Shown piece by piece: positions 1 through 64,000 of a stretch of 64,000 nt of DNA (its first letter is position 1; every line of letters starts with the position of its first letter). The position numbers were made by a program, and so were the translations under genes. The notes beneath the pieces were generated by a model, which did not search any database, had not been told where the DNA came from, and saw only the letters and a program-made list of their open reading frames with translations. Source of the stretch: Lysinibacillus sp. 2017 (lineage in GTDB: Bacteria > Bacillota > Bacilli > Bacillales_A > Planococcaceae); assembly GCF_003073375.1 (NCBI RefSeq), contig NZ_CP029002.1, positions 2,962,001-3,026,000 on the forward strand, given 5' to 3'.

Positions 1-270
1 GTGTAGGGTCGTCACAGCATTGCCTTCAATTTCTAAGAATGTTTCAAGTAAGCCGTCACTTTCATAGCCAAGTAAAATATGAGTTGATGCATTTTCTTTT
101 AGCTCGTTCACGACTGCAGAATCTTGTTTTGCCACGGTGTACAGTTTGTTTTCAACATATAAAAATGTCATATAGCGAGAATTCGGTCTGCCTCCATTAT
201 TTGTTGCCATGACACCAATATTGTTTTCATTCAAAATTTGCAGTGCGATTTCTTTTGACGTGTTCCCCAT
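1..270 (-). CDS. FMN-binding split-barrel general stress protein, partial
   Basis: The window edge cuts this gene after its first 90 codons. The visible part reads like the N-terminal half of small pyridoxamine-phosphate-oxidase-like flavoproteins of the general stress protein 26/YdaG type: SRYMTFLYVENKLYTVAK resembles the strands lining the flavin pocket, followed by HILLGYESDG. The ATG at 270 has AGGAGTG just upstream. Members bind FMN or FAD and are induced by stress, but most have no proven reaction. The missing C-terminal half prevents a firmer assignment. Confidence 0.7.
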   Translation of the reverse strand, partial: MGNTSKEIALQILNENNIGVMATNNGGRPNSRYMTFLYVENKLYTVAKQDSAVVNELKENASTHILLGYESDGLLETFLEIEGNAVTTLH

Positions 271-460
271 GTTCCCACTCCTTCAAATTGTCCTATTCCA
301 TCAACAAGCATGTTTAGCGAAATGTTCATTCGCTCTATTTGTATTCTTCCCTTTAGATGGACATGTAAAACAAAACATGTTGAAAACTGTAGGCTAATTC
401 CTATTATGTCTCCCCATTATTTACATAAATTAAAATGACTACGAACGAAAGAAGGTATGC

Positions 461-883
461 TTGTTGAATCAATATCCGTTTAATCCGTTTGATGAGAGCC
501 CAAACGGACAACCATTTAATCCGTTCTTCCCGCCATCATTTGATGGACCAGGGTCATTTCCAATGAATCCTCCACCATTTGGTAGTCCAGGCGCGCCCCC
601 AATGAATAATCCTCAGCAACCGGGAGGAAACACCCCAATGCCACCGGGACCGCCCCCTGCCTTTTCACCAGCAATGACAATGTCAGGTTCACAAACAGGT
701 TCTAGTGGAATTAGTCGCTGTATTTACCGCAACACCTTTATTTGGCAAAGAAACGGCAATAGCTTTTGGTTCTTCCCAACATTTGTATCCAGAAATGTTA
801 TTTTAGGTTTCCGATGGGGACGATTTGGCTGGACGTTTAGCACGATCAATCGAGACTCGATCCTGACGTTCCAATGTTTTTAA
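461..883 (+). CDS. Pro-rich small protein with aromatic C-terminal domain
   Basis: This is a 140-residue protein of unknown function. The first 80 residues are low complexity, rich in Pro, Phe, Asn and Gly. The last 55 residues form a different domain full of Trp, Phe, Arg and Asn (RNTFIWQRNGNSFWFFPTF, then RWGRFGWTF). The design resembles small hypothetical proteins common in spore-forming bacilli, but I cannot name a family with certainty. The start is a TTG at 461, five bases after AGAAGG; the ATG at 457 is in another frame and stops after eight codons. There is no signal peptide. A surface or spore-associated role is only a guess from composition. Confidence 0.55.
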   Translation: MLNQYPFNPFDESPNGQPFNPFFPPSFDGPGSFPMNPPPFGSPGAPPMNNPQQPGGNTPMPPGPPPAFSPAMTMSGSQTGSSGISRCIYRNTFIWQRNGNSFWFFPTFVSRNVILGFRWGRFGWTFSTINRDSILTFQCF

Positions 884-901
884 TGATTATGTGTTTGATA
901 G

Positions 902-932
902 TTGATAGTTGAGTGCTAACTATTGGTATAAT
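902..932 (+). promoter_or_regulatory. Possible vegetative promoter for the esterase gene
   Basis: A perfect TATAAT at 927-932 lies about 80 bases before the esterase start. The best -35 candidate is TTGATA at 902-907, but the 19-base spacer is longer than usual, so the assignment is weak. Confidence 0.3.
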
Positions 933-1009
933 AACAATAGATTGCTACTTTTTATGGTAGAACTTATCACAGCCTATTCCTACTACTATACTTATTTGAG
1001 GTGAACATA

Positions 1010-1987
1010 TTGTTTAGATTCATAGGCTTTGCTATCTTACTTATACTAGTTCTTTCACTAGTATTGCTTATTTTCACGCCGTACCCCGCTTCTGCGGTCA
1101 TTAAGAAATTATTTGAAGGTGGCGTCGCTGTTGAGCCTAAAAACTACGCTGAAATAAAAGCGAACACCTTCCAGCAGGAACATATAATTTATAAATCAAG
1201 CTTTTCATCAAATGAACTTGATGTTATTTCACCTAAAACGGTAGATACCCCATTACCTGTTATTCTGTGGGTCCATGGTGGGGCTTTCGTTGCAGGCGAT
1301 AAATCCGACATTACCGAATATGCGGTGCAAATTGCCGAAAAAGGATATCACGTCGTCAATATCAATTATGACCTCGCCCCAAAGGCAAAATACCCGACAC
1401 CCTTACTCCAGCTGAACGACGTGTATCAATGGGTGATGGAAAATGCCGAAAGCTACAAATTTGATATAACAAAGCTGTTATTTGCAGGAGATTCTGCTGG
1501 TGCTCAAATCGTGAGCCAGTACGCATTAATCCAAACAAATGAAGCATATGCCAAAGAGATTAAAATCACGCCTGTTGTAGCAAAAGAAAACATAGCTGGG
1601 CTCCTTCTATTTTGCGGGCCTTTTGACATTCAAAAATTGAGCCACTTAAGTGACAACAAAATCGTGGCCTTTTTATTAAATCGTGTAGGTTGGGGCTATA
1701 TCGGAGACCGTAACTGGCAAACATCTGAAACGGCTCGGCTCGCGTCACCAATCGATTTTGTGACACTTGATTATCCACCATCGTTTATAACGGATGGTAA
1801 TGTCATGACGTTTGATGAACATGGTAAAGAACTTGCTGCGCGATTACAAGAACTGGGTGTGCCTGTCGTAGAAAAATTTTATGAGGGCAACGAACTACCG
1901 CATGAATATCAGTTTATGATGAATACACCAGAAGCTTTTGAAACATTTGATGCTGTGGTGAAGTTTATCGGAGAAGTTGTGGAATAG
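1010..1987 (+). CDS. Membrane-anchored alpha/beta hydrolase (esterase/lipase)
   Basis: A carboxylic-ester hydrolase of the acetyl-esterase/hormone-sensitive-lipase superfamily. The oxyanion-hole motif HGGAF (about residues 88-92), the nucleophile elbow GDSAG with Ser near 162 and a late His (LPHEYQF) that could complete a triad are visible. Residues 1-25 form one hydrophobic segment, so the enzyme is probably tethered outside the membrane. I prefer the TTG at 1010 because GAGGTG at 998-1003 is spaced correctly for it; a GTG at 1001 would sit inside that ribosome-binding site. The gene is single, with its own terminator. The natural substrate is unknown. Confidence 0.8.
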   Translation: MFRFIGFAILLILVLSLVLLIFTPYPASAVIKKLFEGGVAVEPKNYAEIKANTFQQEHIIYKSSFSSNELDVISPKTVDTPLPVILWVHGGAFVAGDKSDITEYAVQIAEKGYHVVNINYDLAPKAKYPTPLLQLNDVYQWVMENAESYKFDITKLLFAGDSAGAQIVSQYALIQTNEAYAKEIKITPVVAKENIAGLLLFCGPFDIQKLSHLSDNKIVAFLLNRVGWGYIGDRNWQTSETARLASPIDFVTLDYPPSFITDGNVMTFDEHGKELAARLQELGVPVVEKFYEGNELPHEYQFMMNTPEAFETFDAVVKFIGEVVE

Positions 1988-2057
1988 AAATTCTTGTTCT
2001 AAAATAAAATTTTGGGCACGCGAAATCGCTCTATGCATTCCTTAAAAAAATTTTTTT

Positions 2058-2099
2058 AAGCATCTATTTGCCTTAGGTAATCCTGAGAAATAGGTGCTT
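2058..2099 (+). terminator. Terminator after the esterase gene
   Basis: AAGCATCTATTT pairs with AAATAGGTGCTT (one G-U), with an inner CTTAGG/CCTGAG stem and a following T run. Confidence 0.7.
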
Positions 2100-2241
2100 T
2101 TTAATGGGTAAAGCCTTATTCCAATAGCCTTTGCAAAAATCCCTTACACCCATACATTTAAATCTATCTTGAATCAACCTAGTTGACCGAAAAAATTTTT
2201 TAAAATAAAATAGAAGTATAAAAGTTTTGGGGGCGTAGTGA

Positions 2242-2736
2242 ATGTACAAGGTTGGTGACTTAACATTTTACAAATCACATGGTGTTTGTAAAATTGATCG
2301 AATTACTGAAGAGAGTTTTTCTGGAGAGCCAAAGTTATATTATGTGTTGCAATCAAAAATTAAACCAGGTGTAACTTTATATCATCCAGTTGAAAGTGAT
2401 AACTCACAATTGGAGCGCGTATTAGATTATGACGAAGCGGTACAATTAATGGATTGTTTCAATAATCCGCCCAATGATTGGGAAGAAAAAAATACGAATC
2501 GTCATCGCGTGCAAGTAGAAACTTTAAATGGAAATAATCATTTTGAGGTTGCACAGTTGATGAATACATTATTAAGAAAAGAACTTGAACTACAGTCAAA
2601 TGATAAAAAGTTAGCATCTCAAGATACGCAAACTTTGCAACAAATTTCTGCTATCATTTACGATGTTTTGGAATTAGCATTAGAGAAACCAAAAGATAAA
2701 ATAGAGCAAGAAATTCGTAAAAGAATTCAGAAATAA
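2242..2736 (+). CDS. CarD-family transcriptional regulator
   Basis: 164 residues with an N-terminal CarD/CdnL/TRCF RNA-polymerase-interacting domain (residues 1 to about 60: the start MYKVGDLTFYKSHGVCKI is diagnostic, with the Y-V-L and T-L-Y-H-P strands following). The rest is helical and charged, as in the DNA-binding half of CarD proteins. Such proteins bind the polymerase beta subunit and modulate promoter open-complex stability; B. subtilis YdeB is a relative. A GGGGG ribosome site precedes the ATG. The gene stands alone between two terminators, so the context does not identify its targets. Confidence 0.85.
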   Translation: MYKVGDLTFYKSHGVCKIDRITEESFSGEPKLYYVLQSKIKPGVTLYHPVESDNSQLERVLDYDEAVQLMDCFNNPPNDWEEKNTNRHRVQVETLNGNNHFEVAQLMNTLLRKELELQSNDKKLASQDTQTLQQISAIIYDVLELALEKPKDKIEQEIRKRIQK

Positions 2737-2775
2737 TATCTCTGTAGCAACTTAGCCTATAGATTTAAAACAAGA

Positions 2776-2818
2776 AAAAAGAGTAGCACAACTCATAGTA
2801 AGTTGTGCTACTCTTTTT
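2776..2818. terminator. Bidirectional terminator between carD-like gene and chemoreceptor
   Basis: An 18-base-pair perfect stem (AAAAAGAGTAGCACAACT and its complement) with a 7-base loop. It has an A run on one side and a T run on the other, so it can serve both convergent genes. Confidence 0.9.
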
Positions 2819-2820
2819 AT

Positions 2821-4512
2821 TTATACTCTAAATTTACTAATCTCTTGCTGTAATTGAGATGCGCTATCTACTAGTGCTGTTGCGATTCCGCTCACTTCTT
2901 GCATCGTTGCCGATTGCTCTTCCATTGCAGCAGCGATTGAATCCAAACTTTGTGAAGCGGCATCTGCACCATTTGCAATTTCTCCAACTGAAGCTGTAAC
3001 TTCTTCAGCACTTGCAGAAAGCTGCTCTGCTGTAGCTGAAATTTCTTCAATTTGTGTCGTCATCGTATCTACTGCACCTACGATTTCAGTAAATGATTCA
3101 CCCGCATTTGTAATAATTTTAACTCCATCTTTTACAGAGTTAATGGCATCCGATACGGCATGTTCTACATTGGTCGTATCTTTTTGAATTTCCATTGTTA
3201 ATTCGACAATCGAGTTTGCTGATTGTTTTGAGCTTTCCGCGAGTTTTCGAACCTCGTCTGCTACAACGGCGAATCCTTTACCATGTTCCCCTGCACGAGC
3301 TGCCTCGATTGCTGCGTTTAATGACAGCAAGTTGGTTTGTTCCGTAATATCGGTAATCACTTTTGTCATATTTTCAATTTCGATTGTTTGTTTGGATAGC
3401 TTTTGTACCAGCTCATTGACGATCCCTGTTGAATCATTAATCGTCGTCATTTGAACTTTTGCACTATCAATAATATCTTTACCTTTTGATGCTGTAGTAC
3501 TCGCATCAATCGATGAGTTATGCAGTACTTGTGATGCTTCTGCAATGCGTTGTACCCCGTGAGCCGTTTCTTCCATCGCACGTGCACTTTCACTTGCTGA
3601 TTCAGCTGAACTTTGAGCTGCATAAGACGTTGTTTCAAGTTGACGCGTTACATCTTCTGTCGTCGCTGTAATTTCTTCTGTACTTGCTGATAATTCCTCT
3701 GCTGCCCCAGTTAATTGCTGCGAATTATCTTGTACAGATTTAATCAATTGCTGTAAATTTTGTTTCATCTTATTGAAAATCATACCTAATTGACCAATTT
3801 CATCTTTTGAACGAACTTGAACATCTTCATGTACTAAATCGCCTTCTGCAATATGTTCTGCTGCAATCATCAATTTGCTTAGAGGATTAACAATTGTACG
3901 TTTAACGAAGACAATTAAAATAAAGCCGATAATTACACTAATGATGACACTAATTATCGAAGTTATTTTTGATGTTGAGATCGATGAGGCTGTTTCCTTT
4001 TCTATACTTTTTAATTGGGCCTCTTGATACTCAATCATTTTGTTGGCAACACCTAAAATTCCAACATTCGCTTCTTTTATATCATTTTTTAAAATCGTTA
4101 TACTTTCTTGCGTATTATTGCGTTTTAAAGAATCGAGGAATTTATTCATTCCTGTATTAAATGATTCATTAAAGGCACTAATTTCATCTTCATATTGTGT
4201 CATTTCTTTTGAAACACTCATTGAATTTAGAGTATTGATATCTTCATCTAAATCTTTTGCATAATTTATTAAATTGTCTTGATTTTCTTTACTATTTTCA
4301 ATAATTAACTCACGTGCATATAATCCTTGCATCGATAAATTAAAACGAATATCATCTACTAAACGAATTTGTACTACTCGATTATTTAACGCTTCTTCTT
4401 GCTTGTTTTCAATTGTATTTAAATTTATAAATACGATAATCGCTGTCAAAATCATAACAGCAATAATTGAATAAAAAGCGAGATTTAATTTAAAACCAAC
4501 TTTCATTTTCAT
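2821..4512 (-). CDS. Methyl-accepting chemotaxis protein
   Basis: 563-residue transmembrane chemoreceptor. TM1 (about 8-30) and TM2 (about 185-205) flank a 150-residue helical extracytoplasmic domain that looks like a four-helix-bundle sensor. A HAMP linker follows, then a long signalling coiled coil whose hairpin tip contains the conserved [20 protein letters not shown] stretch and [11 protein letters not shown]. The Gln/Glu/Ala-rich flanks contain likely methylation sites. The protein would signal to CheA/CheW. The ATG at 4512 has GGGGGTT upstream. No flagellar or che operon genes are in the window, so the ligand cannot be inferred from neighbours. Confidence 0.92.
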
Positions 4513-4690
4513 AACCCCCTAAAAAATTTTCCTATATATAAAAAATTTTATCACAGTTTACTAAAATTACTATTTGTCGAAGTTACTAATTTGGTGTCGA
4601 ATTTGTAAATATTTTATTTTTAATGAACATTTCTCTATCGAGGTCATTTCGAAGCCCGTACAAATGGAATTTTAATCGTTTCTAAAAAAT

Positions 4691-4717
4691 ATGCCGAGGT
4701 TATAATCTCCTCGGCAT
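4691..4717 (-). terminator. Terminator of the TetR-family gene
   Basis: ATGCCGAGG pairs with CCTCGGCAT around a 9-base loop. On the minus strand a run of six T follows. Confidence 0.8.
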
Positions 4718-4741
4718 GTTCCCTTCCATTATTTTGTGATA

Positions 4742-5305
4742 CTATAACTTCATTTTAAATGTCACAACTTTTACAAGCTGATTATTCATATCATCCACTG
4801 AATCTTTAAAGTCATTTAAGTACCACTGGATGAGCAGCCCAATAATTGCATTGGCATTATAGGAATGGAAATACTTATTAAGATGCACATCATTTTCACC
4901 ATAATCAGACTCAGCTATGAGTTTACAAATCTCATTAAAAAGCATGTAATAATATTTCATCGACACATCTTCAGACAGCACAATTTTATAAAAATTTTCA
5001 TACTTCTTCACATGATCAAATATTCTCACGGAATTTGGATTTAAGTCTATTCCGTTAATATCAAATCCCTTTTTAAACGGTTCGTCATAGGAAACTTGTA
5101 GGTCGTGCATAATTTCTTCAAATAACTCTTGTAGCACATCGTCAACATTTTGATAATGAAAGTAAAAGGTGCCTCGATTTATTGACGCTTCTTTACATAG
5201 TTCCGTAATTTTTATTTGAGGTACTGGCTTTTTTTTCAACAAGAATAATAGTGCTTTATGTATCGTTTGTTTTGTTTTTACAATGCGAAGATCATTTTTA
5301 TTCAT
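4742..5305 (-). CDS. TetR/AcrR-family transcriptional repressor
   Basis: 187 residues. The N-terminal helix-turn-helix (about residues 8-55) ends with the typical TetR signature INRGTFYFHYQNVDDVLQEL. The C-terminal helical domain has no recognisable ligand motif. The gene is transcribed away from the neighbouring short-chain dehydrogenase gene and shares a 148-base intergenic region with it. That region holds a good inverted repeat just after the dehydrogenase -10 box. The simplest inference is that this repressor controls the dehydrogenase and perhaps itself, with an unknown inducer. Confidence 0.88.
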   Translation of the reverse strand: MNKNDLRIVKTKQTIHKALLFLLKKKPVPQIKITELCKEASINRGTFYFHYQNVDDVLQELFEEIMHDLQVSYDEPFKKGFDINGIDLNPNSVRIFDHVKKYENFYKIVLSEDVSMKYYYMLFNEICKLIAESDYGENDVHLNKYFHSYNANAIIGLLIQWYLNDFKDSVDDMNNQLVKVVTFKMKL

Positions 5306-5375
5306 AAGTGCCTCCTTTATTGAACATTTTTATCAAAAACGTTTAATATCGTACAATTTGAACCTATTTTGCTTA

Positions 5376-5405
5376 TTGAAAGCGCTTTATTGTTTATATT
5401 ATAAT
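5376..5405 (+). promoter_or_regulatory. Promoter of the short-chain dehydrogenase gene
   Basis: TTGAAA (5376-5381), an 18-base spacer and TATAAT (5400-5405) form a good vegetative sigma-A promoter reading into the dehydrogenase. Confidence 0.7.
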
Positions 5406-5407
5406 TT

Positions 5408-5427
5408 TATCGTACAGATGTACAATA
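5408..5427. promoter_or_regulatory. Likely TetR-family operator
   Basis: TATCGTACAGATGTACAATA is an inverted repeat with 9-base arms, one mismatch and a 2-base centre. It lies just after the -10 box, where a bound repressor would block the start site. A single half-site (ATCGTACA) recurs about 60 bases upstream, near 5348. Binding by the adjacent TetR protein is inferred from position. Confidence 0.6.
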
Positions 5428-5453
5428 ATTGTATTTCAGGAGGATGAACATTA

Positions 5454-6212
5454 ATGAAATTACAAGGTAAAGTAGCAATCGTAACTGGTGCAGCTTCTGG
5501 CATGGGTAAAGCAATCGCTGAACTTTATGCAAAAGAAGGCGCAAAAGTTGTTGTTTCAGATTACAACTTTGAAGGTGCTCAAGTAGTAGCAGATGCAATT
5601 AAAGCAGCTGGTGGCGAAGCAATCGCTAACCGCGCTAACGTAGCAGAATTAACAGATATCGAAAACATGTTTGTAGAAACAAAAACAGCTTTCGGTAAAT
5701 TAGATATTTTAGTAAACAACGCTGGTATCATGGATGGCATGGAGCCAGTTGGTGAAATCTCAGACGAAAAATGGGATCGCGTATTCTCAGTAAACACACG
5801 TGGTGTTATGCAAGCGATGCGTATCGCGACAAACATCTTCCTTGAACAAGGTCACGGTGTAATTGTGAATAACATTTCTGCTGGAGGTTTACGTGGTGCT
5901 CGTGCTGGTGCTGCTTACACAGCTTCTAAACATGCAGTAGCTGGGTTAACTAAAAACACTGGTTATATGTATACAAACTCTGGTATTCGTTGCAACGGTA
6001 TCGCACCAGGTGGAGTAATGACAAACATCCAATCTTCAATGACTGATGTTTCTGAATTTGGCGCTGGTCGCCAAGGAACTGGCTTAGGAACAATGCCTCG
6101 CGCTGGTGAACCTATGGAAATTGCACAACTTGCATTATTCTTAGGTTCAGACGATTCAAGCTTCATCAACGGACAAGTTATCGCCGCTGATGCTGGTTGG
6201 ACTGCATACTAA
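5454..6212 (+). CDS. Short-chain dehydrogenase/reductase
   Basis: 252-residue classical SDR. The nucleotide-binding TGAASGMG motif is at residues 11-18, the structural NNAG at 88-91 and the catalytic set Ser142, Tyr155, Lys159 (YTASK). Asp36 at the end of the second beta strand suggests NAD rather than NADP. The C-terminal half has the usual GGVMTN loop and the terminal NGQVIAADAGW. It resembles glucose-1-dehydrogenase/3-oxoacyl reductase-like members, but the substrate is unknown. A strong AGGAGG site precedes the ATG. It is probably controlled by the divergent TetR repressor. Confidence 0.88.
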   Translation: MKLQGKVAIVTGAASGMGKAIAELYAKEGAKVVVSDYNFEGAQVVADAIKAAGGEAIANRANVAELTDIENMFVETKTAFGKLDILVNNAGIMDGMEPVGEISDEKWDRVFSVNTRGVMQAMRIATNIFLEQGHGVIVNNISAGGLRGARAGAAYTASKHAVAGLTKNTGYMYTNSGIRCNGIAPGGVMTNIQSSMTDVSEFGAGRQGTGLGTMPRAGEPMEIAQLALFLGSDDSSFINGQVIAADAGWTAY

Positions 6213-6235
6213 GCGTCACTTACTTAGACATGACT

Positions 6236-6270
6236 ACGGACAAGATCTTCATTGATCTTGTCCGTTTTTT
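6236..6270 (+). terminator. Terminator after the dehydrogenase gene
   Basis: ACGGACAAGATC and GATCTTGTCCGT form a 12-base-pair stem followed by six T. Confidence 0.9.
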
Positions 6271-6298
6271 AAACAGTAAACCCCATTGAAAGGTCCCT

Positions 6299-7336
6299 TT
6301 AATACAGTATCCCCGATTTCACAATTTCAACTTCTACTTTGACTGGAATTTTTAATGTAGAAAAATGTTCGCTCCAATCTTCTTTATACAGACTAGGATG
6401 AAATGCACGGACTCTTCTACCAAGTCCAATGGCGTCACTTTTTGCCTTTTGTAACTTTTCTATTACTTCATTCATATCTTTTTCCATTTTTTTAGTGAGA
6501 AATTGTTCAAGATCCGTTCGAATTTGCTTTTCTTTCAAATGGTCTTGCGGAAATTCAGTGACGACAACTTCAATTTTCAGTGCGATTTCAATTTCACTTT
6601 CTGAAATAGTAAAATTTCTCTTTACTTTATTAATACGGACTGAAAACGGACTTCCTTCATACAAAGTAGTAATACGTGCGACATGACCAAGCGACTTATT
6701 TAAAATATTAAGTAGAACTCCTTGATCTGCACTTAAGGTCTCACCTGTAAAAGAGCGACCTGAAAACAATGCTACACCATTACCAATTGGTCGATCTTCC
6801 TCATCCATTTTGATATAAGGTAATGATAAATCCTGTGCTTGTTCAAAAAGAAGCGATCCCGCAGTTTGCAACGTGTAGGGAATGACCATCGAATTTTCTT
6901 CCAAACTTGTAATAAAGCGATTATAAAACTCACCTGTAGAACTTTGCATTTCCTCTGTAAAATCAAAGAACGGCTTCAAATCTCCTTGTATAATGGCTAG
7001 TTTTGGTGTAATGGGGTTGAACGAATCACGAAAATATACATCCAAATACTCATAAATATCATCTTTTGCGGTTTTTTCGGAAATAAGTACTGTAGACAGT
7101 TCCGATAAATCCAATATTTGCTCTACTTTTAGATCTGCATTCTGTCGTACATCACGTGGCGACATACCTTGTCCAACAATTACAATCATCTTCATTTCCT
7201 CTGTTGTTGCTTGTGGATAGGCATAGTACGCAGTGACATCGCCGATTTCCCCTTCAAAGCCAGTTAATGATACTACAGATGAATTTTTATAAAGCCGCTC
7301 ATCCCAACAACCTACTAGTAATAGTGGCACTAACAT
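6299..7336 (-). CDS. GerC-family spore germination lipoprotein
   Basis: 345-residue Ger(x)C-family protein, the lipoprotein subunit of a nutrient germinant receptor in the spore inner membrane. Cys10 in LLLVGCWDE is the predicted lipidation site, and the domain ends in the helical, Lys-rich region typical of GerAC/GerBC. The ATG overlaps the gerB stop (TAATG), giving translational coupling. The start is doubtful: the resulting signal peptide is only nine residues with no basic residue, whereas in-frame codons upstream (IRIRYV...) would supply the usual positive charge but contain no ATG, GTG or TTG. It is the last gene of the operon. Confidence 0.9.
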   Translation of the reverse strand: MLVPLLLVGCWDERLYKNSSVVSLTGFEGEIGDVTAYYAYPQATTEEMKMIVIVGQGMSPRDVRQNADLKVEQILDLSELSTVLISEKTAKDDIYEYLDVYFRDSFNPITPKLAIIQGDLKPFFDFTEEMQSSTGEFYNRFITSLEENSMVIPYTLQTAGSLLFEQAQDLSLPYIKMDEEDRPIGNGVALFSGRSFTGETLSADQGVLLNILNKSLGHVARITTLYEGSPFSVRINKVKRNFTISESEIEIALKIEVVVTEFPQDHLKEKQIRTDLEQFLTKKMEKDMNEVIEKLQKAKSDAIGLGRRVRAFHPSLYKEDWSEHFSTLKIPVKVEVEIVKSGILY

Positions 7337-8382
7337 TAAGATGACATATCGGATTCGGATACAGTTCGCCCCCTTATTTTATTTACTAGTATAATAATAA
7401 TTGGTAGTAAAACGGTAAATATGAGATTGGCATATACAACATAATGCTTTAAAAAATCAAGTACTTCAAAACGAGTAAGAATGGTTGCAGCCACGCCAAT
7501 GACAATGAAAAAAATGAGTTGCTGTAGTCTAGGTGCTTTTCGCTTTTTTTCAAAATAGATGAGACGCATTACGAGTGCATAATTGACAATAGCTACCAAC
7601 GACCAAGATAACCAAATATAACTAAAAAACAAATCAAGGCGCTTTACAAAGGTAACTTCTTGCGAATGTAATATATACAAAATTGGTTCAGGAATCAATT
7701 TGATTTCTTCGAGTGAAAAAAACATGAGTGTAAATAGAAGTGCCAATAAATAAAAACTTGTCAGGCTGACCCAATACGCTGTCAATACCTTCTTATTTAT
7801 CTTTTCATCCTTTAATACATATTTGCGCAGCATGACATATGTTTCCGCACCGCCAAATGCATATGTTGAATAAACGAACCCCAGCATCCACGTATTGCTT
7901 CGATCATGAAATAACGGTAGTAAATTTGTAACATGTAAGTTAGGGATCGCCAAAAGCATAAAAATGATAAACAGGACAAGCATCGGAAGTAAAACGACCC
8001 CAATATTAACAGCCGTTTCAGGTCTACTAACACTCGCGTAAAAGCACACGAATAGAAAAATGGCGATTAGCACGATATCTGGTGTATTTGGAAACACCCA
8101 AGTCGTTAACACATACGTAATATAGATAACGAAAACAATAATATAAGCAAACCAATATATTAGATAGAGTGCTTTCGTAAAGCGGTTTAATAGGAAGTAT
8201 TTGTGCATTCGTTCGAAAAACAATAATAGTAAAAAAAACAAGATGGCAATAATGATAAATTGAATCGAAGCGTCGCGTCTGCCATGCTCAATAATTAAAT
8301 TTTGAAAAGACGTATACACAAATCCAGTTTGCATAACGAACATTAACATGAATAATTGTACTTTCGTTAATTGGATTTTCAC
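7336..8382 (-). CDS. GerB-family spore germination permease
   Basis: 348-residue polytopic membrane protein of the GerAB/GerBB family, related to amino-acid permeases, with about ten hydrophobic segments across the whole length. In characterised receptors this subunit binds the germinant. It lies between the A and C subunit genes, overlapping gerA by four bases and gerC by one, which marks a tightly coupled operon. The germinant cannot be predicted from sequence alone. Confidence 0.9.
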   Translation of the reverse strand: MKIQLTKVQLFMLMFVMQTGFVYTSFQNLIIEHGRRDASIQFIIIAILFFLLLLFFERMHKYFLLNRFTKALYLIYWFAYIIVFVIYITYVLTTWVFPNTPDIVLIAIFLFVCFYASVSRPETAVNIGVVLLPMLVLFIIFMLLAIPNLHVTNLLPLFHDRSNTWMLGFVYSTYAFGGAETYVMLRKYVLKDEKINKKVLTAYWVSLTSFYLLALLFTLMFFSLEEIKLIPEPILYILHSQEVTFVKRLDLFFSYIWLSWSLVAIVNYALVMRLIYFEKKRKAPRLQQLIFFIVIGVAATILTRFEVLDFLKHYVVYANLIFTVLLPIIIILVNKIRGRTVSESDMSS

Positions 8383-10241
8383 GCTTCGTCATCCTTTGGC
8401 GGCGAAAAACTCGTAACTTGTTTATTCGCTTTGTAATAAGGTTCACGGAAAAATATTTTTTTCAGCTCTTTTGGCTGAAATGGAACAATTGGTGAAAAAT
8501 AAGGCCGTTTTAATGAACTTAAATTCAATAAATGAGTAACAAAAAGGAACGTCCCAATAACAATTCCAAAAAACCCGAACAGTGCAGCCAGTGCCATAAA
8601 CGGAAAGCGTAACATGCGAATCGATGTATTGAGTTCAACAGATGGGACAACGAAACTTGAAATCGCTGTAAATGCTACGACAATGACCATTAAATTTGAT
8701 ACAAGTCCCGCACTTACAATTGCATCCCCAATAACAAGTCCTCCGACAATACCGATCGTCTGTCCTATCGATTTAGGTAGACGCACACTGGCCTCACGAA
8801 TCAGTTCAATCGTAATTTCCATAATCAATGCTTCTATAAGTGGTCGATACGGAATTTGATTGATATCCATCTTTACCTTATTGGCCAATTCGAGCGGTAA
8901 CACTTCAAAATGAAAACTGACAATGGCAATATAAAACGCAGGTAAAAAGATCGCAGCTAAAAAACTTAATATCCGCACAATGCGATAAAATGAGCCGACT
9001 AACACACGTGCATTAAAATCATCCGGCGATTGATAAAATGTAAAAAACGTCACTGGTCCTATGAGCGCTGTCGGCGATACATCCGTCATGATGGCAATTT
9101 TACCTTCTAGAATATTAGCTACAACGCGGTCTGGTCGCTCCGTATTCAAAAGTTGTGGGAACGGGGACCACACTTGATCTTCTAAACAATCACTAAGCTG
9201 ACCTACACTATAAAACTTATCTATATTGATTGCTTGTAGACGCTCCTCTACCGTTTTCAGTGCTTCTCTATCTACAAGGTTTTCCATATACAAATAGTAG
9301 GCATGTGTTTTTGTCACCTTGCCAAGGGTAGTCTCTTTAACAACCAGTTTATTATTTTTAATGCGTTTTCGGATAAGCGACACGTTCGCATCAAAGTTCT
9401 CAACAAGCCCTTCGTGCGAGCCACGTAATACTTGTTCATTTCCAGGTTCTTCTGGTGTACGGTGCACAAAATCTGGACTATTCAACCTTATGAGTTCTTT
9501 CGTTTTGGACAATATAATAAGTGTTTCGCCATTACAGATATATTGTATTAACTTTTTATAGTCATAGGATTCAGTAGTAATCGTGACAGAATCATCCATC
9601 ATCAGTGTTGATAGATTTGCTGACTCGGTTTGGGTGGAATCCTTGTCTTGTACATTGGATTCGGGTTCCTTGGAATCTTTGTCCTGTTGATTGGACTCGG
9701 GTTCCTTGGAATCTTTGTTTTGTTGATTGGAATCGGGTTCCTTGGAATCTTTGTCTTGTTGTTTGGATTCGGGTTCCTTGGAATCCTTGTCTTGTTGATT
9801 TGATTCGGGTTCCTTGGAATCCTTGTCTTGTTGATTTGATTCGGGTTCCTTGGAATCCTTGTCTTGTTGATTTGATTCGGGTTCCTTGGAATCTTTGTCT
9901 TGTTGATTTGATTCGGGTTCCTTGGAATCTTTGTCCTGTTGATTGGACTCGGGTTGCTTGGAATCCTTGTCCTGTTGATTGGATTCGGGTTGCTCACCTT
10001 TTTGCTCATTGGTATCTTCTTGTTCTGAATTTGAGTTTGGGGGTGTTGGCATATTTCGTGCGAGTCTTAGTATATGAAGATTGCGCTCCACATCACTTTT
10101 TTTCACAAGCGACGAATAAAAACACAAAATTGCCTGCTCATCTGGGCCCCAAGCAATTTCTTTCGCTATGAAATCTGAAGAATGAAGAAATTTTTTATTC
10201 AGTTGTTGAATCTCTTTCTGTATTTCTGTAGGTTGTTTCAT
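8379..10241 (-). CDS. GerA-family spore germination receptor A subunit with repeat insertion
   Basis: 620 residues, against about 480-530 for most family members. Residues 1-70 and about 210-400 form the cytoplasmic N-terminal domains, including FPQLLNTERPDRVV and GKIAIMTDVSPTALIGP. The C-terminal part has about five membrane segments, with the conserved IPYRPLIEALIMEITIELIREASVRLP region between them. The extra length is an acidic, Gln/Asn/Lys-rich block of ten 12-residue repeats (consensus EPESNQQDKDSK, residues 84-203). The insertion lies in the N-terminal domain and keeps the reading frame, so the gene looks intact. It starts an operon with gerB and gerC. Confidence 0.92.
   Translation of the reverse strand: MKQPTEIQKEIQQLNKKFLHSSDFIAKEIAWGPDEQAILCFYSSLVKKSDVERNLHILRLARNMPTPPNSNSEQEDTNEQKGEQPESNQQDKDSKQPESNQQDKDSKEPESNQQDKDSKEPESNQQDKDSKEPESNQQDKDSKEPESNQQDKDSKEPESKQQDKDSKEPDSNQQNKDSKEPESNQQDKDSKEPESNVQDKDSTQTESANLSTLMMDDSVTITTESYDYKKLIQYICNGETLIILSKTKELIRLNSPDFVHRTPEEPGNEQVLRGSHEGLVENFDANVSLIRKRIKNNKLVVKETTLGKVTKTHAYYLYMENLVDREALKTVEERLQAINIDKFYSVGQLSDCLEDQVWSPFPQLLNTERPDRVVANILEGKIAIMTDVSPTALIGPVTFFTFYQSPDDFNARVLVGSFYRIVRILSFLAAIFLPAFYIAIVSFHFEVLPLELANKVKMDINQIPYRPLIEALIMEITIELIREASVRLPKSIGQTIGIVGGLVIGDAIVSAGLVSNLMVIVVAFTAISSFVVPSVELNTSIRMLRFPFMALAALFGFFGIVIGTFLFVTHLLNLSSLKRPYFSPIVPFQPKELKKIFFREPYYKANKQVTSFSPPKDDEA
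9633..9992 (-). repeat. Ten 36-base tandem repeats inside gerA
   Basis: Ten in-frame copies of a 36-base unit encode EPESNQQDKDSK-like peptides. Copies 3-6 are identical in protein, while the edge copies differ by one or two residues (QPES, EPESK, EPDSNQQN, EPESNV). This gradient is typical of slippage or unequal recombination. Confidence 0.95.
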
Positions 10242-10261
10242 GGCGGCCCCCCTTTTTGATG

Positions 10262-10292
10262 AAGTATAGGGTAATTTTGGGTTGATTATTCA
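10262..10292 (-). promoter_or_regulatory. Sigma-G-like promoter of the ger operon
   Basis: On the minus strand TGAATA, an 18-base spacer and TATACTT precede gerA. These match the sigma-G (forespore) consensus TGAATA and CATACTA at most positions. Forespore expression is what is known for ger operons. Confidence 0.5.
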
Positions 10293-10354
10293 TTTTGGTA
10301 TATTTTTGGATAGCTCGTTTGGTCAGGAGGATAGTAGGGTTAAACCATACAAAA

Positions 10355-10378
10355 AACCCGCTTCAGAAGAAACGGGTT
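10355..10378 (-). terminator. Terminator of the xylose operon
   Basis: AACCCG and CGGGTT arms with an inner CTTC/GAAG stem, followed on the minus strand by six T. It is almost the same sequence as the terminator at 20677-20700. Confidence 0.8.
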
Positions 10379-10460
10379 CGTGAGGATTATTGTCATTTCG
10401 TCCATATGTTTTTGTCTTGCCTAAAGCTGGTCAACTATTGGGCTTTTATCACCAAAACCG

Positions 10461-11504
10461 TTACGTCACACCTACAACCTCAAACTTATAATATGTCTTT
10501 TTTTGATATAGCTTCCCCTTCGCCAAAAACGAGCTTGGGTAATGTGGATACTTTATGCTGTTTGGCACGTTTTGTTCCTCTATACAAATACCTAAAAAGT
10601 TTTGAGCAGGTGCATTTTTAAACTGGTAGCCCTTACCCATTTTATTGCCCGTATAGATAACGACTGCAGGTTCTTGCGTTACAATAGATAGCCTTCTTCC
10701 ACTTTCTTCATCCGCCAAAACAATCTTCCCCTTATTCAATAAAAACGGATGATCCAGTCCACCACTTGCTAGTTGAATCTGCGGGTCATTTTGTTCAAGT
10801 ATCTCCTGTAATATTGAACCCGCCGAAAAATCAAAGCATGTCCCAGCCACAGCAATAGGCTCTCCAAGCGGTAAACCCTGCTCATCAATCGGTATATAGC
10901 TTTGCGCTTCAAATTGGAGCGTGTGCTGATGAATGGGATGCTTTAAATTACCCGATAAATTAAAATAGCTATGATTGGTACAATTTAAAAACGTATCCTC
11001 ACTACTGCTCCCTTTATAGGTAACTACTACTTCATTTGTTTCTAGTAGTGTAAAAGAAACCTCCATCTGAATGATACCTGGAAACTCTTCGTTATAAGTT
11101 AACGTATACTTCGTAGTTAAACTGTCCGGCCGTTCAATCGTTTCCACCGTCCACAGCGCATTATGGAATCCCTTGCTACCACCATGTAATAGATGCTTCC
11201 CCTCATTTGGCTTTAATTGAAGTGTCTTGCCATCAATAACAATTTCGCTATTTTCAAGGCGACCAGCAAAGGGGCCAATTGTTGAACCGAAAAATTGTGG
11301 ATTTTGCTTGTAATCCTTCACTTGATTAAAGCTACACACCACATTCTCGATTAATCCCTCTCGATTAGGTACTGCAATTTCGGTTATCGTCGCGCCGTAC
11401 GTACAGCTTGCAAAACGCATTCCACTAGCATTTTGCATCACCGTTTCAATGACTTCAAAGCCGTCAATTTCACCAAAAGAAGCTTGTGTTATTTGTCTTA
11501 GCAT
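10461..11504 (-). CDS. galM: Aldose 1-epimerase (mutarotase)
   Basis: 347-residue galactose-mutarotase-family enzyme that interconverts alpha and beta anomers of aldoses. Visible family motifs are KHLLHGG, NHSYFNLSG (catalytic His), GLDHPFLL and the late LGICIEEQNVPNS carrying the catalytic Glu. It is the last gene of the xylose operon, three bases after the oxidoreductase gene, so its job here is probably to supply the xylose anomer used by isomerase or dehydrogenase. It is expected in the cytoplasm; no signal peptide is seen. Confidence 0.92.
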   Translation of the reverse strand: MLRQITQASFGEIDGFEVIETVMQNASGMRFASCTYGATITEIAVPNREGLIENVVCSFNQVKDYKQNPQFFGSTIGPFAGRLENSEIVIDGKTLQLKPNEGKHLLHGGSKGFHNALWTVETIERPDSLTTKYTLTYNEEFPGIIQMEVSFTLLETNEVVVTYKGSSSEDTFLNCTNHSYFNLSGNLKHPIHQHTLQFEAQSYIPIDEQGLPLGEPIAVAGTCFDFSAGSILQEILEQNDPQIQLASGGLDHPFLLNKGKIVLADEESGRRLSIVTQEPAVVIYTGNKMGKGYQFKNAPAQNFLGICIEEQNVPNSIKYPHYPSSFLAKGKLYQKKTYYKFEVVGVT

Positions 11505-11507
11505 TTA

Positions 11508-12482
11508 TTATTCATCCTTCAAGCTAGCATATGCCTGTAACAGTAATTTCGTCGTTTTTCGTGAAGCTTTATGCTGTTCTTCAAATGAAGAGCCATCTAA
11601 TACTTTATCCGAAAAATATTCAACTTCTAGCTTATAAATATCTCCTTGAATATGCTCAACTCTTTCAGTTGTACCTGTTGTCACAATAATTTGTGCATCT
11701 CCACTGTAGACATCTGGTCGAAAGGCTGTTTTCACCTTAACCGTCCCCTTGGTTCCAACAATTTCGTACTCATTGCGTCCCGTCATATCAAAACTACAAT
11801 CGATTATTGCCATTACATCATTTTCAAACATAATAATGCCACAGGCCGTTACATCAACACCTGTTGTCTCATCAAAATTCGCCTTAAATGACATCGATAA
11901 AACTTGCTCTTCTAAGAAATACTGTAGGGCATGCAATGAATAGCAGCCTACATCCCATAATGCGCCGCCACCTTTACTTGCATCCATGCGAATATTACCT
12001 TCACGTTGTTCAAAATAAAAGGAATGACTCGATTTGTATAGCTTAACTTCACCAATTTCTCCACTCGTTAAGATCTCCTTCACGCGCTGATGCTGTGGAT
12101 GAAACTGATACATAAACGCTTCCATAAAGCCTTTGTTGTGTTTCGAAAAAGCTGCGATAATGTCCTCAAGATCCTCTTCTAGCAGTACAACTGGCTTTTC
12201 ACATAAAACATGCTTTCCAGCTTCAGCCGCTTTAATGGACCACTCTTTATGCATATCATTTGGTAGCGGAATATAAATGACCTCCACCTCTGGATCTTGT
12301 AGAAGCTCGTCATAACTTTCATAAGCATGTGGAATATTTAATACTTGCGCAACGTCATGCACCTTCGCACCTCGGCTCGCAATCGCTACCACCTCGGCAT
12401 TGTCAGCGCGTTGAATCGCTGGAATTACTTGCGTTTGTGCAATGTCAGCCGTGCTAAGAATTCCCCATTTCACCTTTTTCAT
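11508..12482 (-). CDS. Gfo/Idh/MocA oxidoreductase in the xylose operon
   Basis: 324-residue NAD(P)-dependent oxidoreductase. It has an N-terminal Rossmann fold (KWGILSTADIAQTQVIPAI), the conserved EKP of HVLCEKPVVL with its catalytic Lys, and DVGCYSLHALQYF in the C-terminal sheet domain. It most resembles the dihydrodiol dehydrogenase/D-xylose 1-dehydrogenase branch. Its place between xylB and galM makes an aldose, possibly xylose, a reasonable substrate, but this is inference; the canonical isomerase route is already complete in the operon. It starts 12 bases after xylB. Confidence 0.85.
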   Translation of the reverse strand: MKKVKWGILSTADIAQTQVIPAIQRADNAEVVAIASRGAKVHDVAQVLNIPHAYESYDELLQDPEVEVIYIPLPNDMHKEWSIKAAEAGKHVLCEKPVVLLEEDLEDIIAAFSKHNKGFMEAFMYQFHPQHQRVKEILTSGEIGEVKLYKSSHSFYFEQREGNIRMDASKGGGALWDVGCYSLHALQYFLEEQVLSMSFKANFDETTGVDVTACGIIMFENDVMAIIDCSFDMTGRNEYEIVGTKGTVKVKTAFRPDVYSGDAQIIVTTGTTERVEHIQGDIYKLEVEYFSDKVLDGSSFEEQHKASRKTTKLLLQAYASLKDE

Positions 12483-12494
12483 CTACGATTCCTC

Positions 12495-13991
12495 CTAACG
12501 AAATGATTGCAGAGCATCATTTAATGATTTTGTTTGTGCATAAATTTGCGTGTAAACTTTATAAACTTCATCGTAAACTTTTACATTCTCGTCAATCGGC
12601 TCAAACTTTCCGTCGATTGCTACACATTTTTCAACCGCCTCTTCAAAGGAAGCAACCAATCCTGAGCCAACAAGGGCAATCATACAAGCCCCGATGCTTG
12701 GCCCTTGTTCATTTTGTAATTTATAAATTGTGGTATTAAAAATATCTGCCTGCATTTGGAGCCATATTGGATTTTTTGCACCGCCACCGATTGAAATAAT
12801 TTCGTTAATTTCTTTACCTGAGGCACGGAAAATTTCTAGCGTATCACGTAAGGAGAACGTAATGCCTTCTAACACAGCTTTGGCGAAATGTGCTGGTGTA
12901 TGTGCTGTGTCCATACCGATAAAACTTGCACGAATGTTACTATCCGCATATGGCGTACGTTCCCCTACCAAATAAGGCGTATAGAGAAGCCCATTGCTAC
13001 CCGCTCGAATTGCTTCTGCTCCTTGTAGTAATTCATCAAAAGAACAATCCTTCGCAAAAGTATCCTTAAACCAACTTAAAGAATGCCCTGCTGACAGTGT
13101 TACGCCCATCGTATAGTAGGCGTCTGTCACAGCGTGGTTAAAGTAATGCACCTTTCCATCAAAGTCTTTATCCGATACTTCCTCATAAGACAATAAAACG
13201 CCTGATGTGCCAATGCTCACCATGGATTTTCCAGACTTTACGATGCCTGACCCAACAGCTCCACAAGCATTATCCGCGCCACCACCGTATACTTTCGTGT
13301 TAGGGTGAAGCCCTGTTTCCGCAGCAAATTGTGCTGTAATTGGCCCTACCTCTGTCGTAGCATCGATTAGGGGTGGGCAAATGGCTACATCAATGCCTAC
13401 TGCTTCAGCAATCTCAGCACTCCATTCATTTTTTTCAATATTTAATAGCAATGTTCCTGCAGCATCTGAACGCTCCATTTGCATTTCGCTCGTCATTACG
13501 TAACGTACATAATCTTTTGGCAATAAAAAATGCTTCGCTTTCCTGAAAATTTCAGGTTCATGCTCTTTTACCCATAACAACTTTGGTAGCGTGAAACCCT
13601 CTAACGCTGGGTTTTTCGTAATTGATAATAACTTTTCCTTGCCTACTTGTTTAATAATTTGTGCACATTGGGCTGTTGTACGCGTGTCATTCCATAAAAT
13701 TGCTGGTCGTAATACGCTACCATTTTCATCTAATAACACCAGTCCATGCATCTGACCTGAATAGCTAATACCAATGATTTGCGCTACTTCGTCTGAAAAT
13801 CGACTCGTAATTTCCTGAATCGTTTGCGTCACACCAACTACCCAATCGTTTGGCTGTTGCTCAGAATAGCCAGGCTTTTCATGGTACAGTTTATAAGAAA
13901 ATGAAGCCTCATCCACAATGTGACCTAGTTCATTCATTAAGCAGGTTTTTACCGCGCTCGTCCCTAAATCAATTCCCAAAACATAGTTCAT
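12495..13991 (-). CDS. xylB: Xylulokinase
   Basis: 498-residue FGGY-family kinase that phosphorylates D-xylulose to xylulose 5-phosphate for the pentose phosphate pathway. The phosphate-binding GIDLGTSAVKT start, the xylulokinase signature SYSGQMHGLVLLD, the GGGADNACGAVGSG loop and the C-terminal GGGAKNPIWLQMQADI motif are all present. Length is normal. AGGAGG lies ahead of the ATG. A hairpin in the 89-base gap after xylA may reduce expression of xylB and the two genes behind it relative to xylA. Confidence 0.96.
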   Translation of the reverse strand: MNYVLGIDLGTSAVKTCLMNELGHIVDEASFSYKLYHEKPGYSEQQPNDWVVGVTQTIQEITSRFSDEVAQIIGISYSGQMHGLVLLDENGSVLRPAILWNDTRTTAQCAQIIKQVGKEKLLSITKNPALEGFTLPKLLWVKEHEPEIFRKAKHFLLPKDYVRYVMTSEMQMERSDAAGTLLLNIEKNEWSAEIAEAVGIDVAICPPLIDATTEVGPITAQFAAETGLHPNTKVYGGGADNACGAVGSGIVKSGKSMVSIGTSGVLLSYEEVSDKDFDGKVHYFNHAVTDAYYTMGVTLSAGHSLSWFKDTFAKDCSFDELLQGAEAIRAGSNGLLYTPYLVGERTPYADSNIRASFIGMDTAHTPAHFAKAVLEGITFSLRDTLEIFRASGKEINEIISIGGGAKNPIWLQMQADIFNTTIYKLQNEQGPSIGACMIALVGSGLVASFEEAVEKCVAIDGKFEPIDENVKVYDEVYKVYTQIYAQTKSLNDALQSFR

Positions 13992-14019
13992 CTAAAAATG
14001 CCTCCTATGATTAAAAATA

Positions 14020-14052
14020 GCTGCCCTACAAGGAGAACCCTTATAAGACAGC
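14020..14052 (-). terminator. Hairpin attenuator between xylA and xylB
   Basis: On the minus strand GCTGTCTTATAA pairs with TTGTAGGGCAGC (12 pairs, three of them G-U), followed by TATTTTTAA. It sits inside the operon, so partial termination or 3'-end protection of upstream mRNA is likely. Confidence 0.65.
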
Positions 14053-14080
14053 CTTTATAAAAAGGTCCCTTAAAGCTCGA

Positions 14081-15400
14081 TTACTTTAAAGTGTTTAATA
14101 AATATTGGTTGATAATCATTCGTAATTTTTCCGTGCGACCCGATGTATTTTGAATGTCTGTTAGCCCTAATGCATACGCTTCAAGCTCTTTGAAATCCGT
14201 CGTACCTTCAACAATTTTTTGACCAATGCCAGAATTGTAACTATCATATCGATTATCTACAAAGTCTTCTAACACACGGTCTTGTAATAATTGATAGGCA
14301 ACCTTTAAGCCAATTGCAAATGAATCCATTCCAGCAATATGGGCATAGAATAGGTCATCTTGTTCAAATGAGCCACGGCGCACCTTCGCATCAAAGTTTA
14401 AGCCACCTTTTCCTAAGCCACCATTTTTGAGAATTTCGTACATAGCTAATGTATTCGTATATAAATCTGTTGGGAACTCATCTGTATCCCATCCGAGTAA
14501 CGTGTCACCTTGGTTAGCGTCAACTGAACCTAACATACCGTTAATACGTGCCGTGTGCAGCTCATGTTCGAAAGTATGCCCAGCCAATGTTGCGTGATTT
14601 GCTTCGATGTTAAATTTAAATTTATCTTCTAGACCATAAGTACGTAAGAAGCCAATACCTGTCGCTACGTCAAAATCATATTGATGCTTCGTAGGTTCTT
14701 TTGGTTTTGGCTCGATTAAAAATTGACCTTCATAGCCAATTTCCTTTGCATAATCAACAGCCATGTGGAAGAAGCGAGCTAAGTTATCCTGCTCTAGCTT
14801 CATATTCGTATTCAATAAAGTCTCATAGCCTTCGCGACCGCCCCAGAAAACATAGTTCTCAGCATTTAAACGCTTCGCCACCTCTAAGCCCTTTTTCACC
14901 TTAGCAGCGGAATATGCAAACACATCTGCATTTGGTGAAGTTGCTGCACCGTGTACAAAACGTGGATTTGAGAACATATTTGCTGTGTTCCATAATAGCT
15001 TTGTTTTAGATGTTTTTAAATGACTTTCAATTTCATCTACTATGATGTCTAAGTTTTTATTTGTCTCCGTTAAAGTTGAACCTTCTGGCGCTACGTCTAC
15101 GTCGTGGAAGCAGAAGAAAGGAGCATTTAACTTTTCATAAAACTCAAAAGAAGCCTCCACTCGTGCTTTAGCTAAATCCATAGCTGAATAGTTGTTCCAA
15201 GAACGTTGCATATTTCCGGCACCGAATGGATCGCCACCATCATATGTAAATGTATGCCAATACGCAACACCAAAACGTAAAATCTCCTCCATCGTTTTGT
15301 CGCCGACTTTTTCCTGTGGATTATAATATTTAAATGCTAAGCCATTATTAGATTGAGAACCTTCATATTGAATTGTTGAAATATCTTTAAAGTACGCCAT
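14081..15400 (-). CDS. xylA: Xylose isomerase
   Basis: About 440 residues, the class II length. It converts D-xylose to D-xylulose using two divalent metals. Active-site stretches are visible in order: [13 protein letters not shown] (base His and Asp), [28 protein letters not shown] (metal Glu and the Lys), [17 protein letters not shown] and SVDANQGD. I chose the ATG at 15400 because homologues begin MAYFKDI; a TTG at 15406 is closer to AGGGGG and is possible. It lies a few bases after xylH. Confidence 0.97.
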
Positions 15401-15417
15401 TTTCAAAAAACCCCCTA

Positions 15418-16593
15418 TTATTTGTTTTTACTAACTACGTCCACCCAAACTGCTAGAATTAAAATTAAGCCTTTCACGATATATTGCCAATATGCACCGA
15501 TATTCATCATCGACATCCCGTTGTCAATCGACGCCATAATAAGTGCACCGATTAACGCACCGAAAATTTTACCTTTACCACCCATTAAGCTTGTCCCACC
15601 GATAACACATGCAGCGATAGCATCTAATTCATAGCTATTACCTGCTGATACCGTAGCTGCATTTAGACGTGCCGATAAAAGAACACCTGCAACACCTGCT
15701 AACGCACCCATTATGACAAATACACCTAAAGTATTACGTTTAATGTTAATACCGGATAGTGCAGCCGCTTCAGGATTTCCACCCATTGCATAAATGCGAC
15801 GACCAAAGGCTGTTTTATTTGTCACGAATACGAAGAATAATGCAATCGTTACGACAATTAAAAACGGAGTTGGTACGCCTAGATAACGGTTTAGCATATA
15901 CGTAATAACTAAGATTACTGCTGAATAAAGTGCAACCTTCCCGTAATCAATTGGTGCAGGTAATAATAGTAAACCCATTTCATTACGTTTTTTTCGGTCG
16001 TGAATTGTTGTGTAAACTAGTAATACAATGGCAACAGCAACGATTATGTAACCTACTATAAATGGTAAATAACTATTGCCAATTTGCTTAAATGAAACAT
16101 CTAGTCCTGCCACTGTTTTTCCGTTCGAAAGACCGATTAAAATCCCTCTGAAAATGAGCATCCCACCTAGTGTTACAATGAACGCTGGTACCGCACGATA
16201 AGCAACCCACCAGCCTTGCCATAAACCTAAAATGGCACCTACTACTACCGCTATTACTACGACTACTGGTGTACTCCAGCCTTGCCACACTTGTAGCATA
16301 GCGGCAACACCACCTGTTAAACCGACCATTGATCCAACTGATAAATCGATATGCCCTGCTACGATTACTAATGTCATCCCAATAGCCAAAATTGCAATGA
16401 CTGACATTTGCGTAAATAAGTTTGATATATTACGAGACGATAAAAACTCACCGCCTGTTAAAGCTGTAAAAATGATCGCAATACTGATTAAGGCTAAAAT
16501 TAACGTGTAGGCTTGTAAATCAAACTTAAACGGTAATTTGCGATCTTTCTTTTCTAGCTGTGGTTGTTTGATTATTGCTTGTTCATTAGACAA
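15418..16593 (-). CDS. xylH: Xylose ABC transporter permease
   Basis: About 390-residue polytopic membrane protein of the ribose/xylose permease family (BPD_transp_2), with about ten hydrophobic segments and the conserved [12 protein letters not shown] and [11 protein letters not shown] signatures. It forms the channel of the xylose importer with XylG and XylF. GGAGG lies eight bases before the TTG at 16593, which I prefer as start; the GTG at 16614 has no ribosome site. With this start it overlaps xylG by eight bases. Confidence 0.92.
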
Positions 16594-18109
16594 CCCTTTC
16601 TCCTCCAGTCGCACACATCATAATTTTCTCTTGTGTTGCTTCATTTCTATCAAATTCTCCTGTGATTTGCCCATCACTCATTACTAAAATTCGATCTGAC
16701 ATGCCTAAAACTTCTGGTAGTTCAGATGAGATTAAGACAATCCCGACGCCTTGCTGTACTAATTCATTCATAATTTTATAAATTTCATATTTTGCCCCAA
16801 CATCAATACCGCGCGTTGGCTCGTCTAAAATCAACACTTTTGGATTGTTCATAATCCATTTACTAAGTACTACTTTTTGCTGATTTCCGCCGCTTAGCTT
16901 ACCTACCTCTACATCAAGATTGGGTGCCTTAAGCTTCATTTTGTTCGTAATATCCTGAGCATGCTTCACCTCAAGTGCTTGGTTAATCATTTTCATTTTC
17001 ATTACTTTATTTAAAGCGATTAAAGTTGTATTTTTTGTAATATCCATGCCTAATACTAACCCATAACGTTTTCGGTCTTCCGAAACATAAGCCAATCCTT
17101 CACGAATGGCATCCGCAGGCACTTTAATATTCGTCCCCTTGCCGTTGATAGTGACCGTCCCCTGTTTTTTTCCTGGTAATCCGCCAAATAGACTAATAAA
17201 CAATTCTGAACGCCCTGCACCCATTAAGCCTGATATCCCTAAAATTTCACCTTTTTTTACATGAAAGTTAATATCCGAAACTACTCGTTTACCTGATTTA
17301 TCATATGAAGTGTAATTTTCCACACACAATACATTTTCTTCGCTAATTTCATGAGATTCATATGGGAATAGCTCCGTTAATTCACGTCCTACCATTTTTG
17401 TAATGATTTTATCTTCAGACATCTCGGCAATTAGGTCTGTTGAGATTGTTTTTCCGTCGCGTAAAATCGTTACAGAATCTGCAATTTCCATAACTTCACC
17501 TAGCTTGTGAGAAATGTAGACGCATGTTACACCTTGTTGTCGAAGTTCATTTAATAAATTAACCAACACGGCTACATCAGTTTCAGTTAAAGCTGCTGTC
17601 GGCTCATCCAAGATTAAAATATCCGTTTTTTTCATTAGTGCTTTCGCAATTTCTACAAGTTGCTGCTTTCCAACAGTCAGCTCTTTTACATTTTTTTGAG
17701 GATCGACATCTAACCCAACTTTTTTTAGTGCAAGTAAAGCTTGTCTATAAATTTCATTCCAATTAATAATGGGTTGACGCATTAAGTCATGTCCTAAAAA
17801 TAAGTTTTCCGCAATTGATAGCTCACCGATTAATGCTAGTTCTTGATAAATAATTGCTATTCCAGCATCCTGTGATTCCTTGATATTTTTAAAGCGTATT
17901 TCTTGATTGTTAATGAAAATACTGCCCGAGTATGTGCCAGCTGGATATACCCCGCTTAACACCTTCATTAAAGTAGATTTACCTGCCCCATTTTCACCAC
18001 AAAGTGCATGGATTTCACCTTTTCGAACAGAGAACGTTACATTATCAAGTGCTTTTACGCCAGGGAATTCCTTCGTGATGCTTTTCATTTCAAGTGCAAA
18101 TGTTTCCAT
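16586..18109 (-). CDS. xylG: Xylose ABC transporter ATPase (two-domain)
   Basis: 507 residues with two ABC domains in tandem, the layout of sugar importers of the RbsA/XylG/MglA class. Domain 1 has Walker A GENGAGKST, signature LTVGKQQLVEIAKAL and Walker B LILDEPTAAL. Domain 2 has the usual degenerate Walker A GLMGAGRSE with LSGGNQQKVVLSKW and LILDEPTRGIDVGAK. It powers xylose uptake through XylH. A hairpin in the gap behind xylF probably lowers its expression relative to the binding protein. Confidence 0.95.
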   Translation of the reverse strand: METFALEMKSITKEFPGVKALDNVTFSVRKGEIHALCGENGAGKSTLMKVLSGVYPAGTYSGSIFINNQEIRFKNIKESQDAGIAIIYQELALIGELSIAENLFLGHDLMRQPIINWNEIYRQALLALKKVGLDVDPQKNVKELTVGKQQLVEIAKALMKKTDILILDEPTAALTETDVAVLVNLLNELRQQGVTCVYISHKLGEVMEIADSVTILRDGKTISTDLIAEMSEDKIITKMVGRELTELFPYESHEISEENVLCVENYTSYDKSGKRVVSDINFHVKKGEILGISGLMGAGRSELFISLFGGLPGKKQGTVTINGKGTNIKVPADAIREGLAYVSEDRKRYGLVLGMDITKNTTLIALNKVMKMKMINQALEVKHAQDITNKMKLKAPNLDVEVGKLSGGNQQKVVLSKWIMNNPKVLILDEPTRGIDVGAKYEIYKIMNELVQQGVGIVLISSELPEVLGMSDRILVMSDGQITGEFDRNEATQEKIMMCATGGERVV

Positions 18110-18174
18110 AGCTTCCCCTCACTGACATCTTGTATTTCTATTATTCTAAATTAATAGATTATTATTTTTAAAAG

Positions 18175-18201
18175 AAAAGGGAGATTTGTTATCTCCCTTT
18201 T
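18175..18201 (-). terminator. Attenuator hairpin between xylF and xylG
   Basis: AAAAGGGAGAT and ATCTCCCTTTT form a perfect 11-base-pair stem followed on the minus strand by CTTTTA. Such a hairpin after the binding-protein gene is common where that protein is needed in excess. Confidence 0.7.
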
Positions 18202-18205
18202 CCTA

Positions 18206-19282
18206 TTATTTTTTTGGACGCTCGCTCTCAGGAACGTTTTTGTATACGTCATCATATGAATGGAACTCATCAGCAATTACAGTGCCCATAATTTCATCTT
18301 TACCAACTGAAGTTGGATCTAATTTGATGTAAGGCACATCCATTACACCATTATTTACAGTAGTATCACTATTAGGTGCTTCACCTTTAGCAAGTTGAAT
18401 AGCTACTTCAGCACTCTTCTCAGCGATTGCTTTAATTGGCTTGTAAACCGTCATTGTTTGTGAACCTTCCGCAATACGTTGAACACCTGCTAAGTCAGCA
18501 TCTTGACCAGAAATTAATACTTTACCCGCTAATCCTTGTGCATCTAATGCTTGGATTGCACCACCCGCTGTACTATCATTTGAAGCCACAACTACATCAA
18601 TTTTATTTTTTGTAGCTGTTAAAGCATTCTCCATAATTTTAAGCGCTTCGTTCGCATCCCAATCTTTTGCCCATTGATCGCCGACAATTGTAACGTCGCC
18701 TGCATCAACTAATGGCTGAATAATATTCATTTGTCCTTCACGGAACATTTTTGCGTTATTATCTGTTGGTGAACCACCCATTAAGAAGAAGTTTCCTGAT
18801 GCCTTTAAGTTTACTAAATACTCAGCTTGCATTTCGCCCACACGAACGTTGTCAAAGGATACATAAGCATCTACTTCAGCATTATTAATTAGACGGTCAT
18901 AAGCTAAAACTGGTACACCCTCTTCTTTTGCTTGCTCAACAACTGTTGATAATGAATCCGAATTAATAGCGATAACTACCAAGACATCGATATTTTGCGA
19001 AAGCATATTTTGAATTTGCGATAATTGTTGTGCTTCATCACCATCTGCTGATTGTACAATTACCTCTGCCCCTAATTCTTCAGCTTTTGCAATAAAGAAA
19101 TCTCGGTCATGCTGCCAACGTTCTAACGTTAAATCAGAAACTGATAAACCAATTTTCAAGCTATCTTTATCAGCACCACCCGATGAATTATCAGAAGAAC
19201 CCGAATCCTCACCACAAGCAGCTAAAACAATTACCGATAACAGCATGATTAAAAACAAATGTAACCCCTTACATTTCCCCAT
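18206..19282 (-). CDS. xylF: Xylose-binding lipoprotein of the ABC importer
   Basis: About 358 residues. The signal peptide ends in a lipobox (VLAACGED, Cys23), so it is a membrane-anchored extracytoplasmic binding protein. The rest is a type I periplasmic-binding fold of the ribose/xylose class (LKIGLSVSDLTLERWQHDR, PVLAYDRLI, NDSTAGGAIQALDAQGL, ISGQDADLAGVQRI), the last stretch being typical of XylF. It is the first gene of the operon, divergent from xylR. A TTG directly before the ATG is an alternative start. Confidence 0.93.
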   Translation of the reverse strand: MGKCKGLHLFLIMLLSVIVLAACGEDSGSSDNSSGGADKDSLKIGLSVSDLTLERWQHDRDFFIAKAEELGAEVIVQSADGDEAQQLSQIQNMLSQNIDVLVVIAINSDSLSTVVEQAKEEGVPVLAYDRLINNAEVDAYVSFDNVRVGEMQAEYLVNLKASGNFFLMGGSPTDNNAKMFREGQMNIIQPLVDAGDVTIVGDQWAKDWDANEALKIMENALTATKNKIDVVVASNDSTAGGAIQALDAQGLAGKVLISGQDADLAGVQRIAEGSQTMTVYKPIKAIAEKSAEVAIQLAKGEAPNSDTTVNNGVMDVPYIKLDPTSVGKDEIMGTVIADEFHSYDDVYKNVPESERPKK

Positions 19283-19323
19283 CAAATATTGCCCCCTATT
19301 TCCTTATAATGTAATTCAAAGTT

Positions 19324-19352
19324 ATAATAACATAGACAAAAATCTTTGTCTA
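19324..19352 (-). promoter_or_regulatory. Promoter of the xylFGHAB operon
   Basis: On the minus strand TAGACA (-35), a 17-base spacer and TATTAT (-10) lie about 40 bases before xylF. The -35 box and the spacer overlap the palindrome at 19332-19353, the expected arrangement for repression. Confidence 0.55.
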
Positions 19353-19353
19353 T
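19332..19353. promoter_or_regulatory. XylR operator candidate 1
   Basis: ATAGACAAA and TTTGTCTAT are perfect 9-base arms around AATC. The site covers the xylF promoter. XylR-type ROK repressors bind such palindromes and release them with xylose; binding here is inferred. Confidence 0.75.
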
Positions 19354-19356
19354 CCG

Positions 19357-19371
19357 ATAAACAAAGTTTAT
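19357..19371. promoter_or_regulatory. XylR operator candidate 2
   Basis: ATAAAC and GTTTAT are perfect arms around AAA, three bases from the first palindrome, so the two could bind repressor cooperatively. No convincing catabolite-responsive element was found nearby. Confidence 0.5.
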
Positions 19372-19436
19372 TTTAGCTATACAATTCACGCGGTATACAC
19401 CTATAATGTTGCTGAAGAATACGAGGAGGCAATGTA

Positions 19437-20630
19437 ATGTCTTGGAACCAACAAGTAGGAAAAAAGTTAAATAAAGAAATGATTTTGCAGGAGGTATTAA
19501 TAAGTTCAGGTACAGGAACTTCAGGTATTTCACGTAATGAAATTATCGAAAAAACTTCCCTGAAAAAAGCGACCGTTGCTAATTTAGTAAAAGAACTTAT
19601 TGAAGAGCAGTTCATCGTAGAAGCTGGTATGGATGTCTCCACTGGCGGCAGAAGATCTAAATTACTGAAACTCAACGGAAAAGCAGGCTATGCGCTCGGT
19701 ATCGATATTGGGGTAAATTACTTACGAGGAATTATTACAGACTTAAATGGCGTCATCGTTTTCGATAATAACGAGGAAATTTTAGACACAACATTCACTA
19801 GTTACTTTCGAAAAATTGTTACACTAATTCAGCTTTTAGAGCTTAATGTTCCAGCAAGTCCGTATAAAATAATCGGTTTAGGCATTGCTGTACCTGGAAT
19901 TATTGATACGGAAGGTCTCATTATTAAAGCGCCCAACTTAGGCTGGCAGCAAATTGATTTAATAACAATGCTTAAAGATCACGTGAATTACCCTATATAT
20001 ATTAGTAATGAAGCAAATGCTGGTGGCTTTGCAGAATTTTCATTTATTCACAATCACCAACATCAAAATTTACTTTTTGTCAGTATCGGATTCGGAATCG
20101 GGGTCGGCATTTTTGTAAATGGTGAGCTATATCACGGTGAGTTAGGCTTTTCTGGAGAAAGTGGCCATATGATAATTCAAGTAAACGGGAAAAAATGCAG
20201 ATGTGGTCGAAATGGCTGTTGGGAAGCTTATGCATCAGAATATGCACTTCTTCAAGAAGCAGAAGCAGCCTTAACTATTCCTGACTTAACACTTGAAAAA
20301 CTTATTGCCCTCTCGGCAAAGGAAAAAGATATTCAAAACATATTCACCGACATTGGACACTATATAGGTATAGGATTAGTGAACTTAATTTACACTTTCA
20401 ACCCGTCAAAAATTATTATCGGAAATCGCATTACTTTACTCCAAGATCAAATTAAGCAAAGTATGATAGATATCACGACTGAGCAGTCCAGTGCTCCTTT
20501 CGTTAATAAAACGGAGATTGAGTTCTCGACACTTCAAGATAAAGCAATTGTCCTCGGTGCAGCATCTATTGTGATAAATCATTTTTTACAGCCTTCAATA
20601 ATGGGCGCAAAGAATGGTATAAATCCCTAA
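19437..20630 (+). CDS. xylR: Xylose-responsive ROK-family repressor
   Basis: 397 residues. The N-terminal winged helix-turn-helix (about 15-75, SRNEIIEKTSLKKATVANLV) is followed by a ROK sugar-binding domain with GIDIGVNYLRGIITDLNG and the zinc-binding cluster CRCGRNGCWEAYAS. This is the classical XylR architecture, which represses xyl genes in the absence of xylose. It is divergent from xylF, with two palindromes in between. AGGAGG lies seven bases before the ATG. A TATAAT at 19402-19407 probably serves as its -10 box. Confidence 0.95.
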   Translation: MSWNQQVGKKLNKEMILQEVLISSGTGTSGISRNEIIEKTSLKKATVANLVKELIEEQFIVEAGMDVSTGGRRSKLLKLNGKAGYALGIDIGVNYLRGIITDLNGVIVFDNNEEILDTTFTSYFRKIVTLIQLLELNVPASPYKIIGLGIAVPGIIDTEGLIIKAPNLGWQQIDLITMLKDHVNYPIYISNEANAGGFAEFSFIHNHQHQNLLFVSIGFGIGVGIFVNGELYHGELGFSGESGHMIIQVNGKKCRCGRNGCWEAYASEYALLQEAEAALTIPDLTLEKLIALSAKEKDIQNIFTDIGHYIGIGLVNLIYTFNPSKIIIGNRITLLQDQIKQSMIDITTEQSSAPFVNKTEIEFSTLQDKAIVLGAASIVINHFLQPSIMGAKNGINP

Positions 20631-20676
20631 TTCTTAGTGAATGAATACAATGTGCAGCACATTTTAGGCAACAAAA

Positions 20677-20700
20677 AACCCGCTTCAAAAGAAACGGGTT
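20677..20700 (-). terminator. Terminator of the CAP-domain gene
   Basis: AACCCG/CGGGTT stem extended by inner pairing, with a T run on the minus strand. It is nearly identical to 10355-10378, including the flanks. Confidence 0.8.
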
Positions 20701-20708
20701 CGTGATAA

Positions 20709-21680
20709 TTATTGTTTAATAAATTGTTGTGTCCAGATGTTACCGTCTTTTACATAACCCACACCGATATGCGTGAAGTTTGCATTTAAAATATTCGCAC
20801 GGTGACCTTCAGAATTCATCCAAGCTGTTACAACTTCTTCAGCTGTACGTTGACCTTTGGCAATATTTTCACCAGCCGCTGTATAGCTAATACCTCGCGC
20901 TTTCATTTGATCAAATGGGCTACCATAAGTTGGGCTTGTATGAGAGAAGTAATTTTTATCTTTCATGTCTTGAGATTTTTCACGAGCAGAAGCCATTAAT
21001 GGTGCGTAAGTTTTTAATGGTTGTAAACCTGCTTTCACACGCTCGGCATTTGTTAATTCAACAACTGCTGCTTCAATGGCATCGATATCAGATGACGTAG
21101 AAGTCACTGGTGTTGTTGATGGTTTTGTATTTTGTGAAGTATTTGGCTGAGTTTTTGTCTCAGTAGCTTTTGGTTGCTCTGTTTTTACCTCAGTTGTTGG
21201 TGCTTTTGGTTGCTCTGTTTTTACTTCATTTGTTGGTGCTTTTGGTTGCTCTGTTTTTACTTCAGTTGTTGGTGCTTTTGGTTGCTCAGGTGTCACCTGT
21301 TTTACTGGTGTCTTTGGTTGCTCTTTTGTTACTACTGGAGCCTTTTCAACCTTTGTTGTTGGTTGTTTTGGTGCTGTCTGTGATACAGGCGCTTTTTCCT
21401 CAGTTTGAGTTGTAACTGGTTTTTTAACTTCCGTTACTTTCACCGAAACATTTCCTTTTACTGGAATAGCGTGTTTGAATTCTATAAAATTAGAAATTGA
21501 ATCCCAAATATTAATATTTTGATTTAAAACAATCGAATTAAATTTATAAGTTTGTACAGACTTATACGATTTTTCGTAGCGGACGTCCGATTCTCCTCCA
21601 GTAGTTGCCGCCGCATTAGCTGCTGGGGCTTGCGTAGCTAAAAGTGCAAATGCACAAAATGTGATAAAACTTTTTTTCAT
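20709..21680 (-). CDS. Secreted CAP-domain protein with Pro/Lys-rich linker
   Basis: 323 residues. A signal peptide (MKKSFITFCAFALLATQAPAANA) is followed by about 50 residues of unknown fold, then a 100-residue linker of TEVKTEQPKAP-like repeats, then a C-terminal CAP/SCP domain like B. subtilis YkwD (LTNAERVKAGLQPL, NYFSHTSPTYGSPFDQM, GENIAKG, WMNSEGHRANILN). Residues matching the CAP cavity His and Glu are present. Function in bacteria is poorly known; spore or cell-wall association is plausible. I chose the ATG at 21680 because AAAGGAGG precedes it; in-frame codons further upstream have no ribosome site. Confidence 0.88.
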   Translation of the reverse strand: MKKSFITFCAFALLATQAPAANAAATTGGESDVRYEKSYKSVQTYKFNSIVLNQNINIWDSISNFIEFKHAIPVKGNVSVKVTEVKKPVTTQTEEKAPVSQTAPKQPTTKVEKAPVVTKEQPKTPVKQVTPEQPKAPTTEVKTEQPKAPTNEVKTEQPKAPTTEVKTEQPKATETKTQPNTSQNTKPSTTPVTSTSSDIDAIEAAVVELTNAERVKAGLQPLKTYAPLMASAREKSQDMKDKNYFSHTSPTYGSPFDQMKARGISYTAAGENIAKGQRTAEEVVTAWMNSEGHRANILNANFTHIGVGYVKDGNIWTQQFIKQ

Positions 21681-22022
21681 TTTGTACGCCTCCTTTCGTA
21701 CTACTATCGTAAAATAGGATTTTCTCAAAAAATAGCCTATATATTGGTACCGAATCCAACACCCCTCCGATAAGCTGTTAAATTAGTACTTTTCGTTTTT
21801 TAAATCGCCTAATACTTACCATCAAAACCGTAACTTGCATTTGAAAAGGTGTTGACGACTTTACTAATCAAGTAGAAAGATAAGAAAAACGGTTATATTT
21901 GAACGCTCTTAACCTTGTAAAAAGAGATATGCATTGAATTGGCGGCCTCGTATGCTGTCATGCCGTAGCCCGACAAAACAAAAACAAATAAAAATTAGCC
22001 CCAATTTGATGATGAACCAAAA
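21681..22022. other. Intergenic region upstream of the CAP gene
   Basis: About 340 bases without a supported gene. It holds the CAP ribosome site at its left end. A GC-richer patch around 21940-21975 (GGCGGCCTCGTATGCTGTCA and following) differs from the AT-rich surroundings and reads open on the minus strand without a start or ribosome site; it may be a decayed repeat. I could not match it to a riboswitch. Confidence 0.4.
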
Positions 22023-22060
22023 AATGACTTAGCTAACTATTTTCATAGCGCTAAGTCATT
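22023..22060 (-). terminator. Terminator of the siderophore ABC operon
   Basis: AATGACTTAGC and GCTAAGTCATT form an 11-base-pair stem with an inner CTAT/ATAG pairing, and six T follow on the minus strand. Confidence 0.9.
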
Positions 22061-22083
22061 TGTTTATCCATTCTATTTTTGCA

Positions 22084-22893
22084 TTACATATCTAACTGAT
22101 TATGATGGCGTCCAATCGGTACAACAGACGGAGAATCGGATACAGGATCTTGAATAACTAAAGATTTCAGACCAAAAATATCGTGAATCAATGTGCTTGA
22201 AACCACTTCTTCCGGTGTTCCCTCCGCGACTAACTTCCCTTTATGGACGGCAAAAATATGATCTGCATAGCGCGCCGATAAGTTAATATCGTGAAGAACC
22301 ATCACAATCGTTGTCCCGTATTTTCGATTGAGGTCCGTTAGCATATCGAGAATTTCTACTTGATAGGTAATATCTAAATACGTTGTCGGCTCATCTAAAA
22401 ATAAAATATCGGTTTGTTGGGCAAGTGCCATCGCAATCCACACACGTTGTCTTTGTCCACCCGAAAGCTCATCAATATTACGATCAGCAAATTCTGTAAT
22501 ATTCATGATTTCCATTGCCTCTGCAACAGCTTCATAATCTTCTTTTGTCCAACCTTTTAAAAAGGTTTGGTGTGGAAATCTCCCGCGCCCAACTAAATCT
22601 GCCACCGTAATTCCCTCTGGAACGACTGGCGATTGCGGTAATAGTCCTAAAACACGTGCTAAGTGCTTCGGTGGAATTTTATTGATTGGCTTGCCGTCTA
22701 AAGTCACCTGTCCCGAAGACGGCTTAATAAGGCGGGCCATCGTTTTTAATAGCGTCGATTTCCCACAACCATTTGCACCGATAATAATGCTAATCTTATT
22801 GCTTGGAATGGTAAGACTGATATCTTGTAAAATCATTTTATTGTCATAGCCAGCTGTAATATTTTCTGCTTGAAATATGTGCGTTGGTTTCAT
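22084..22893 (-). CDS. Iron-siderophore ABC transporter ATPase
   Basis: 269-residue FepC/FhuC-type ATPase. Walker A is GANGCGKST, the signature LSGGQRQRVWIAMALAQ and Walker B ILFLDEPTTYLD, all in the expected order; the last is typical of iron-siderophore ATPases. It energises uptake through the two permeases encoded immediately upstream (spacing zero). It is the last gene of a Fur-box-controlled operon. Confidence 0.93.
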   Translation of the reverse strand: MKPTHIFQAENITAGYDNKMILQDISLTIPSNKISIIIGANGCGKSTLLKTMARLIKPSSGQVTLDGKPINKIPPKHLARVLGLLPQSPVVPEGITVADLVGRGRFPHQTFLKGWTKEDYEAVAEAMEIMNITEFADRNIDELSGGQRQRVWIAMALAQQTDILFLDEPTTYLDITYQVEILDMLTDLNRKYGTTIVMVLHDINLSARYADHIFAVHKGKLVAEGTPEEVVSSTLIHDIFGLKSLVIQDPVSDSPSVVPIGRHHNQLDM

Positions 22894-23925
22894 TTATAAA
22901 TCTCCCTTTCGATTGATTCGAATTAGTAAATAAATCAAGTAAGGTGCACCTATTATACCCGTGATGACACCTACTGGGTATCTCGCAACAAATGCAAATT
23001 GTCCGATAAGATCTGATGCTAATACTAATATGACCCCAATCAGGCCAGCAGGAAGTATATTCGAAAATCCAACGCCCACCAATCGTTTAGCAATCGGGCC
23101 TGAAAGAAATGCGACAAATGCGATTGGACCAGTTGCTGCGGTTGCTAATGCAAGAATCAGCACCGAGCAAACAATCAGGATCACCCTTGTTTTGTTTGTA
23201 TCAACCCCAAGTGAAGTTGCTGCTTGTTCCCCAAGCTCGAGCATTTCTAATCGTTTTCCGAAAAACAAAATAATCGGTGTGAAAACAATGACCGCAATAA
23301 ATAGCGGATAAAGATTTTCCATCTTCGCTCCGTTTAAGCTACCACTTAACCAGCGCATCGCAGTTGGAATATCATTCGTTTTTCCGATTAACATTAAGTA
23401 GTTAATGACTGCAGTCAACATAGCCTGAATACCAATCCCTACTAATATTAATCTTCCAATCGAAAAGGAAGCTCCTTTTGCTAATAAATAAATGACAATT
23501 GCCGTTACAAGTCCACCGACAACCGAAGCAATCGATACAACCGTATTATTGGCATGCAATACGATGATACAAAATACAGCCGCTGCACTAGAACCTGATG
23601 TAATCCCCATAACATTTGGATTGGCAAGTGGATTTCGTAACATCGTTTGGAATATGTAGCCACCAACACCAAAGGCAAATCCCGCAAATACACCCGCAAG
23701 CATTCTTGGTAAACGTAGTGTACCGACTGTAAAAGTTGCCCCTTTTACTTCTTCACCTATTAATACACGAAGTACATCTTTCACTGGATAAATCGTGTTT
23801 CCTAACATCAACATTGCACAACAAAGCGCTAAAGTAATCATTGTAAGCACTGTAGTAGTCATGATAAAACGGCGACGTCTCTTTAATCTAGAACCTCTAA
23901 TGGAATGAATCGTTTCATTTATCAT
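22894..23925 (-). CDS. Iron-siderophore ABC transporter permease 2
   Basis: 343-residue FecCD-family permease with about nine to ten hydrophobic segments. FecCD hallmarks RLPRMLAGVFAGFAFGVGG, NPLANPNVMGITSGSSA and GPIAFVAFLSGPIAKRLVG are present. It forms a heterodimeric channel with the preceding permease, whose 3' end it overlaps by four bases. The second position of a BtuCD-type importer operon fits. Confidence 0.93.
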   Translation of the reverse strand: MINETIHSIRGSRLKRRRRFIMTTTVLTMITLALCCAMLMLGNTIYPVKDVLRVLIGEEVKGATFTVGTLRLPRMLAGVFAGFAFGVGGYIFQTMLRNPLANPNVMGITSGSSAAAVFCIIVLHANNTVVSIASVVGGLVTAIVIYLLAKGASFSIGRLILVGIGIQAMLTAVINYLMLIGKTNDIPTAMRWLSGSLNGAKMENLYPLFIAVIVFTPIILFFGKRLEMLELGEQAATSLGVDTNKTRVILIVCSVLILALATAATGPIAFVAFLSGPIAKRLVGVGFSNILPAGLIGVILVLASDLIGQFAFVARYPVGVITGIIGAPYLIYLLIRINRKGDL

Positions 23926-24956
23926 ATCGCACGCATTTTCGCTTTCATTGTAATTAATATTAAAATTGGCGCCCCAACAAAGGCTGTTACAATCCCAACT
24001 TCAAGTTCGCTTGGGCTGCCAAGTAATCGTCCTAACACATCAGATATCGATAAAATAATGGCACCTGATAGCGCAGACATCGGGATAATATAACGTAAAT
24101 CTGGTCCAATTACTAAACGGATGACGTGAGTCGCAAGTAAGCCGATAAAACCAATTGGCCCTGCTAATGCAGTTGCCACACCACATAGTAATACACCGCC
24201 AAGTGCCGCAATCAATCGAATTGTGCCCGTACGTACACCTAACCCCTTCGCAACCTCATCACCTAATGCGAGTGCATTTAATGCGGGCGCTGTAAAAATG
24301 GCGATGACTATTCCGACAATCAAAAACGGAATAAATAACGAGATGGAATCCCAGTTCCCTGAGCCCACACTACCAACTTGCCAAAATCGAAATTGGTCCA
24401 TCACATTCGAACGCGGAATCATCACAGCAACAACAAGCGATGATAAAATCGCACTCGTCGCAGCACCAGCTAAAACAAGTTTCAAAGGTGTTGCCCCGCT
24501 ACCGCCCATCGAACCAATACCAAATACAAAAATTGCAGTGATAAAGGCCCCCGCGATTGCTAGCCAAACATATTCACCTGCTGAACTAATATTTAAAAAG
24601 GCAATCCCACAAACGACAAAAAGAGATGCCCCTGTGTTGACACCTAAAATACTTGGATCTGCTATTGGGTTGCGCGTTACCGATTGCATTAATGCTCCTG
24701 AAACACCTAGTGCAGCACCACACATGAAACAAAAAATTGTTCGAACAATTCTTTGTCGAACAACCACGGCTTCATGAGACTGAACAGATGGATGGAATAG
24801 TCCATCCATCAAATCAGCTACACTAATTATCCGAGAGCCAAATGCAAGTGAAGCTACGATACATACAACAAGTAAAATTGCTAAAAGGATACATACTTTT
24901 ATAAAGTTACGTGGTAGGAGCACTTGCTTTTTTTCTGATACGGATAATTTATTCAT
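23922..24956 (-). CDS. Iron-siderophore ABC transporter permease 1
   Basis: 344-residue FecCD-family permease, partner of the next gene. Visible motifs are GAALGVSGALMQSVTRNPIA, PSILGVNTGAS, GPIGFIGLLATHVIRLVIG and the late GRLLGSPSELEVGIVTAFVG, the usual FecCD C-terminal pattern. A basic cytoplasmic N-terminus precedes the first membrane segment. It starts just after the binding-protein stop and overlaps the second permease by four bases. Confidence 0.93.
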   Translation of the reverse strand: MNKLSVSEKKQVLLPRNFIKVCILLAILLVVCIVASLAFGSRIISVADLMDGLFHPSVQSHEAVVVRQRIVRTIFCFMCGAALGVSGALMQSVTRNPIADPSILGVNTGASLFVVCGIAFLNISSAGEYVWLAIAGAFITAIFVFGIGSMGGSGATPLKLVLAGAATSAILSSLVVAVMIPRSNVMDQFRFWQVGSVGSGNWDSISLFIPFLIVGIVIAIFTAPALNALALGDEVAKGLGVRTGTIRLIAALGGVLLCGVATALAGPIGFIGLLATHVIRLVIGPDLRYIIPMSALSGAIILSISDVLGRLLGSPSELEVGIVTAFVGAPILILITMKAKMRAI

Positions 24957-24957
24957 A

Positions 24958-26016
24958 TTATTTCATCTTTTTCGCAACATCAGAGATTAAAGAAACATAC
25001 TCATCAATTGTGTATTGAATTGAAAGTGGGTTCGGGTTACCAGCTGCTGCAAGTGGTGTGTTGTCTGCAATAATCACAACATTTCCTTTTTGGATAGCTG
25101 GTACTTTACCTAGAATTGGATCAGCTTGTAATGCAGCTAATGTATTGTCATCACCATATGCGATGAAGATGTCCGTATCATTTAAAGCATCTGCATTTTC
25201 TGCACTTAATTCGATGTAGAAGCTTTCTTGATCAGCAACTTGTGCTTTAACGCCTTCAGGATATTCCATGCCTAATTCTTTAAGAAGTTCACCACGTGGA
25301 TCTGCTGGTGTATAAACGTAGAACTTAGATAAGTCTGTCGCATTGAACATTGCGAACGCCGCTTTTAAGCCTTTAACTTCAGGGTGTTCATTTGCTTTAT
25401 CAGCAATTAATTTTTCTGTATCGGCAATCAGTTGTTTACCTTCTTCTGCCATACCCATTGCCATTGAGTTATAAGTAATTTGATCGCGCCATGAAGCTAC
25501 CCAAGGAGTTTTTTGGTATGGAATAACTGGAGCAATTTCGCTTAATGTATCGTACTCTTCTTGAGTAATACCTGAATAAGCAGCAAGAATTACATCTGGA
25601 TTTGAATCTGCAATTGCTTCAAAGTCTAAACCATCTGTATCTTGGTAGATGTTGGGATTTTCTTCACCAAGCTCTTTTAATTTTTCCTCAGTCCAAGGAA
25701 GCATACCGCTATCATCTTGAACTCCGTAGTTTGCTGCAGAGAAACCAACTGGTACAACACCAAGTGCTAAGGCTACGTCATGGTTTGCCCATGAAATAGT
25801 TGCAACGCGTTCTGGTTTTTCTTCAATAACTGTTTCACCTAATGCGTGTTTGATTGTGATTGGATATTCAGTTGCAGTTGCTTCTGTATCTGTAGTTTTA
25901 GATCCTGTAGCTTCTTTGTCTGTACTAGAATCTTTATCTGAGCAGCCAACAAGTGCAAGAGACAGAATCGAAATTAGTAACATTGTTACTAATGAAAAAT
26001 GTCTTTTTGAAATCAT
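24958..26016 (-). CDS. Iron-siderophore binding lipoprotein
   Basis: 352 residues. The lipobox LALVGCSDK puts the lipid on Cys25; a Ser/Thr/Asp linker then leads into a type III (helical-backbone) periplasmic-binding fold of the FecB/FepB class: ERVATISWANHDVALALGVVPVG and LDFEAIADSNPDVILAAYSG. It captures a ferric siderophore outside the membrane for the two permeases. It is the first gene of the operon, behind a strong promoter and a Fur box. The cognate siderophore cannot be told from sequence; no siderophore synthesis genes are in the window. Confidence 0.92.
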   Translation of the reverse strand: MISKRHFSLVTMLLISILSLALVGCSDKDSSTDKEATGSKTTDTEATATEYPITIKHALGETVIEEKPERVATISWANHDVALALGVVPVGFSAANYGVQDDSGMLPWTEEKLKELGEENPNIYQDTDGLDFEAIADSNPDVILAAYSGITQEEYDTLSEIAPVIPYQKTPWVASWRDQITYNSMAMGMAEEGKQLIADTEKLIADKANEHPEVKGLKAAFAMFNATDLSKFYVYTPADPRGELLKELGMEYPEGVKAQVADQESFYIELSAENADALNDTDIFIAYGDDNTLAALQADPILGKVPAIQKGNVVIIADNTPLAAAGNPNPLSIQYTIDEYVSLISDVAKKMK

Positions 26017-26041
26017 TTAAAATTTCACTCCTTATTTTTAT

Positions 26042-26056
26042 TGATAATGATTATCA
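26042..26056. promoter_or_regulatory. Fur box
   Basis: TGATAATGATTATCA is a perfect 7-1-7 inverted repeat, the core of the Bacillus Fur consensus. It lies between the promoter and the binding-protein gene, so iron repression of the whole operon is very likely. Confidence 0.92.
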
Positions 26057-26068
26057 TTGCCAATATGA

Positions 26069-26097
26069 ACTATATATCTTGTACAAATAATTGTCAA
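26069..26097 (-). promoter_or_regulatory. Sigma-A promoter of the siderophore operon
   Basis: On the minus strand TTGACA, a 17-base spacer and TATAGT, followed within about 15 bases by the Fur box. Confidence 0.85.
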
Positions 26098-26143
26098 TAT
26101 CTTTTTGACGTTGTCAGAATCAAAAAGACAGGTAGTTACTAAT

Positions 26144-27451
26144 TTAATAATAATCCGTCGTGCTCGTTGCTGGATAAAGGGATGTGTCCCACACATGGTC
26201 TTGACTGATCGTCGCATCAGCAAGCAAGAAATAATCGTAGCGAATGTTTTTCCCTTGATCAGGTATTGGGTCATTCCACGTCGTATCTAAGTGATACCAC
26301 TCACCGTCTACTTTAACTAAATTCCATGCATGCCCCCCAACAGGAATTGCATCACCCGTCACAAATCTCACCTCAAAATCCATCTCTTTTAGCAGTAAAT
26401 AGGCAGCGAGTGCATAGCCTTGGCAAACCCCTTCCCCATTTATCAAAATCGAGTATGGTGTATACGGATTGTCAGCGCTATTTAAGTTATACACGGTTTG
26501 CGATACTAAATAATCATTCACATACTTTACTTTTTCTACGTCGGCTAAACCAGTTGGCATATTCGCTACAATTTGCTTTACCTTCCCTAACATGAGTGCA
26601 TGCTTTTCTGGCGCCAAATCATAGCTTACTGTATACTGCACATCGTTTACCGTTCCATAATCATAATATTTATAGCTTATTTTCTGGCGCATTCTTGAAA
26701 TATACGGCTCCTCTTGCTCCATCCATTCAAAGGCACGCTCTTGCATCTGTACCATTGGCATACTTGATGTATCAACAGTTAAATTAAATTGCGGCTCAAA
26801 ATTAGTCAATTGTGCAACAATCGCTTGTCCAAGCTCTTCCGGTGAGGCGATATTTTCCGGCATATCATAGTTGGCATAGACTGGATCAACCGGATCTGCT
26901 TTTTGCGAAAGCGCTTCGTAATTGAAGCTCTGTAGTTTGGCCGGACTATCTTTAAAAAACTGAAGTAGCCCGTCTAAGCTAACATCTGCGGTTTGCTTCA
27001 TCGCAATCGTCATATTTGGATCAAGTGTCGGTAACTGTAAATCAGCCGCCTTCCACTCATCCATTGCCATCGATCCAAAAAGTAAACTCGCCAGTAACAA
27101 AACGAGTGAACACAATCCCTTCACACGAATAAGACACCACGAGAAAAATTTTGAGAACGGATTTTGAACCATCCGATTCAGCTCATTATTCAACTGTTTT
27201 TGCAGTTTGATAGGTGATTTGAACAACTTCAAATATTTCGTGCGATACAACGCATCATTGTACACACGTTTATAAATCTCGAACTCTCCCGACTTATAGC
27301 CCTTCACATTCCCAATGTGTTGACGATTTTCCTTCAATCCTCTTTTTAGTGCCTTCCGCAATCGCCACTGAATAAAGAAGCCGCGAAGAAATAATAAAAA
27401 AGGTATAAACGCCAAACAAAAAATAACAAAAAATATTATCACATCTTCCAT
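26144..27451 (-). CDS. Membrane-anchored transglutaminase-like protein
   Basis: 435 residues. Hydrophobic segments at about 4-25 and 112-130 flank a basic cytoplasmic loop. The remaining 300 residues should be extracytoplasmic and end in a transglutaminase-like (papain-fold) domain with an intact triad: Cys343 in GVCQGYA, His374 in GGHAWN and Asp389 in YHLDTTWND. Such domains act as peptidases or cross-linkers, often at the cell wall; the substrate is unknown. It stands alone between the siderophore operon and a repeat-rich gap, with no clear terminator. Confidence 0.85.
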   Translation of the reverse strand: MEDVIIFFVIFCLAFIPFLLFLRGFFIQWRLRKALKRGLKENRQHIGNVKGYKSGEFEIYKRVYNDALYRTKYLKLFKSPIKLQKQLNNELNRMVQNPFSKFFSWCLIRVKGLCSLVLLLASLLFGSMAMDEWKAADLQLPTLDPNMTIAMKQTADVSLDGLLQFFKDSPAKLQSFNYEALSQKADPVDPVYANYDMPENIASPEELGQAIVAQLTNFEPQFNLTVDTSSMPMVQMQERAFEWMEQEEPYISRMRQKISYKYYDYGTVNDVQYTVSYDLAPEKHALMLGKVKQIVANMPTGLADVEKVKYVNDYLVSQTVYNLNSADNPYTPYSILINGEGVCQGYALAAYLLLKEMDFEVRFVTGDAIPVGGHAWNLVKVDGEWYHLDTTWNDPIPDQGKNIRYDYFLLADATISQDHVWDTSLYPATSTTDYY

Positions 27452-27689
27452 TGTCCACCCTCATTTACATAGTTGCTATGCTTTCTATTTTGAAAAGATT
27501 CTACATTATATTCTTCTAAATCAAGTATAATAATAGCTTCATTTCCGAAATACATCCACGGTTTCATATTATCAACCTGAAAGATAGTGCAAAAACGCAA
27601 ATCCCCTTCAATTTAATCTCATTTTATCCAACTATCGAACCTTTTATGAGGTTAATGGCCCATCATTCCTTTTAAACAAGTCCGTTCTG

Positions 27690-27900
27690 CTACGCTACGG
27701 GGGACGCTTTCCTGGGGGCGTGGCTCCATCTAACTTATTTGTGCCTATACGGCGGCACAAATAAGTGGATATTCCGCGCACGCTTATTCCCCAAGGGGTC
27801 GCCTCAACAGCCTGATTACGAAGCCCCGCTGTTGTTTCAAGCGTTTCTTCTATTGTACGATTTAATGGCCCGATCGAATCGACGTTTCCCCATATAACTA
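27690..27900. repeat. GC-rich interspersed repeat-like element with hairpin
   Basis: This patch inside a 650-base gap without a supported gene is much richer in G and C than its flanks (for example GGGGGACGCTTTCCTGGGGG and GGGGTCGCCTCAACAGCCTG). It contains a perfect 11-base-pair hairpin, CTTATTTGTGC (27734-27744) with GCACAAATAAG (27755-27765). Its wording resembles dispersed noncoding repeats of Lysinibacillus and relatives. The minus frame is open for 95 codons but has no ribosome site. The rest of the gap (27452-27690 and 27900-28105) shows nothing else I can support apart from promoter-like AT-rich DNA before the next gene. Confidence 0.55.
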
Positions 27901-28105
27901 AACGGACATGTAAATCTGCATATAATTGTACTTTCATGAACTTCATCAAATGTTGTGAAATAACTTTATATTCACAATTCAACCCTAAAAAACTTTCAAT
28001 TTTAATAGTACTGTAAAGAAAATGAAATACTTTTTTGATATTATTTTAATGTTAGGTTTAATTAGAGCAAAAAAATATTATATAGATATAGAGGTTTAAC
28101 GAATA

Positions 28106-28717
28106 ATGAATTCATTAATGAAAAAAATTGCAGCTTTTGCACTTGGCACATCCCTATTATTTACGACTGTATCAGGAGCATCAGCTGCTACATATACCGT
28201 AAAAAGTGGCGATACCCTTTCTAAAATCGCTCAAAAATACGGTACAAGTTACAAATCCATCATGACGTCAAATGGTATGAAGTCAACGAGCATTCGCATT
28301 GGTCAAAAATTACAAATTGGATCAACTGCAAAAACTACAGCTAAAACTGTCTCTACTACGAGTAGCACAAAGGTAATCAATAATGCGAAAAAATACCTTG
28401 GCACACGCTATCGATACGGCGGTTCTACTCCATCAGGGTTCGATTGCTCAGGTTTCGTCTATTATGTGTTAAAGCAATCTGGTAAATCAGTAAGCAGAAC
28501 AACAGCGGCTGGCTTCTATAATAAGTCTAAAAAAGTATCATCCCCTAAAGCTGGCGATTTAGTTTTCTTCAGTAATACTTCGAAAAAAGGGGTTTCACAC
28601 ATTGGCATCTATCTTGGCAATGGTAAAATGATTAATGCCAGTGGATCAAAAGTGAATATTTCAAATGTACATCAAGGCTATTGGAAATCACACTTCACGG
28701 GTTACGGTCGAATTTAA
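28106..28717 (+). CDS. LysM-NlpC/P60 cell-wall endopeptidase
   Basis: 203 residues: signal peptide to about Ala28, one LysM peptidoglycan-binding domain (YTVKSGDTLSKIAQKYGTSY, 30-71), a Thr/Ser linker, then an NlpC/P60 domain with catalytic Cys114 (DCSGF), His165 (SHIGIYLG) and a polar third residue, probably Asn177. Family members (LytF, CwlS) are secreted D,L-endopeptidases that cut the D-gamma-glutamyl-meso-diaminopimelate bond of peptidoglycan in cell separation or growth. Only one LysM makes it a short member. It is monocistronic with a strong terminator. Confidence 0.93.
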   Translation: MNSLMKKIAAFALGTSLLFTTVSGASAATYTVKSGDTLSKIAQKYGTSYKSIMTSNGMKSTSIRIGQKLQIGSTAKTTAKTVSTTSSTKVINNAKKYLGTRYRYGGSTPSGFDCSGFVYYVLKQSGKSVSRTTAAGFYNKSKKVSSPKAGDLVFFSNTSKKGVSHIGIYLGNGKMINASGSKVNISNVHQGYWKSHFTGYGRI

Positions 28718-28726
28718 TTACTATTC

Positions 28727-28767
28727 AAAAAAGAAATGGCGTATGAACATTACGCCATTTCTTTTTT
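28727..28767 (+). terminator. Terminator after the endopeptidase gene
   Basis: A 17-base-pair perfect stem built around GAAATGGCGTA and TACGCCATTTC with a 7-base loop. A and T runs lie on the two sides. Confidence 0.9.
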
Positions 28768-28893
28768 ATCCCTAAATTTTAACTTTTTTCTCTTTCATAA
28801 CATTTCTTAGAATACTTTACCTTTGTTTTCAATATTATAATCGAAGGGAATACTTCACTATTAAATTCCCGATCAAAAAGGGGTAGATTTGTT

Positions 28894-29859
28894 ATGGAGA
28901 AAAAAGTTCATCCAGAGTTACGAGAAGTTTTTGCAGTCATGCCTGGAATGCCCATTACACAAGAATCAATTGAAGGCATTCGCGCTGGCATTGCACAACA
29001 AATTAGTCAACTAAGTACTTCCTCATCGCCAAATGTCGAAACGATTGAAAAATTTGTACCTGGGGCTGAGGGAAATCCTGAGGTACGTGTTTTAATTCAT
29101 CGACCTAAAGCTCAAACAGATGTTTTACCAGGCATCTATTATATACATGGTGGCGGCTATATTTTAGGAACAGCTGAAATGTTCAGTTCAGGTTGTGAGC
29201 ACTATGCAGAACAATTTAATTGTGTTGTCGTCAATGTAGATTATCGTTTGGCACCTGAGTATCCATATCCAGCGCCAATTGAGGACTGCTATTCAGGGTT
29301 AAAATGGTTTGCCGATCATGCGGACGAGTTAAATGTGGATCCAGAACGAATTGTCGTTGTCGGTGCGAGCGCTGGTGGTGGACTAACAGCCGCTTTAACA
29401 TTGCTGGCACGCGATCGTAAAGGTCCAAAAATTGCAGCACAATTTCCACTTTACCCAATGATTGATGATCGTTGTAACACACCATCCAACATGGAAATTA
29501 CAGATGAACGCGTTTGGAATGGCATTGGAAATCGTGCCGCATGGGATATGTATTTAGGCGACCTTAAAGATGCGGATGACGTACCAATTTACGCTGCGCC
29601 TGCACGTGCGGAAGATTACTCAGACTTACCGCCTACTTTCACATGCATCGGTGACTTAGACCCATTTAGAGATGAAACAATTACGTATGTTCAAAAGCTA
29701 CGTCAAAGCGGTGTACCCGTTGAATTCCACTTATATCCTGGTGGCTTCCACGGCTTCGAAGGCTTCGTCCCACAAGCAAGTATTAGCCAACAGCTCACTA
29801 CGACACTTGAAAACGCATTGAAAAATACCCTTCATGCAAAAGAAGCTTCTACTATTTGA
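28894..29859 (+). CDS. Alpha/beta hydrolase (acetyl esterase-like)
   Basis: 321-residue soluble hydrolase of the hormone-sensitive-lipase (Aes/LipP) family. HGGGY forms the oxyanion hole, GASAGGG holds the nucleophile Ser, DPFRDE the acid and HGFEGF the His. VDYRLAPEYPYPAPIEDC is the conserved segment after the first motif. No signal peptide is present, so it is cytoplasmic. The physiological ester is unknown. AAGGGG precedes the ATG. It is a separate unit from the membrane-anchored esterase near the window start, which shares only the fold. Confidence 0.9.
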   Translation: MEKKVHPELREVFAVMPGMPITQESIEGIRAGIAQQISQLSTSSSPNVETIEKFVPGAEGNPEVRVLIHRPKAQTDVLPGIYYIHGGGYILGTAEMFSSGCEHYAEQFNCVVVNVDYRLAPEYPYPAPIEDCYSGLKWFADHADELNVDPERIVVVGASAGGGLTAALTLLARDRKGPKIAAQFPLYPMIDDRCNTPSNMEITDERVWNGIGNRAAWDMYLGDLKDADDVPIYAAPARAEDYSDLPPTFTCIGDLDPFRDETITYVQKLRQSGVPVEFHLYPGGFHGFEGFVPQASISQQLTTTLENALKNTLHAKEASTI

Positions 29860-29892
29860 TTTATAATTGTGGATTTCGAATATAATTTTAAT

Positions 29893-29934
29893 CAGTGAAA
29901 CTCTTGATTCTTATAGAGTTTCACTGTTTTTTTT
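29893..29934 (+). terminator. Terminator after the acetyl esterase gene
   Basis: CAGTGAAACTCT and AGAGTTTCACTG form a 12-base-pair stem followed by nine T. Confidence 0.9.
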
Positions 29935-29968
29935 TGGTTTAGGGGGTTTGAATGACTACACACATCAC

Positions 29969-30814
29969 TCAATTTAAATACTTTCCCTGATTCGGTAATG
30001 CAATTTGTTCAAATTCATTCACTAATTTTTGAAGATTGGTCGTCAACTCTTCGCCTCTCATCGGTAAACCGTGTCCTGTAATAGCTACTGTCGGTTGCAA
30101 AGATTTTAGCTTTTTTACAGAATTCCAAGCAGCTAACCAGTCCGTCGTAAAATAGCGTGGTGGCCCACTAATTTCTTTTTCCTGTGTTAGCACCTTATAA
30201 AGGGACTCTTGCTTAACCGTCACAAAGGCATCCCCGGCAATCAATGCTCCGTCTTCATCTCTAAATAACGAGATATGACCTGGTGTGTGCCCTGGCGTAT
30301 GAATCCAGTGGAACCCATCCATATAAGGAATCTCTCCATTAAAAGGAAGTTGTTTTACATGCGCACCTAAATTAATCGCCTCATTTGGAAAGAATGGCGA
30401 CATTTTAGCAATGAAACCGCCATTTACAGTTGCATCTGGCTCAGGGTAATCTTGTCGACCTGTTAAATACGGCAATTCTAAAGAATGCGCATAAACAGGG
30501 ACTTTCCAATGCTCAATCAATTCAATAATCGCTCCTACATGATCAAAATGGCCATGTGTTAAAATAATGGCTTTCGGTCTACAATTAGAGCCAAATCTTT
30601 TTTCTGCTACGGAAATAATTTCATTTGCACTATGAGGCATCCCCGCATCAACCAATACAAATTCGCCTTTTTGTGGCTCTCCGTAAAGCACAAAATTTAC
30701 AATTTGAATGGTATGCATATATAAGTCAGGTAATACCTCCATCCCCTCGCCACTCTGAATAGAAGTAGCTGGAATATATTTAAAATCACTTCCATAGCGC
30801 ATCTCCTGATCCAT
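29969..30814 (-). CDS. MBL-fold metallo-hydrolase
   Basis: 281 residues with the complete dimetal site of the metallo-beta-lactamase superfamily: LTHGHFDHVG (His87, His89, Asp91, His92), HTPGHTPGHISLF, AGDAF and a late ITGHG. It resembles glyoxalase II-like or quorum-quenching lactonase-like members, but those substrates are not separable by motif. No signal peptide. It is convergent with the esterase gene and its promoter lies in the 395-base gap to the right. Confidence 0.87.
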   Translation of the reverse strand: MDQEMRYGSDFKYIPATSIQSGEGMEVLPDLYMHTIQIVNFVLYGEPQKGEFVLVDAGMPHSANEIISVAEKRFGSNCRPKAIILTHGHFDHVGAIIELIEHWKVPVYAHSLELPYLTGRQDYPEPDATVNGGFIAKMSPFFPNEAINLGAHVKQLPFNGEIPYMDGFHWIHTPGHTPGHISLFRDEDGALIAGDAFVTVKQESLYKVLTQEKEISGPPRYFTTDWLAAWNSVKKLKSLQPTVAITGHGLPMRGEELTTNLQKLVNEFEQIALPNQGKYLN

Positions 30815-31209
30815 AAAAACCCTTCTTTCTCCGATTAAAATATCATCAATTTAGGTTGTGCAATGCGTAGAATTTTATTCGGAGGATTTTACTCAAATCG
30901 ACTCTTAAAATGATATTTTACTATAAAAATTTTCACCTTATCACTGCCATTTCATTCACTATACGTTCCCATTGTTAAAATTTACTTCATACAAAAAGAT
31001 TTAGATTATTAAAGATTAAAAGAAAAAGATAGAGTCGCATTAAAAAATGCTACGACCATTCACGGAGTTTTTTTAAAACTTTCTTAGTGAACAAAACATG
31101 ATAGCCACTAGAACTTTTTGAATCTGCAAAAAAATTTTTCACCAATGTCCCTTTTTTGAATGGCTACAGCCTATATACATAGTAAGCCCCAATTCGAGGA
31201 GGAGACAAA
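30815..31209. other. AT-rich intergenic region
   Basis: About 395 bases separate two divergent genes. Apart from the ribosome site GAGGAGGAG at the right end I see no gene, strong hairpin or recognisable operator. Confidence 0.5.
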
Positions 31210-31515
31210 ATGAAATTAATAGCAAACGAAAAAACACTCATTGTTCAACCAATCCTTGCCTGTGTACTAGGTGTAGATGAAGCGATTTTACTTCAGCAGC
31301 TTCACTTACAAACGACACTCACTTCTTATGCGCACACACAAGCACTCGAAATAAACCATTGTCACACACTGAAACCACTCAACCAAGCCACACTGAAAAG
31401 CACAATAGAAAAACGAAGAAAACACAAATTTGTCCAAGCAAATCGATCAAATCCCACTTTACAAACAGGACATATCCAAAATTGGAGTGAAACGAATGCA
31501 ATCACAGGAAACTAA
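31210..31515 (+). CDS. Short protein resembling the start of phage DnaD/replication-type proteins
   Basis: 101 residues. The first 33 (LIANEKTLIVQPILACVLG then DEAILLQQLHLQ) look like the N-terminus of phage and plasmid replication or DnaD-type proteins, which begin with a similar phrase before a winged helix. The rest (KSTIEKRRKHKFVQANRSN) is short and poorly matched, so this may be a trimmed or decayed copy. It has a very strong ribosome site, GAGGAGGAG. The next gene begins inside its end, suggesting coupled translation. The resemblance is by eye only. Confidence 0.5.
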   Translation: MKLIANEKTLIVQPILACVLGVDEAILLQQLHLQTTLTSYAHTQALEINHCHTLKPLNQATLKSTIEKRRKHKFVQANRSNPTLQTGHIQNWSETNAITGN

Positions 31516-31954
31516 CATCTATGCCCTGTTCATAGACATGGTAAAATACGAGCAAAACTTCGGTGCCTACTGGATTTACCTCGCACTCATCAAGGGCTAT
31601 CTGCAGAAAAATGACCGTCCCGAACGCATGTATGATGTGCCATTTACAGACGAAGATATTGCAGAAATTCATCGGATGGATAAAGAAGATTTGCTCGGCA
31701 TTAACCGCGTGAAACTGTATGCAACACAAGTTGACGGGAATAAATACGCACTGTATTTTGCTCGCCACCCAGCCGAAGTACAAAACCTGCATTATAAGAG
31801 GTATGAAGTATGGCCAAAACACTTGCATAGTGTTTACAAGCAGCACAAATATACCGAAGTTTTGCTAAGTCATTCTGAGGAATGGGTATATATTTTTGAG
31901 CTGAAGCATCAAGCAAAAGTGTTGCCCGTTTTTTTGGGCGTGGTTGAAGTTTAA
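31496..31954 (+). CDS. Hypothetical protein in phage-like pair
   Basis: 152 residues, not recognised. It is mixed alpha/beta in composition, with no membrane segment or signal. It is rich in aromatic residues (YWIYLALIKGYL, YALYFARHP, YKRYEVWPKHLH). GGAGTGAA lies six bases before the ATG at 31496, which overlaps the end of the preceding small gene by 20 bases, so the two are probably co-translated. In-frame codons upstream of this ATG are open but have no ribosome site. The pair looks like accessory DNA, possibly prophage-derived. Confidence 0.55.
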   Translation: MQSQETNIYALFIDMVKYEQNFGAYWIYLALIKGYLQKNDRPERMYDVPFTDEDIAEIHRMDKEDLLGINRVKLYATQVDGNKYALYFARHPAEVQNLHYKRYEVWPKHLHSVYKQHKYTEVLLSHSEEWVYIFELKHQAKVLPVFLGVVEV

Positions 31955-31976
31955 AAAGTGGAAAATAGACTAAAAA

Positions 31977-32007
31977 TGCCTGAGACTTCGATGTGAAGTT
32001 TCAGGCA
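31977..32007 (-). terminator. Terminator of the Pro-repeat gene
   Basis: TGCCTGAGACTTC pairs with GAAGTTTCAGGCA (one G-U). A T run follows on the minus strand. Confidence 0.75.
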
Positions 32008-32019
32008 TCATCGGTTTCT

Positions 32020-32313
32020 CTAATTTTTTGGCTCTTGTGGGATTATTGGTTGTAGTGGTTCTGTTGGCTCTTGTGGGATAATTGGTTTCACAGGTTCGTT
32101 CGGTATATTTGGCATTGGAGGTTCTGTCGGCTCTCCCGGTGTCACGGGCTTTAGTGGCTCTTTCGGTTCTTTCGGAATAATCGGTTCTACTGGCTCTGTC
32201 GGCCCGTTTGGAATAATAGGTTCTGCTGGCTCTTTCGGTACGTTAGGAATGACCGGCTTTTCTGGTTGCTTGCCTGTTTTAGAATTGGTTAATGGATTCT
32301 TGTTCATAATCAT
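32020..32313 (-). CDS. Small Pro/Glu repeat protein
   Basis: About 95 residues. After a short polar start almost the whole protein is repeats of the form EPxxPIIPxEPTEP, with Pro at roughly every third position. This would form an extended polyproline-like rod. No signal peptide, anchor or globular domain is seen. AGGAGA lies before two nearby ATG codons (32313 and 32307); the second has better spacing. Function is unknown. It has its own terminator, which supports expression. Confidence 0.55.
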   Translation of the reverse strand: MIMNKNPLTNSKTGKQPEKPVIPNVPKEPAEPIIPNGPTEPVEPIIPKEPKEPLKPVTPGEPTEPPMPNIPNEPVKPIIPQEPTEPLQPIIPQEPKN

Positions 32314-32511
32314 CTTCTCCTTTTGTTTTTATATAGTGACTTTGTTTAATGAAATGATTTAAAACTATACCCGTTTCAAATGAATAATAAGCAAGTGCTT
32401 CTATTACCTTGTGAAAAATCACCATAAACATACTCATTGGAGGTATTCTATGAGGACCTATAACAGTTATGTACCGCATGCAAAAACAATTCATTACAAT
32501 TTATAAAAACA

Positions 32512-32550
32512 AAAACACTCAAAGCCTTTGATATAGGTTTTGAGTGTTTT
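32512..32550 (-). terminator. Terminator of the YdbC-family gene
   Basis: AAAACACTCAAAGCC and GGTTTTGAGTGTTTT pair with one G-U, followed by T-rich DNA on the minus strand. Confidence 0.8.
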
Positions 32551-32575
32551 GACATTAGCATTTAATTTTACAACA

Positions 32576-32794
32576 TTAGTTCGTACTATTTAACAATTGC
32601 TTTAGCTCGCGCACTTCTTCTGCTGACAATGTAACACCCTTACCCATCTTTTCACGATTCGGTGCCCATTCACGAATATCATATTTCGGCGCATTGCCGT
32701 TCCAGCTCACTAAGTTCAGCTCTTTCTTCCAGCCTTTTGCGGATTCAGAGAGAACACCGATATGCTCGACTACTTCGTATTTGATTTCTGCCAT
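32576..32794 (-). CDS. YdbC/PC4-family ssDNA-binding protein
   Basis: 72 residues, the usual size of the YdbC family, bacterial relatives of the eukaryotic coactivator PC4. The start MAEIKYEVVEHIGVLSES, the central GWKKELNLVSWNG, KYDIREWAP and the C-terminal helix TLSAEEVRELKQLL match the family pattern. These dimers bind single-stranded DNA through a curved beta sheet; the cellular role in Firmicutes is unclear. GGGGTGT precedes the ATG. It has its own terminator and sits among accessory genes. Confidence 0.88.
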   Translation of the reverse strand: MAEIKYEVVEHIGVLSESAKGWKKELNLVSWNGNAPKYDIREWAPNREKMGKGVTLSAEEVRELKQLLNSTN

Positions 32795-32822
32795 TTTTAC
32801 ACCCCGTTAATTATTCTAATTA

Positions 32823-32978
32823 CTATCTCTTTTCAACAAATAACAATATTAGTGTTGCCAATGGACCTAATACAAGAGTAAGTAAAAACCAATTTAACCC
32901 CGTTCGATTCTTCCCTTGTGCAAGTGCGGCATTTATCAAAGCCAATGTACCCCAACCTACGAAATACTGATTATCCAT
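32823..32978 (-). CDS. 51-residue small membrane protein
   Basis: A short gene encoding MDNQYFVGWGTLALINAALA, then a charged turn QGKNRTGLNW, then the hydrophobic FLLTLVLGPLATLILLFVEK ending in Arg-stop. The pattern, a helix, a G-K-N-R-T-G-L-N-W loop and a second helix with LGPLATL, is a widespread small-protein signature in bacteria that is sometimes misnamed NusB-like. GGGGGC precedes the ATG. Two membrane helices with the loop facing the cytoplasm are likely. Function is unknown. It lies between the helicase-fusion and YdbC genes on the same strand. Confidence 0.75.
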   Translation of the reverse strand: MDNQYFVGWGTLALINAALAQGKNRTGLNWFLLTLVLGPLATLILLFVEKR

Positions 32979-32995
32979 ATGATCTGCCCCCTTCA

Positions 32996-34639
32996 CTATT
33001 CCCCTGCTTCTTGAGATCCCAAAAGTTTATTTCGTAATGCTTTATCACTTGCGTAAATATATAGCCCCTTAATACCGCGCTTCATCAAAATATTAATGGA
33101 GTTAAGGACGATTTTTTCCTTCGCTTCATTTACATTTTCAATACCCTCCATACCTGTATACGCACCTTTATCCATATACTTGCTTGTATCGATGACAATT
33201 TCATCTTTCACAGCATCATATTGAACAGATGGACCAAGCACGACCCCAACATAATTTAAGTCAAAGCCTTGAATTGTATAAATGGAGCCAGCTTCGTGAA
33301 CTGTTTCAGCTTTTTCAGCCCATGTATATTTCGTACTCGTCGTATTCCATGGCAGCTGATATTCCCCGTTCGATTCTTTCACGTAATAGGTGCCACCATC
33401 TTTTTTATGCAAGTAATCAAACGTTGAAACAACGCGGCTTAAGCCATGTCTTGTATTTTTTGCTTTAATTTCTTCATGCATATGTTTAATCGATTCAAAC
33501 ACTTTAAATTCATAGCTTTCATCTTTCGGCAGTGGCAATAATCTTTTTCGTTTAAATTCGTTAATCCAATTGATCACATCATCATTTGCATGCATGCGGA
33601 ATTGTTTTGTTAATGGAAATACTTCTGTACAAGGACTCAGATTTTTTAGTCCTTCTAATATTGCTGCACCCCATAGGCTCTTTAGTTTTAACACTTGATC
33701 TTGGTCATAGATAATAACGACCACTTTTGCCAGTTTCAGAAGTTCCTCTAAATGATTGCTACCATAGAAGTTGTTATATGTATCTGGCTTTGTTAAAAGT
33801 AAATGTGCTTCGTCAACCAAAATGATATCTGCCTTTTGGTCATCTTCTCTTTTTTGCAACGTATTAATCAAAGGTGTAGGCTTTGCAAAGTTTTTTCCTT
33901 TTAAATGCTTCACCTGTTTCGCAATATCTTTGTACGTTTTAAACATTTCCTCATGATTCACGACTAAATAATTTTCTGTGTCATATAAATTTGAAGAAGC
34001 TTCCTCTGCCCTTTCTTGAATCGTATTGAATATCGAACTTAATACGACGCTTTTGCCAACACCCGCTTCACCTTCAATGACTAAAAGGTTGCCATATTCA
34101 CTTGTATGTCCCTTTACTCGATCCTCACAAAATTCGAGTACTTTATCCTTTAATTCCAATTGCTCTAACGATAATTCTTTAAATGGCGATAATTTAAAAA
34201 TATCTTTGTTTTCAATGACATGGAGCTCATTGTCGACAAGGTTTTGTTCATGAAGCTTTTGCCATAGCTCTATAAATAATTTTTGGTCGTAGTAAGGCTT
34301 GTTGTAGTAGTTGTGGGTAAAATCACTAGCCGTTTTACTTTTGTTTTGAAGCGTATATCTCTCATCCCCAAGAAAATAGTTAATCAGCTTTGTCTCTAGG
34401 TGAAACGTTGCTGAACGGTTGAACTTTTCATGCTTAATCAAGCTAATATGGTCGACATTTTTGCGCGTTTTTAAATGAGCTTTCATACGGTTTTTAAAGT
34501 AAACTGTCTCTCCTATGTAAGCTTCCTTTTTGCCATTTAATACATAAATGACAGGATAGTTTAAAAATTGCTCTTTGTTGTTGATTTGGTTGAGGCTTTC
34601 TTGTTTGAAAGGCCATGATAGGATTTCGATTGAACTCAA
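32996..34639 (-). CDS. GIY-YIG nuclease fused to Schlafen-type (DUF2075) helicase domain
   Basis: 547 residues. Residues 29-95 look like a GIY-YIG nuclease fold (VIYVLNG, AYIGE, Arg51, Glu82 in LETKLI). From about 160 a superfamily-1-like P-loop domain follows, of the DUF2075/Schlafen group 3 helicase kind: Walker A GEAGVGKS (190-197), Walker B IILVDEAHLL, then KQFRMHANDDVINW and AGSIYTIQGFDLNYVGVVLG, which match helicase motifs. It should cut and translocate or remodel nucleic acid. The TTG at 34639 is preferred because AAGGTG sits six bases before it; a GTG at 34648 is alternative. Families of this design occur in mobile and defence contexts, but no role is proven here. Confidence 0.85.
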   Translation of the reverse strand: MSSIEILSWPFKQESLNQINNKEQFLNYPVIYVLNGKKEAYIGETVYFKNRMKAHLKTRKNVDHISLIKHEKFNRSATFHLETKLINYFLGDERYTLQNKSKTASDFTHNYYNKPYYDQKLFIELWQKLHEQNLVDNELHVIENKDIFKLSPFKELSLEQLELKDKVLEFCEDRVKGHTSEYGNLLVIEGEAGVGKSVVLSSIFNTIQERAEEASSNLYDTENYLVVNHEEMFKTYKDIAKQVKHLKGKNFAKPTPLINTLQKREDDQKADIILVDEAHLLLTKPDTYNNFYGSNHLEELLKLAKVVVIIYDQDQVLKLKSLWGAAILEGLKNLSPCTEVFPLTKQFRMHANDDVINWINEFKRKRLLPLPKDESYEFKVFESIKHMHEEIKAKNTRHGLSRVVSTFDYLHKKDGGTYYVKESNGEYQLPWNTTSTKYTWAEKAETVHEAGSIYTIQGFDLNYVGVVLGPSVQYDAVKDEIVIDTSKYMDKGAYTGMEGIENVNEAKEKIVLNSINILMKRGIKGLYIYASDKALRNKLLGSQEAGE

Positions 34640-34830
34640 TATATTCACCTTCTATAAAATTCCAATTATTAACACTATAATACCAAAGTAACAATGTAAA
34701 TATCCATGATTCGTTACTATATAATAACAAACTCAAATCACACAGGTTAAATTATGTTAATAATAGTAACCATAACCATATTTCACGGTATAATAGTCAT
34801 ATTGTTTATTGGAAAGAAAGGAAGGAAAAA

Positions 34831-35688
34831 ATGAAAAAATTCTTACTAGCATTATTAGCCATTTTAATGGTAGGTGGCATCAGCATGGAAACTGCAAGTG
34901 CGAGTTCAACCGTTACGTTAGACGGCGGTAAAGTAGTGAACAACCGCACAATCGTACCCTTACGATCAATTTTTGAGGAATTAGGCGCGACAGTTCAGTG
35001 GAATCAAAAGGATAAGACAATCACAGCTCAAAAAGGGAAAACAACCATTTGGTTAAAGGTTGGCTCAAAAACGGCAAAAATTAATAACAAAACAGTTACA
35101 ATTGACGTGCCTGCGCAGGTTTATAATGGTTCGACATTAGTACCGTTGCGCTTCATTAGTGAATCATTTGGCGTAACAACTACATGGAATGCAAAACAAG
35201 AAGAGGCTATTTTAACGGCAGACGATAAAACAATCATCGTAAGTGTAGGCGAGTTTGATAAAGCATTCACAACGGATACAATTGCCATCAAATCTTCGCC
35301 TGGTGAAATTTATGACACAATTGGTGTTATTCCAGCTCGTTCAAACGTGAAAGTCGTAGGTGGTGTTCCTATTGGCTACGATCAGGAAGATTGGTCCGGC
35401 TATGAAATGTACGGCTGGTCAAAAGTAAAATACGAGGGCTTAACGGGTTGGGTAGCGACGCATGATTTAGTATTCCAAAATCCGTACAGCTGGGCACCAG
35501 GTATAAAAGATAAAACATTAAACAAGATTATAAAAGACTATGTCGGTAAAAACGATAAAATCAAACTTGTTGAATCGGATGTTTTTAATGGTGCTGGCCT
35601 CATAGAATTTTACGTACAAATTAATGGCGTTGGCCAGTGGTACCCAGTAGTATCCATTAACCCCAAAAATGGTTGGTATCATGGGTAA
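34831..35688 (+). CDS. Secreted protein with copper-amine-oxidase N-terminal-like domains
   Basis: 285 residues. A signal peptide (MKKFLLALLAILMVGGISME, cleavage about Ala24) precedes two copies of the copper amine oxidase N-terminal-like stalk domain: NNRTIVPLRSIFEELGATVQW and GSTLVPLRFISESFGVTTTW. A following region (about 155-215, with KVKYEGLTGWVATHDLV) looks like a bacterial SH3 domain. Despite the family name no oxidase is present; such modules bind the cell wall or other surface proteins. AAAGGAAGG precedes the ATG. It is a single gene with a strong terminator. Confidence 0.87.
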   Translation: MKKFLLALLAILMVGGISMETASASSTVTLDGGKVVNNRTIVPLRSIFEELGATVQWNQKDKTITAQKGKTTIWLKVGSKTAKINNKTVTIDVPAQVYNGSTLVPLRFISESFGVTTTWNAKQEEAILTADDKTIIVSVGEFDKAFTTDTIAIKSSPGEIYDTIGVIPARSNVKVVGGVPIGYDQEDWSGYEMYGWSKVKYEGLTGWVATHDLVFQNPYSWAPGIKDKTLNKIIKDYVGKNDKIKLVESDVFNGAGLIEFYVQINGVGQWYPVVSINPKNGWYHG

Positions 35689-35774
35689 ACGACTATATTG
35701 AAATTATCAGTAGTCAATCCCTAAAAAGTAGACACAGCTATTTTCTGTGACCACTTTATAAGCACGCTTTTAAT

Positions 35775-35832
35775 AAGCATCTAGAAACACTAGCGGCAAT
35801 TAGTGCCCTCGTCGTTTCTAGATGCTTTTTTC
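35775..35832 (+). terminator. Terminator after the stalk-domain gene
   Basis: AAGCATCTAGAAAC and GTTTCTAGATGCTT form a 14-base-pair stem with an inner ACTA/TAGT pairing, followed by TTTT. Confidence 0.85.
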
Positions 35833-35983
35833 GGTATCCGATGCATGCACGGGCCCATTTCCGCGCAACAGATGCAAACATTATTCATCCAACTCCATAT
35901 CTCTCAACACAAAAAGCCGCATACTCCGTCATTCATACGAAATACACGACTTCCTATTTTGCATAGCTTCCGATCCATACAAG

Positions 35984-36391
35984 TTAAATTTCCAACTGTA
36001 ATACAGCCTTCGAAAACACCTTAAAATCATCAATATGTTTCTCTAAAATTGCTTCTAAAATATCCAGTTCTAATGATTGATAGTCATGGACGGCGATATT
36101 TCGAAAGCCAACCATATTCATTAACGTTTTTGCTAAAGTAGCATCAATTAGCTCTGCTTCTTGAAGTAACTTAAAACTTTCGCGGCTTGCTTTTGGTACA
36201 CCAAGTTTTTTCTCGCTCACAATATGCATAGCCAAATCAATACTCGCCTCACATGCACGTTGAATATTTAAAATAATGCTATCCTGCTTTGTAAAATCAG
36301 TTAAATTTTTTGAATTGCCTTCATATACTTCATGAATTCGTTTCACACATCGCTCAATCGTCGTTGTTTTATTTAAAATGATATCATTCAT
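35984..36391 (-). CDS. hepT: HepT-type RNase toxin
   Basis: 135-residue all-helical HEPN-fold protein (DUF86/HepT). The RNase motif R-x4-6-H-x-Y is intact: Arg97, His102, Tyr104 in RNIAVHDY. Known HepT proteins cleave RNA and are silenced by the partner nucleotidyltransferase, which adds AMP to the motif Tyr. The ATG at 36391 overlaps the mntA stop by eight bases, so translation is coupled and antitoxin comes first. In-frame codons upstream of this ATG lie inside mntA and are unlikely to be used. Confidence 0.93.
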   Translation of the reverse strand: MNDIILNKTTTIERCVKRIHEVYEGNSKNLTDFTKQDSIILNIQRACEASIDLAMHIVSEKKLGVPKASRESFKLLQEAELIDATLAKTLMNMVGFRNIAVHDYQSLELDILEAILEKHIDDFKVFSKAVLQLEI

Positions 36392-36794
36392 ATCCGAATA
36401 CACTTCCTCTTTCCTTAATCGCATCAATGACCTTTGCACGTTGCTCGCTTAATGTAGCATACATACTATACGCGCGCATTTTTTGACGTATATACTCATT
36501 TTCATTGCGAATGTAAATCGGTATGCCTTGCTCAAAAATTTGCATGGTGAAAACGGTATCGATTTGCTTAATATCGACTAAATCCACTTCTCGTCCAATT
36601 AAAAGAGCAAGTTCACCAGCTAGTTCAAATCGTTCATAAGATGATAGCTGCTTGTCAGTAAAATATGCAAGGTCAACATCACTCTCTTCATGTGTCGTTC
36701 CTTTTGCAAAAGAACCAAACAAAATAATAAAGTCTGGATTTACTTGTTGTGTTAGCTTTTCAACGATTTTCTTTTTGACTTCTATTTCAAGCAT
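36384..36794 (-). CDS. mntA: MntA-type nucleotidyltransferase antitoxin
   Basis: 136 residues of the minimal nucleotidyltransferase family. The signature G-S-x10-D-x-D is intact: Gly27-Ser28 then Asp39 and Asp41 (FGSFAKGTTHEESDVDLAYF). By analogy with characterised pairs it AMPylates the HepT toxin Tyr and so blocks RNase activity. AAAGGTGG lies before the ATG at 36794; upstream GTG codons fall inside that ribosome site. It is the first gene of a two-gene operon, typical of mobile toxin-antitoxin modules. Confidence 0.92.
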   Translation of the reverse strand: MLEIEVKKKIVEKLTQQVNPDFIILFGSFAKGTTHEESDVDLAYFTDKQLSSYERFELAGELALLIGREVDLVDIKQIDTVFTMQIFEQGIPIYIRNENEYIRQKMRAYSMYATLSEQRAKVIDAIKERGSVFGYE

Positions 36795-36885
36795 GCGTAT
36801 CACCACCTTTCATTTATTATAAACGGATATTTTAGAAAGCGCACTTATAGTCCTTACAAAAAACAGTTCAAATAGCAATCGTAAA

Positions 36886-36914
36886 AATCCCACTACCTTG
36901 ACGATAGTGGGATT
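36886..36914 (-). terminator. Terminator of the small hydrophilic gene
   Basis: AATCCCACTACC and GATAGTGGGATT pair around a short loop, with TTTTT following on the minus strand. Confidence 0.75.
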
Positions 36915-36948
36915 TGCTATTCATCTAAACTATGCGGCAGTTTTGGTC

Positions 36949-37236
36949 TTATTGATCTTCCACGATCTCTTGGATATCTTGCAATTGATGCTTCATGTTC
37001 GTGATATGGTTCTTGTTTTGCTCGACTGTATCCATATGTTCTCCACGTTGCTCTGCATTTCCGAGTGCATTTTCTGCATGCGTGATCGAATTGAACGCAT
37101 GCTCCAGTGCGATTTCCTCTGGGTGGGACATCACTTGCTTCACGGCATTATCAGCCTTTCCAACGGAGTTACTTAACAACGTGCTGGGATGATCCTTTTT
37201 CCAAGTTGGTCCTCCTGAATGCTTTGGTTTCGTCAT
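36949..37236 (-). CDS. Small hydrophilic hypothetical protein
   Basis: 95 residues, not recognised. It is very polar, rich in His, Asn, Gln and Glu, and mainly helical: an N-terminal KHSGGPTWKKDHPSTLLSNS segment, then heptad-like helices (ALEHAFNSITHAENALG and TNMKHQLQDIQEIVED). Size and composition recall minor spore or stress proteins, but this is no more than an impression. GGAAGGGAAG precedes the ATG, and it has its own terminator, so expression is likely. Confidence 0.6.
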   Translation of the reverse strand: MTKPKHSGGPTWKKDHPSTLLSNSVGKADNAVKQVMSHPEEIALEHAFNSITHAENALGNAEQRGEHMDTVEQNKNHITNMKHQLQDIQEIVEDQ

Positions 37237-37419
37237 TTATGCATCTTCCCTTCCGCAATTAAATAGTGTTCTTCAGACCATAGTTTGTAAAATATCCAGG
37301 AAAGTATGCGTCATGACCTTTGAAAATAATAAGCGTTCTAAAAATACGCTTTCCTTGCAATAAAGCTCCTAATTCAGGGTATTCTCTGTATAAGAAAACT
37401 TTTTAAGGATGTGTACGGT

Positions 37420-38592
37420 ATGTTAAAAGAAATTTATGCGGATTTACATATACATATTGGTCGAACGGAAAAGGGACGAGCAGTGAAAATTACGGGTAGT
37501 AAAAATTTAACGCTTAAAAATATATTGGAAACAGCTACTTCTAGAAAAGGGTTAGATTTAATCGGCATTATCGATTGTCATTCCCCTGAAGTGATCGAAG
37601 AAATTGAGCAGCTCATTCGTGAAGGAAAGGCAGAAGAGCTGATGGAAGGCGGTGTGCGTTTCGAGAACACAACACTCCTAATGGGTTCTGAAATCGAAAT
37701 CTATGATGAACACTGTCATGGGCCAATTCATGTCCTTTGCTATATGCCAACAATCAAAAAGATGAAAGACTTCTCGAATTGGATGAGTACCCTTCAAAAG
37801 AACATTCACTTAAGTTCGCAGCGCATATATTGTGATGGGCGCACGCTGCAGCAAAAAGTGCATGAACTAAACGGTTTGTTCATCCCTGCCCATGTGTTTA
37901 CACCGTTTAAAAGTCTTTTTGGCAGAGGAGTTAATAAAAGTTTAAGTGAAGTTTTTGACCCAAGCATGATCGATGCCATTGAACTTGGTTTAAGTTCGGA
38001 TACCGATTTGGTGAAAGGGATGAGTGAATTAGCACCTTATACCTTCGTTACGAATTCCGATGCCCATTCTCTCGGCAAACTTGCACGTGAATATCAAAAA
38101 ATGAAACTAGCTGATGCCAATTTTGAAGAATTGAAAAAAGTCCTCCATCAACAAGAAGGTCGAACAATCGTAGCAAATTACGGGTTAAATCCACTGCTTG
38201 GCAAATATCATGAAACGGTTTGCGCCAATTGTGGCGAACAAATAACAGAAGCTGGCCATACGCGCTGTCCTTATTGCGGGAAAGAACATCTTATTAAAGG
38301 GGTCGCCAAAAGAATTCGTGAATTATCCGATGCACCATTACAAGTTGTACAAAGACCGCCCTATATTCACCAAGTACCTCTCGATTTCATTCCAGGTATT
38401 GGACCGAAAACCATCGATAAGCTAATACATGCTTTTGGCACGGAAATGAATATATTGCATAAAGCATCCGTTGTTGAACTAAAAGCAGTCCTACCTGAAA
38501 AGCTAGCGACGACGATCGACTTAGCAAGAACAGGCCAATTAGGGATTACTGTTGGTGGAGGCGGTGTGTATGGGAAAATCGATGTGGACTAA
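37420..38592 (+). CDS. Endonuclease Q (PHP-domain DNA repair nuclease)
   Basis: 390 residues. An N-terminal PHP phosphoesterase domain holds the metal motif DLHIH (Asp8, His10, His12), with further ligands in IIDCHSPE and TNSDAHSLG. Then comes a four-Cys zinc ribbon (CANCGEQ and CPYCGKEH) and a C-terminal helix-hairpin-helix (FIPGIGPKTIDKLI). This is the architecture of EndoQ, which nicks DNA 5' to deaminated bases such as hypoxanthine, uracil and xanthine in archaea and some bacilli. The ATG at 37420 has AAGGATG upstream; the GTG at 37411 lies against that site. It precedes cotJA, which suggests, but does not show, a link to spore DNA repair. Confidence 0.88.
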   Translation: MLKEIYADLHIHIGRTEKGRAVKITGSKNLTLKNILETATSRKGLDLIGIIDCHSPEVIEEIEQLIREGKAEELMEGGVRFENTTLLMGSEIEIYDEHCHGPIHVLCYMPTIKKMKDFSNWMSTLQKNIHLSSQRIYCDGRTLQQKVHELNGLFIPAHVFTPFKSLFGRGVNKSLSEVFDPSMIDAIELGLSSDTDLVKGMSELAPYTFVTNSDAHSLGKLAREYQKMKLADANFEELKKVLHQQEGRTIVANYGLNPLLGKYHETVCANCGEQITEAGHTRCPYCGKEHLIKGVAKRIRELSDAPLQVVQRPPYIHQVPLDFIPGIGPKTIDKLIHAFGTEMNILHKASVVELKAVLPEKLATTIDLARTGQLGITVGGGGVYGKIDVD

Positions 38593-38687
38593 TAAATATT
38601 GTGAATAATATGTGGGGTTTTTGAAATAATCCCCACCCTCCTCACATAAATTTGAATGATGTACACCAAAGTAGAAAGGAGGATTTT

Positions 38688-38915
38688 GTGTTTACTCAAT
38701 ACAAATATTGGAGACCGTACATTAGTCCTAATGATCCTTGCCCCCCTATCGAAATCAAAAGCTATGCTACACCCCCACAACTTTATATAGGGTTTCAGCC
38801 TAGCGGATTACCTCAATTTCAAACTGCTAAAGAAGCATTAATGCACGGTACATTGTGGCCTCAACTTTTTAGTCCCTATCCAAACCCGCAAAAAGGAGTG
38901 GAACATCGTGAGTAA
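38688..38915 (+). CDS. cotJA: Spore coat-associated protein CotJA
   Basis: 75 residues, normal for CotJA. It is Pro- and Tyr-rich with the family phrases KYWRPYISPNDPCPPI, PPQLYIGFQP and ALMHGTLWPQLFSPY. It is an inner-coat component expressed in the mother cell under sigma E. The GTG at 38688 is the start, because AAGGAGG lies five bases before it; codons further upstream contain this site. It overlaps cotJB by eight bases. Confidence 0.94.
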   Translation: MFTQYKYWRPYISPNDPCPPIEIKSYATPPQLYIGFQPSGLPQFQTAKEALMHGTLWPQLFSPYPNPQKGVEHRE

Positions 38916-39171
38916 AGTAATGCCCCCAGATTTTTATCAGCTCCTTGAAGAAATTCAAGCAATCGATTTTGTTATTGTGGAGTTAAACCTTTACTTAGAC
39001 ACGCATCCCAATGATTTTGAAGCCATTAAGCAATTCAACGACTCTACCGAAAAAAGCATGAATTTAAAGTTACTATATGAAAGTAAATTCGGCCCCTTAA
39101 TGAATTTTGGAAGGAGTTATTCGAATTATCCGTTTAATTGGGTTGACACACCCTGGCCCTGGCAAGTTTAA
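38908..39171 (+). CDS. cotJB: Spore coat protein CotJB
   Basis: 87 residues, the standard CotJB length. The pattern LLEEIQAIDFVIVELNLYLD, DTHPNDFEAIKQFN and the end FNWVDTPWPWQ identify the family. It is thought to interact with CotJA and CotJC in the coat. The GTG start at 38908 has AAAGGAGTGG upstream, inside the end of cotJA. Confidence 0.94.
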   Translation: MSKVMPPDFYQLLEEIQAIDFVIVELNLYLDTHPNDFEAIKQFNDSTEKSMNLKLLYESKFGPLMNFGRSYSNYPFNWVDTPWPWQV

Positions 39172-39200
39172 AAACCTACATTTGTTAGGAGGAACAGATT

Positions 39201-39770
39201 GTGTGGTATTATGAAAAAAAACTTCAATATCCAGTGAAGGTAAGTACGTGTAACCCTATGCTAGCCAAGTATTTAACTGAACAATACGGTGGTGCCGACG
39301 GGGAATTAGCTGCAGCATTAAGATATATGAATCAGCGGTACACCATTCCAGACAAAGTTGTGGGGCTATTAACAGACATAGCCACTGAGGAATTTTCCCA
39401 TCTCGAGATGATTGCGACCATGATATACAAACTGACAAAAGATGCAACACCTCAGCAATTACAAGAAGCTGGCCTAGGTGAACATTTCGTCAATCACGAT
39501 CATGCATTATTTTATAATAATGCAGCAGGAGTTCCCTTTACTGCTGCCTATATACAAGCAAAAGGAGATCCAATTGCCGATTTGTACGAGGATATTGCCG
39601 CTGAAGAAAAAGCACGTGCAACCTATCAATGGATAATAGATATGTCAGATGATAAGGATTTAAATGATAGCTTAATCTTTTTGCGAGAACGAGAAATTGT
39701 CCACTCCCTTCGCTTTAGAGAGGCCGTTGAAATCTTAAAAGACGACCGCGATACTAAGAAAGTATTTTAA
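39201..39770 (+). CDS. cotJC: CotJC, manganese-catalase-type spore coat protein
   Basis: 189 residues of the ferritin-like manganese catalase family, the size of CotJC. The metal-ligand pattern is visible: Glu in DGELAAALRYM, ATEEFSHLEM (Glu...His), EEKARATYQW and REREIVHSLRF (Glu...His). It probably decomposes peroxide in the coat. GTG start at 39201 with AGGAGG upstream. It is the last gene of cotJABC. Confidence 0.95.
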   Translation: MWYYEKKLQYPVKVSTCNPMLAKYLTEQYGGADGELAAALRYMNQRYTIPDKVVGLLTDIATEEFSHLEMIATMIYKLTKDATPQQLQEAGLGEHFVNHDHALFYNNAAGVPFTAAYIQAKGDPIADLYEDIAAEEKARATYQWIIDMSDDKDLNDSLIFLREREIVHSLRFREAVEILKDDRDTKKVF

Positions 39771-39799
39771 TCCCCCCCTCTAATATCTTCAATTTCAAA

Positions 39800-39832
39800 A
39801 AACGCAAAAGCAGATTAACTGCTCTTGCGTTT
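39800..39832 (+). terminator. Terminator after cotJABC
   Basis: AAACGCAAAAGCA and TGCTCTTGCGTTT form a stem with one mismatch. The same core sequence recurs at 49131-49162. Confidence 0.7.
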
Positions 39833-39928
39833 CAAATTCGTTTTCCTCATTTGATATGCCAAATTCGTGCAAGCAATCCAAGTTATAGTATACTAACTAG
39901 AAAGATTTCTAGTAAAGGTAGGAGAAAG

Positions 39929-42634
39929 ATGATTAAACAACGAAAATTAGGCATCGGTTTTAAAATAACAAGCGGTTATATTATTTTAATTTGCTGTTTA
40001 GTTGTAGCAGCGATTGTCCTCAATAACCAAATTACGAGTCTTCAACAAGAACGAAATAGCATCATAAAATATGATTCCAATATGCGTACCTTATCAAACA
40101 AAGTAGAACGTCAAATTCTAAATATGGAATCTTCGTTACATCGTTATTTAATTACCGATGAAAAGCGCTATTTAGAAAAATATTATCAAGAGTTAGCAAC
40201 ATGGGAATCGACCTTTGATGAATTAGATAATGTTGTGCAAGATTTATCAAGTGGTCAAAATCAGCTTGACAACTTACATACAAGTATTACCGATTGGCTT
40301 AAAACGAATGGAGATCCTTTATACGAAGCCATTTTAAGTAATGATCGTGAACAAATACTCGCCATGTTTGATGGAGAGCAAAGCAGTGCAGCGATTAGCT
40401 CATTACAAGAAAAGTTTTCAACGTTCCGCAACTCAGAAACAGCTGCTATCCAGGAATATACAACGGAACTAAATGATAAAAATACATCTTTAACATTCGA
40501 TCTTTTTGCTATTTTATCTTTAATTGCGATAGTGACGATTATCGTGTTCACGCTTATCTCACGTAAAATAACAGGCTCTATTAATGAAGTAACATCTGCC
40601 ATCCTTGAAATGAATGATTCAAAAGGCAAAAAACGTAAACGGATTGTCGCCAAAACGAATGATGAAGTAAAAGACTTAGTGAATGCAACGAACACTCTTC
40701 TCACAACAATGGAAAAGCGCCAATGGTTCCAAACGAGTTTGGCCGAAATTGTGACAGCCTATCAAGGTGTCGATACGCTGGATGAATTAGGTGAGGTTTT
40801 ACTAAATTCATTAACAACGCATACCCATTCAGTCTACGGGGCATTTTATATTCAAGATATACGAAATCACTCACTGTTTAATAAAATTGCTTCTTTTGCC
40901 GAAACAGGTGAAAATGTCGGGATCCAAAGCATTACAGCTGGTCAAGGATTTATCGGTCAAAGTGTGAAAGAAAAGCGCATTTTAACTTATGAAAACAATG
41001 AAAATAGCTTTCATTATCTCGAAACAGCTATAGGGAATATTCCAATAGCTAATGGGATTATTGTGCCCATATTATTTGGAAAAGAAGTTATCGGGGTTTT
41101 AGAACTAGCCTCTTTAAAACAATATAGCGAACAACATCGAGCATTACTTAAAGAAGTTGTCGTCCATTTAGGTACCACTATTAATAGCATTATTGGACGA
41201 ATGGAAATTATTCGTCTTTTAAATGAATCACAAGCGATGACTGAAGAATTACAAGTCCAATCAGAAGAGCTTCAAACACAGTCTGAAGAATTGAAAATGC
41301 AGACAGAGGAACTAACAACGATTAATGAAAGATTAGAAGATCGTACACGTGATGCCGAGCAAAAATCTCTTGCGCTTGAAAAAACACAAATTGAGCTTCA
41401 ACAAAGCGCCGAACAACTACGCCAAAGCTCTAATTATAAATCCGAGTTTTTAGCAAATATGTCACATGAATTACGAACACCACTCAACAGTATTTTAATT
41501 TTATCTGAGATGCTCGCTGAAAATCTTGAACAGCATTTAGCTGAAGATGAACTTGAATATGCGAGAGTCATTCATGATTCAGGTGAGGATTTACTAAATC
41601 TCATTAACGATATTTTAGATTTATCAAAAGTAGAAGCCGGAAAAATGGATTTATGGTTTAGCGAAATGGATGTTTTTGAAATTCCACAACATATCCATAA
41701 TCTATTTTTACCAATTGCTCAGAAAAAAGATCTCCAATTAACTGTCGAGGTCACAGAGGATACGGCTGCAATTTTCCATACCGATGTGAAACGCTTCCAA
41801 CAAATTTTAAATAATTTACTATCAAATGCTTTGAAGTTTACTGAAAAAGGTTCAGTAAATGTGAAGGTCGCACAACCAGAAGTAACCCCTTCTATGCAAC
41901 AATTTAGTGATACATGGCTAGCTATTAGTGTGACTGATACCGGAATTGGTATTCCAACAGAGAAACAATCGATTGTTTTCGAGTCATTCCAACAAGCGGA
42001 TGGGGCCACAGTTCGCAAATATGGTGGGACAGGCTTAGGGTTATCCATTTGCCGAGAAGTGACAAAACTGTTAGGTGGTTGGATTACTTTATCAAGTAGC
42101 GAAGATCATGGTAGTACGTTTACAATCTATTTACCAAGCTTACCAGAAGGAAATGTACAGCAATTGACGCTTACCGAACAGGAAGTAGCCATTACTGATT
42201 CATCTACCTTCGTTCCAGTAGATGAAAATAAAACGGTATTTAAGGACAAACATATTTTAATAGTCGATGATGATTATCGAAATATTTATGCTTTACGACA
42301 AGCGCTCGAACAAAAAGGTGTTCATATAATAGAAGCTACTAATGGTATAGAATGCTTAAATATTTTACAAACTACCCCACACATAGACGCGGTTTTAATG
42401 GACATAATGATGCCTGAAATGGATGGTTATGAAACGATGGAGCGTATTCGAGAGGATTTACAATTAACCGAATTGCCGATTATTGCGCTCACAGCAAAGG
42501 CGATGAAGCAAGATCGCGACCGCGCCTTTAAAGCCGGTGCATCCGATTATATTAGTAAGCCATTAAATTTAGAACAATTATTTTCCGTATTAACGGTATG
42601 GCTGACAAGTGGGGAACATTTACTGAATGGATAA
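39929..42634 (+). CDS. Hybrid sensor histidine kinase (RsbK-like)
   Basis: 901 residues. TM1 (about 12-32), a helical CHASE3-like extracytoplasmic domain, TM2 (about 188-210), HAMP, a GAF domain (about 290-430), a long coiled coil of EELQTQSEEL repeats, HisKA with phosphorylatable His513 (MSHELRTPLN), HATPase (NNLLSNALKF, DTGIGIP, GTGLGLS) and a C-terminal receiver with Asp825 (LMDIMMPEMDG). The order equals B. cereus RsbK, which drives the general stress response. The next gene encodes a CheR methyltransferase (as RsbM) and a convergent gene a receiver-PP2C phosphatase (as RsbY). AGGAGAAAG precedes the ATG. Confidence 0.9.
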   Translation: MIKQRKLGIGFKITSGYIILICCLVVAAIVLNNQITSLQQERNSIIKYDSNMRTLSNKVERQILNMESSLHRYLITDEKRYLEKYYQELATWESTFDELDNVVQDLSSGQNQLDNLHTSITDWLKTNGDPLYEAILSNDREQILAMFDGEQSSAAISSLQEKFSTFRNSETAAIQEYTTELNDKNTSLTFDLFAILSLIAIVTIIVFTLISRKITGSINEVTSAILEMNDSKGKKRKRIVAKTNDEVKDLVNATNTLLTTMEKRQWFQTSLAEIVTAYQGVDTLDELGEVLLNSLTTHTHSVYGAFYIQDIRNHSLFNKIASFAETGENVGIQSITAGQGFIGQSVKEKRILTYENNENSFHYLETAIGNIPIANGIIVPILFGKEVIGVLELASLKQYSEQHRALLKEVVVHLGTTINSIIGRMEIIRLLNESQAMTEELQVQSEELQTQSEELKMQTEELTTINERLEDRTRDAEQKSLALEKTQIELQQSAEQLRQSSNYKSEFLANMSHELRTPLNSILILSEMLAENLEQHLAEDELEYARVIHDSGEDLLNLINDILDLSKVEAGKMDLWFSEMDVFEIPQHIHNLFLPIAQKKDLQLTVEVTEDTAAIFHTDVKRFQQILNNLLSNALKFTEKGSVNVKVAQPEVTPSMQQFSDTWLAISVTDTGIGIPTEKQSIVFESFQQADGATVRKYGGTGLGLSICREVTKLLGGWITLSSSEDHGSTFTIYLPSLPEGNVQQLTLTEQEVAITDSSTFVPVDENKTVFKDKHILIVDDDYRNIYALRQALEQKGVHIIEATNGIECLNILQTTPHIDAVLMDIMMPEMDGYETMERIREDLQLTELPIIALTAKAMKQDRDRAFKAGASDYISKPLNLEQLFSVLTVWLTSGEHLLNG

Positions 42635-43442
42635 AAAACAATTAGAAATACGTTTACTACTAGAGGCAGTGTTTACATTATCAGGCTTCGATTTCCGTAA
42701 GTATAATCAACAATCGATCTTACGACGGGTTGAACATCGAATGCGTATTAATAATTTCCCGACCATTTCTCGCTTAACAGAAGGAATTATTTATGATGAA
42801 CAGCTATTAAACATGCTTCTCAATGACTTTTCCATCAATGTGACCGAGATGTTTCGAGATCCTTCTTTCTTTAAAGTATTCCGTCAACAGGTCGTGCCTC
42901 AGTTCCAGCAACTAGATAAATTACGAGTATGGCATGCGGGCTGTGCTACGGGGGAAGAAGTATACTCGATGGCAATCTTATTACAAGAAGAAGGTCTACT
43001 TGAAAAAACGGTGATGTATGCAACTGATATGAATGAAAACGTACTAAAAAAGGCACAACAAGGAGCTTTTCCGCTTCATAAAATGCAAGCCTATACGAAA
43101 AATTATATTTTAGCTGGCGGCACAGAAAGCTTTTCGCAATATTATAAAACCGATGATTGCTATGCTTCCTTCCATTCTTATTTACGTGAAAATATTATAT
43201 TTGCGCAACATAATTTAGCGACCGATCAATCGTTTCAAGAGTTTGATATTATTATTTGCCGCAATGTGCTTATTTATTTCACACCTGAACTTCAACATAA
43301 TGTCCATCACTTATTTTATGATAGCTTGGCGCAGCATGGTTTTTTAGGTTTAGGTGATAAGGAAACATTACAATTTTCACCGTTAGCATCGAAGTACCAT
43401 ATCGTCAACGCAACCGAACGAATTTATCAAAAGAAACTATAG
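42627..43442 (+). CDS. CheR-type methyltransferase (RsbM-like)
   Basis: 271-residue S-adenosylmethionine-dependent glutamate methyltransferase. It has an N-terminal helical CheR domain (YNQQSILRRVEHRMR), the SAM motif VWHAGCATGEEVYSMAILL and the late CRNVLIYF. It begins eight bases inside the hybrid kinase gene, so the two are coupled. In B. cereus the equivalent protein, RsbM, methylates the kinase RsbK and damps stress signalling; by analogy its target here is the adjacent kinase rather than a chemoreceptor. Confidence 0.92.
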   Translation: MDKKQLEIRLLLEAVFTLSGFDFRKYNQQSILRRVEHRMRINNFPTISRLTEGIIYDEQLLNMLLNDFSINVTEMFRDPSFFKVFRQQVVPQFQQLDKLRVWHAGCATGEEVYSMAILLQEEGLLEKTVMYATDMNENVLKKAQQGAFPLHKMQAYTKNYILAGGTESFSQYYKTDDCYASFHSYLRENIIFAQHNLATDQSFQEFDIIICRNVLIYFTPELQHNVHHLFYDSLAQHGFLGLGDKETLQFSPLASKYHIVNATERIYQKKL

Positions 43443-43458
43443 AGACAGGCACAAGAAC

Positions 43459-43581
43459 AAAAGCGCTAAAGCGCCCTCTAAGCCCCGACAAGCGGTTTAC
43501 GAGCACGACTAGAAAGTAAATGATTCACCACTTTCGACGGCGGGATCGAAAAGCTCGAGGGACTGGCGCTTTAGCCTAGAC
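43459..43581. repeat. Interspersed palindromic intergenic repeat
   Basis: A GC-rich element of about 120 bases bounded by an 11-base inverted repeat, GCTAAAGCGCC (43465-43475) and GGCGCTTTAGC (43565-43575), with an inner GAAAGT/ACTTTC pairing. Its wording (AGCCCCGACAAGC, CTTTCGACGGCGG) is that of the dispersed noncoding repeats common between genes of Bacillaceae. It lies between convergent genes and would form a long hairpin in RNA. Confidence 0.75.
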
Positions 43582-43640
43582 GTAGATGAAACTTTTGTAA
43601 TAGGTATCCACAATGCGGAAATCTATAATTTCCTTAACAA

Positions 43641-43682
43641 CAAAAAAATCATTTTCCTCACTCGAGAAAAATGATTTTTTTG
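43641..43682. terminator. Bidirectional terminator between CheR and phosphatase genes
   Basis: CAAAAAAATCATTTT and its complement form a 15-base-pair stem with A and T runs, serving two convergent genes. Confidence 0.85.
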
Positions 43683-43701
43683 TATAGGTAGAGCCGCATT
43701 G

Positions 43702-44838
43702 TTAACTCCGCGCTTGGAGTAATACTACGCACATATCATCTGGCTGATCTTGTTGTAAGTCCTGCTTTACTAAAAAGTCGATTGGTGGTAGATCATTTGC
43801 CCACGTTTTACTCGCAATCGCACAAAGCTCTTTCTCTGCTGTAAACTCACATGGCCCCATCGCTTCTAATACACCATCTGTAAACAAGACAATTTGGATT
43901 GAAGAATCATAATGAATAATCTTTTTCTCAATTTTAATATCCTCAACAAACCCTATCGCATAACTCGTTTGTGTAATGGGCACGGTTTGATGCTCATCAA
44001 CAAGCGCATACCCCGTTGGATGGCCTGCATTAACATATTCTAATGTTTTTTGTTGCGTATCAATAATAAAGTAAACACCCGTAAAGTAATACAGTAAGTT
44101 TTCTTGTTCATTTTGTAGTAAGTTCATATAACGATTGAGTTCTGCCATGACTAACGCAGGGTCCGTTAGTTTCTTAATCGCCCCTCGCAAAACAGAGGAA
44201 ATATACATGCACACTAACGATGCCGATACACCATGCCCCATCATATCTAATAACATGACCGCATAACGATGCTCATCTAACTTATCCCAAAAGTATAAAT
44301 CTCCCGCTAAATTAGAAGACGGTAAATAGGAAGCCGAAATAGTAATATTCGGTTGCTGTACAATAGGACTTAATAAGCTTTGTTGTACGCGTGCTGCTAA
44401 ATTCATCTCAAGTTGTATCTTTTTCTCATGATTGGTATGCCAATCGAGTTCCGCTTTTAATCGCTGTGCAACCCGCAAACGAGCTAATAATTCTACTTTA
44501 TTAATAGGTTTTGTTATGTAATCAATGCCCCCGACATCTAAAGCTTCAGACAATTTTGCTTTATCTTCTAACGCCGTTACAAAAATAACTTGAATATCTC
44601 TTAATTGTGGATTTTGTTTTAAAATACGACACGCTTCAATCCCATCCATCTCTGGCATCATGACATCTAGTAAAATGACATCCACTTCATAGCATTTAGG
44701 CGCGTTAGACGGATCCAAATATTCAAATAGTGCTTTTGCAGATTGTAACGAGACAAAATCATCATAACCATCACTTTTCAAGATTTTTTCAATAACGAAG
44801 AGATTCACTCTGTTATCGTCTACTAGAAGAATGGTCAT
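43702..44838 (-). CDS. Receiver-PP2C (SpoIIE/RsbU-type) phosphatase, RsbY-like
   Basis: 378 residues. An N-terminal receiver domain (TILLVDDNRVN, Asp58 in ILLDVMMPEMDG, TKPIN) is joined by a helix to a SpoIIE/RsbU PP2C phosphatase with its metal-binding Asp residues in AGDLYFWD, LLDMMGHG, LFTDGVLEA and PDDMCVV. In B. cereus, RsbY has exactly this make-up, is phosphorylated by RsbK and dephosphorylates the anti-anti-sigma factor RsbV. Here it converges on the RsbK-like and RsbM-like genes. RsbV, RsbW and sigma B genes are not in the window. AAAGGTG precedes the ATG at 44838. Confidence 0.92.
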   Translation of the reverse strand: MTILLVDDNRVNLFVIEKILKSDGYDDFVSLQSAKALFEYLDPSNAPKCYEVDVILLDVMMPEMDGIEACRILKQNPQLRDIQVIFVTALEDKAKLSEALDVGGIDYITKPINKVELLARLRVAQRLKAELDWHTNHEKKIQLEMNLAARVQQSLLSPIVQQPNITISASYLPSSNLAGDLYFWDKLDEHRYAVMLLDMMGHGVSASLVCMYISSVLRGAIKKLTDPALVMAELNRYMNLLQNEQENLLYYFTGVYFIIDTQQKTLEYVNAGHPTGYALVDEHQTVPITQTSYAIGFVEDIKIEKKIIHYDSSIQIVLFTDGVLEAMGPCEFTAEKELCAIASKTWANDLPPIDFLVKQDLQQDQPDDMCVVLLQARS

Positions 44839-44964
44839 CCTATCACCTTTTCTCTCTCTGTTCATTTAATATAGCAACATATTCTAGTCGTACACTGTAA
44901 TTATACAGAAAATTGAAATACTATGCATCAAATAGAGAAGGCCGTCGAAATCTATTAAATATAA

Positions 44965-44998
44965 AAAGCTAAAACTCTATTCCTAAAGTTTTAGCTTT
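44965..44998 (-). terminator. Terminator downstream of the small membrane gene
   Basis: AAAGCTAAAACT and AGTTTTAGCTTT form a 12-base-pair stem with a T run on the minus strand. Confidence 0.8.
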
Positions 44999-45093
44999 CA
45001 CAATTAAATATATTGATAAAACAAGCCATCAAACGGAGCGTAGAGTTGCTATCAACCAAACTACTGAATGGTCGATTTATTTAAGGCACTCCG

Positions 45094-45258
45094 TTATTTG
45101 TCTTTTTGGGTATTGAAAAATATCAAACCATATAAACCCACAGTCACTATCACTAAAATAGTAAGAAAATTATGGATATAATATTTTCCATGTACCAAAA
45201 TCGTTAACATTAATAGTAAGCTAACTAAAGTAATAACGGACAAAATAAAATTCTCCAT
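45094..45258 (-). CDS. 54-residue small membrane protein
   Basis: A short gene with AAAGGA eight bases before its ATG. The product has two hydrophobic helices, residues 4-22 (FILSVITLVSLLLMLTILV) and about 31-48 (FLTILVIVTVGLYGLIFF), joined by HGKYYIHN and ending in NTQKDK. It starts 30 bases after the secreted-protein gene of the ABC operon on the same strand and precedes a good terminator, so it is likely the last gene of that operon. Function is unknown. Confidence 0.7.
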   Translation of the reverse strand: MENFILSVITLVSLLLMLTILVHGKYYIHNFLTILVIVTVGLYGLIFFNTQKDK

Positions 45259-45288
45259 TTTCAAATCCTTTTAGCTGATTGTTAGCTA

Positions 45289-46458
45289 TCATTCACTCTT
45301 TTCATAGATAGAATTTACGGAAATATGGTAATTTTGGGTATCTGCATTTTTTGGAATAAGCCCGCTATATACTAATTTCCCTTCTTCAATAGCTATAATT
45401 TGTAGTAAATAACCCTTTTCGACTTCGTTCATAGTATACAATTTACCATTCATTGCTTGAGCAAAATTTAAAGTTTTTTCTAATGTTTTGAATGGCATAG
45501 GTAAAGAAACTGGTTCAAGCCATTGTTGCTGCGCGATATTATATCGGTAAAGTACCATATCTGTATCTTCTATATTCGAAATGACAAAATAGCCATTGTC
45601 TACAATGCCACTTTGGATATTACCAACAATGCCTGTAGGTAAGTCAATTGGCATCAATTCATTTGTTTCGATATTTAATACGTTGTGCTGCTGAGAAATG
45701 TATTTGTGTTCCTCTACCTTAGTATCATACGTATTAATTGTATAAACGGCATACTTTTCTTGAGCTAAATTATAATAGTCATTATAAAATCCAATACTCT
45801 TCCTAGTAATTTCATCATCGCTCGTGCTATTTAAAATGGTATCACTTAGAAGTTGCTGTTTATTCAAATCAATCTGAACAAGATGCATTTCCTGAATCCC
45901 GTTATGTTGCACATTGGTTGTTATCAGCTTTAACTCATTATTAACAACAGCGACATTGTTAATTGAATTCCAGTCAAAATTCTTATTTAGCTCAAGTTGG
46001 ACAGGAAACTCATCAGACGTATTATCTTTTTTGTTCAAAACATCGATGATATAAGTAATTTTGTCATCTTTTCCTAAACTCAAAATTTGATCTGGCTCCT
46101 TAACATAAATGAGTTGTGCTTCATCTTCATAGAAATTATTTACATTATATGCTTTCCCGCGCATGAAACTTTTATGATTATCAACTAGCTTTTGGAATTT
46201 AAAAGGTACTTGCTGGTAAAATGAACGTTCTACTTTAGTAGTCTTATCCTTTGAGAAAAGAACTGTACTATAGTCATAGTTATTATAGTAATTTGCCTCG
46301 ATTACAAGCGGATCCAGGTATTTTTCATCGCCAGAAATTTTTTCAAAAGAAAAGTCAGACTCTAACTTTGTAGCGTTTGCCACTTGTATATAGTGGACGC
46401 TTATTGTAGCGACGATAACGAGCCCCATTACTAGTAATTGCCAATATTTTTTCATCAA
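45289..46458 (-). CDS. Secreted or membrane-tethered hypothetical protein of the ABC operon
   Basis: 389 residues, not recognised. One N-terminal hydrophobic segment (about 6-25) serves as signal or anchor. The remainder is soluble, rich in Asn, Asp, Tyr and beta-strand-like alternation with recurring segments such as YNIAQQQWLEPV and LVQIDLNKQQLL, which could be blades of a propeller; this is a guess. It follows the ABC permease gene by 11 bases, so it is probably an extracytoplasmic partner of that transporter. Confidence 0.7.
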   Translation of the reverse strand: MMKKYWQLLVMGLVIVATISVHYIQVANATKLESDFSFEKISGDEKYLDPLVIEANYYNNYDYSTVLFSKDKTTKVERSFYQQVPFKFQKLVDNHKSFMRGKAYNVNNFYEDEAQLIYVKEPDQILSLGKDDKITYIIDVLNKKDNTSDEFPVQLELNKNFDWNSINNVAVVNNELKLITTNVQHNGIQEMHLVQIDLNKQQLLSDTILNSTSDDEITRKSIGFYNDYYNLAQEKYAVYTINTYDTKVEEHKYISQQHNVLNIETNELMPIDLPTGIVGNIQSGIVDNGYFVISNIEDTDMVLYRYNIAQQQWLEPVSLPMPFKTLEKTLNFAQAMNGKLYTMNEVEKGYLLQIIAIEEGKLVYSGLIPKNADTQNYHISVNSIYEKSE

Positions 46459-46469
46459 TTTTCCCTCCT

Positions 46470-47294
46470 CTATACGTTAATTTTCCGTTTTAATAAGTGG
46501 TCGGCCATGAAAATGGCTGCGGCAAACGTTAAAAAACTGCATACAATTGTCATCATGATGATTTCCTTTTCGTAAAAATAATTAATATTGCTTTCAATAA
46601 TAAACGGAGTGATTATAACCGCAACTGAAACGGCGATATAGAACGCTGCAAGGAAAATGCCTTTTAAATGGTAGCTTCGTTCAAATAAAATGGCTGTGAA
46701 AACAACTGCTACAATTGTAATCCCTAGCCCGTAGATGAGTACAAATTGTAAAGGAGTTTTTGGATACAACCATGTTAAAATTTCATAAGAATAAATAGCT
46801 ATTACGTCATGATTGACTCGTAGTTGCTCGGGTACAATCCACTGAATAATTTGTTGCGCAACTTCAAGTAACACAACCTGCACACCAACTAAACAAAGGA
46901 CAAAGAGTAAAATGGCCGTCAGCTTTGCGAAGTATACATTACGTCGTTCAGTTGGTAGCATTAATAAACGGTAGATAAAGGATGACTTCCCAAACCAATC
47001 ACGGTACCAAATGAAAAATACGTAAATGACTAACACGGTTGCAGCAAATATTACCGAAATTTGGAAGAATCCTGTATTTAGAAAATTGTGTAATGAATAT
47101 CCACTGTATTGATGTATATATTCACTTTCTGTAAGCTTTTGTTGTCGCATCAATATTTTCATATTATCCAAAAAGGCGTTTGAAGAAATGATGACCCCTA
47201 TAATTTGCGTTATTACGACAGCAGAAATAAGAAAAACAAAAATTTTCAAAAAGCGCCTAACCTCAAAATTGACAAGTTTCAAATAATTATTCAC
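46470..47294 (-). CDS. ABC-2-type transporter permease
   Basis: 274 residues with about six hydrophobic segments, the usual ABC-2 permease size. The first segment (FLKIFVFLISAVVITQIIGV), the pair around 70-90 and the C-terminal hydrophobic run with the basic tail LLKRKINV are clear. It pairs with the ATPase encoded just before it, four bases overlapping. Substrate is unknown; YtrB-type systems are linked to cell-wall stress and antibiotic response. Confidence 0.85.
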   Translation of the reverse strand: MNNYLKLVNFEVRRFLKIFVFLISAVVITQIIGVIISSNAFLDNMKILMRQQKLTESEYIHQYSGYSLHNFLNTGFFQISVIFAATVLVIYVFFIWYRDWFGKSSFIYRLLMLPTERRNVYFAKLTAILLFVLCLVGVQVVLLEVAQQIIQWIVPEQLRVNHDVIAIYSYEILTWLYPKTPLQFVLIYGLGITIVAVVFTAILFERSYHLKGIFLAAFYIAVSVAVIITPFIIESNINYFYEKEIIMMTIVCSFLTFAAAIFMADHLLKRKINV

Positions 47295-47980
47295 CCTATA
47301 TACACCTCCCTCATGACATCAACGACTGATTTTCCTTCCACTTCACGTACATGTTCCACATCCATTTCCTGTAAAACCGTACCATTTCCAATAAGAACAG
47401 CCTTATCGATTAAATGCTCAATATCGTTGATTTCGTGTGTTGTAATAATCACGCCACGATTTTCGATTAAATGACTTGTAAAGACTTCAGCAATTTGCTC
47501 ACGTGAGAACATGTCGATGCCAGAAAATGGTTCATCCATCAGAATGTAGTCCACATCAAGTGCTAAACCAAGCAGTAGGTTGACCTTTGCTGCATTTCCT
47601 TTTGACAGGCTCGAAATTTTTTCATTCGGCGCAAGCTTAAAAAATTTAAGAAGCTCAGTTGCACGTTGTTCATTCCACGTTTTATAAAAGTCATCCATAA
47701 ATTCAAATGCTTCAGCGATCGTATAGCTTGGTAACATCGTTAAACGATCTGGAATGTACGTAATTTTATCGTAAGCATCTTTGTTTATTTTTTGGCCGTC
47801 TATTAAAATCTCACCACTATCAATCGGCGTCAGTGCCATAATCGACTTCATAATGGTCGTTTTCCCTGCACCATTAATCCCGATTAAACACGTAATTTGC
47901 CCTTTTTCAGCGGTGAAGCTCATATCTTTTAACACTTGTTTTCTTTTGTATTTTTTAAAGACATTTTTCACTTCAATCAC
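47291..47980 (-). CDS. ABC transporter ATPase, YtrB type
   Basis: About 230 residues. Walker A is GINGAGKTT, the signature LSKGNAAKVNLLLGLALD (a degenerate form usual in YtrB/BcrA-like ATPases) and Walker B ILMDEPFSGID. I favour the GTG at 47980 (IEVKNVFKKYKR start) because AGGAGG lies nine bases before it; ATG codons at 47998 and 47989 are alternatives, the second abutting that site. It overlaps the end of the regulator gene slightly. It should power the permease encoded next. Confidence 0.9.
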   Translation of the reverse strand: MIEVKNVFKKYKRKQVLKDMSFTAEKGQITCLIGINGAGKTTIMKSIMALTPIDSGEILIDGQKINKDAYDKITYIPDRLTMLPSYTIAEAFEFMDDFYKTWNEQRATELLKFFKLAPNEKISSLSKGNAAKVNLLLGLALDVDYILMDEPFSGIDMFSREQIAEVFTSHLIENRGVIITTHEINDIEHLIDKAVLIGNGTVLQEMDVEHVREVEGKSVVDVMREVYIG

Positions 47981-48350
47981 GTCGCTCATCCTCCTCATAC
48001 TTTTTTTGCACGAGCTCGATTACTTCTGGTAATGGCGCATTAATTGATTTGATCGAGCTTATAAAAACTTGCACTGCTTCACTAATTAATTCTTCGCGTA
48101 CACTTTTTAAGACCGCTTCATCTTTCGTAATACAACTCGGCATATTTCCCTCTGTATAAATCAATTGCTGCTCCTCCATTTCCTTATAAGCACGTTGTAC
48201 CGTATTCGGGTTGATTTTGAGCTGATTTGCCAGCTCTCGTCTTGATGGGATTACATGTCCCGGCGCAAAAAAACCTTTCGCAATTTGTTCCTTAAAATGA
48301 CGAATGACCTGCACATAGACAGGATCACGGTTATTAAATTTTACATCCAC
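47973..48350 (-). CDS. GntR-family regulator, YtrA type
   Basis: 125 residues. The N-terminal winged helix-turn-helix (about 10-75: VIRHFKEQIAKGFFAPGHVIPSR and LKINPNTVQRAYKEMEEQ) is typical of GntR. The short helical C-terminus without a ligand domain marks the YtrA subfamily, which controls adjacent ABC operons. GTG start. Four operator-like repeats and a good promoter lie just upstream, so the protein most likely represses its own operon. The inducer is unknown. Confidence 0.92.
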   Translation of the reverse strand: MDVKFNNRDPVYVQVIRHFKEQIAKGFFAPGHVIPSRRELANQLKINPNTVQRAYKEMEEQQLIYTEGNMPSCITKDEAVLKSVREELISEAVQVFISSIKSINAPLPEVIELVQKKYEEDERRD

Positions 48351-48369
48351 TCTTTTTCAACTCCTTTCC

Positions 48370-48389
48370 TGTATTAATGAGTTAGTACA
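48370..48389. promoter_or_regulatory. GntR operator-like repeat 1
   Basis: TGTATTAATGAGTTAGTACA, a quasi-palindrome in the leader, 20 bases before the regulator start. It is the most diverged of four related 20-mers and the closest to the gene. Confidence 0.6.
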
Positions 48390-48410
48390 CAATATGCAAA
48401 AAATAATTCG

Positions 48411-48430
48411 CGTATTAATCACTTAATACA
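48411..48430. promoter_or_regulatory. GntR operator-like repeat 2
   Basis: CGTATTAATCACTTAATACA, the same quasi-palindrome 41 bases from repeat 1, within the leader downstream of the promoter. Confidence 0.65.
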
Positions 48431-48445
48431 CTATGCATAAAAAAA

Positions 48446-48465
48446 TGTATTAAGCACTTCATACA
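48446..48465. promoter_or_regulatory. GntR operator-like repeat 3
   Basis: TGTATTAAGCACTTCATACA, 35 bases from repeat 2, just downstream of the -10 box. Confidence 0.65.
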
Positions 48466-48473
48466 CCGTTTAG

Positions 48474-48493
48474 TGTATTATGCACTTAATACA
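48474..48493. promoter_or_regulatory. GntR operator-like repeat 4 over the -10 box
   Basis: TGTATTATGCACTTAATACA. It covers the -10 box of the promoter at 48477-48506, so a bound regulator would exclude RNA polymerase. Confidence 0.7.
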
Positions 48494-48506
48494 TTTTGGT
48501 TGTCAA
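48477..48506 (-). promoter_or_regulatory. Promoter of the GntR/ABC operon
   Basis: On the minus strand TTGACA, an 18-base spacer and CATAAT, about 130 bases before the regulator start. The long leader carries operator-like repeats. Confidence 0.7.
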
Positions 48507-48673
48507 CAAATTTTTGGAAATTATATTCATTTCACTTCCAGTTTGGGTCATATAAAATTTATACCCTGGATAAACGTCTATTAGAAAAATCATCTACGAT
48601 AAAAATATGGTGTAATTCATCAGATTATGTTGTGCAATATTAGGCATGTAAATAGTTCTTCTAGGTTCCCTTA

Positions 48674-48682
48674 CATAAGTTA
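48674..48682 (+). promoter_or_regulatory. Sigma-K-like -10 element of cotD
   Basis: CATAAGTTA matches the sigma-K -10 consensus CATAnnnTA, about 40 bases before the coat gene. No clear -35 AC element was seen at the right distance, so confidence is low. Confidence 0.35.
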
Positions 48683-48718
48683 GAATAGAAACACTACTAC
48701 TAAGAACGGAGGACGCAA

Positions 48719-49078
48719 ATGGTTAATAGAAATTGGTTTAACTCATTTGATGGGAACCGCGGTCAAAATCCTATGAACTTTGCCCAGGAACTCCCAATGC
48801 AAACAGCCCCTACTCAATTCGGGCAGCCCCAAGTATCACCAACGCAACAATTTGTTCAAAGAAATGTTACAAACACAGTCGTACCACACTACCATCCATC
48901 GCATTTAACTACAGTTAATCAACAGCATATTAATAATCAGCATTATTTTCCACATACTCAGTCCGTAGTAAATGAATGCTACGAAACGAATACAATGTGT
49001 GAAACACCCTTTAGACCAAACGTAAGTGGAAGCAGACATGGATCTGGTTGTGGCTGTTCAAAACGCAGAGGCTGGTAA
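48719..49078 (+). CDS. cotD: Spore coat protein D family protein
   Basis: 119 residues. The central part is the CotD signature, VVPHYHPSHLTTVNQQHINN then HYFPHTQSVVNECYE, rich in His, Tyr, Gln and Asn. The N-terminal 45 residues are low complexity with Phe, Pro and Gln, and the end GSGCGCSKRRGW carries Cys residues that could cross-link in the coat. CotD is an inner-coat protein made late in the mother cell. GGAGG precedes the ATG. Confidence 0.92.
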   Translation: MVNRNWFNSFDGNRGQNPMNFAQELPMQTAPTQFGQPQVSPTQQFVQRNVTNTVVPHYHPSHLTTVNQQHINNQHYFPHTQSVVNECYETNTMCETPFRPNVSGSRHGSGCGCSKRRGW

Positions 49079-49130
49079 TACTTCGCTCGCAATGCACAAA
49101 TGATTCATCTTGAGCAATTTGAATACAAAT

Positions 49131-49162
49131 AAACGCAAAAGCTGATTTTAGCTTTTGCGTTT
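49131..49162. terminator. Bidirectional terminator after cotD
   Basis: AAACGCAAAAGCT and AGCTTTTGCGTTT are perfect arms. It lies between convergent genes and shares its core with the terminator after cotJC. Confidence 0.8.
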
Positions 49163-49177
49163 CCATTTGTATCGCTA

Positions 49178-49825
49178 TTACTTAGCGTATTTGTTAATGA
49201 GGTTCTTTTGAATGGCTAATAGTTGTTTTCGTTCTACACTTTGAGAATTTGTCAGCTGTGCGATTCCTTGTAATAACGCGGAACTAATATCACGTAATTC
49301 TTTTAATTGATTATTTACAGTATCATTATTTAGCTTATTCATTTTTTCAAGCTCTGAATTTAAGTTTTTACTATTCGTCAATAAATCCGTTGCGTTATTT
49401 AATTGCTTTTGAGCATGTTCATTTGATGTTGAAGCTTGTTGCACTAACAATGACGTTTCCTGATTTACCATTGTAGAAACTTTATCAAATTCTTCTCTAA
49501 TTTTTTCAACAACGCTTTCATGTGTTGTCACCGATTGCTCATAATGTGATTCTGTTACATTTTTCAAATCATTCATATAATCTTCAATATTACGCGTATG
49601 ATTTACCAGGTCTTGCTGGTTTTGTGTAATAGCATCTTGTAAAGCAGATAACTCATTTGGCATCATATTTTGGATAGAAATTAGTTCTTCAGTAAATTGA
49701 ACGATTGCTTGAATTTCTTTAATCGCTAAAATCGAAACACTCTCGATAACTTTATTGCCTTCATCTACTTTTTCCTCTAGCGCCATCATTTGCTTCGCTG
49801 AATTTTCCTGCCCCGAAGTAAGCAA
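49178..49825 (-). CDS. Coiled-coil protein with uncertain start
   Basis: At least 215 residues, almost entirely helical and Gln/Asn/Glu/Leu-rich (ISIQNMMPNELSALQDAITQ, AQKQLNNATDLLTNSKNLN), like the cytoplasmic rods of methyl-accepting or MotA-tail proteins, but without their signatures. The first standard start codon is the TTG at 49825, which has no good ribosome site. The frame stays open upstream for 18 more codons, with coding-like sequence (ILFAGIGGSLGNLQTL) and AAAGG just before an ATT at 49870. Either a rare ATT start is used or the 5' end has been lost. Function unknown. Confidence 0.55.
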   Translation of the reverse strand: MLTSGQENSAKQMMALEEKVDEGNKVIESVSILAIKEIQAIVQFTEELISIQNMMPNELSALQDAITQNQQDLVNHTRNIEDYMNDLKNVTESHYEQSVTTHESVVEKIREEFDKVSTMVNQETSLLVQQASTSNEHAQKQLNNATDLLTNSKNLNSELEKMNKLNNDTVNNQLKELRDISSALLQGIAQLTNSQSVERKQLLAIQKNLINKYAK

Positions 49826-49870
49826 TGTTTGAAGATTGCCAAGTGAACCCCCAATCCCTGCAAATAGAAT

Positions 49871-50160
49871 TTCTAAGCCTTTACTTTACTAAGGTAAATT
49901 ATACAAATTAACATAGACAAAATATGTCCATCCAAATATAATCTTTCTTATAAAATAATGTAATATCCTTAATCATTAATAACCATACAATTCCAAATGA
50001 TACCACAACTTTAATACTATAGAACGTTATCGACAATAATGCATAAAAAACATGCAAAACCTATATTTATGGTTCCATTTTAATACCTGCACTAGGTGTA
50101 AAAACAATTCCGACTTTTCACTAGAATTCATCTAATTTCAACTTTCACAACTTAAAGCTA
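49871..50160. other. AT-rich intergenic region
   Basis: About 290 bases of AT-rich sequence upstream of the coiled-coil gene. A TATAAT-like box on the minus strand near 49898-49903 may be its -10 element. I see no gene and no other clear signal up to the terminator at 50163. Confidence 0.4.
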
Positions 50161-50162
50161 AA

Positions 50163-50204
50163 AAAAGTCGTGTACCTCGTCTTTCAACGAGATGCACGAC
50201 TTTT
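50163..50204 (-). terminator. Terminator of the 100-residue hypothetical gene
   Basis: AAAAGTCGTGTACCTCGT and ACGAGATGCACGACTTTT pair with one mismatch and one G-U, with a T run on the minus strand. It closely resembles 61267-61308. Confidence 0.85.
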
Positions 50205-50285
50205 CTACTTTGCATGAATGTTTATTTACAAAAAATGAGGCTTCCCAGCATTAGAATGGTGAGAGAACCTCTATTACTTTTTATT

Positions 50286-50588
50286 TTATCCTTCAACATA
50301 ATTCGCTTCTAAACCGCGAGCAATTTCCATTGTTTTATCTAAAATAGCTGGATGTGAAATGGCAACATAGATTTCACCCTCGAAAAAACGAAATGGAATT
50401 TGTACATTTTCCACTTGCCACATGAAAAAGTGACCTTTAATCTTCATATGCACACCGTCCTTGCTCGAACCAAATGAATCATTGTACTCGAAATCTGATT
50501 TTGCTTTAAAGAAGTTTTGGCATTCCTCTAAGCTTAACGTTGGATTTCCCTCTTTATCAAGACGTGTAATTTTATAGCGTGTATTCAT
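50286..50588 (-). CDS. Hypothetical protein
   Basis: 100 residues, not recognised. Mixed alpha/beta: a Lys/Asp-rich start (NTRYKITRLDKEGNPTLSLE), a central beta-rich part (GVHMKIKGHFFMWQVENVQI) and a final helix (AILDKTMEIARGLEANYVEG). No signal or membrane segment. AAGGAG precedes the ATG at 50588. It is monocistronic, with a terminator, and convergent with nothing; the nos-like cluster starts divergently 265 bases away. Confidence 0.6.
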   Translation of the reverse strand: MNTRYKITRLDKEGNPTLSLEECQNFFKAKSDFEYNDSFGSSKDGVHMKIKGHFFMWQVENVQIPFRFFEGEIYVAISHPAILDKTMEIARGLEANYVEG

Positions 50589-50707
50589 CAAAAAACTCCT
50601 TCAAAATTCGAATATCGCTTTATTATAATTGGTTGGAGGTGTTTAGGCAAAAGATGTAGAATCGAATTTATTCCCTTATACCCAACGACTATTTGAATAA
50701 ATGAAAA

Positions 50708-50728
50708 AGAATTGGATAAACCAATTCT
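50708..50728. other. Isolated hairpin upstream of the nos-like cluster
   Basis: AGAATTGG and CCAATTCT are perfect 8-base arms around ATAAA with no T run, about 125 bases before nosL. It could be an operator, but no matching regulator is nearby. Confidence 0.3.
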
Positions 50729-50853
50729 ATAAGCTAATGATTGACCTTATTAAATTAAATTCCAACGTCAATAAATTATCATACTTACTTCATATTTATT
50801 TCACATTCAAGAAGTAATATACTCATAAACTCATCAAATATGGAGGATTACTT

Positions 50854-51504
50854 ATGAAAAAAGTATTATTTGCAGTACCTCTCGCTTTAGCTTTATATGC
50901 CTGTGGTAATGAAAAAGTTACCGAAACAGATAAGCAAGAAGCTGAACAACATGTAGCCGACCAACAAGAGAAAGCTTCAAAAACTGCAGAAAAAGTCTGG
51001 GTAGTAGATGCGCGGCTGCAAGAACCAACTGAGGAAACCGAATGCTCTATGTGTAATATGAAAGTGTATACAAAAGATCATGAACTTGGAGTATTTGCTG
51101 CACAAGCTGTTAAAGCAGATGGATCCGTTGTATTTTACGACGACATCGGTTGTTTATTGAATGATGAGTATGTCCATAATATTCAAAACGAGAAATTTGT
51201 TCGCGATTATAACACATTAAATTGGTTCAATGTAGAAGATGCCATTGTTGTAAAAACGGATTTAAAATCGCCTATGAACTGGGGTTATATTTTCTTTAAA
51301 TATCAGGATGGTGCGGATGCATACATTGCTGAACATAAAGTGGCTACCATTACCCCATTAGACCAAGTTCGAAAAGAAGGCATCGAACGCCATAAGAAAA
51401 AGCATGAAAAAAGTCATAACCACTCAAGCGAAGAAAATCATTCTGAATCCGATATGGACATGAATATGGGAGAAGACAACTCATCAGAGGATAGTCATGA
51501 ATAA
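50854..51504 (+). CDS. nosL: NosL-family copper lipoprotein 1
   Basis: 216 residues. The lipobox is LYACGNE (Cys17). The NosL core has ECSMCNMKVY (Cys64, Cys67, Met69), FYDDIGCLL and PMNWGYIFFK. NosL binds Cu(I) and hands it to the nitrous oxide reductase maturation machinery. A feature of this copy is a C-terminal tail of about 50 residues very rich in His, Met, Asp and Glu (HKKKHEKSHNH, MDMNMGED), likely extra metal-binding capacity. It begins a tightly packed six-gene cluster. GGAGG precedes the ATG. No nosZ lies next to it. Confidence 0.9.
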   Translation: MKKVLFAVPLALALYACGNEKVTETDKQEAEQHVADQQEKASKTAEKVWVVDARLQEPTEETECSMCNMKVYTKDHELGVFAAQAVKADGSVVFYDDIGCLLNDEYVHNIQNEKFVRDYNTLNWFNVEDAIVVKTDLKSPMNWGYIFFKYQDGADAYIAEHKVATITPLDQVRKEGIERHKKKHEKSHNHSSEENHSESDMDMNMGEDNSSEDSHE

Positions 51505-51507
51505 GAT

Positions 51508-52845
51508 ATGAAAATCAAACACATATGGTATGTATGGCCCTTATTTTTGTGCATAGCCTTATTCGCGTTGCCTTTTCAAGCATTTGCACATAATCATCAT
51601 GAGGAGGCACCAATCCCTTCACAAAAACCCCACATCAAAACTGGTGAGAAAAGTGCTTTACAGAAACTAATCGATGCGACAGAACCTGGGGGCACGCTTG
51701 TTTTAGAGAAACGTTCCTACCGAGGTTCTATTTCCATTTCAAAGCCCATCACCATTAAAGGGGTTGAAGGAACGCGTATTGCTTCTTTAAAAACAGCATT
51801 AACAATCACGAATACTGAAAATGTGGTCATTGAAAACGTAGTGTTACAGGCAGAAGATGTAGGCATTGTTGCAACGGATATTAATAAACTCACATTAAAA
51901 AACATTAAGATTGAACAAGGGACTGCTGGTATTCAAATCTCTAACGGTACGGATATAACGTTTGACAATATAGCGATTTCCGGGCAGGATGGCCATTTTT
52001 CAACAAAAGGACACGCTATTGCCATTTTTAATTCTGCTAATTTTCAAGCAACAGGGTGTGATATTTCTAGTGTAATGGACGGTTTTTATATAGAGCACGT
52101 GGATAATATTTCGCTTACGGAGAATCGAATTACAGATGGCCGCTATGCTGTTCATATGATGTACAGCGACAATGTGACATTAGAGCATAATGATGTAAAA
52201 GCCAATATGACAGGATTTATGATTATGGTTGCGAATCATGTTTCGATTATGAATAATATGGTTGAAAAAAATAACTCACTTAATAGTTTAGGTGTATACA
52301 CGTATGACGTAGAAAAAGTAGATTTCAGTAACAATGCGTTAAATGAAAATACAGTTGCGATGTCTATTGAAAACACACGTAAAATGGTGATTAAAAATAA
52401 TTCTTTTTCAGCAAATGGCACAGTGATACAAGCAAAACGTTCCGGTACATTAAGTATTCAAGATAATGAGTTTTACGGCAACATCTTATCGGTAAGAACG
52501 GATAATGAAGGTGTTACGCTACACCATAATTACTATGATGACTATACAGGCAAGGATTATGATGGCGACGGTATAGGTGATACCCACTATATTGCAACGA
52601 ATTCCTTTGGCCAATGGATGGTGCGAAAGCCTGTTTATCAATACTTTATTGAATCTCCAAGCGTTGTAACGTTAAATATGATGGATACAGAAGTTATAGA
52701 TAGTAATTCGCTTGTTATCATTGATGATCAGCCTATTGTGATGAAAAAAACTATGAACACTAACTTTTCAATGAATGGATGGCAGTTCATCGGTAGTATC
52801 GTTGTACTGCTTGTCATGATTATAGTAAGGAGAAAATTAATATGA
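51508..52845 (+). CDS. nosD: NosD-family right-handed beta-helix protein
   Basis: 445 residues. A signal peptide precedes a long parallel beta-helix of Asn-rich rungs (NVTLEHNDVKANMTG, SIMNNMVEKNNSLNSLGVYT) of the NosD/CASH type, ending in a C-terminal membrane helix (WQFIGSIVVLLVMIIVRRK). NosD works with the NosFY ABC transporter in assembling the copper centre of nitrous oxide reductase. A His-rich patch (HNHHEEAP) follows the signal peptide. It sits three bases after the first nosL and overlaps the second by four. Confidence 0.92.
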   Translation: MKIKHIWYVWPLFLCIALFALPFQAFAHNHHEEAPIPSQKPHIKTGEKSALQKLIDATEPGGTLVLEKRSYRGSISISKPITIKGVEGTRIASLKTALTITNTENVVIENVVLQAEDVGIVATDINKLTLKNIKIEQGTAGIQISNGTDITFDNIAISGQDGHFSTKGHAIAIFNSANFQATGCDISSVMDGFYIEHVDNISLTENRITDGRYAVHMMYSDNVTLEHNDVKANMTGFMIMVANHVSIMNNMVEKNNSLNSLGVYTYDVEKVDFSNNALNENTVAMSIENTRKMVIKNNSFSANGTVIQAKRSGTLSIQDNEFYGNILSVRTDNEGVTLHHNYYDDYTGKDYDGDGIGDTHYIATNSFGQWMVRKPVYQYFIESPSVVTLNMMDTEVIDSNSLVIIDDQPIVMKKTMNTNFSMNGWQFIGSIVVLLVMIIVRRKLI

Positions 52846-53300
52846 AATCATTAAAATGGAGCGGCCTCCTCTTCATTATTTGTCTATTAGGGGCGTGCGG
52901 CGACAAAACCTATGAACCCCGAGCAATTAATCCAGAAACGGATGTATGCTACATCTGTAATATGAGTGTAACAAGCGTTGATTTTGCAGCACAAGCTGTA
53001 TTAAAAAATAGTGATATTGTCGTTTTTGACGACTTAGGCTGTTTAATGGACTATATCAAACAAAATGGAGAAGAAGAAATTGGGGCTGCGTATATTCGAG
53101 ATACGTCTTCTACAAAATGGCTGAATATTAAAGATGCAAGCTATGTTTATTCTAAAGATTATTGGACACCGATGAATTACGGCGTACTTGCTTTCGCATC
53201 GACAGAGGAAGCAGAGCAATATACGAAAGAACAACCAGGTGAAATTATACCGTATGATAAATTATTAACTTTTAATTGGGGAGTTCATGAACACGAATGA
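52842..53300 (+). CDS. nosL: NosL-family copper lipoprotein 2
   Basis: 152 residues. A lipobox LLGACGDK (Cys about 19) and the NosL core CYICNMSV, VFDDLGCLMDY and PMNYGVLAF are clear. Unlike the first copy it has no His/Met-rich tail and ends in GVHEHE. Two NosL proteins on either side of NosD suggest division of labour, for instance capture and delivery. It overlaps both neighbours by four bases. Confidence 0.92.
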   Translation: MKSLKWSGLLFIICLLGACGDKTYEPRAINPETDVCYICNMSVTSVDFAAQAVLKNSDIVVFDDLGCLMDYIKQNGEEEIGAAYIRDTSSTKWLNIKDASYVYSKDYWTPMNYGVLAFASTEEAEQYTKEQPGEIIPYDKLLTFNWGVHEHE

Positions 53301-54109
53301 GTACCCAAATGATCTTACTCGAATGTAAGCAGCTATTACGTAGTCGCTGGATACAAATTGTAACGGTTCTTTTTGCAATTATATTTACAGCGATTTTAAT
53401 GATTCAACATTTAGCACTTCCAGATACAAACGGCTTTACACGTCAAACAGCATCATTATTAAATATATTATTATTTTTACTACCGTTATTTATGCTAACC
53501 ATTGGTAGTATGAATATTGCTAGTGATAAAGAATCCGGCTGGCTCGGCTTGTTAAGAACTTATCCACTTAAAATGGGAAGCTATGTCGTTACGAAATATA
53601 TGGCATTATGTCTTGTCTTTGCAGGAATTATCCTATTTGTTTTTGCTGTTGCCTTTTTAGTCGGTAGCTTCTTTGGTGGTATAAAATTGCCGTTATTTGC
53701 AATAGGCATTACCCTGCTAATATTATTTATATTTAATGCCGTAAGTGTACTTGTTGGGAGCATAGCAAAAAGCCGATTACATGCACTTGCAATAGGTTTA
53801 GGAGTTTGGTCTGTTGTAAGCTTGCTGTGGTCTTATATGGTCATGGCTATCGGTACAATGACGTCAGAAAATTTTTTACAAAAGATTGTCATTTTATCGA
53901 TTCATATCAATCCACTTGAATGGATTCGCTATGGTTATTTTTTTTTTTCTGAACAAACGGCTGTTTTAGGTCCAGCCTTTTATGGTGTGTCGAAATTCTA
54001 CGCATCGCCACTAGGCTTTTTGTTCTTTATCATTATTTCAGGTTTATGGATAGCCTTTTCATTAGTGAGTGCAACAGTGATGTTAAAGATAAGAGGTAAA
54101 CGCGTATGA
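53297..54109 (+). CDS. nosY: NosY-family ABC permease
   Basis: 270 residues with six hydrophobic segments, an ABC-2-type permease. The start MSTQMILLECKQLLRSRWIQ and the segment SGWLGLLRTYPLKMGSYVVTKY are characteristic of NosY. It forms the membrane part of the NosFY transporter, which interacts with NosD. It overlaps nosF by four bases. Confidence 0.9.
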   Translation: MSTQMILLECKQLLRSRWIQIVTVLFAIIFTAILMIQHLALPDTNGFTRQTASLLNILLFLLPLFMLTIGSMNIASDKESGWLGLLRTYPLKMGSYVVTKYMALCLVFAGIILFVFAVAFLVGSFFGGIKLPLFAIGITLLILFIFNAVSVLVGSIAKSRLHALAIGLGVWSVVSLLWSYMVMAIGTMTSENFLQKIVILSIHINPLEWIRYGYFFFSEQTAVLGPAFYGVSKFYASPLGFLFFIIISGLWIAFSLVSATVMLKIRGKRV

Positions 54110-54792
54110 CAGTACAACTTCAAAATGTAACAAAATCATTTAAAGCGGGTCGTGGCATCTTTGATGTAAGCTTTGACTTAAAACCAGGACATATTACAGC
54201 ATTAGTCGGTTCAAATGGTGCAGGGAAAAGTACGATTATTAATATTTTAACGAACTTATTAAAACCAGATAGTGGTCAAATCATACGAGAAACTCAGGAT
54301 GTACGCTATATGCCAGATGATATTGATTTTCCTGATACGTTAACAGCGGAGGAAATTATTCGATTTCTTGGGGGTTTGAAAAAAGAATCTCCTATAAGAC
54401 AAAGTGATTTATTAGAAAAAGTGGGTTTACTGGAAGCGAAAAAATTAAAGGTAGGTCAATTTTCTAAAGGCATGCGCCAGCGTTTAAATTTAGCGCAAAG
54501 CTTGATGGGAGATAGTACGCTTTATATTTTAGATGAACCAACAAATGGCCTCGACCCTTATTGGATTGCTAATTTAAAGAGGATGTTAGAAGAAGAACGT
54601 GCGAATAATCAAATTGTACTATTCTCTACTCACCTTTTGAGCTTTGCTGAAGAAATCGCCGATCAAGTGATTTTGATTCATCACGGACGCATTTTAGCTA
54701 CGGGTGGAATCAAACAATTGTTACAAGAAGGAAATTGTACAACACTTGAACAGTTATGGCTTCAAATGACGAAACAAGAGCTTAGCTTATGA
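54106..54792 (+). CDS. nosF: NosF-family ABC ATPase
   Basis: 228 residues. Walker A is GSNGAGKST, the signature FSKGMRQRLNLAQSL and Walker B YILDEPTNGLDP. It energises NosY. Overlaps of four bases on both sides show a single translational unit. Confidence 0.93.
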   Translation: MTVQLQNVTKSFKAGRGIFDVSFDLKPGHITALVGSNGAGKSTIINILTNLLKPDSGQIIRETQDVRYMPDDIDFPDTLTAEEIIRFLGGLKKESPIRQSDLLEKVGLLEAKKLKVGQFSKGMRQRLNLAQSLMGDSTLYILDEPTNGLDPYWIANLKRMLEEERANNQIVLFSTHLLSFAEEIADQVILIHHGRILATGGIKQLLQEGNCTTLEQLWLQMTKQELSL

Positions 54793-55304
54793 AGAAGTGG
54801 TTAACTGGAATATTGGTCGTGGTTGTTGTGATTTTTGTAGGTTTCGAATTAATGGATACGTTTCAGGAATCAAAGGATCGCGAGCCTATTCGTACAATGC
54901 AAGCGACAGATTTCTCTTTACCAACCCTTACAGGCAAAGAAATGTCACTTTCATCTGTACAAGGAAAAGTTGTTATTTTAAACTTTTGGGCATCTTGGTG
55001 TGAACCATGTAACATTGAAATGCCTCATTTACAGTCTTTCTATGAAAAATATCAAACGGATGTGGAGATTTTAGCGATCAATGTCACAAGTAAGGATAGC
55101 GAAGTAGCTGTAAAAAAATTCGTCGATCAATATGATTTAACCTTCCCTATTTTGCTAGACGCATCAGGTGATATTAGTACGATGTATGGAGCTTTTTCCA
55201 TTCCGATGACCATTATCTTGAATCGAAACGGCGAAATAGAGCAAGAAATAGTAGGACCAGTGGAAGAAGAGCTATTGGAGAAATATATACAACCATCTTT
55301 ATAA
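54789..55304 (+). CDS. TlpA/ResA-like membrane-anchored thiol-disulfide protein
   Basis: 171 residues. One N-terminal membrane segment (about 4-21) is followed by an extracytoplasmic thioredoxin-like AhpC/TSA-type domain with the redox pair Cys71 and Cys74 (WCEPC) and the cis-Pro in SIPMT. Such proteins reduce cysteines of copper or haem proteins outside the cell; here it probably keeps the NosL or target cysteines reduced. It is the last gene of the nos-like cluster, overlapping nosF by four bases. Confidence 0.9.
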   Translation: MKKWLTGILVVVVVIFVGFELMDTFQESKDREPIRTMQATDFSLPTLTGKEMSLSSVQGKVVILNFWASWCEPCNIEMPHLQSFYEKYQTDVEILAINVTSKDSEVAVKKFVDQYDLTFPILLDASGDISTMYGAFSIPMTIILNRNGEIEQEIVGPVEEELLEKYIQPSL

Positions 55305-55344
55305 AAAAACCTATCTTGCATTTTGTATGCAAGATAGGTTTTTT
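55304..55344 (+). terminator. Terminator after the nos-like cluster
   Basis: A 17-base-pair perfect stem (AACCTATCTTGCA and its complement, extended by A and T runs) with a 7-base loop. Confidence 0.93.
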
Positions 55345-55366
55345 AGAAATATTAATGATAAATGTT

Positions 55367-55385
55367 TGCACCGGGTGCACACACA
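55367..55385 (+). repeat. Short palindromic repeat, copy 1
   Basis: TGCACCGGGTGCACACACA, identical to 62158-62176 in the same orientation. The first 13 bases are nearly palindromic. Confidence 0.6.
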
Positions 55386-55421
55386 TTGTAATAATACTCG
55401 ATCTATATACTTGTATGAAAA

Positions 55422-56483
55422 CTATAAGAATAGCATTCCAACAAGTCCACTAACGATTCCGAGTAACACAACCGAAGAAATTACGAAAAATAGCACTTTC
55501 TTAGGGAATGATTTTGCCACTAACAATAATGATGGAAGACTGATTGCAGGTAATGTAATTAACAGTGCTGCTGCAGGGCCGCCACCAAGACCTAATGACA
55601 TAAATGTTTGGATAATTGGAATCTCAGCAGCAGTAGGAATAACGAAAAGCATACCAACTATCGCAAAAATAATAATTCCCACTAGACCGGTTGCAGTTGT
55701 TTCACCTAATTGAGGGAATAGCCAAACACGGGCTGCACCTAAAAGTAAAACAGATAAAATGTAAGTAGGAACTATATAAAGAAGCATACTTCCTATAGTT
55801 TTTAACCATCTAGATAAAAAATTACCAGTAGATTCTTCGTCTTTTATTATTTGATCAATGTCAAAAGAAGTATCATTTTTAACAAAACGATTGGCTAAGT
55901 AACTTACACCAAAAGTTAAAATAAGGCCAAATACTAAACGAATCAATGTGAATTTCCATGATAAAACAAATGTCATAAAGACAAGCGTCGCAGGATTAAT
56001 GATAGGATTCCCAATCCAAAAGGCTAAAGCTGCTCCAACTGAGACATTTTTTTTACGAAGACCTACGACTAAAGGTGCAGCACAACAAGTACACATCATG
56101 CCAGGTATAGCAGCAAGTCCGGCAATGGCAGTACTACCAAATGTTGTTTTCCCTAGCATTTTAAGAAGCCATTGAGTTGGTAATAATACTTGTATTAAAG
56201 AACCAAGCAGTATACCAAGTACAGCTGCCTTCCAAACAGATAAGAAATAAACTTTTGCATAATCCCAAGCTGATTCCCAGGAAAAAGTTATATTTGAAAG
56301 GTCTCCTAATATAGAAGAGCCAATAGAGTGTGTATCAGCAGCTACGATTCCCTTTTGATAATAAGGTAACCATTTAACATAAAGTAATCCAGCAGCAGCG
56401 ATTAATAAAAATAAAGCAATAAACCAGAACGTCTTTCTCTTTGTAGAGCGCTCCGGATGAAGTGTAGTTTTAAAGTCCGACAT
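55422..56483 (-). CDS. ArsP/YraQ-family permease
   Basis: 353 residues with eight or more hydrophobic segments. The motif MMCTCCAAPLVVGLRKKNVSV and the second-half counterpart FVIPTAAEIPIIQTFMSLG are diagnostic of the DUF318/ArsP_1 permease family, whose Cys pair is essential in ArsP. Known members export trivalent organoarsenicals; others move unknown thiol-reactive substrates. It is divergent from selD with a 164-base shared gap, so a selenium compound is a candidate substrate, an inference from position alone. Confidence 0.88.
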   Translation of the reverse strand: MSDFKTTLHPERSTKRKTFWFIALFLLIAAAGLLYVKWLPYYQKGIVAADTHSIGSSILGDLSNITFSWESAWDYAKVYFLSVWKAAVLGILLGSLIQVLLPTQWLLKMLGKTTFGSTAIAGLAAIPGMMCTCCAAPLVVGLRKKNVSVGAALAFWIGNPIINPATLVFMTFVLSWKFTLIRLVFGLILTFGVSYLANRFVKNDTSFDIDQIIKDEESTGNFLSRWLKTIGSMLLYIVPTYILSVLLLGAARVWLFPQLGETTATGLVGIIIFAIVGMLFVIPTAAEIPIIQTFMSLGLGGGPAAALLITLPAISLPSLLLVAKSFPKKVLFFVISSVVLLGIVSGLVGMLFL

Positions 56484-56647
56484 GGTAACCTCCTAAATAA
56501 TAAATAATTTTCAAAGACATAATATTATATCATAAAAATACTGTTTTTTTACAAAAGTTTATTTAACCTTTTAAGAACCGTGAATATCATTTATTACTAT
56601 AAAGTTTTATAATAAAAAATAACGCATAGAAAGGTAGTTGTTTTAAT

Positions 56648-57697
56648 ATGACAAATTCAAATAATATAAAACTTACATCATTATCATCAAAAGGAGGTTG
56701 TGGGTGTAAAATTGGTCCTGCAGACTTGACAGAAGTTTTACGAAATTTACCACCTGCTTCTCCAAACCCAGATTTATTAGTAGGTTTAGATACTAGTGAT
56801 GATGCAGGTGTTTATCGTTTAAGTGATGACTTAGCAATAGTTCAAACCGTAGATTTCTTCACACCAATTGTGGACGATCCTTATTCTTTCGGACAAGTTG
56901 CTGCAGCAAATGCTATCAGTGATATTTATGCGATGGGCGGAAAACCGTTAACTGCACTAAATATTGTTGCTTTTCCAATAGCAACATTGGACAAGCAAAT
57001 TTTAACGGATATCTTACGTGGTGCAGGAGATAAGTTAAAAGAAGCAGGAGTTACTCTTGTTGGTGGCCACTCAATTGATGATAAAGAACCAAAATTTGGT
57101 CTTGCTGTTACCGGTACTATTCATCCTGATAAGATTCGTACAAACGCAGGTGCAAAACCTGGAGATAAACTTATTTTGACTAAACCAATTGGTGTAGGTA
57201 TTTTAACTACATCCATTAAACGTGATTTTTTAACAGAGAAAGAAATTGCACAATTGACAAAGGTAATGACAACATTAAATAAAACAGCCTCTGAAACGGC
57301 GGATTCCTACGATGTCCATGCTTGTACGGATGTGACTGGTTTTGGTTTACTTGGACATGCTTCAGAGATGGCCAAAGGAAGCCATACAGGACTTCGAATC
57401 TATAGTAGCCAAGTACCGGTACTACCTAGGGTTAGAGAGATAGCTGAAAAAGGTGCTATTCCTGGTGGTACAAAAAATAATTATAACCACCTTAAAGGAG
57501 ACGTTACCTTCCCTGAAACAATGGACCAGATCGATCAATGGATATTATGCGATGCGGTTACATCAGGCGGACTTTTGATCTCAGTTGCAGGTGAAGAAGC
57601 GAATAGCTTGTTATCCGATTTACAAAAGGCTGGGGTAGAAGCGGCAATAATTGGAGAAGTAACAGAAGAGAATTCAGGACATATTTTCGTAGTTTAA
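56648..57697 (+). CDS. selD: Selenophosphate synthase
   Basis: 349 residues. It makes selenophosphate from selenide and ATP. The catalytic motif GGCGCK has Cys18 and Lys21; the active residue is an ordinary TGT Cys, not selenocysteine. Further family stretches are LVGLDTSDDAGVYRLSDDLA, AANAISDIYAMGGKPLTALN and DVTGFGLLGHASEM. With mnmH downstream, and no selA or selB in view, selenium would be used for tRNA selenouridine. A hairpin terminator separates it from mnmH. Confidence 0.96.
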   Translation: MTNSNNIKLTSLSSKGGCGCKIGPADLTEVLRNLPPASPNPDLLVGLDTSDDAGVYRLSDDLAIVQTVDFFTPIVDDPYSFGQVAAANAISDIYAMGGKPLTALNIVAFPIATLDKQILTDILRGAGDKLKEAGVTLVGGHSIDDKEPKFGLAVTGTIHPDKIRTNAGAKPGDKLILTKPIGVGILTTSIKRDFLTEKEIAQLTKVMTTLNKTASETADSYDVHACTDVTGFGLLGHASEMAKGSHTGLRIYSSQVPVLPRVREIAEKGAIPGGTKNNYNHLKGDVTFPETMDQIDQWILCDAVTSGGLLISVAGEEANSLLSDLQKAGVEAAIIGEVTEENSGHIFVV

Positions 57698-57714
57698 TTT
57701 ATCGATGTAAAACT

Positions 57715-57741
57715 AAATCGGCTAATTTGCCGATTTTTTTA
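57715..57741 (+). terminator. Hairpin terminator between selD and mnmH
   Basis: AAATCGGC and GCCGATTT arms with a 6-base loop, followed by five T. It may leave mnmH dependent on read-through or on its own promoter. Confidence 0.75.
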
Positions 57742-57800
57742 ATCGAACTTTCAAAGAAACTTTAACGTTTTTTTACACATGCAAAAGAGGTGGAAACATT

Positions 57801-58850
57801 TTGTTCCAGGATATTTCAATAGAAGAATTACTTTCATTAAAAGATAAAAATAAACTCACATTAATTGATGTGCGTTCTCCATCTGAATATAAAGATGCAA
57901 CCATTCCTGGTAGTATGAATATACCGTTTTTTAATGATGAAGAAAGAGCAGAAGTCGGAACAATTTATAAACAAGTAAGTGTGGATGCAGCAAAAGAACG
58001 CGGTCTGGAAATTGCCTCGGCTAAATTACCCCGTTTCGTAAAACAGTTTGCTGAGCTAGAAGGGAAAAAGGCAGTTTTTTGTTGGCGTGGAGGAATGCGT
58101 AGTAGAACTACAGCTACCGTTCTTTCTTTAATGGGTATTAAAGTTTTCCGTTTGGAGGGAGGCTATAGAACCTATCGTAATTGGGTAGTAAATCAGCTCG
58201 AATCGTTAGAATTGAAACCAAAAGCCTATGTATTAAATGGATATACTGGCACAGGGAAAACAATAATCTTACACCATCTAAATGATGAAGGGTATCCAAC
58301 TTTAGATCTTGAAGGTATGGCGAACCATAGAGGGTCTGTCTTTGGTCAAATTGGTTTGGAGCCAAGTAATCAAAAAAGGTTTGATGCCTTACTTTATGAA
58401 AATATTAAACGCGTACAAAAATCACCATTCGTTTTCCTAGAAGGTGAAAGTAAAAGAATCGGTAGAGTTGTAATTCCTGATTTTGTTTTAGAGAAAAAGA
58501 ATCACGGACTTCAATTGTTTATCGAATTGCCAGTAGAAGAGAGAGTTAAGCATATTTTAGAGGATTATCAGCCTTGGGATCACGAGGAAGAATGTTTAGA
58601 AGCCTTTATAAGAGTTAAAAGAAGAATTCATACGCCAATTGCCAATAAAATTGAAATGGATTTAAAATCAGGAGACTATTCTTCAGCAGTAAGACTTTTA
58701 CTTGAATATTATTATGACCCTCTATATAATCATTCAGCTGAGCAGTTTCCTGAAGATCAAAAAATCACAATTAAGGTAAATACAACAGATGAAGCAATTG
58801 ACTATATTCGCAAACTAATTAGTACAAAAAAGCATAGTGACTTGCAGTAA
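57801..58850 (+). CDS. mnmH: tRNA 2-selenouridine synthase
   Basis: 349 residues (also called SelU or YbbB). An N-terminal rhodanese domain with active Cys94 (FCWRGGMRSR) is followed by a P-loop domain with Walker A GYTGTGKT (147-154). It replaces the sulfur of 2-thiouridine at the wobble position of tRNAs for Lys, Glu and Gln with selenium, through a geranylated intermediate, using selenophosphate from SelD. The start is a TTG at 57801 behind AGAGGTGG. Confidence 0.95.
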   Translation: MFQDISIEELLSLKDKNKLTLIDVRSPSEYKDATIPGSMNIPFFNDEERAEVGTIYKQVSVDAAKERGLEIASAKLPRFVKQFAELEGKKAVFCWRGGMRSRTTATVLSLMGIKVFRLEGGYRTYRNWVVNQLESLELKPKAYVLNGYTGTGKTIILHHLNDEGYPTLDLEGMANHRGSVFGQIGLEPSNQKRFDALLYENIKRVQKSPFVFLEGESKRIGRVVIPDFVLEKKNHGLQLFIELPVEERVKHILEDYQPWDHEEECLEAFIRVKRRIHTPIANKIEMDLKSGDYSSAVRLLLEYYYDPLYNHSAEQFPEDQKITIKVNTTDEAIDYIRKLISTKKHSDLQ

Positions 58851-59014
58851 GTTACAGTTTAGTGGAGTTAATTAAAATTTTAGCCATAATATCATTACAG
58901 GGAATATTAACTATTACCATTTAGAACTATGCATTGAATGAATTATTTACCTCCTTTAGCACCGTATGAAAAACTAATCTGGAATCATGCTATTGGTACA
59001 AGGAGGTGAGAAGG

Positions 59015-59215
59015 ATGGCTTCAAATAATAGTTCAAATAAGCTTAACGTACCCGGCGCACGACAAGCACTTGATCAAATGAAGTACGAAATTGCAAAAGA
59101 ATTTGGTGTGCAACTTGAAAGAGAATCATCTTCTCGTGCAAACGGTTCTGTAGGCGGAGAAATTACAAAACGTCTAGTTGAAATGGCGCAAAATCAATTA
59201 AAAGGTAAACAATAA
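59015..59215 (+). CDS. Alpha/beta-type small acid-soluble spore protein
   Basis: 66 residues, the usual SASP size. The sequence [20 protein letters not shown] contains the GPR protease recognition region (EIAKEFG), and [16 protein letters not shown] is the second conserved helix. These proteins saturate spore DNA, protect it from ultraviolet damage and are degraded at germination. The ATG at 59015 is the start because AGGAGGTG lies just before it; the in-frame GTG at 59006 lies inside that site. No convincing sigma-G promoter was found upstream. Confidence 0.95.
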
Positions 59216-59228
59216 AATTAAATAAAAT

Positions 59229-59255
59229 AAGGGTAGAGAATTATTCTCTACCCTT
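59229..59255 (+). terminator. Terminator after the SASP gene
   Basis: AAGGGTAGAGA and TCTCTACCCTT form an 11-base-pair stem with a 5-base loop. Confidence 0.85.
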
Positions 59256-59430
59256 TATAATGTTTCATATTCCAACTTAAATACTTTGTGCACTATGATC
59301 TCCTAAAATTTCCATATTTCCATTGATAGTTAAAAACTCTCCATTTTTACATACTTCAAACAATTACCAAAAGATAATATCCCAAAATACTATATAATTA
59401 TAGTAATATGAAAGACTTAGGGGATTAAAT

Positions 59431-61221
59431 GTGAAAAAAAATACACTCAAACTATTTATTGTGGCACTTGTATTATTTGTGCTACTTGCAGCAATTGGGA
59501 ACTTTTCGTTTATCGGGGACCAATATGGACAACCTATCGATGAGATTGACAATTCTATACAATGGGAGTTTTTTGAAAAACAATTACTTGAGCCCAAACA
59601 AGCTGCCAAAGCTTATAGTACCGGGGAACCAATTTCATTTCCTCATAAATTTAAAGAACACTTTCCTTCTATAGAAATGTATGGCACTTATGTAGCAAAG
59701 GTGAAACTACCAAGTATAACGGATGGCGAAAATTGGGCGGTCTATGTGCCCTATCAATACGGTAGCTATAAATTGTATGTTGGTAATCAACTAGTAGCGA
59801 AAAATGGCGTAGTTGGCACAACGAAGCAGCAACAAGTTCCAGAAAACGCACCAAGAATTGGGCAAATACATAATACAGACGAAGAAGTGTATATAACATT
59901 GCAGCTATCTAATTTTTATTCGCTGCGTGGTGGCTTCACAAAACCGCTTTATATCGGGCAATTTTCCGAGCTTGTTAATCAGCATGATACTTCGATTATC
60001 TTCCACTTTTTCATCAACGGTATGATTTTTGTAGCGAGTATTTTTTCATTTTTATTAGGATTTTTTAACAATCGCAATAAAAAAACGATTTTGTTTGCAT
60101 TGCTTAGCTTTATTATTGCCCTTCGTTCAGTATTTTCAAGACCATTTCTTTATTCGATTACCATTTTCGATGTACCGTGGCAAGTTGGTGTAAAAATTGA
60201 ATCTGCTTGCGCAATTTTAGCGGCTAGTATTGCGATTACTTTTTTTGCACTTTTATTCTCGTCATCACTATTAAAAAAATGGCTTTGGCTCGTACAAGCC
60301 GTTTTAGCAATTCAGCTTCTACTAATTATTTTTACAGAACCGCTTGTTTTTCAACAAACATTTATCTTTACATTCGTGCTTTTTTTACTACTTTTACTAT
60401 ACATATTTATAAAAGTATCCATAACAGACGAAACATTTACACTGGAGCTAGCCGTCCATTTTGTCGGAAGTCTTGTCATTTTCATGGCAGCCATTCATGA
60501 TTTGATTGTCGTACAAAAAGGAATAAATAGTTCATTGCTTGTACAACATAGCCAAGCAATGTATGTAATGCTCGTGTGCTTTGGGGTTAGCTGGCAATAT
60601 GCACAAAAACAAAAAGAGGAGCAGCGTTTAAAAGCTGAAATTTTAGCGATTAATAGCTCGCTTGATTTAAAAATTAAAGAGCGTACAACACAACTCGAGA
60701 AGGCCAATGAACGATTACAACAGCTAGCGACAAAAGATGCTTTAACGGGCATCGCTAACCGCTATTCATTTGATCATCAGCTCGAATTTTATTTTAAGCA
60801 GGCATTGCAAACTAAAAAGGATTTATCGCTTTTATTAATAGATTTAGACGTTTTTAAGCACTATAACGATTATTATGGTCACATTATGGGAGATGCATTA
60901 CTGCAGCGTGTCGTTGAAGTAATCGATAAGCAGCTGCCGCAAGAGGCATTCTTTGCACGCTATGGTGGCGAGGAATTCGCGATTATTTATCCGAATGCTG
61001 GTGAAATACAACTTAAACAGCTAGGCGAAACAATTGTAGAAGCAGTTGCTGCACAGCATTTCGAGCACATCCAGCATCCACTTGGCTTTGCGACAATAAG
61101 CGTTGGCGGCTGTGTCATGAATGCAACTGCTCCGTTTGAGTCGAAAAAACAATTTGTCACAGTAGCAGATGAGCGATTATACATCGCTAAAAATAATGGT
61201 CGAAATCAGTTTGTGAACTAG
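59431..61221 (+). CDS. 7TM-sensor diguanylate cyclase
   Basis: 596 residues. An N-terminal membrane segment and about 150 extracytoplasmic residues (a 7TMR-DISM-like sensor) precede seven membrane segments (about 185-390). A short coiled coil then leads to a GGDEF domain (about 435-596) with an intact active site RYGGEEFA and TKDALTGIANRYSFD. It should make cyclic di-GMP in response to an external ligand. No product-inhibition RxxD motif is seen just before the active site. GTG start with GGGG upstream. It is monocistronic. Confidence 0.93.
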   Translation: MKKNTLKLFIVALVLFVLLAAIGNFSFIGDQYGQPIDEIDNSIQWEFFEKQLLEPKQAAKAYSTGEPISFPHKFKEHFPSIEMYGTYVAKVKLPSITDGENWAVYVPYQYGSYKLYVGNQLVAKNGVVGTTKQQQVPENAPRIGQIHNTDEEVYITLQLSNFYSLRGGFTKPLYIGQFSELVNQHDTSIIFHFFINGMIFVASIFSFLLGFFNNRNKKTILFALLSFIIALRSVFSRPFLYSITIFDVPWQVGVKIESACAILAASIAITFFALLFSSSLLKKWLWLVQAVLAIQLLLIIFTEPLVFQQTFIFTFVLFLLLLLYIFIKVSITDETFTLELAVHFVGSLVIFMAAIHDLIVVQKGINSSLLVQHSQAMYVMLVCFGVSWQYAQKQKEEQRLKAEILAINSSLDLKIKERTTQLEKANERLQQLATKDALTGIANRYSFDHQLEFYFKQALQTKKDLSLLLIDLDVFKHYNDYYGHIMGDALLQRVVEVIDKQLPQEAFFARYGGEEFAIIYPNAGEIQLKQLGETIVEAVAAQHFEHIQHPLGFATISVGGCVMNATAPFESKKQFVTVADERLYIAKNNGRNQFVN

Positions 61222-61266
61222 AGCAGAAATCGAGACAATTCACAGCAATTTAAATCATTTAATCTC

Positions 61267-61308
61267 AAAAGTCGTGTAGCTTGTCCTTCAACGAGCTACA
61301 CGACTTTT
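61267..61308. terminator. Bidirectional terminator between cyclase and dehydrogenase genes
   Basis: AAAAGTCGTGTAGCT and AGCTACACGACTTTT form a 15-base-pair perfect stem. It is the sister of 50163-50204. Confidence 0.9.
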
Positions 61309-61341
61309 CATTACATTGATATATGCTCTTCACACCAACAT

Positions 61342-62121
61342 CTATCGTCCGATTAATAGACGCCCATGTATCCGCTGTAATGTCCCTAAAATACTCATCG
61401 CAGCTAAATAACTCGTTTTCGGATTTGCTGGAAGCGGATTATTTTTAATCGTCAACGTAGCTTCCCCAAAGTCGCCGAGTAGTTGAATCTCATGTATGTT
61501 TTGCGAGATATGCGGATCTGCCACTAAAGACACCTTCGTTTTATCAAAGCCAATCCCTGCAAGTGCTAGGACAATCGAGACATTCATATTTTTGGGGAAT
61601 TGTTTAATAGCATCGGTTGCCTTCCCTTCAAATACAACCTGTGCTTCGTCAATCTGTTCTTTTATTAAAGAACTAGCTGGCTTTCTAGTAGTCAATGAAA
61701 CGTATGTCACAGTACCAAGTGCGTTCGCGTTTTGCAATAAATCCAATCCCCCAATTGCACCAGATGGTAAATACAGTTGATTGCCTCTTTGTTCAGCCAC
61801 TTCTAAAAGCTCAGTCAAAACTTCCGTATCCGCAAGCGCACCAACACTTATCAACACGACATCCTTTCGCTCAATTACCGTCGGGATTAAGTTTTTTACT
61901 GCCTCAATATCCGCTGCCTCCACGACAATATCGATTTCTGAATTTAAAAATTCGTTCAAGTCTGTATACAGCTGTACCCCATACGCCTCTTCTAATGAAC
62001 AATATTTCTCTTTATCTCTCACAAAAACACTTTGAATCCGAAACGCCTTCAACTGCTTTTGGTTAATTTCATCTAATAAAAATCGGGAAATTGCTCCTGC
62101 GCCGATTAGTCCTATGTTCAT
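61342..62121 (-). CDS. nadX: L-aspartate dehydrogenase-like protein
   Basis: 259 residues. It has an N-terminal Rossmann motif (IGLIGAGAISRFLL), the segment LPSGAIGGLDLLQNAN and the C-terminal NNPLPANPKTSYLAAMSILG, all typical of the NadX aspartate dehydrogenase family, which oxidises aspartate to iminoaspartate for NAD synthesis. No nadA or nadC is adjacent, so a role in aspartate breakdown or another amino acid is possible. GGGAGG lies before the ATG at 62121; upstream in-frame codons overlap a palindromic repeat and are not used. Confidence 0.85.
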   Translation of the reverse strand: MNIGLIGAGAISRFLLDEINQKQLKAFRIQSVFVRDKEKYCSLEEAYGVQLYTDLNEFLNSEIDIVVEAADIEAVKNLIPTVIERKDVVLISVGALADTEVLTELLEVAEQRGNQLYLPSGAIGGLDLLQNANALGTVTYVSLTTRKPASSLIKEQIDEAQVVFEGKATDAIKQFPKNMNVSIVLALAGIGFDKTKVSLVADPHISQNIHEIQLLGDFGEATLTIKNNPLPANPKTSYLAAMSILGTLQRIHGRLLIGR

Positions 62122-62157
62122 GCGGATTCCTCCCTTTTCATAGCTGCCGAAATATCC

Positions 62158-62176
62158 TGCACCGGGTGCACACACA
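62158..62176 (+). repeat. Short palindromic repeat, copy 2
   Basis: TGCACCGGGTGCACACACA, identical to 55367-55385, lying in the upstream region of the dehydrogenase gene. Confidence 0.6.
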
Positions 62177-62288
62177 ATTCACTACGATTTATAAAAATCC
62201 ATCATTATCCCTCAGTAAATCACCAAACAATTTCAATCACTTCACAATCGCATATACAATTTCACGAGGATATATTTCAGGCTCTAAT

Positions 62289-63515
62289 TTATATAGGCAG
62301 GATTCCCTCTAAACAAGCATCTGTTACTTTATAGGACTTTGGATTTTTCCCTACTAGTTCAATATAATGAAGGGCCTCTAATTCTACGAATACTTTTTCT
62401 AACTTGTATCTCGATAATTGTGAAAGTCCTGCTAGCTCCTGTAGTTTCAGTTGAATATCTTCACTCACAAACACATTAATAGTAATTAAAATATATAATA
62501 CATTTTTAGCTTCTTTTGTAATCGTATCTAACTCTTTTAAATAGCGCTCGATTTTATCAAGCTTCATAAAGTTGATTTCTAGGTCCTCAATAATTCCCTT
62601 TTGCCCATCGGAAAGCAACTTTAACATATCGATTAAATAAAATGTTACTTCTCCCTTATTCGTGGGGAAAGGGATTTCCTCTAATGCTTTATAGTACACA
62701 CTTTTATTTTTATTTACTGCATACGAGAACGTAATAGCCGAATATTTTTCTAAATATCTAGCTAAATAACTCCCAACAACTAGTCGCCCTGTCCGTCCGT
62801 TACCATCATAAAATGGATGAATATATTCATAAAAATAATGTGCCACCATATATTTATAAAGTTCAGGTTGATCTTCAGACTTTAAGTAATTGATAAGGCT
62901 GTTAAGGTGTAATGAAATATTGTCCTCACCACTCACACCGATGTGCGTAGTAGAATTGCCGTCATTGATTTCAACGTATTCTTTTCTGAACAGCACTCCG
63001 TCTGGTTTATCAGTACTCGAGATTTCTTCAGATACAAGCTCATCATAGAGCGTTCTAATATCTTCAAGCTTTTCAAAAGGCTTTATATTTTCTATATGCA
63101 AATATGTTTTCATTAAGCCAGTAAACTTTTTGTTTTTTGGCTCTGATTTTTCAAGCTCCTGTAATGCCTCACTCAACTCTCGCTTTGTACTTTTAATGCC
63201 TTCAATTTCATTCGTACTCTGCGCTTCATTAATAATCAGTTTATTAAAATACGGACGCACGACAAATTTTGGTAGTAGATTCACTAACGATGTAATCTTC
63301 GAGCTATTGATTAGTACCTCATTGTTTAACTTCATGAGACTCGGTACATTCACATAAAATAGTTCAAACTCATCCTTCGTCAACTGCCCTTTTCTAAAAC
63401 CTTTAATTGTCAGATTCGTTTTATAAGCGCCATAATCATTCAATCTTTTCTCATACTCTTCATTGCACTCAGCTGAGCTTAACTTATAAAAAAGCTTAGA
63501 AAGTTTTTCGTACAT
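62289..63515 (-). CDS. Fic-domain protein (probable AMP-transferase)
   Basis: 408 residues. The Fic core HPFYDGNGRTGR (233-244) is a perfect match to HxFx(D/E)GNGRxxR, the site that transfers AMP to target Ser, Thr or Tyr. An N-terminal inhibitory helix motif, TNEIEG (101-106, S/T-x3-E-G), marks a self-inhibited class II Fic. The C-terminal 130 residues look like a winged-helix domain (LSQLSRYKLEKVFVELEALH), possibly for DNA binding. The target is unknown. It stands alone, with no partner antitoxin gene. Confidence 0.93.
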   Translation of the reverse strand: MYEKLSKLFYKLSSAECNEEYEKRLNDYGAYKTNLTIKGFRKGQLTKDEFELFYVNVPSLMKLNNEVLINSSKITSLVNLLPKFVVRPYFNKLIINEAQSTNEIEGIKSTKRELSEALQELEKSEPKNKKFTGLMKTYLHIENIKPFEKLEDIRTLYDELVSEEISSTDKPDGVLFRKEYVEINDGNSTTHIGVSGEDNISLHLNSLINYLKSEDQPELYKYMVAHYFYEYIHPFYDGNGRTGRLVVGSYLARYLEKYSAITFSYAVNKNKSVYYKALEEIPFPTNKGEVTFYLIDMLKLLSDGQKGIIEDLEINFMKLDKIERYLKELDTITKEAKNVLYILITINVFVSEDIQLKLQELAGLSQLSRYKLEKVFVELEALHYIELVGKNPKSYKVTDACLEGILPI

Positions 63516-63655
63516 GCATTCACAACCATTCTATTTTTAAAAAATCACACTTTTTTAAAAGTATAATTATAATATATCCGTTTTACAATGAGATTATGCT
63601 TTATTTTTGAAATTTAATAAATTGAACCCCCAAAAACATTAATCGTAATTAAATA

Positions 63656-63686
63656 AAACACAAAAGCCTCGGGGACCTTTGCGTTT
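63656..63686 (-). terminator. Terminator of the SLH-protein gene
   Basis: On the minus strand AAACGCAAAG pairs with CTTTTGTGTTT (G-U pairs and a bulge), followed by TATTT. It lies about 190 bases beyond the stop codon and contains the same AAACGCAAA core as the terminators at 39800 and 49131. Confidence 0.5.
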
Positions 63687-63854
63687 CATTTCAACAACAT
63701 TATTCTTCTCCAAACAACTGCAATTGTTCCATTTGTATTTGATCATTTGACCCTTCGTCGTGATCTTGGAAGAGGGCAAGATGTGGCAAATGAAATGAGA
63801 CAGCTAAGTGTGGGATTAAGAAAACCCCTACCAATCAAAGTTTCACTTTATTAG
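63687..63854 (+). pseudogene. Possible decayed gene fragment
   Basis: In a 360-base gap, one plus-strand frame is open and coding-like to a TAG at 63852-63854 (TAIVPFVFDHLTLRRDLGRG then QDVANEMRQLSVGL), but it has no start codon or ribosome site and begins behind a terminator. It may be the tail of a lost gene or chance. I do not recognise a family. Confidence 0.25.
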
Positions 63855-63878
63855 GCGCTTTGCTCGCCCATCTACTTA

Positions 63879-64000
63879 TTAATAGTTGTCAATCTGATAT
63901 TCATTCATTTTATGGGCTAAACGAATTGTCACTTGTGCTAATTGTGCATACGTTACTTCACTTTTTGGCTTCAGCTGATTATTTTCTGCTTCCAGTAATC
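63879..64000 (-). CDS. SLH-domain surface protein, C-terminal end
   Basis: Only the last 39 codons are in the window. LKPKSEVTYAQLAQVTIRLA is the end of a surface-layer-homology domain, the module that anchors proteins to pyruvylated wall polymers. The rest of the protein lies beyond the window, so its function is unknown. Confidence 0.75.
   Translation of the reverse strand, partial: LLEAENNQLKPKSEVTYAQLAQVTIRLAHKMNEYQIDNY

Follow-up and report, generated by a model that had tools for sequence, protein, structure and literature searches.

The window analyzed here, a 64,000-nt stretch of the Lysinibacillus sp. 2017 genome, contains six intact open reading frames on the + strand in the order nosL-nosD-nosL-nosY-nosF-tlpA. 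The first, nosL_A (nosL1; 50854-51504), encodes a 216-aa Cu(I)-chaperone-like lipoprotein with a CxxCxM motif (PF05573, 25.6 bits; cut-off 24) and a C-terminal tail rich in His, Met and acidic residues. It is followed by nosD (51508-52845; PF05048, 93.3 bits; cut-off 23.6), coding for a 445-aa right-handed β-helix copper relay protein with a hydrophobic helix at its C-terminus, and by nosL_B (nosL2; 52842-53300), which specifies a second Cu(I)-chaperone-like CxxCxM lipoprotein of 152 aa (PF05573, 51.3 bits). A 270-aa ABC permease (nosY, 53297-54109; PF12679, ABC-2), a 228-aa ABC ATPase (nosF, 54106-54792; PF00005, 99 bits) and a 171-aa TlpA/ResA-like thiol-disulfide oxidoreductase with a WCEPC motif (54789-55304; AhpC-TSA, 104.7 bits; ResA model, 149.5 bits, under its cut-off of 170) complete the set. 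The first-pass annotation had described six overlapping genes with two NosL lipoproteins, one bearing a His/Met-rich tail. Both proteins indeed carry CxxCxM and the 216-aa copy bears the tail; 4-bp overlaps occur at each junction from nosD to tlpA, but nosL1 and nosD are separated by 3 bp. The same annotation had placed a terminator and selenium genes downstream, missing a convergent ArsP_1-family permease gene (Pfam; 55422-56483, − strand) between tlpA and selD. Inspection by eye of the ORF list covering 47-60 kb showed neither nosB nor nosC.

The absence of nosZ noted beside the cluster extended to the whole genome, a complete 3.74-Mb single contig rated 99.99% complete. The best TIGR04246 match scored 40.7 bits against a cut-off of 625 and was a 166-aa ba3-type oxidase subunit II rather than nosZ. 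The same model detected true nosZ in 6 of 250 genomes of the family (five above the cut-off, one split across two frames), while the PF18764 (nos_propeller) model gave zero matches, control genomes included, and was dropped as uninformative. Full NosD was present in 77/250 Planococcaceae genomes and occurred without nosZ in 72/250; one genome (G183) carries both the nosZ-linked and the nosZ-less kind. The matches listed from an order-level search fell only within this family and brought nothing further, and a scan of genome contigs for NosD pointed to a single relative, Kurthia senegalensis. The gene set is widespread, and double nosL is common.

The PDB entry 7o0y, which we take to represent NosDFYL of Pseudomonas stutzeri or Paracoccus denitrificans, aligned with NosD (7o0y_A, E=2.6e-16, residues 70-409) and NosY (7o0y_D, E=4.3e-10) over most of their length, and neither NosL had a PDB match at E≤0.01. 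H216, M218 and M240 of NosD were invariant in 88/88 sequences; the nosZ-linked Bacilli have these residues too, as does the 7o0y chain. An extra methionine, M238, was found in 83/87 nosZ-less and 0/15 nosZ-linked proteins, and NosD fell below the NCBIfam TIGR04247 cut-off (220.5 vs 300 bits), which 8/250 family genomes pass. A NosD tree built by a quick method parted the 87 nosZ-less from the 15 nosZ-linked proteins by a single branch with support 97. It took 102 of 118 fetched loci (15/20 nosZ-linked, 87/98 nosZ-less), those left out, L043 and L044 among them, having failed either to join the NosD cluster or to pass the filter on length. Residues C17, C64, C67, M69 and M141 of nosL_A (56/56 sequences) and C19, C36, C39, M41 and M111 of nosL_B (74/74) were likewise invariant. 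The window proteins read CSMCNM and CYICNM, and CxxCxM was counted in 49/50 nosL_A and 64/64 nosL_B, with the CXM/CXXCXM definition taken from the available text of PMC6530538. Compared with that NosDFYL system (7o0y; PMC6530538), which has the NosL CxxCxM in common, the cluster has no NosZ, two NosL, a thiol-disulfide protein in the operon, the additional NosD methionine and a promoter element common with copper genes.

This promoter element spans 50789-50820 (+ strand) and consists of TTCA (50789-50792), N6, TTTCACA (50799-50805), N9 and TANNNT (50815-50820), so that two half-sites, spaced by roughly one turn of the helix, lie immediately 5′ of a −10-like hexamer. Enrichment of 8-mers across genera revealed ATTTCACA 5′ of the clusters in nine genera. 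Genome-wide, the exact pattern occurred in 18/20 genomes of a first set (39 matches vs 8 for the reversed pattern) and in 55/80 of a second (83 vs 28). Among the 122 matches, 76 preceded a propeller operon (see below) or a nos locus; the exact pattern lay within 1100 bp of 22/52 nosZ-less NosD genes, and the element lay within 150 bp of 54/69 propeller genes. A scoring matrix built from 22 propeller-operon promoters only gave at least 10 bits 5′ of 36/49 nosL_A genes compared to 10/707 other genes at the same loci, the remaining 13/49 nosL_A scoring below 10 bits. This matrix assigned 21.2 bits to the window copy, and 16.0 and 21.0 bits before nosL_A of two genomes, G008 and G241, that have no propeller by profile. 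The other 46 of the 122 matches preceded neither locus type; nine were explained by copper genes or by nosL_A of G241, the others being unexplained or unread. The element was also found before copC-copD (G015, G043, G020), a YtkA lipoprotein gene (G058, G158), another nosL (G015) and a PepSY_TM-like gene (G124). Matches close to a cspA-like gene, and others whose setting was unclear, were treated as chance. CsoR, CopY, NsrR, PerR/Fur and CcpA patterns showed no enrichment over shuffles 5′ of nosZ-less clusters. Fnr-like (24 loci vs 12.4 in shuffles, two mismatches) and Rex-like (11 vs 1.4) patterns were enriched there, which we put down to overlap with TTTCACA, though these clusters may in addition be under redox control.

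In the window's own genome, the distant operon carrying the same element lies ~130 kb from the nos cluster and encodes a β-propeller lipoprotein, a response regulator (RR), a histidine kinase (HK) and a YtkA-like copper lipoprotein. Across the 250 family genomes, 65 had both the propeller and nosZ-less NosD, 7 only the latter, 47 the propeller without NosD and 131 neither (Fisher p=2e-21, a value that ignores shared ancestry; G183 was counted as positive and five genomes with nosZ-linked NosD alone were placed among the negatives). The propeller was found in 0/5 of those nosZ-linked-only genomes. Within the genus the association was weak (7/9 NosD-positive vs 3/7 NosD-negative genomes). In several relatives the two gene sets are neighbours: propeller-RR-HK lies immediately 5′ of nosD in G332 (family f11) and 3′ of the cluster in G267 (f12), propeller and HK immediately 3′ of the cluster in G364 (f11), and propeller and RR ~2 kb 5′ of nosD in G034 of the same family as the window. 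Together, these sequence patterns make it well supported that the nos cluster and the propeller operon share regulation, presumably through this regulator, though a different one could read the element at both operons. The arrangement of a lipoprotein propeller with a kinase and a regulator resembles MtrAB-LpqB type three-component systems, a parallel drawn in the accessible part of PMC13068155; the target set here is copper-related.

Flanking genes added a copper context in some lineages. In G266 the cluster is flanked by copC, SCO, YtkA and copC-copD genes, and f11 is the only family in which CopC, SCO and YtkA were seen immediately beside the cluster. In the 20 kb fetched per locus, where the neighbours of some loci are known from labels only, cydA or cydB of a copper-independent oxidase was present at 9/98 nosZ-less vs 0/20 nosZ-linked loci. 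Frequent pncB-nadE and moxR-guaA flanks, named by eye, look like ordinary conserved chromosome order. Persulfide/rhodanese genes adjoin the cluster at L043-L046, L136 and L147, a suggested sulfur role that is a loose end of few lineages only.

With a probability of about 0.55, we read the cluster as an extracytoplasmic copper-delivery machine for copper acquisition and for the assembly of cuproenzymes other than nitrous oxide reductase, belonging to a three-component-system regulon that feeds heme-copper oxidases. NosL_A and NosL_B would bind Cu(I) at their CxxCxM sites outside the membrane and hand it to NosD, which the NosFY ATPase would switch between accepting and releasing states, while TlpA would hold the thiols in reduced form. 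Transcription would be controlled by the propeller lipoprotein, histidine kinase and OmpR-type regulator encoded ~130 kb away, the latter binding TTCA-N5/6-TTTCACA and driving its own operon with the YtkA-like lipoprotein and, in some relatives, copC-copD. The signal is likely copper shortage and the recipients are likely heme-copper oxidases, with CuB the likely acceptor because no other copper site was present in all the genomes tested; heme-copper oxidase subunit I (COX1) was present in 19/19 chosen genomes. Many genomes have heme-copper oxidases without NosD, so these oxidases do not require it. The copper proteins searched were NosZ, NirK, COX1 and COX2, and a client may lie outside this set. 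A broader and more tentative reading, which we would not expect to hold, takes NosDFYL of Bacilli as primarily a general copper supply loading CuB, with a β-propeller copper sensor (H202, M231, H247) that would switch the relay and may be charged by it, and with NosZ assembly as a specialised use.

The idea that the set serves a nosZ elsewhere in the genome, a split nos locus, draws on gene names and on homology to NosDFY in 7o0y; it is practically dismissed by the single-contig genome lacking any nosZ that the working model could find, by the branch separating nosZ-less from nosZ-linked NosD, and by the presence of nosL in only 1/20 nosZ-linked loci. A decaying, functionless remnant of a former nos operon, also scarcely credible, would account for the missing nosZ and recalls G177, where a transposase-like gene lies between nosL and nosD and nosD has a stop, with a second cluster elsewhere; it is contradicted by six intact frames, by Cys, His and Met positions that do not vary among 56 nosL_A, 74 nosL_B and 88 nosD sequences, and by a conserved promoter. 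The other half of the first-pass proposal, maturation of another extracytoplasmic copper enzyme, is still likely in a narrower form: NirK drops out in this family, and for four relatives belonging to the Kurthia genus a CuA enzyme does as well. Loading of NirK has been put forward as a proposal for Parageobacillus thermoglucosidasius (PMC13068155) and as a suggestion for Bacillus azotoformans (PMC3475470); the former paper, in the part available, reports that G. stearothermophilus has a homologue of NirK next to NosL/NosD. Such loading is extremely improbable here: the 10 NirK-like genomes and the 77 NosD genomes among the 250 did not overlap, the 10 proteins scored 178.9-193.9 bits, all below the curated cut-off of 296.3, with three having an internal stop, and the window's genome had no NirK match at E≤0.001, a search that an overly divergent NirK would escape. 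NirK as the client in Geobacillus may still hold.

Dedicated service to the CuA site of caa3 and ba3 cytochrome oxidases, together with Sco and YtkA/CtaK, would fit the TlpA and YtkA partners, the SCO genes adjoining the cluster in f11 loci, and COX2 in 76/80 chosen genomes, two copies being present in the window's genome. It is distinctly unlikely, with four genomes of the Kurthia genus (G028, G045, G070 and G080) having NosD but no COX2 match; each keeps a 661-662-aa oxidase subunit I, and three of them, G028, G045 and G070, were seen to carry the complete cluster. The propeller lipoprotein might itself be the metal client, as a stand-alone fold relative of the NosZ propeller, for it occurs together with nosZ-less NosD and, in 13 sequences, its only invariant His/Met residues are H202, M231 and H247, beside the lipobox Cys. 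That seems very unlikely given that CuZ is bound by seven His (PMC6530538, available text) and the propeller has two invariant ones, that its best structural relatives were a surface-layer protein and YncE with NosZ absent among 15 matches, that 47 genomes have it without NosD, and that its operon, which includes a kinase, points to a sensor. CopC and CopD received their names from resistance, and many envelope copper two-component systems respond to copper excess; an ABC module with chaperones might expel surplus copper under a kinase that detects excess. We regard such export or tolerance as unlikely: no efflux gene was spotted by eye among the first printed genes 3′ of some of the element matches, and B. 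subtilis CopC-CopD and YtkA work in import and delivery (PMC13344008, as far as available).

The latter system, YcnKJI / CtaK (YtkA) copper supply, is a close parallel to the delivery machine that we favour. In the accessible sections of PMC13344008, CopC-CopD and YtkA proteins sustain the Qox and Cta oxidases under copper starvation, Cyd being copper-independent; it differs in having the YcnK repressor, and the main text of that paper mentions NosL 0 times. Clusters of the nosZ-less nosD-nosL-nosY-nosF kind are already in print, as nos4 and nos5 of Bacillus azotoformans (PMC3475470) and AOT13_14620-14640 of Parageobacillus thermoglucosidasius (PMC13068155), and the consulted parts of both papers point to NirK as a possible client and tie no regulator to the cluster. 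PMC13068155, in the portion available, treats apart from the cluster a propeller lipoprotein whose operon also encodes a two-component system (AOT13_14265/14255). A link of nosZ-less nos clusters to the propeller regulon was not found in the literature searched; the regulon link, an element common to the cluster, the propeller operon and copC-copD, is new.

In the available text of PMC6530538 NosL is a dedicated CuZ-centre chaperone, and according to the accessible part of PMC11388526, nosD is the sole Nos accessory gene with a KEGG annotation next to that of nosZ. Should other copper enzymes be served by the same relay, nosD and nosL would be poor markers of N2O reduction in Bacillota: nosZ-less NosD occurs in 72 and nosZ in 6 of the 250 family genomes. 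The proposed reading gives a testable account of how copper reaches oxidases outside the membrane in Gram-positive bacteria, and it puts forward a copper-shortage regulator other than YcnK. Strains of the Kurthia genus that lack the CuA subunit would provide a clean test system. Many bacteria without nosZ keep this gene set, and the copper probably goes to their oxygen-respiring enzymes.

The six-gene set at 50854–55304 (+ strand) was confirmed by window ORFs and Pfam/NCBIfam profiles, with all ORFs intact, and encodes two NosL-type lipoproteins (from nosL_A, the first gene, and nosL_B, the third), NosD, NosY, NosF and a ResA/TlpA-like thiol-disulfide protein. NosD residues 70–409 align with the solved NosD (7o0y) at E=2.6e-16 and NosY matched the solved NosY of the same structure at E=4.3e-10; the NosD score of 220.5 bits lies below the curated NCBIfam cut-off of 300. 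An ArsP_1-family permease gene, convergent with tlpA at 55422–56483 (−), weakly resembles the Cu/Zn efflux model SO_0444, at 62.1 bits against a cut-off of 300. The NosZ model found no nosZ in the complete genome (one contig, C1, of 3,737,915 bases, completeness 99.99%, the window being C1:2962001–3026000), its best match, of 40.7 bits, falling on the CuA domain in subunit II (166 aa) of a ba3-type oxidase. Because the same model detected nosZ in relatives (five genomes above cut-off among the 250 of the Planococcaceae, and G183 with NosZ split over two frames), this absence is real rather than a search failure. The first-pass annotation, which had proposed a maturation set serving either another extracytoplasmic copper enzyme or a nosZ elsewhere in the genome, was partly right: the set without nosZ was confirmed, service to another copper enzyme stays likely, and the distant nosZ was refuted.

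NosD at ≥180 bits was present in 77 of the 250 family genomes, 72 of which carried nosZ-less NosD, counted as every full NosD outside five genomes having nosZ-linked copies only; a class-wide sample gave NosD at E≤1e-40 in 97/319 genomes. By our own count, the 118 loci fetched (up to 20 kb each) comprised 98 nosZ-less and 20 nosZ-linked ones; L126 was counted with the latter because it has nosB and nosC. Layouts with two NosL are common among nosZ-less loci: in the 88 whose NosD proteins grouped into one sequence cluster, nosL_A occurred in at least 50, nosL_B in at least 64 and both in at least 37, all lower bounds as gene picking misses some. At nosZ-linked loci, nosL was found in 1 of 20 and a small lipoprotein, YtkA-like by eye, in 14 of 20, in agreement with the available portion of PMC13068155. 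An unrooted NosD tree of 102 sequences, built by a quick method, had one branch with support of 97 that parted 15 nosZ-linked from 87 nosZ-less ones; the nosZ-less clusters are therefore not recent nosZ losses.

At locus L087 (G177:C1:1105000–1124900), a transposase-like gene separates nosL from nosD, which contains a stop; the same genome keeps a second cluster (L088). In L088–L090 of genus g14, the tlpA-bearing NosD cluster, which is this second copy in G177, adjoins a gene pair, one with weak similarity to cytochrome bd subunit I and the other ending in a cytochrome c domain, possibly an unusual oxidase. The f16 family loci L158–L160 and L162–L164 are another kind of NosD setting, with NosD–NosL, a different ABC permease, an ATPase, and transport-like genes in a fixed neighbourhood. 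Rhodanese-like and metallo-beta-lactamase-rhodanese genes (persulfide handling) lie near nosZ-less clusters in L043–L046 (own genus), L136 (G488) and L147 (G323), representing three families, with one protein Pfam-tested.

Two words, ATTTCACA and CTTATTTC, recurred upstream of nosL_A in 9/14 and 8/14 groups (genera or single loci), respectively, against a shuffled background of 0.75 and 0.85. Reading of the sequences gave the element TTCA-N5/6-TTTCACA-N9-TANNNT, present in the window at 50789–50820 upstream of nosL_A. Its half-sites form a pair with a spacing of 10 or 11 bp directly upstream of a −10-like hexamer, the layout expected for an OmpR-type activator. The second recurrent target was an operon, located in the same genome at C1:3143919–3147477 (−). 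It codes first for a lipoprotein of 317 aa whose sequence is propeller-like, then for a response regulator of the OmpR type and a histidine kinase, and last for a YtkA-domain lipoprotein of 173 aa, which likewise ends in a His/Met-rich tail; the adjoining genes resemble hemY and hemH by eye. The propeller lipoprotein reached no Pfam cut-off; its profile matched a surface-layer propeller and YncE in the PDB, and H202, M231 and H247 were its only invariant His/Met residues in 13 sequences. Whole-genome scans gave 39 exact element matches versus 8 for the reversed pattern in 20 genomes, and 83 versus 28 in 80 genomes, 30 of them picked for lacking the propeller.

Trained solely on 22 propeller promoters, a scoring matrix gave the window copy 21.2 bits and reached ≥10 bits before 36/49 nosL_A genes versus 10/707 other genes at the same loci. 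The exact element lay within 150 bp upstream of 54/69 propeller genes and within 1100 bp upstream of 22/52 nosZ-less NosD genes, and 46 of the 122 matches in the 100 scanned genomes preceded neither. Such other matches numbered 38 in the 69 propeller-positive genomes (0.55 per genome); the 31 propeller-negative genomes held 8 matches (0.26 per genome), one directly before nosL_A of G241. Among the seven NosD-positive, propeller-negative genomes, matrix scores for six (all save G209) were 2.7 in G126 and G101, 4.1 in G030, 7.2 in G082, 16.0 in G008 and 21.0 in G241. The propeller was present in 112/250 family genomes and co-occurred with nosZ-less NosD (both, 65; NosD only, 7; propeller only, 47; neither, 131; p=2e-21, inflated by shared ancestry); it occurred in 0/5 genomes having nosZ-linked NosD only, and the trend within the own genus was weak (7/9 versus 3/7). 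Independently of the element, the propeller and the cluster are physically linked: propeller, regulator and kinase genes directly precede nosD in G332 (family f11) and follow the cluster in G267 (f12), propeller and kinase directly follow it in G364 (f11), and propeller and regulator lie ~2 kb before nosD in G034 (own family). A second type of kinase/regulator pair, with a kinase of ~300 aa, adjoins the nosZ-less cluster in L141, L145, L147, L149 and L165 (families f3, f11, f32 and f5); these lineages may use another switch.

The predicted products of the further element targets suggest copper intake. One such target is copC-copD, preceded by the element in G015 (both products Pfam-tested), G043 (CopD Pfam-tested) and G020 (no NosD match), the remainder being assigned by eye. 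Others are a YtkA lipoprotein gene, assigned by Pfam in G058 and by likeness in G158; an additional NosL gene of G015, assigned by Pfam; and, in G124, the gene of a PepSY-type membrane protein that resembles a Pfam-tested PepSY_TM protein, with an identical element in G118. Including nosL_A of G241, 9 of the 46 other matches were accounted for, the remaining 37 being unexplained or outside those read. In G266 (family f11), copC, SCO, YtkA and copC-copD genes flank the nos cluster, and cydA or cydB occurred in 9/98 nosZ-less loci (five families; under one expected by chance, on our estimate) versus 0/20 nosZ-linked loci; 6 of the 9 were Pfam-checked, L043 and L044 look near-identical, and L124 has cydB only, at the locus edge. 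Copper-starvation physiology in Bacillus subtilis makes sense of these neighbours: in the accessible part of PMC13344008, the oxidases Qox and Cta of copper-starved cells receive support from CopC-CopD (YcnJ) and YtkA (CtaK), Cyd being the copper-independent oxidase.

NirK was suggested as the client of nosZ-less clusters in the sections available of PMC3475470 and PMC13068155. NirK-like proteins were found in 10/250 family genomes (178.9–193.9 bits, all under the curated cut-off of 296.3), none of these 10 had a full NosD, and the own genome gave no match to the NirK model. COX2 matched in 76 of 80 chosen genomes; the four lacking it (G028, G045, G070 and G080) all belong to the genus Kurthia and all have NosD, the whole cluster having been read in the first three. 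Heme-copper oxidase subunit I was present at least once in each of 19 chosen genomes, including these four, where its length of 661–662 aa and the missing CuA subunit suggest a quinol oxidase. Since subunit I was found in all 19 and COX2 was absent from four, CuB is the sole copper site common to all tested, which is consistent with, but does not prove, CuB being the client among the copper proteins searched (NosZ, NirK, COX1 and COX2). Outside the window, locus L099 of the own genome (C1:1368000–1387900) carries a full-length ba3-type oxidase subunit I gene (L099 7624–9285, −), a second, C-terminal copy ~5 kb away (1313–2383, −) and, between them, a serine-recombinase-like gene by eye (5909–7489, +); the arrangement resembles the insertion, into the oxidase gene, of an element that brought its own replacement end.

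Invariant residues comprised the lipobox Cys, C64, C67, M69 and M141 of nosL_A (56/56) and C19, C36, C39, M41 and M111 of nosL_B (74/74); the available text of PMC6530538 proposes CxxCxM as the site at which clade II NosL binds Cu(I). NosD H216, M218 and M240, invariant in 88/88 sequences and shared by nosZ-linked NosD (15/15) and the 7o0y chain, may bind copper, and M238 marks the nosZ-less group (83/87 versus 0/15 nosZ-linked). The proposed signal is copper shortage, perceived on the outer side of the membrane, perhaps by the propeller with its invariant H202, M231 and H247; the kinase and the regulator, the latter presumably binding the element, would then raise CopC-CopD, YtkA, NosL and NosDFY. 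The NosL lipoproteins may pass Cu(I) to NosD, and ATP use by NosFY could alter NosD, freeing copper to a putative client.

The existence of nosZ-less NosDFYL clusters is already in print (PMC3475470 and PMC13068155, as far as their accessible parts go). The latter reports such a cluster in Parageobacillus and, elsewhere in the text, an operon that combines a propeller lipoprotein with a two-component system; the part available does not join the two. Among the open-licence papers listed, none made the connection in its title or abstract beginning; the topics covered were NosD with CopC and YtkA, YtkA with two-component systems and copper, propeller lipoproteins with copper, NosL/NosD in Lysinibacillus, and NosDFY with cytochrome oxidase and copper limitation. 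The best reading of the cluster is a NosDFYL relay within a copper regulon, either repurposed or general from the outset, and this reading is open to easy experimental test.
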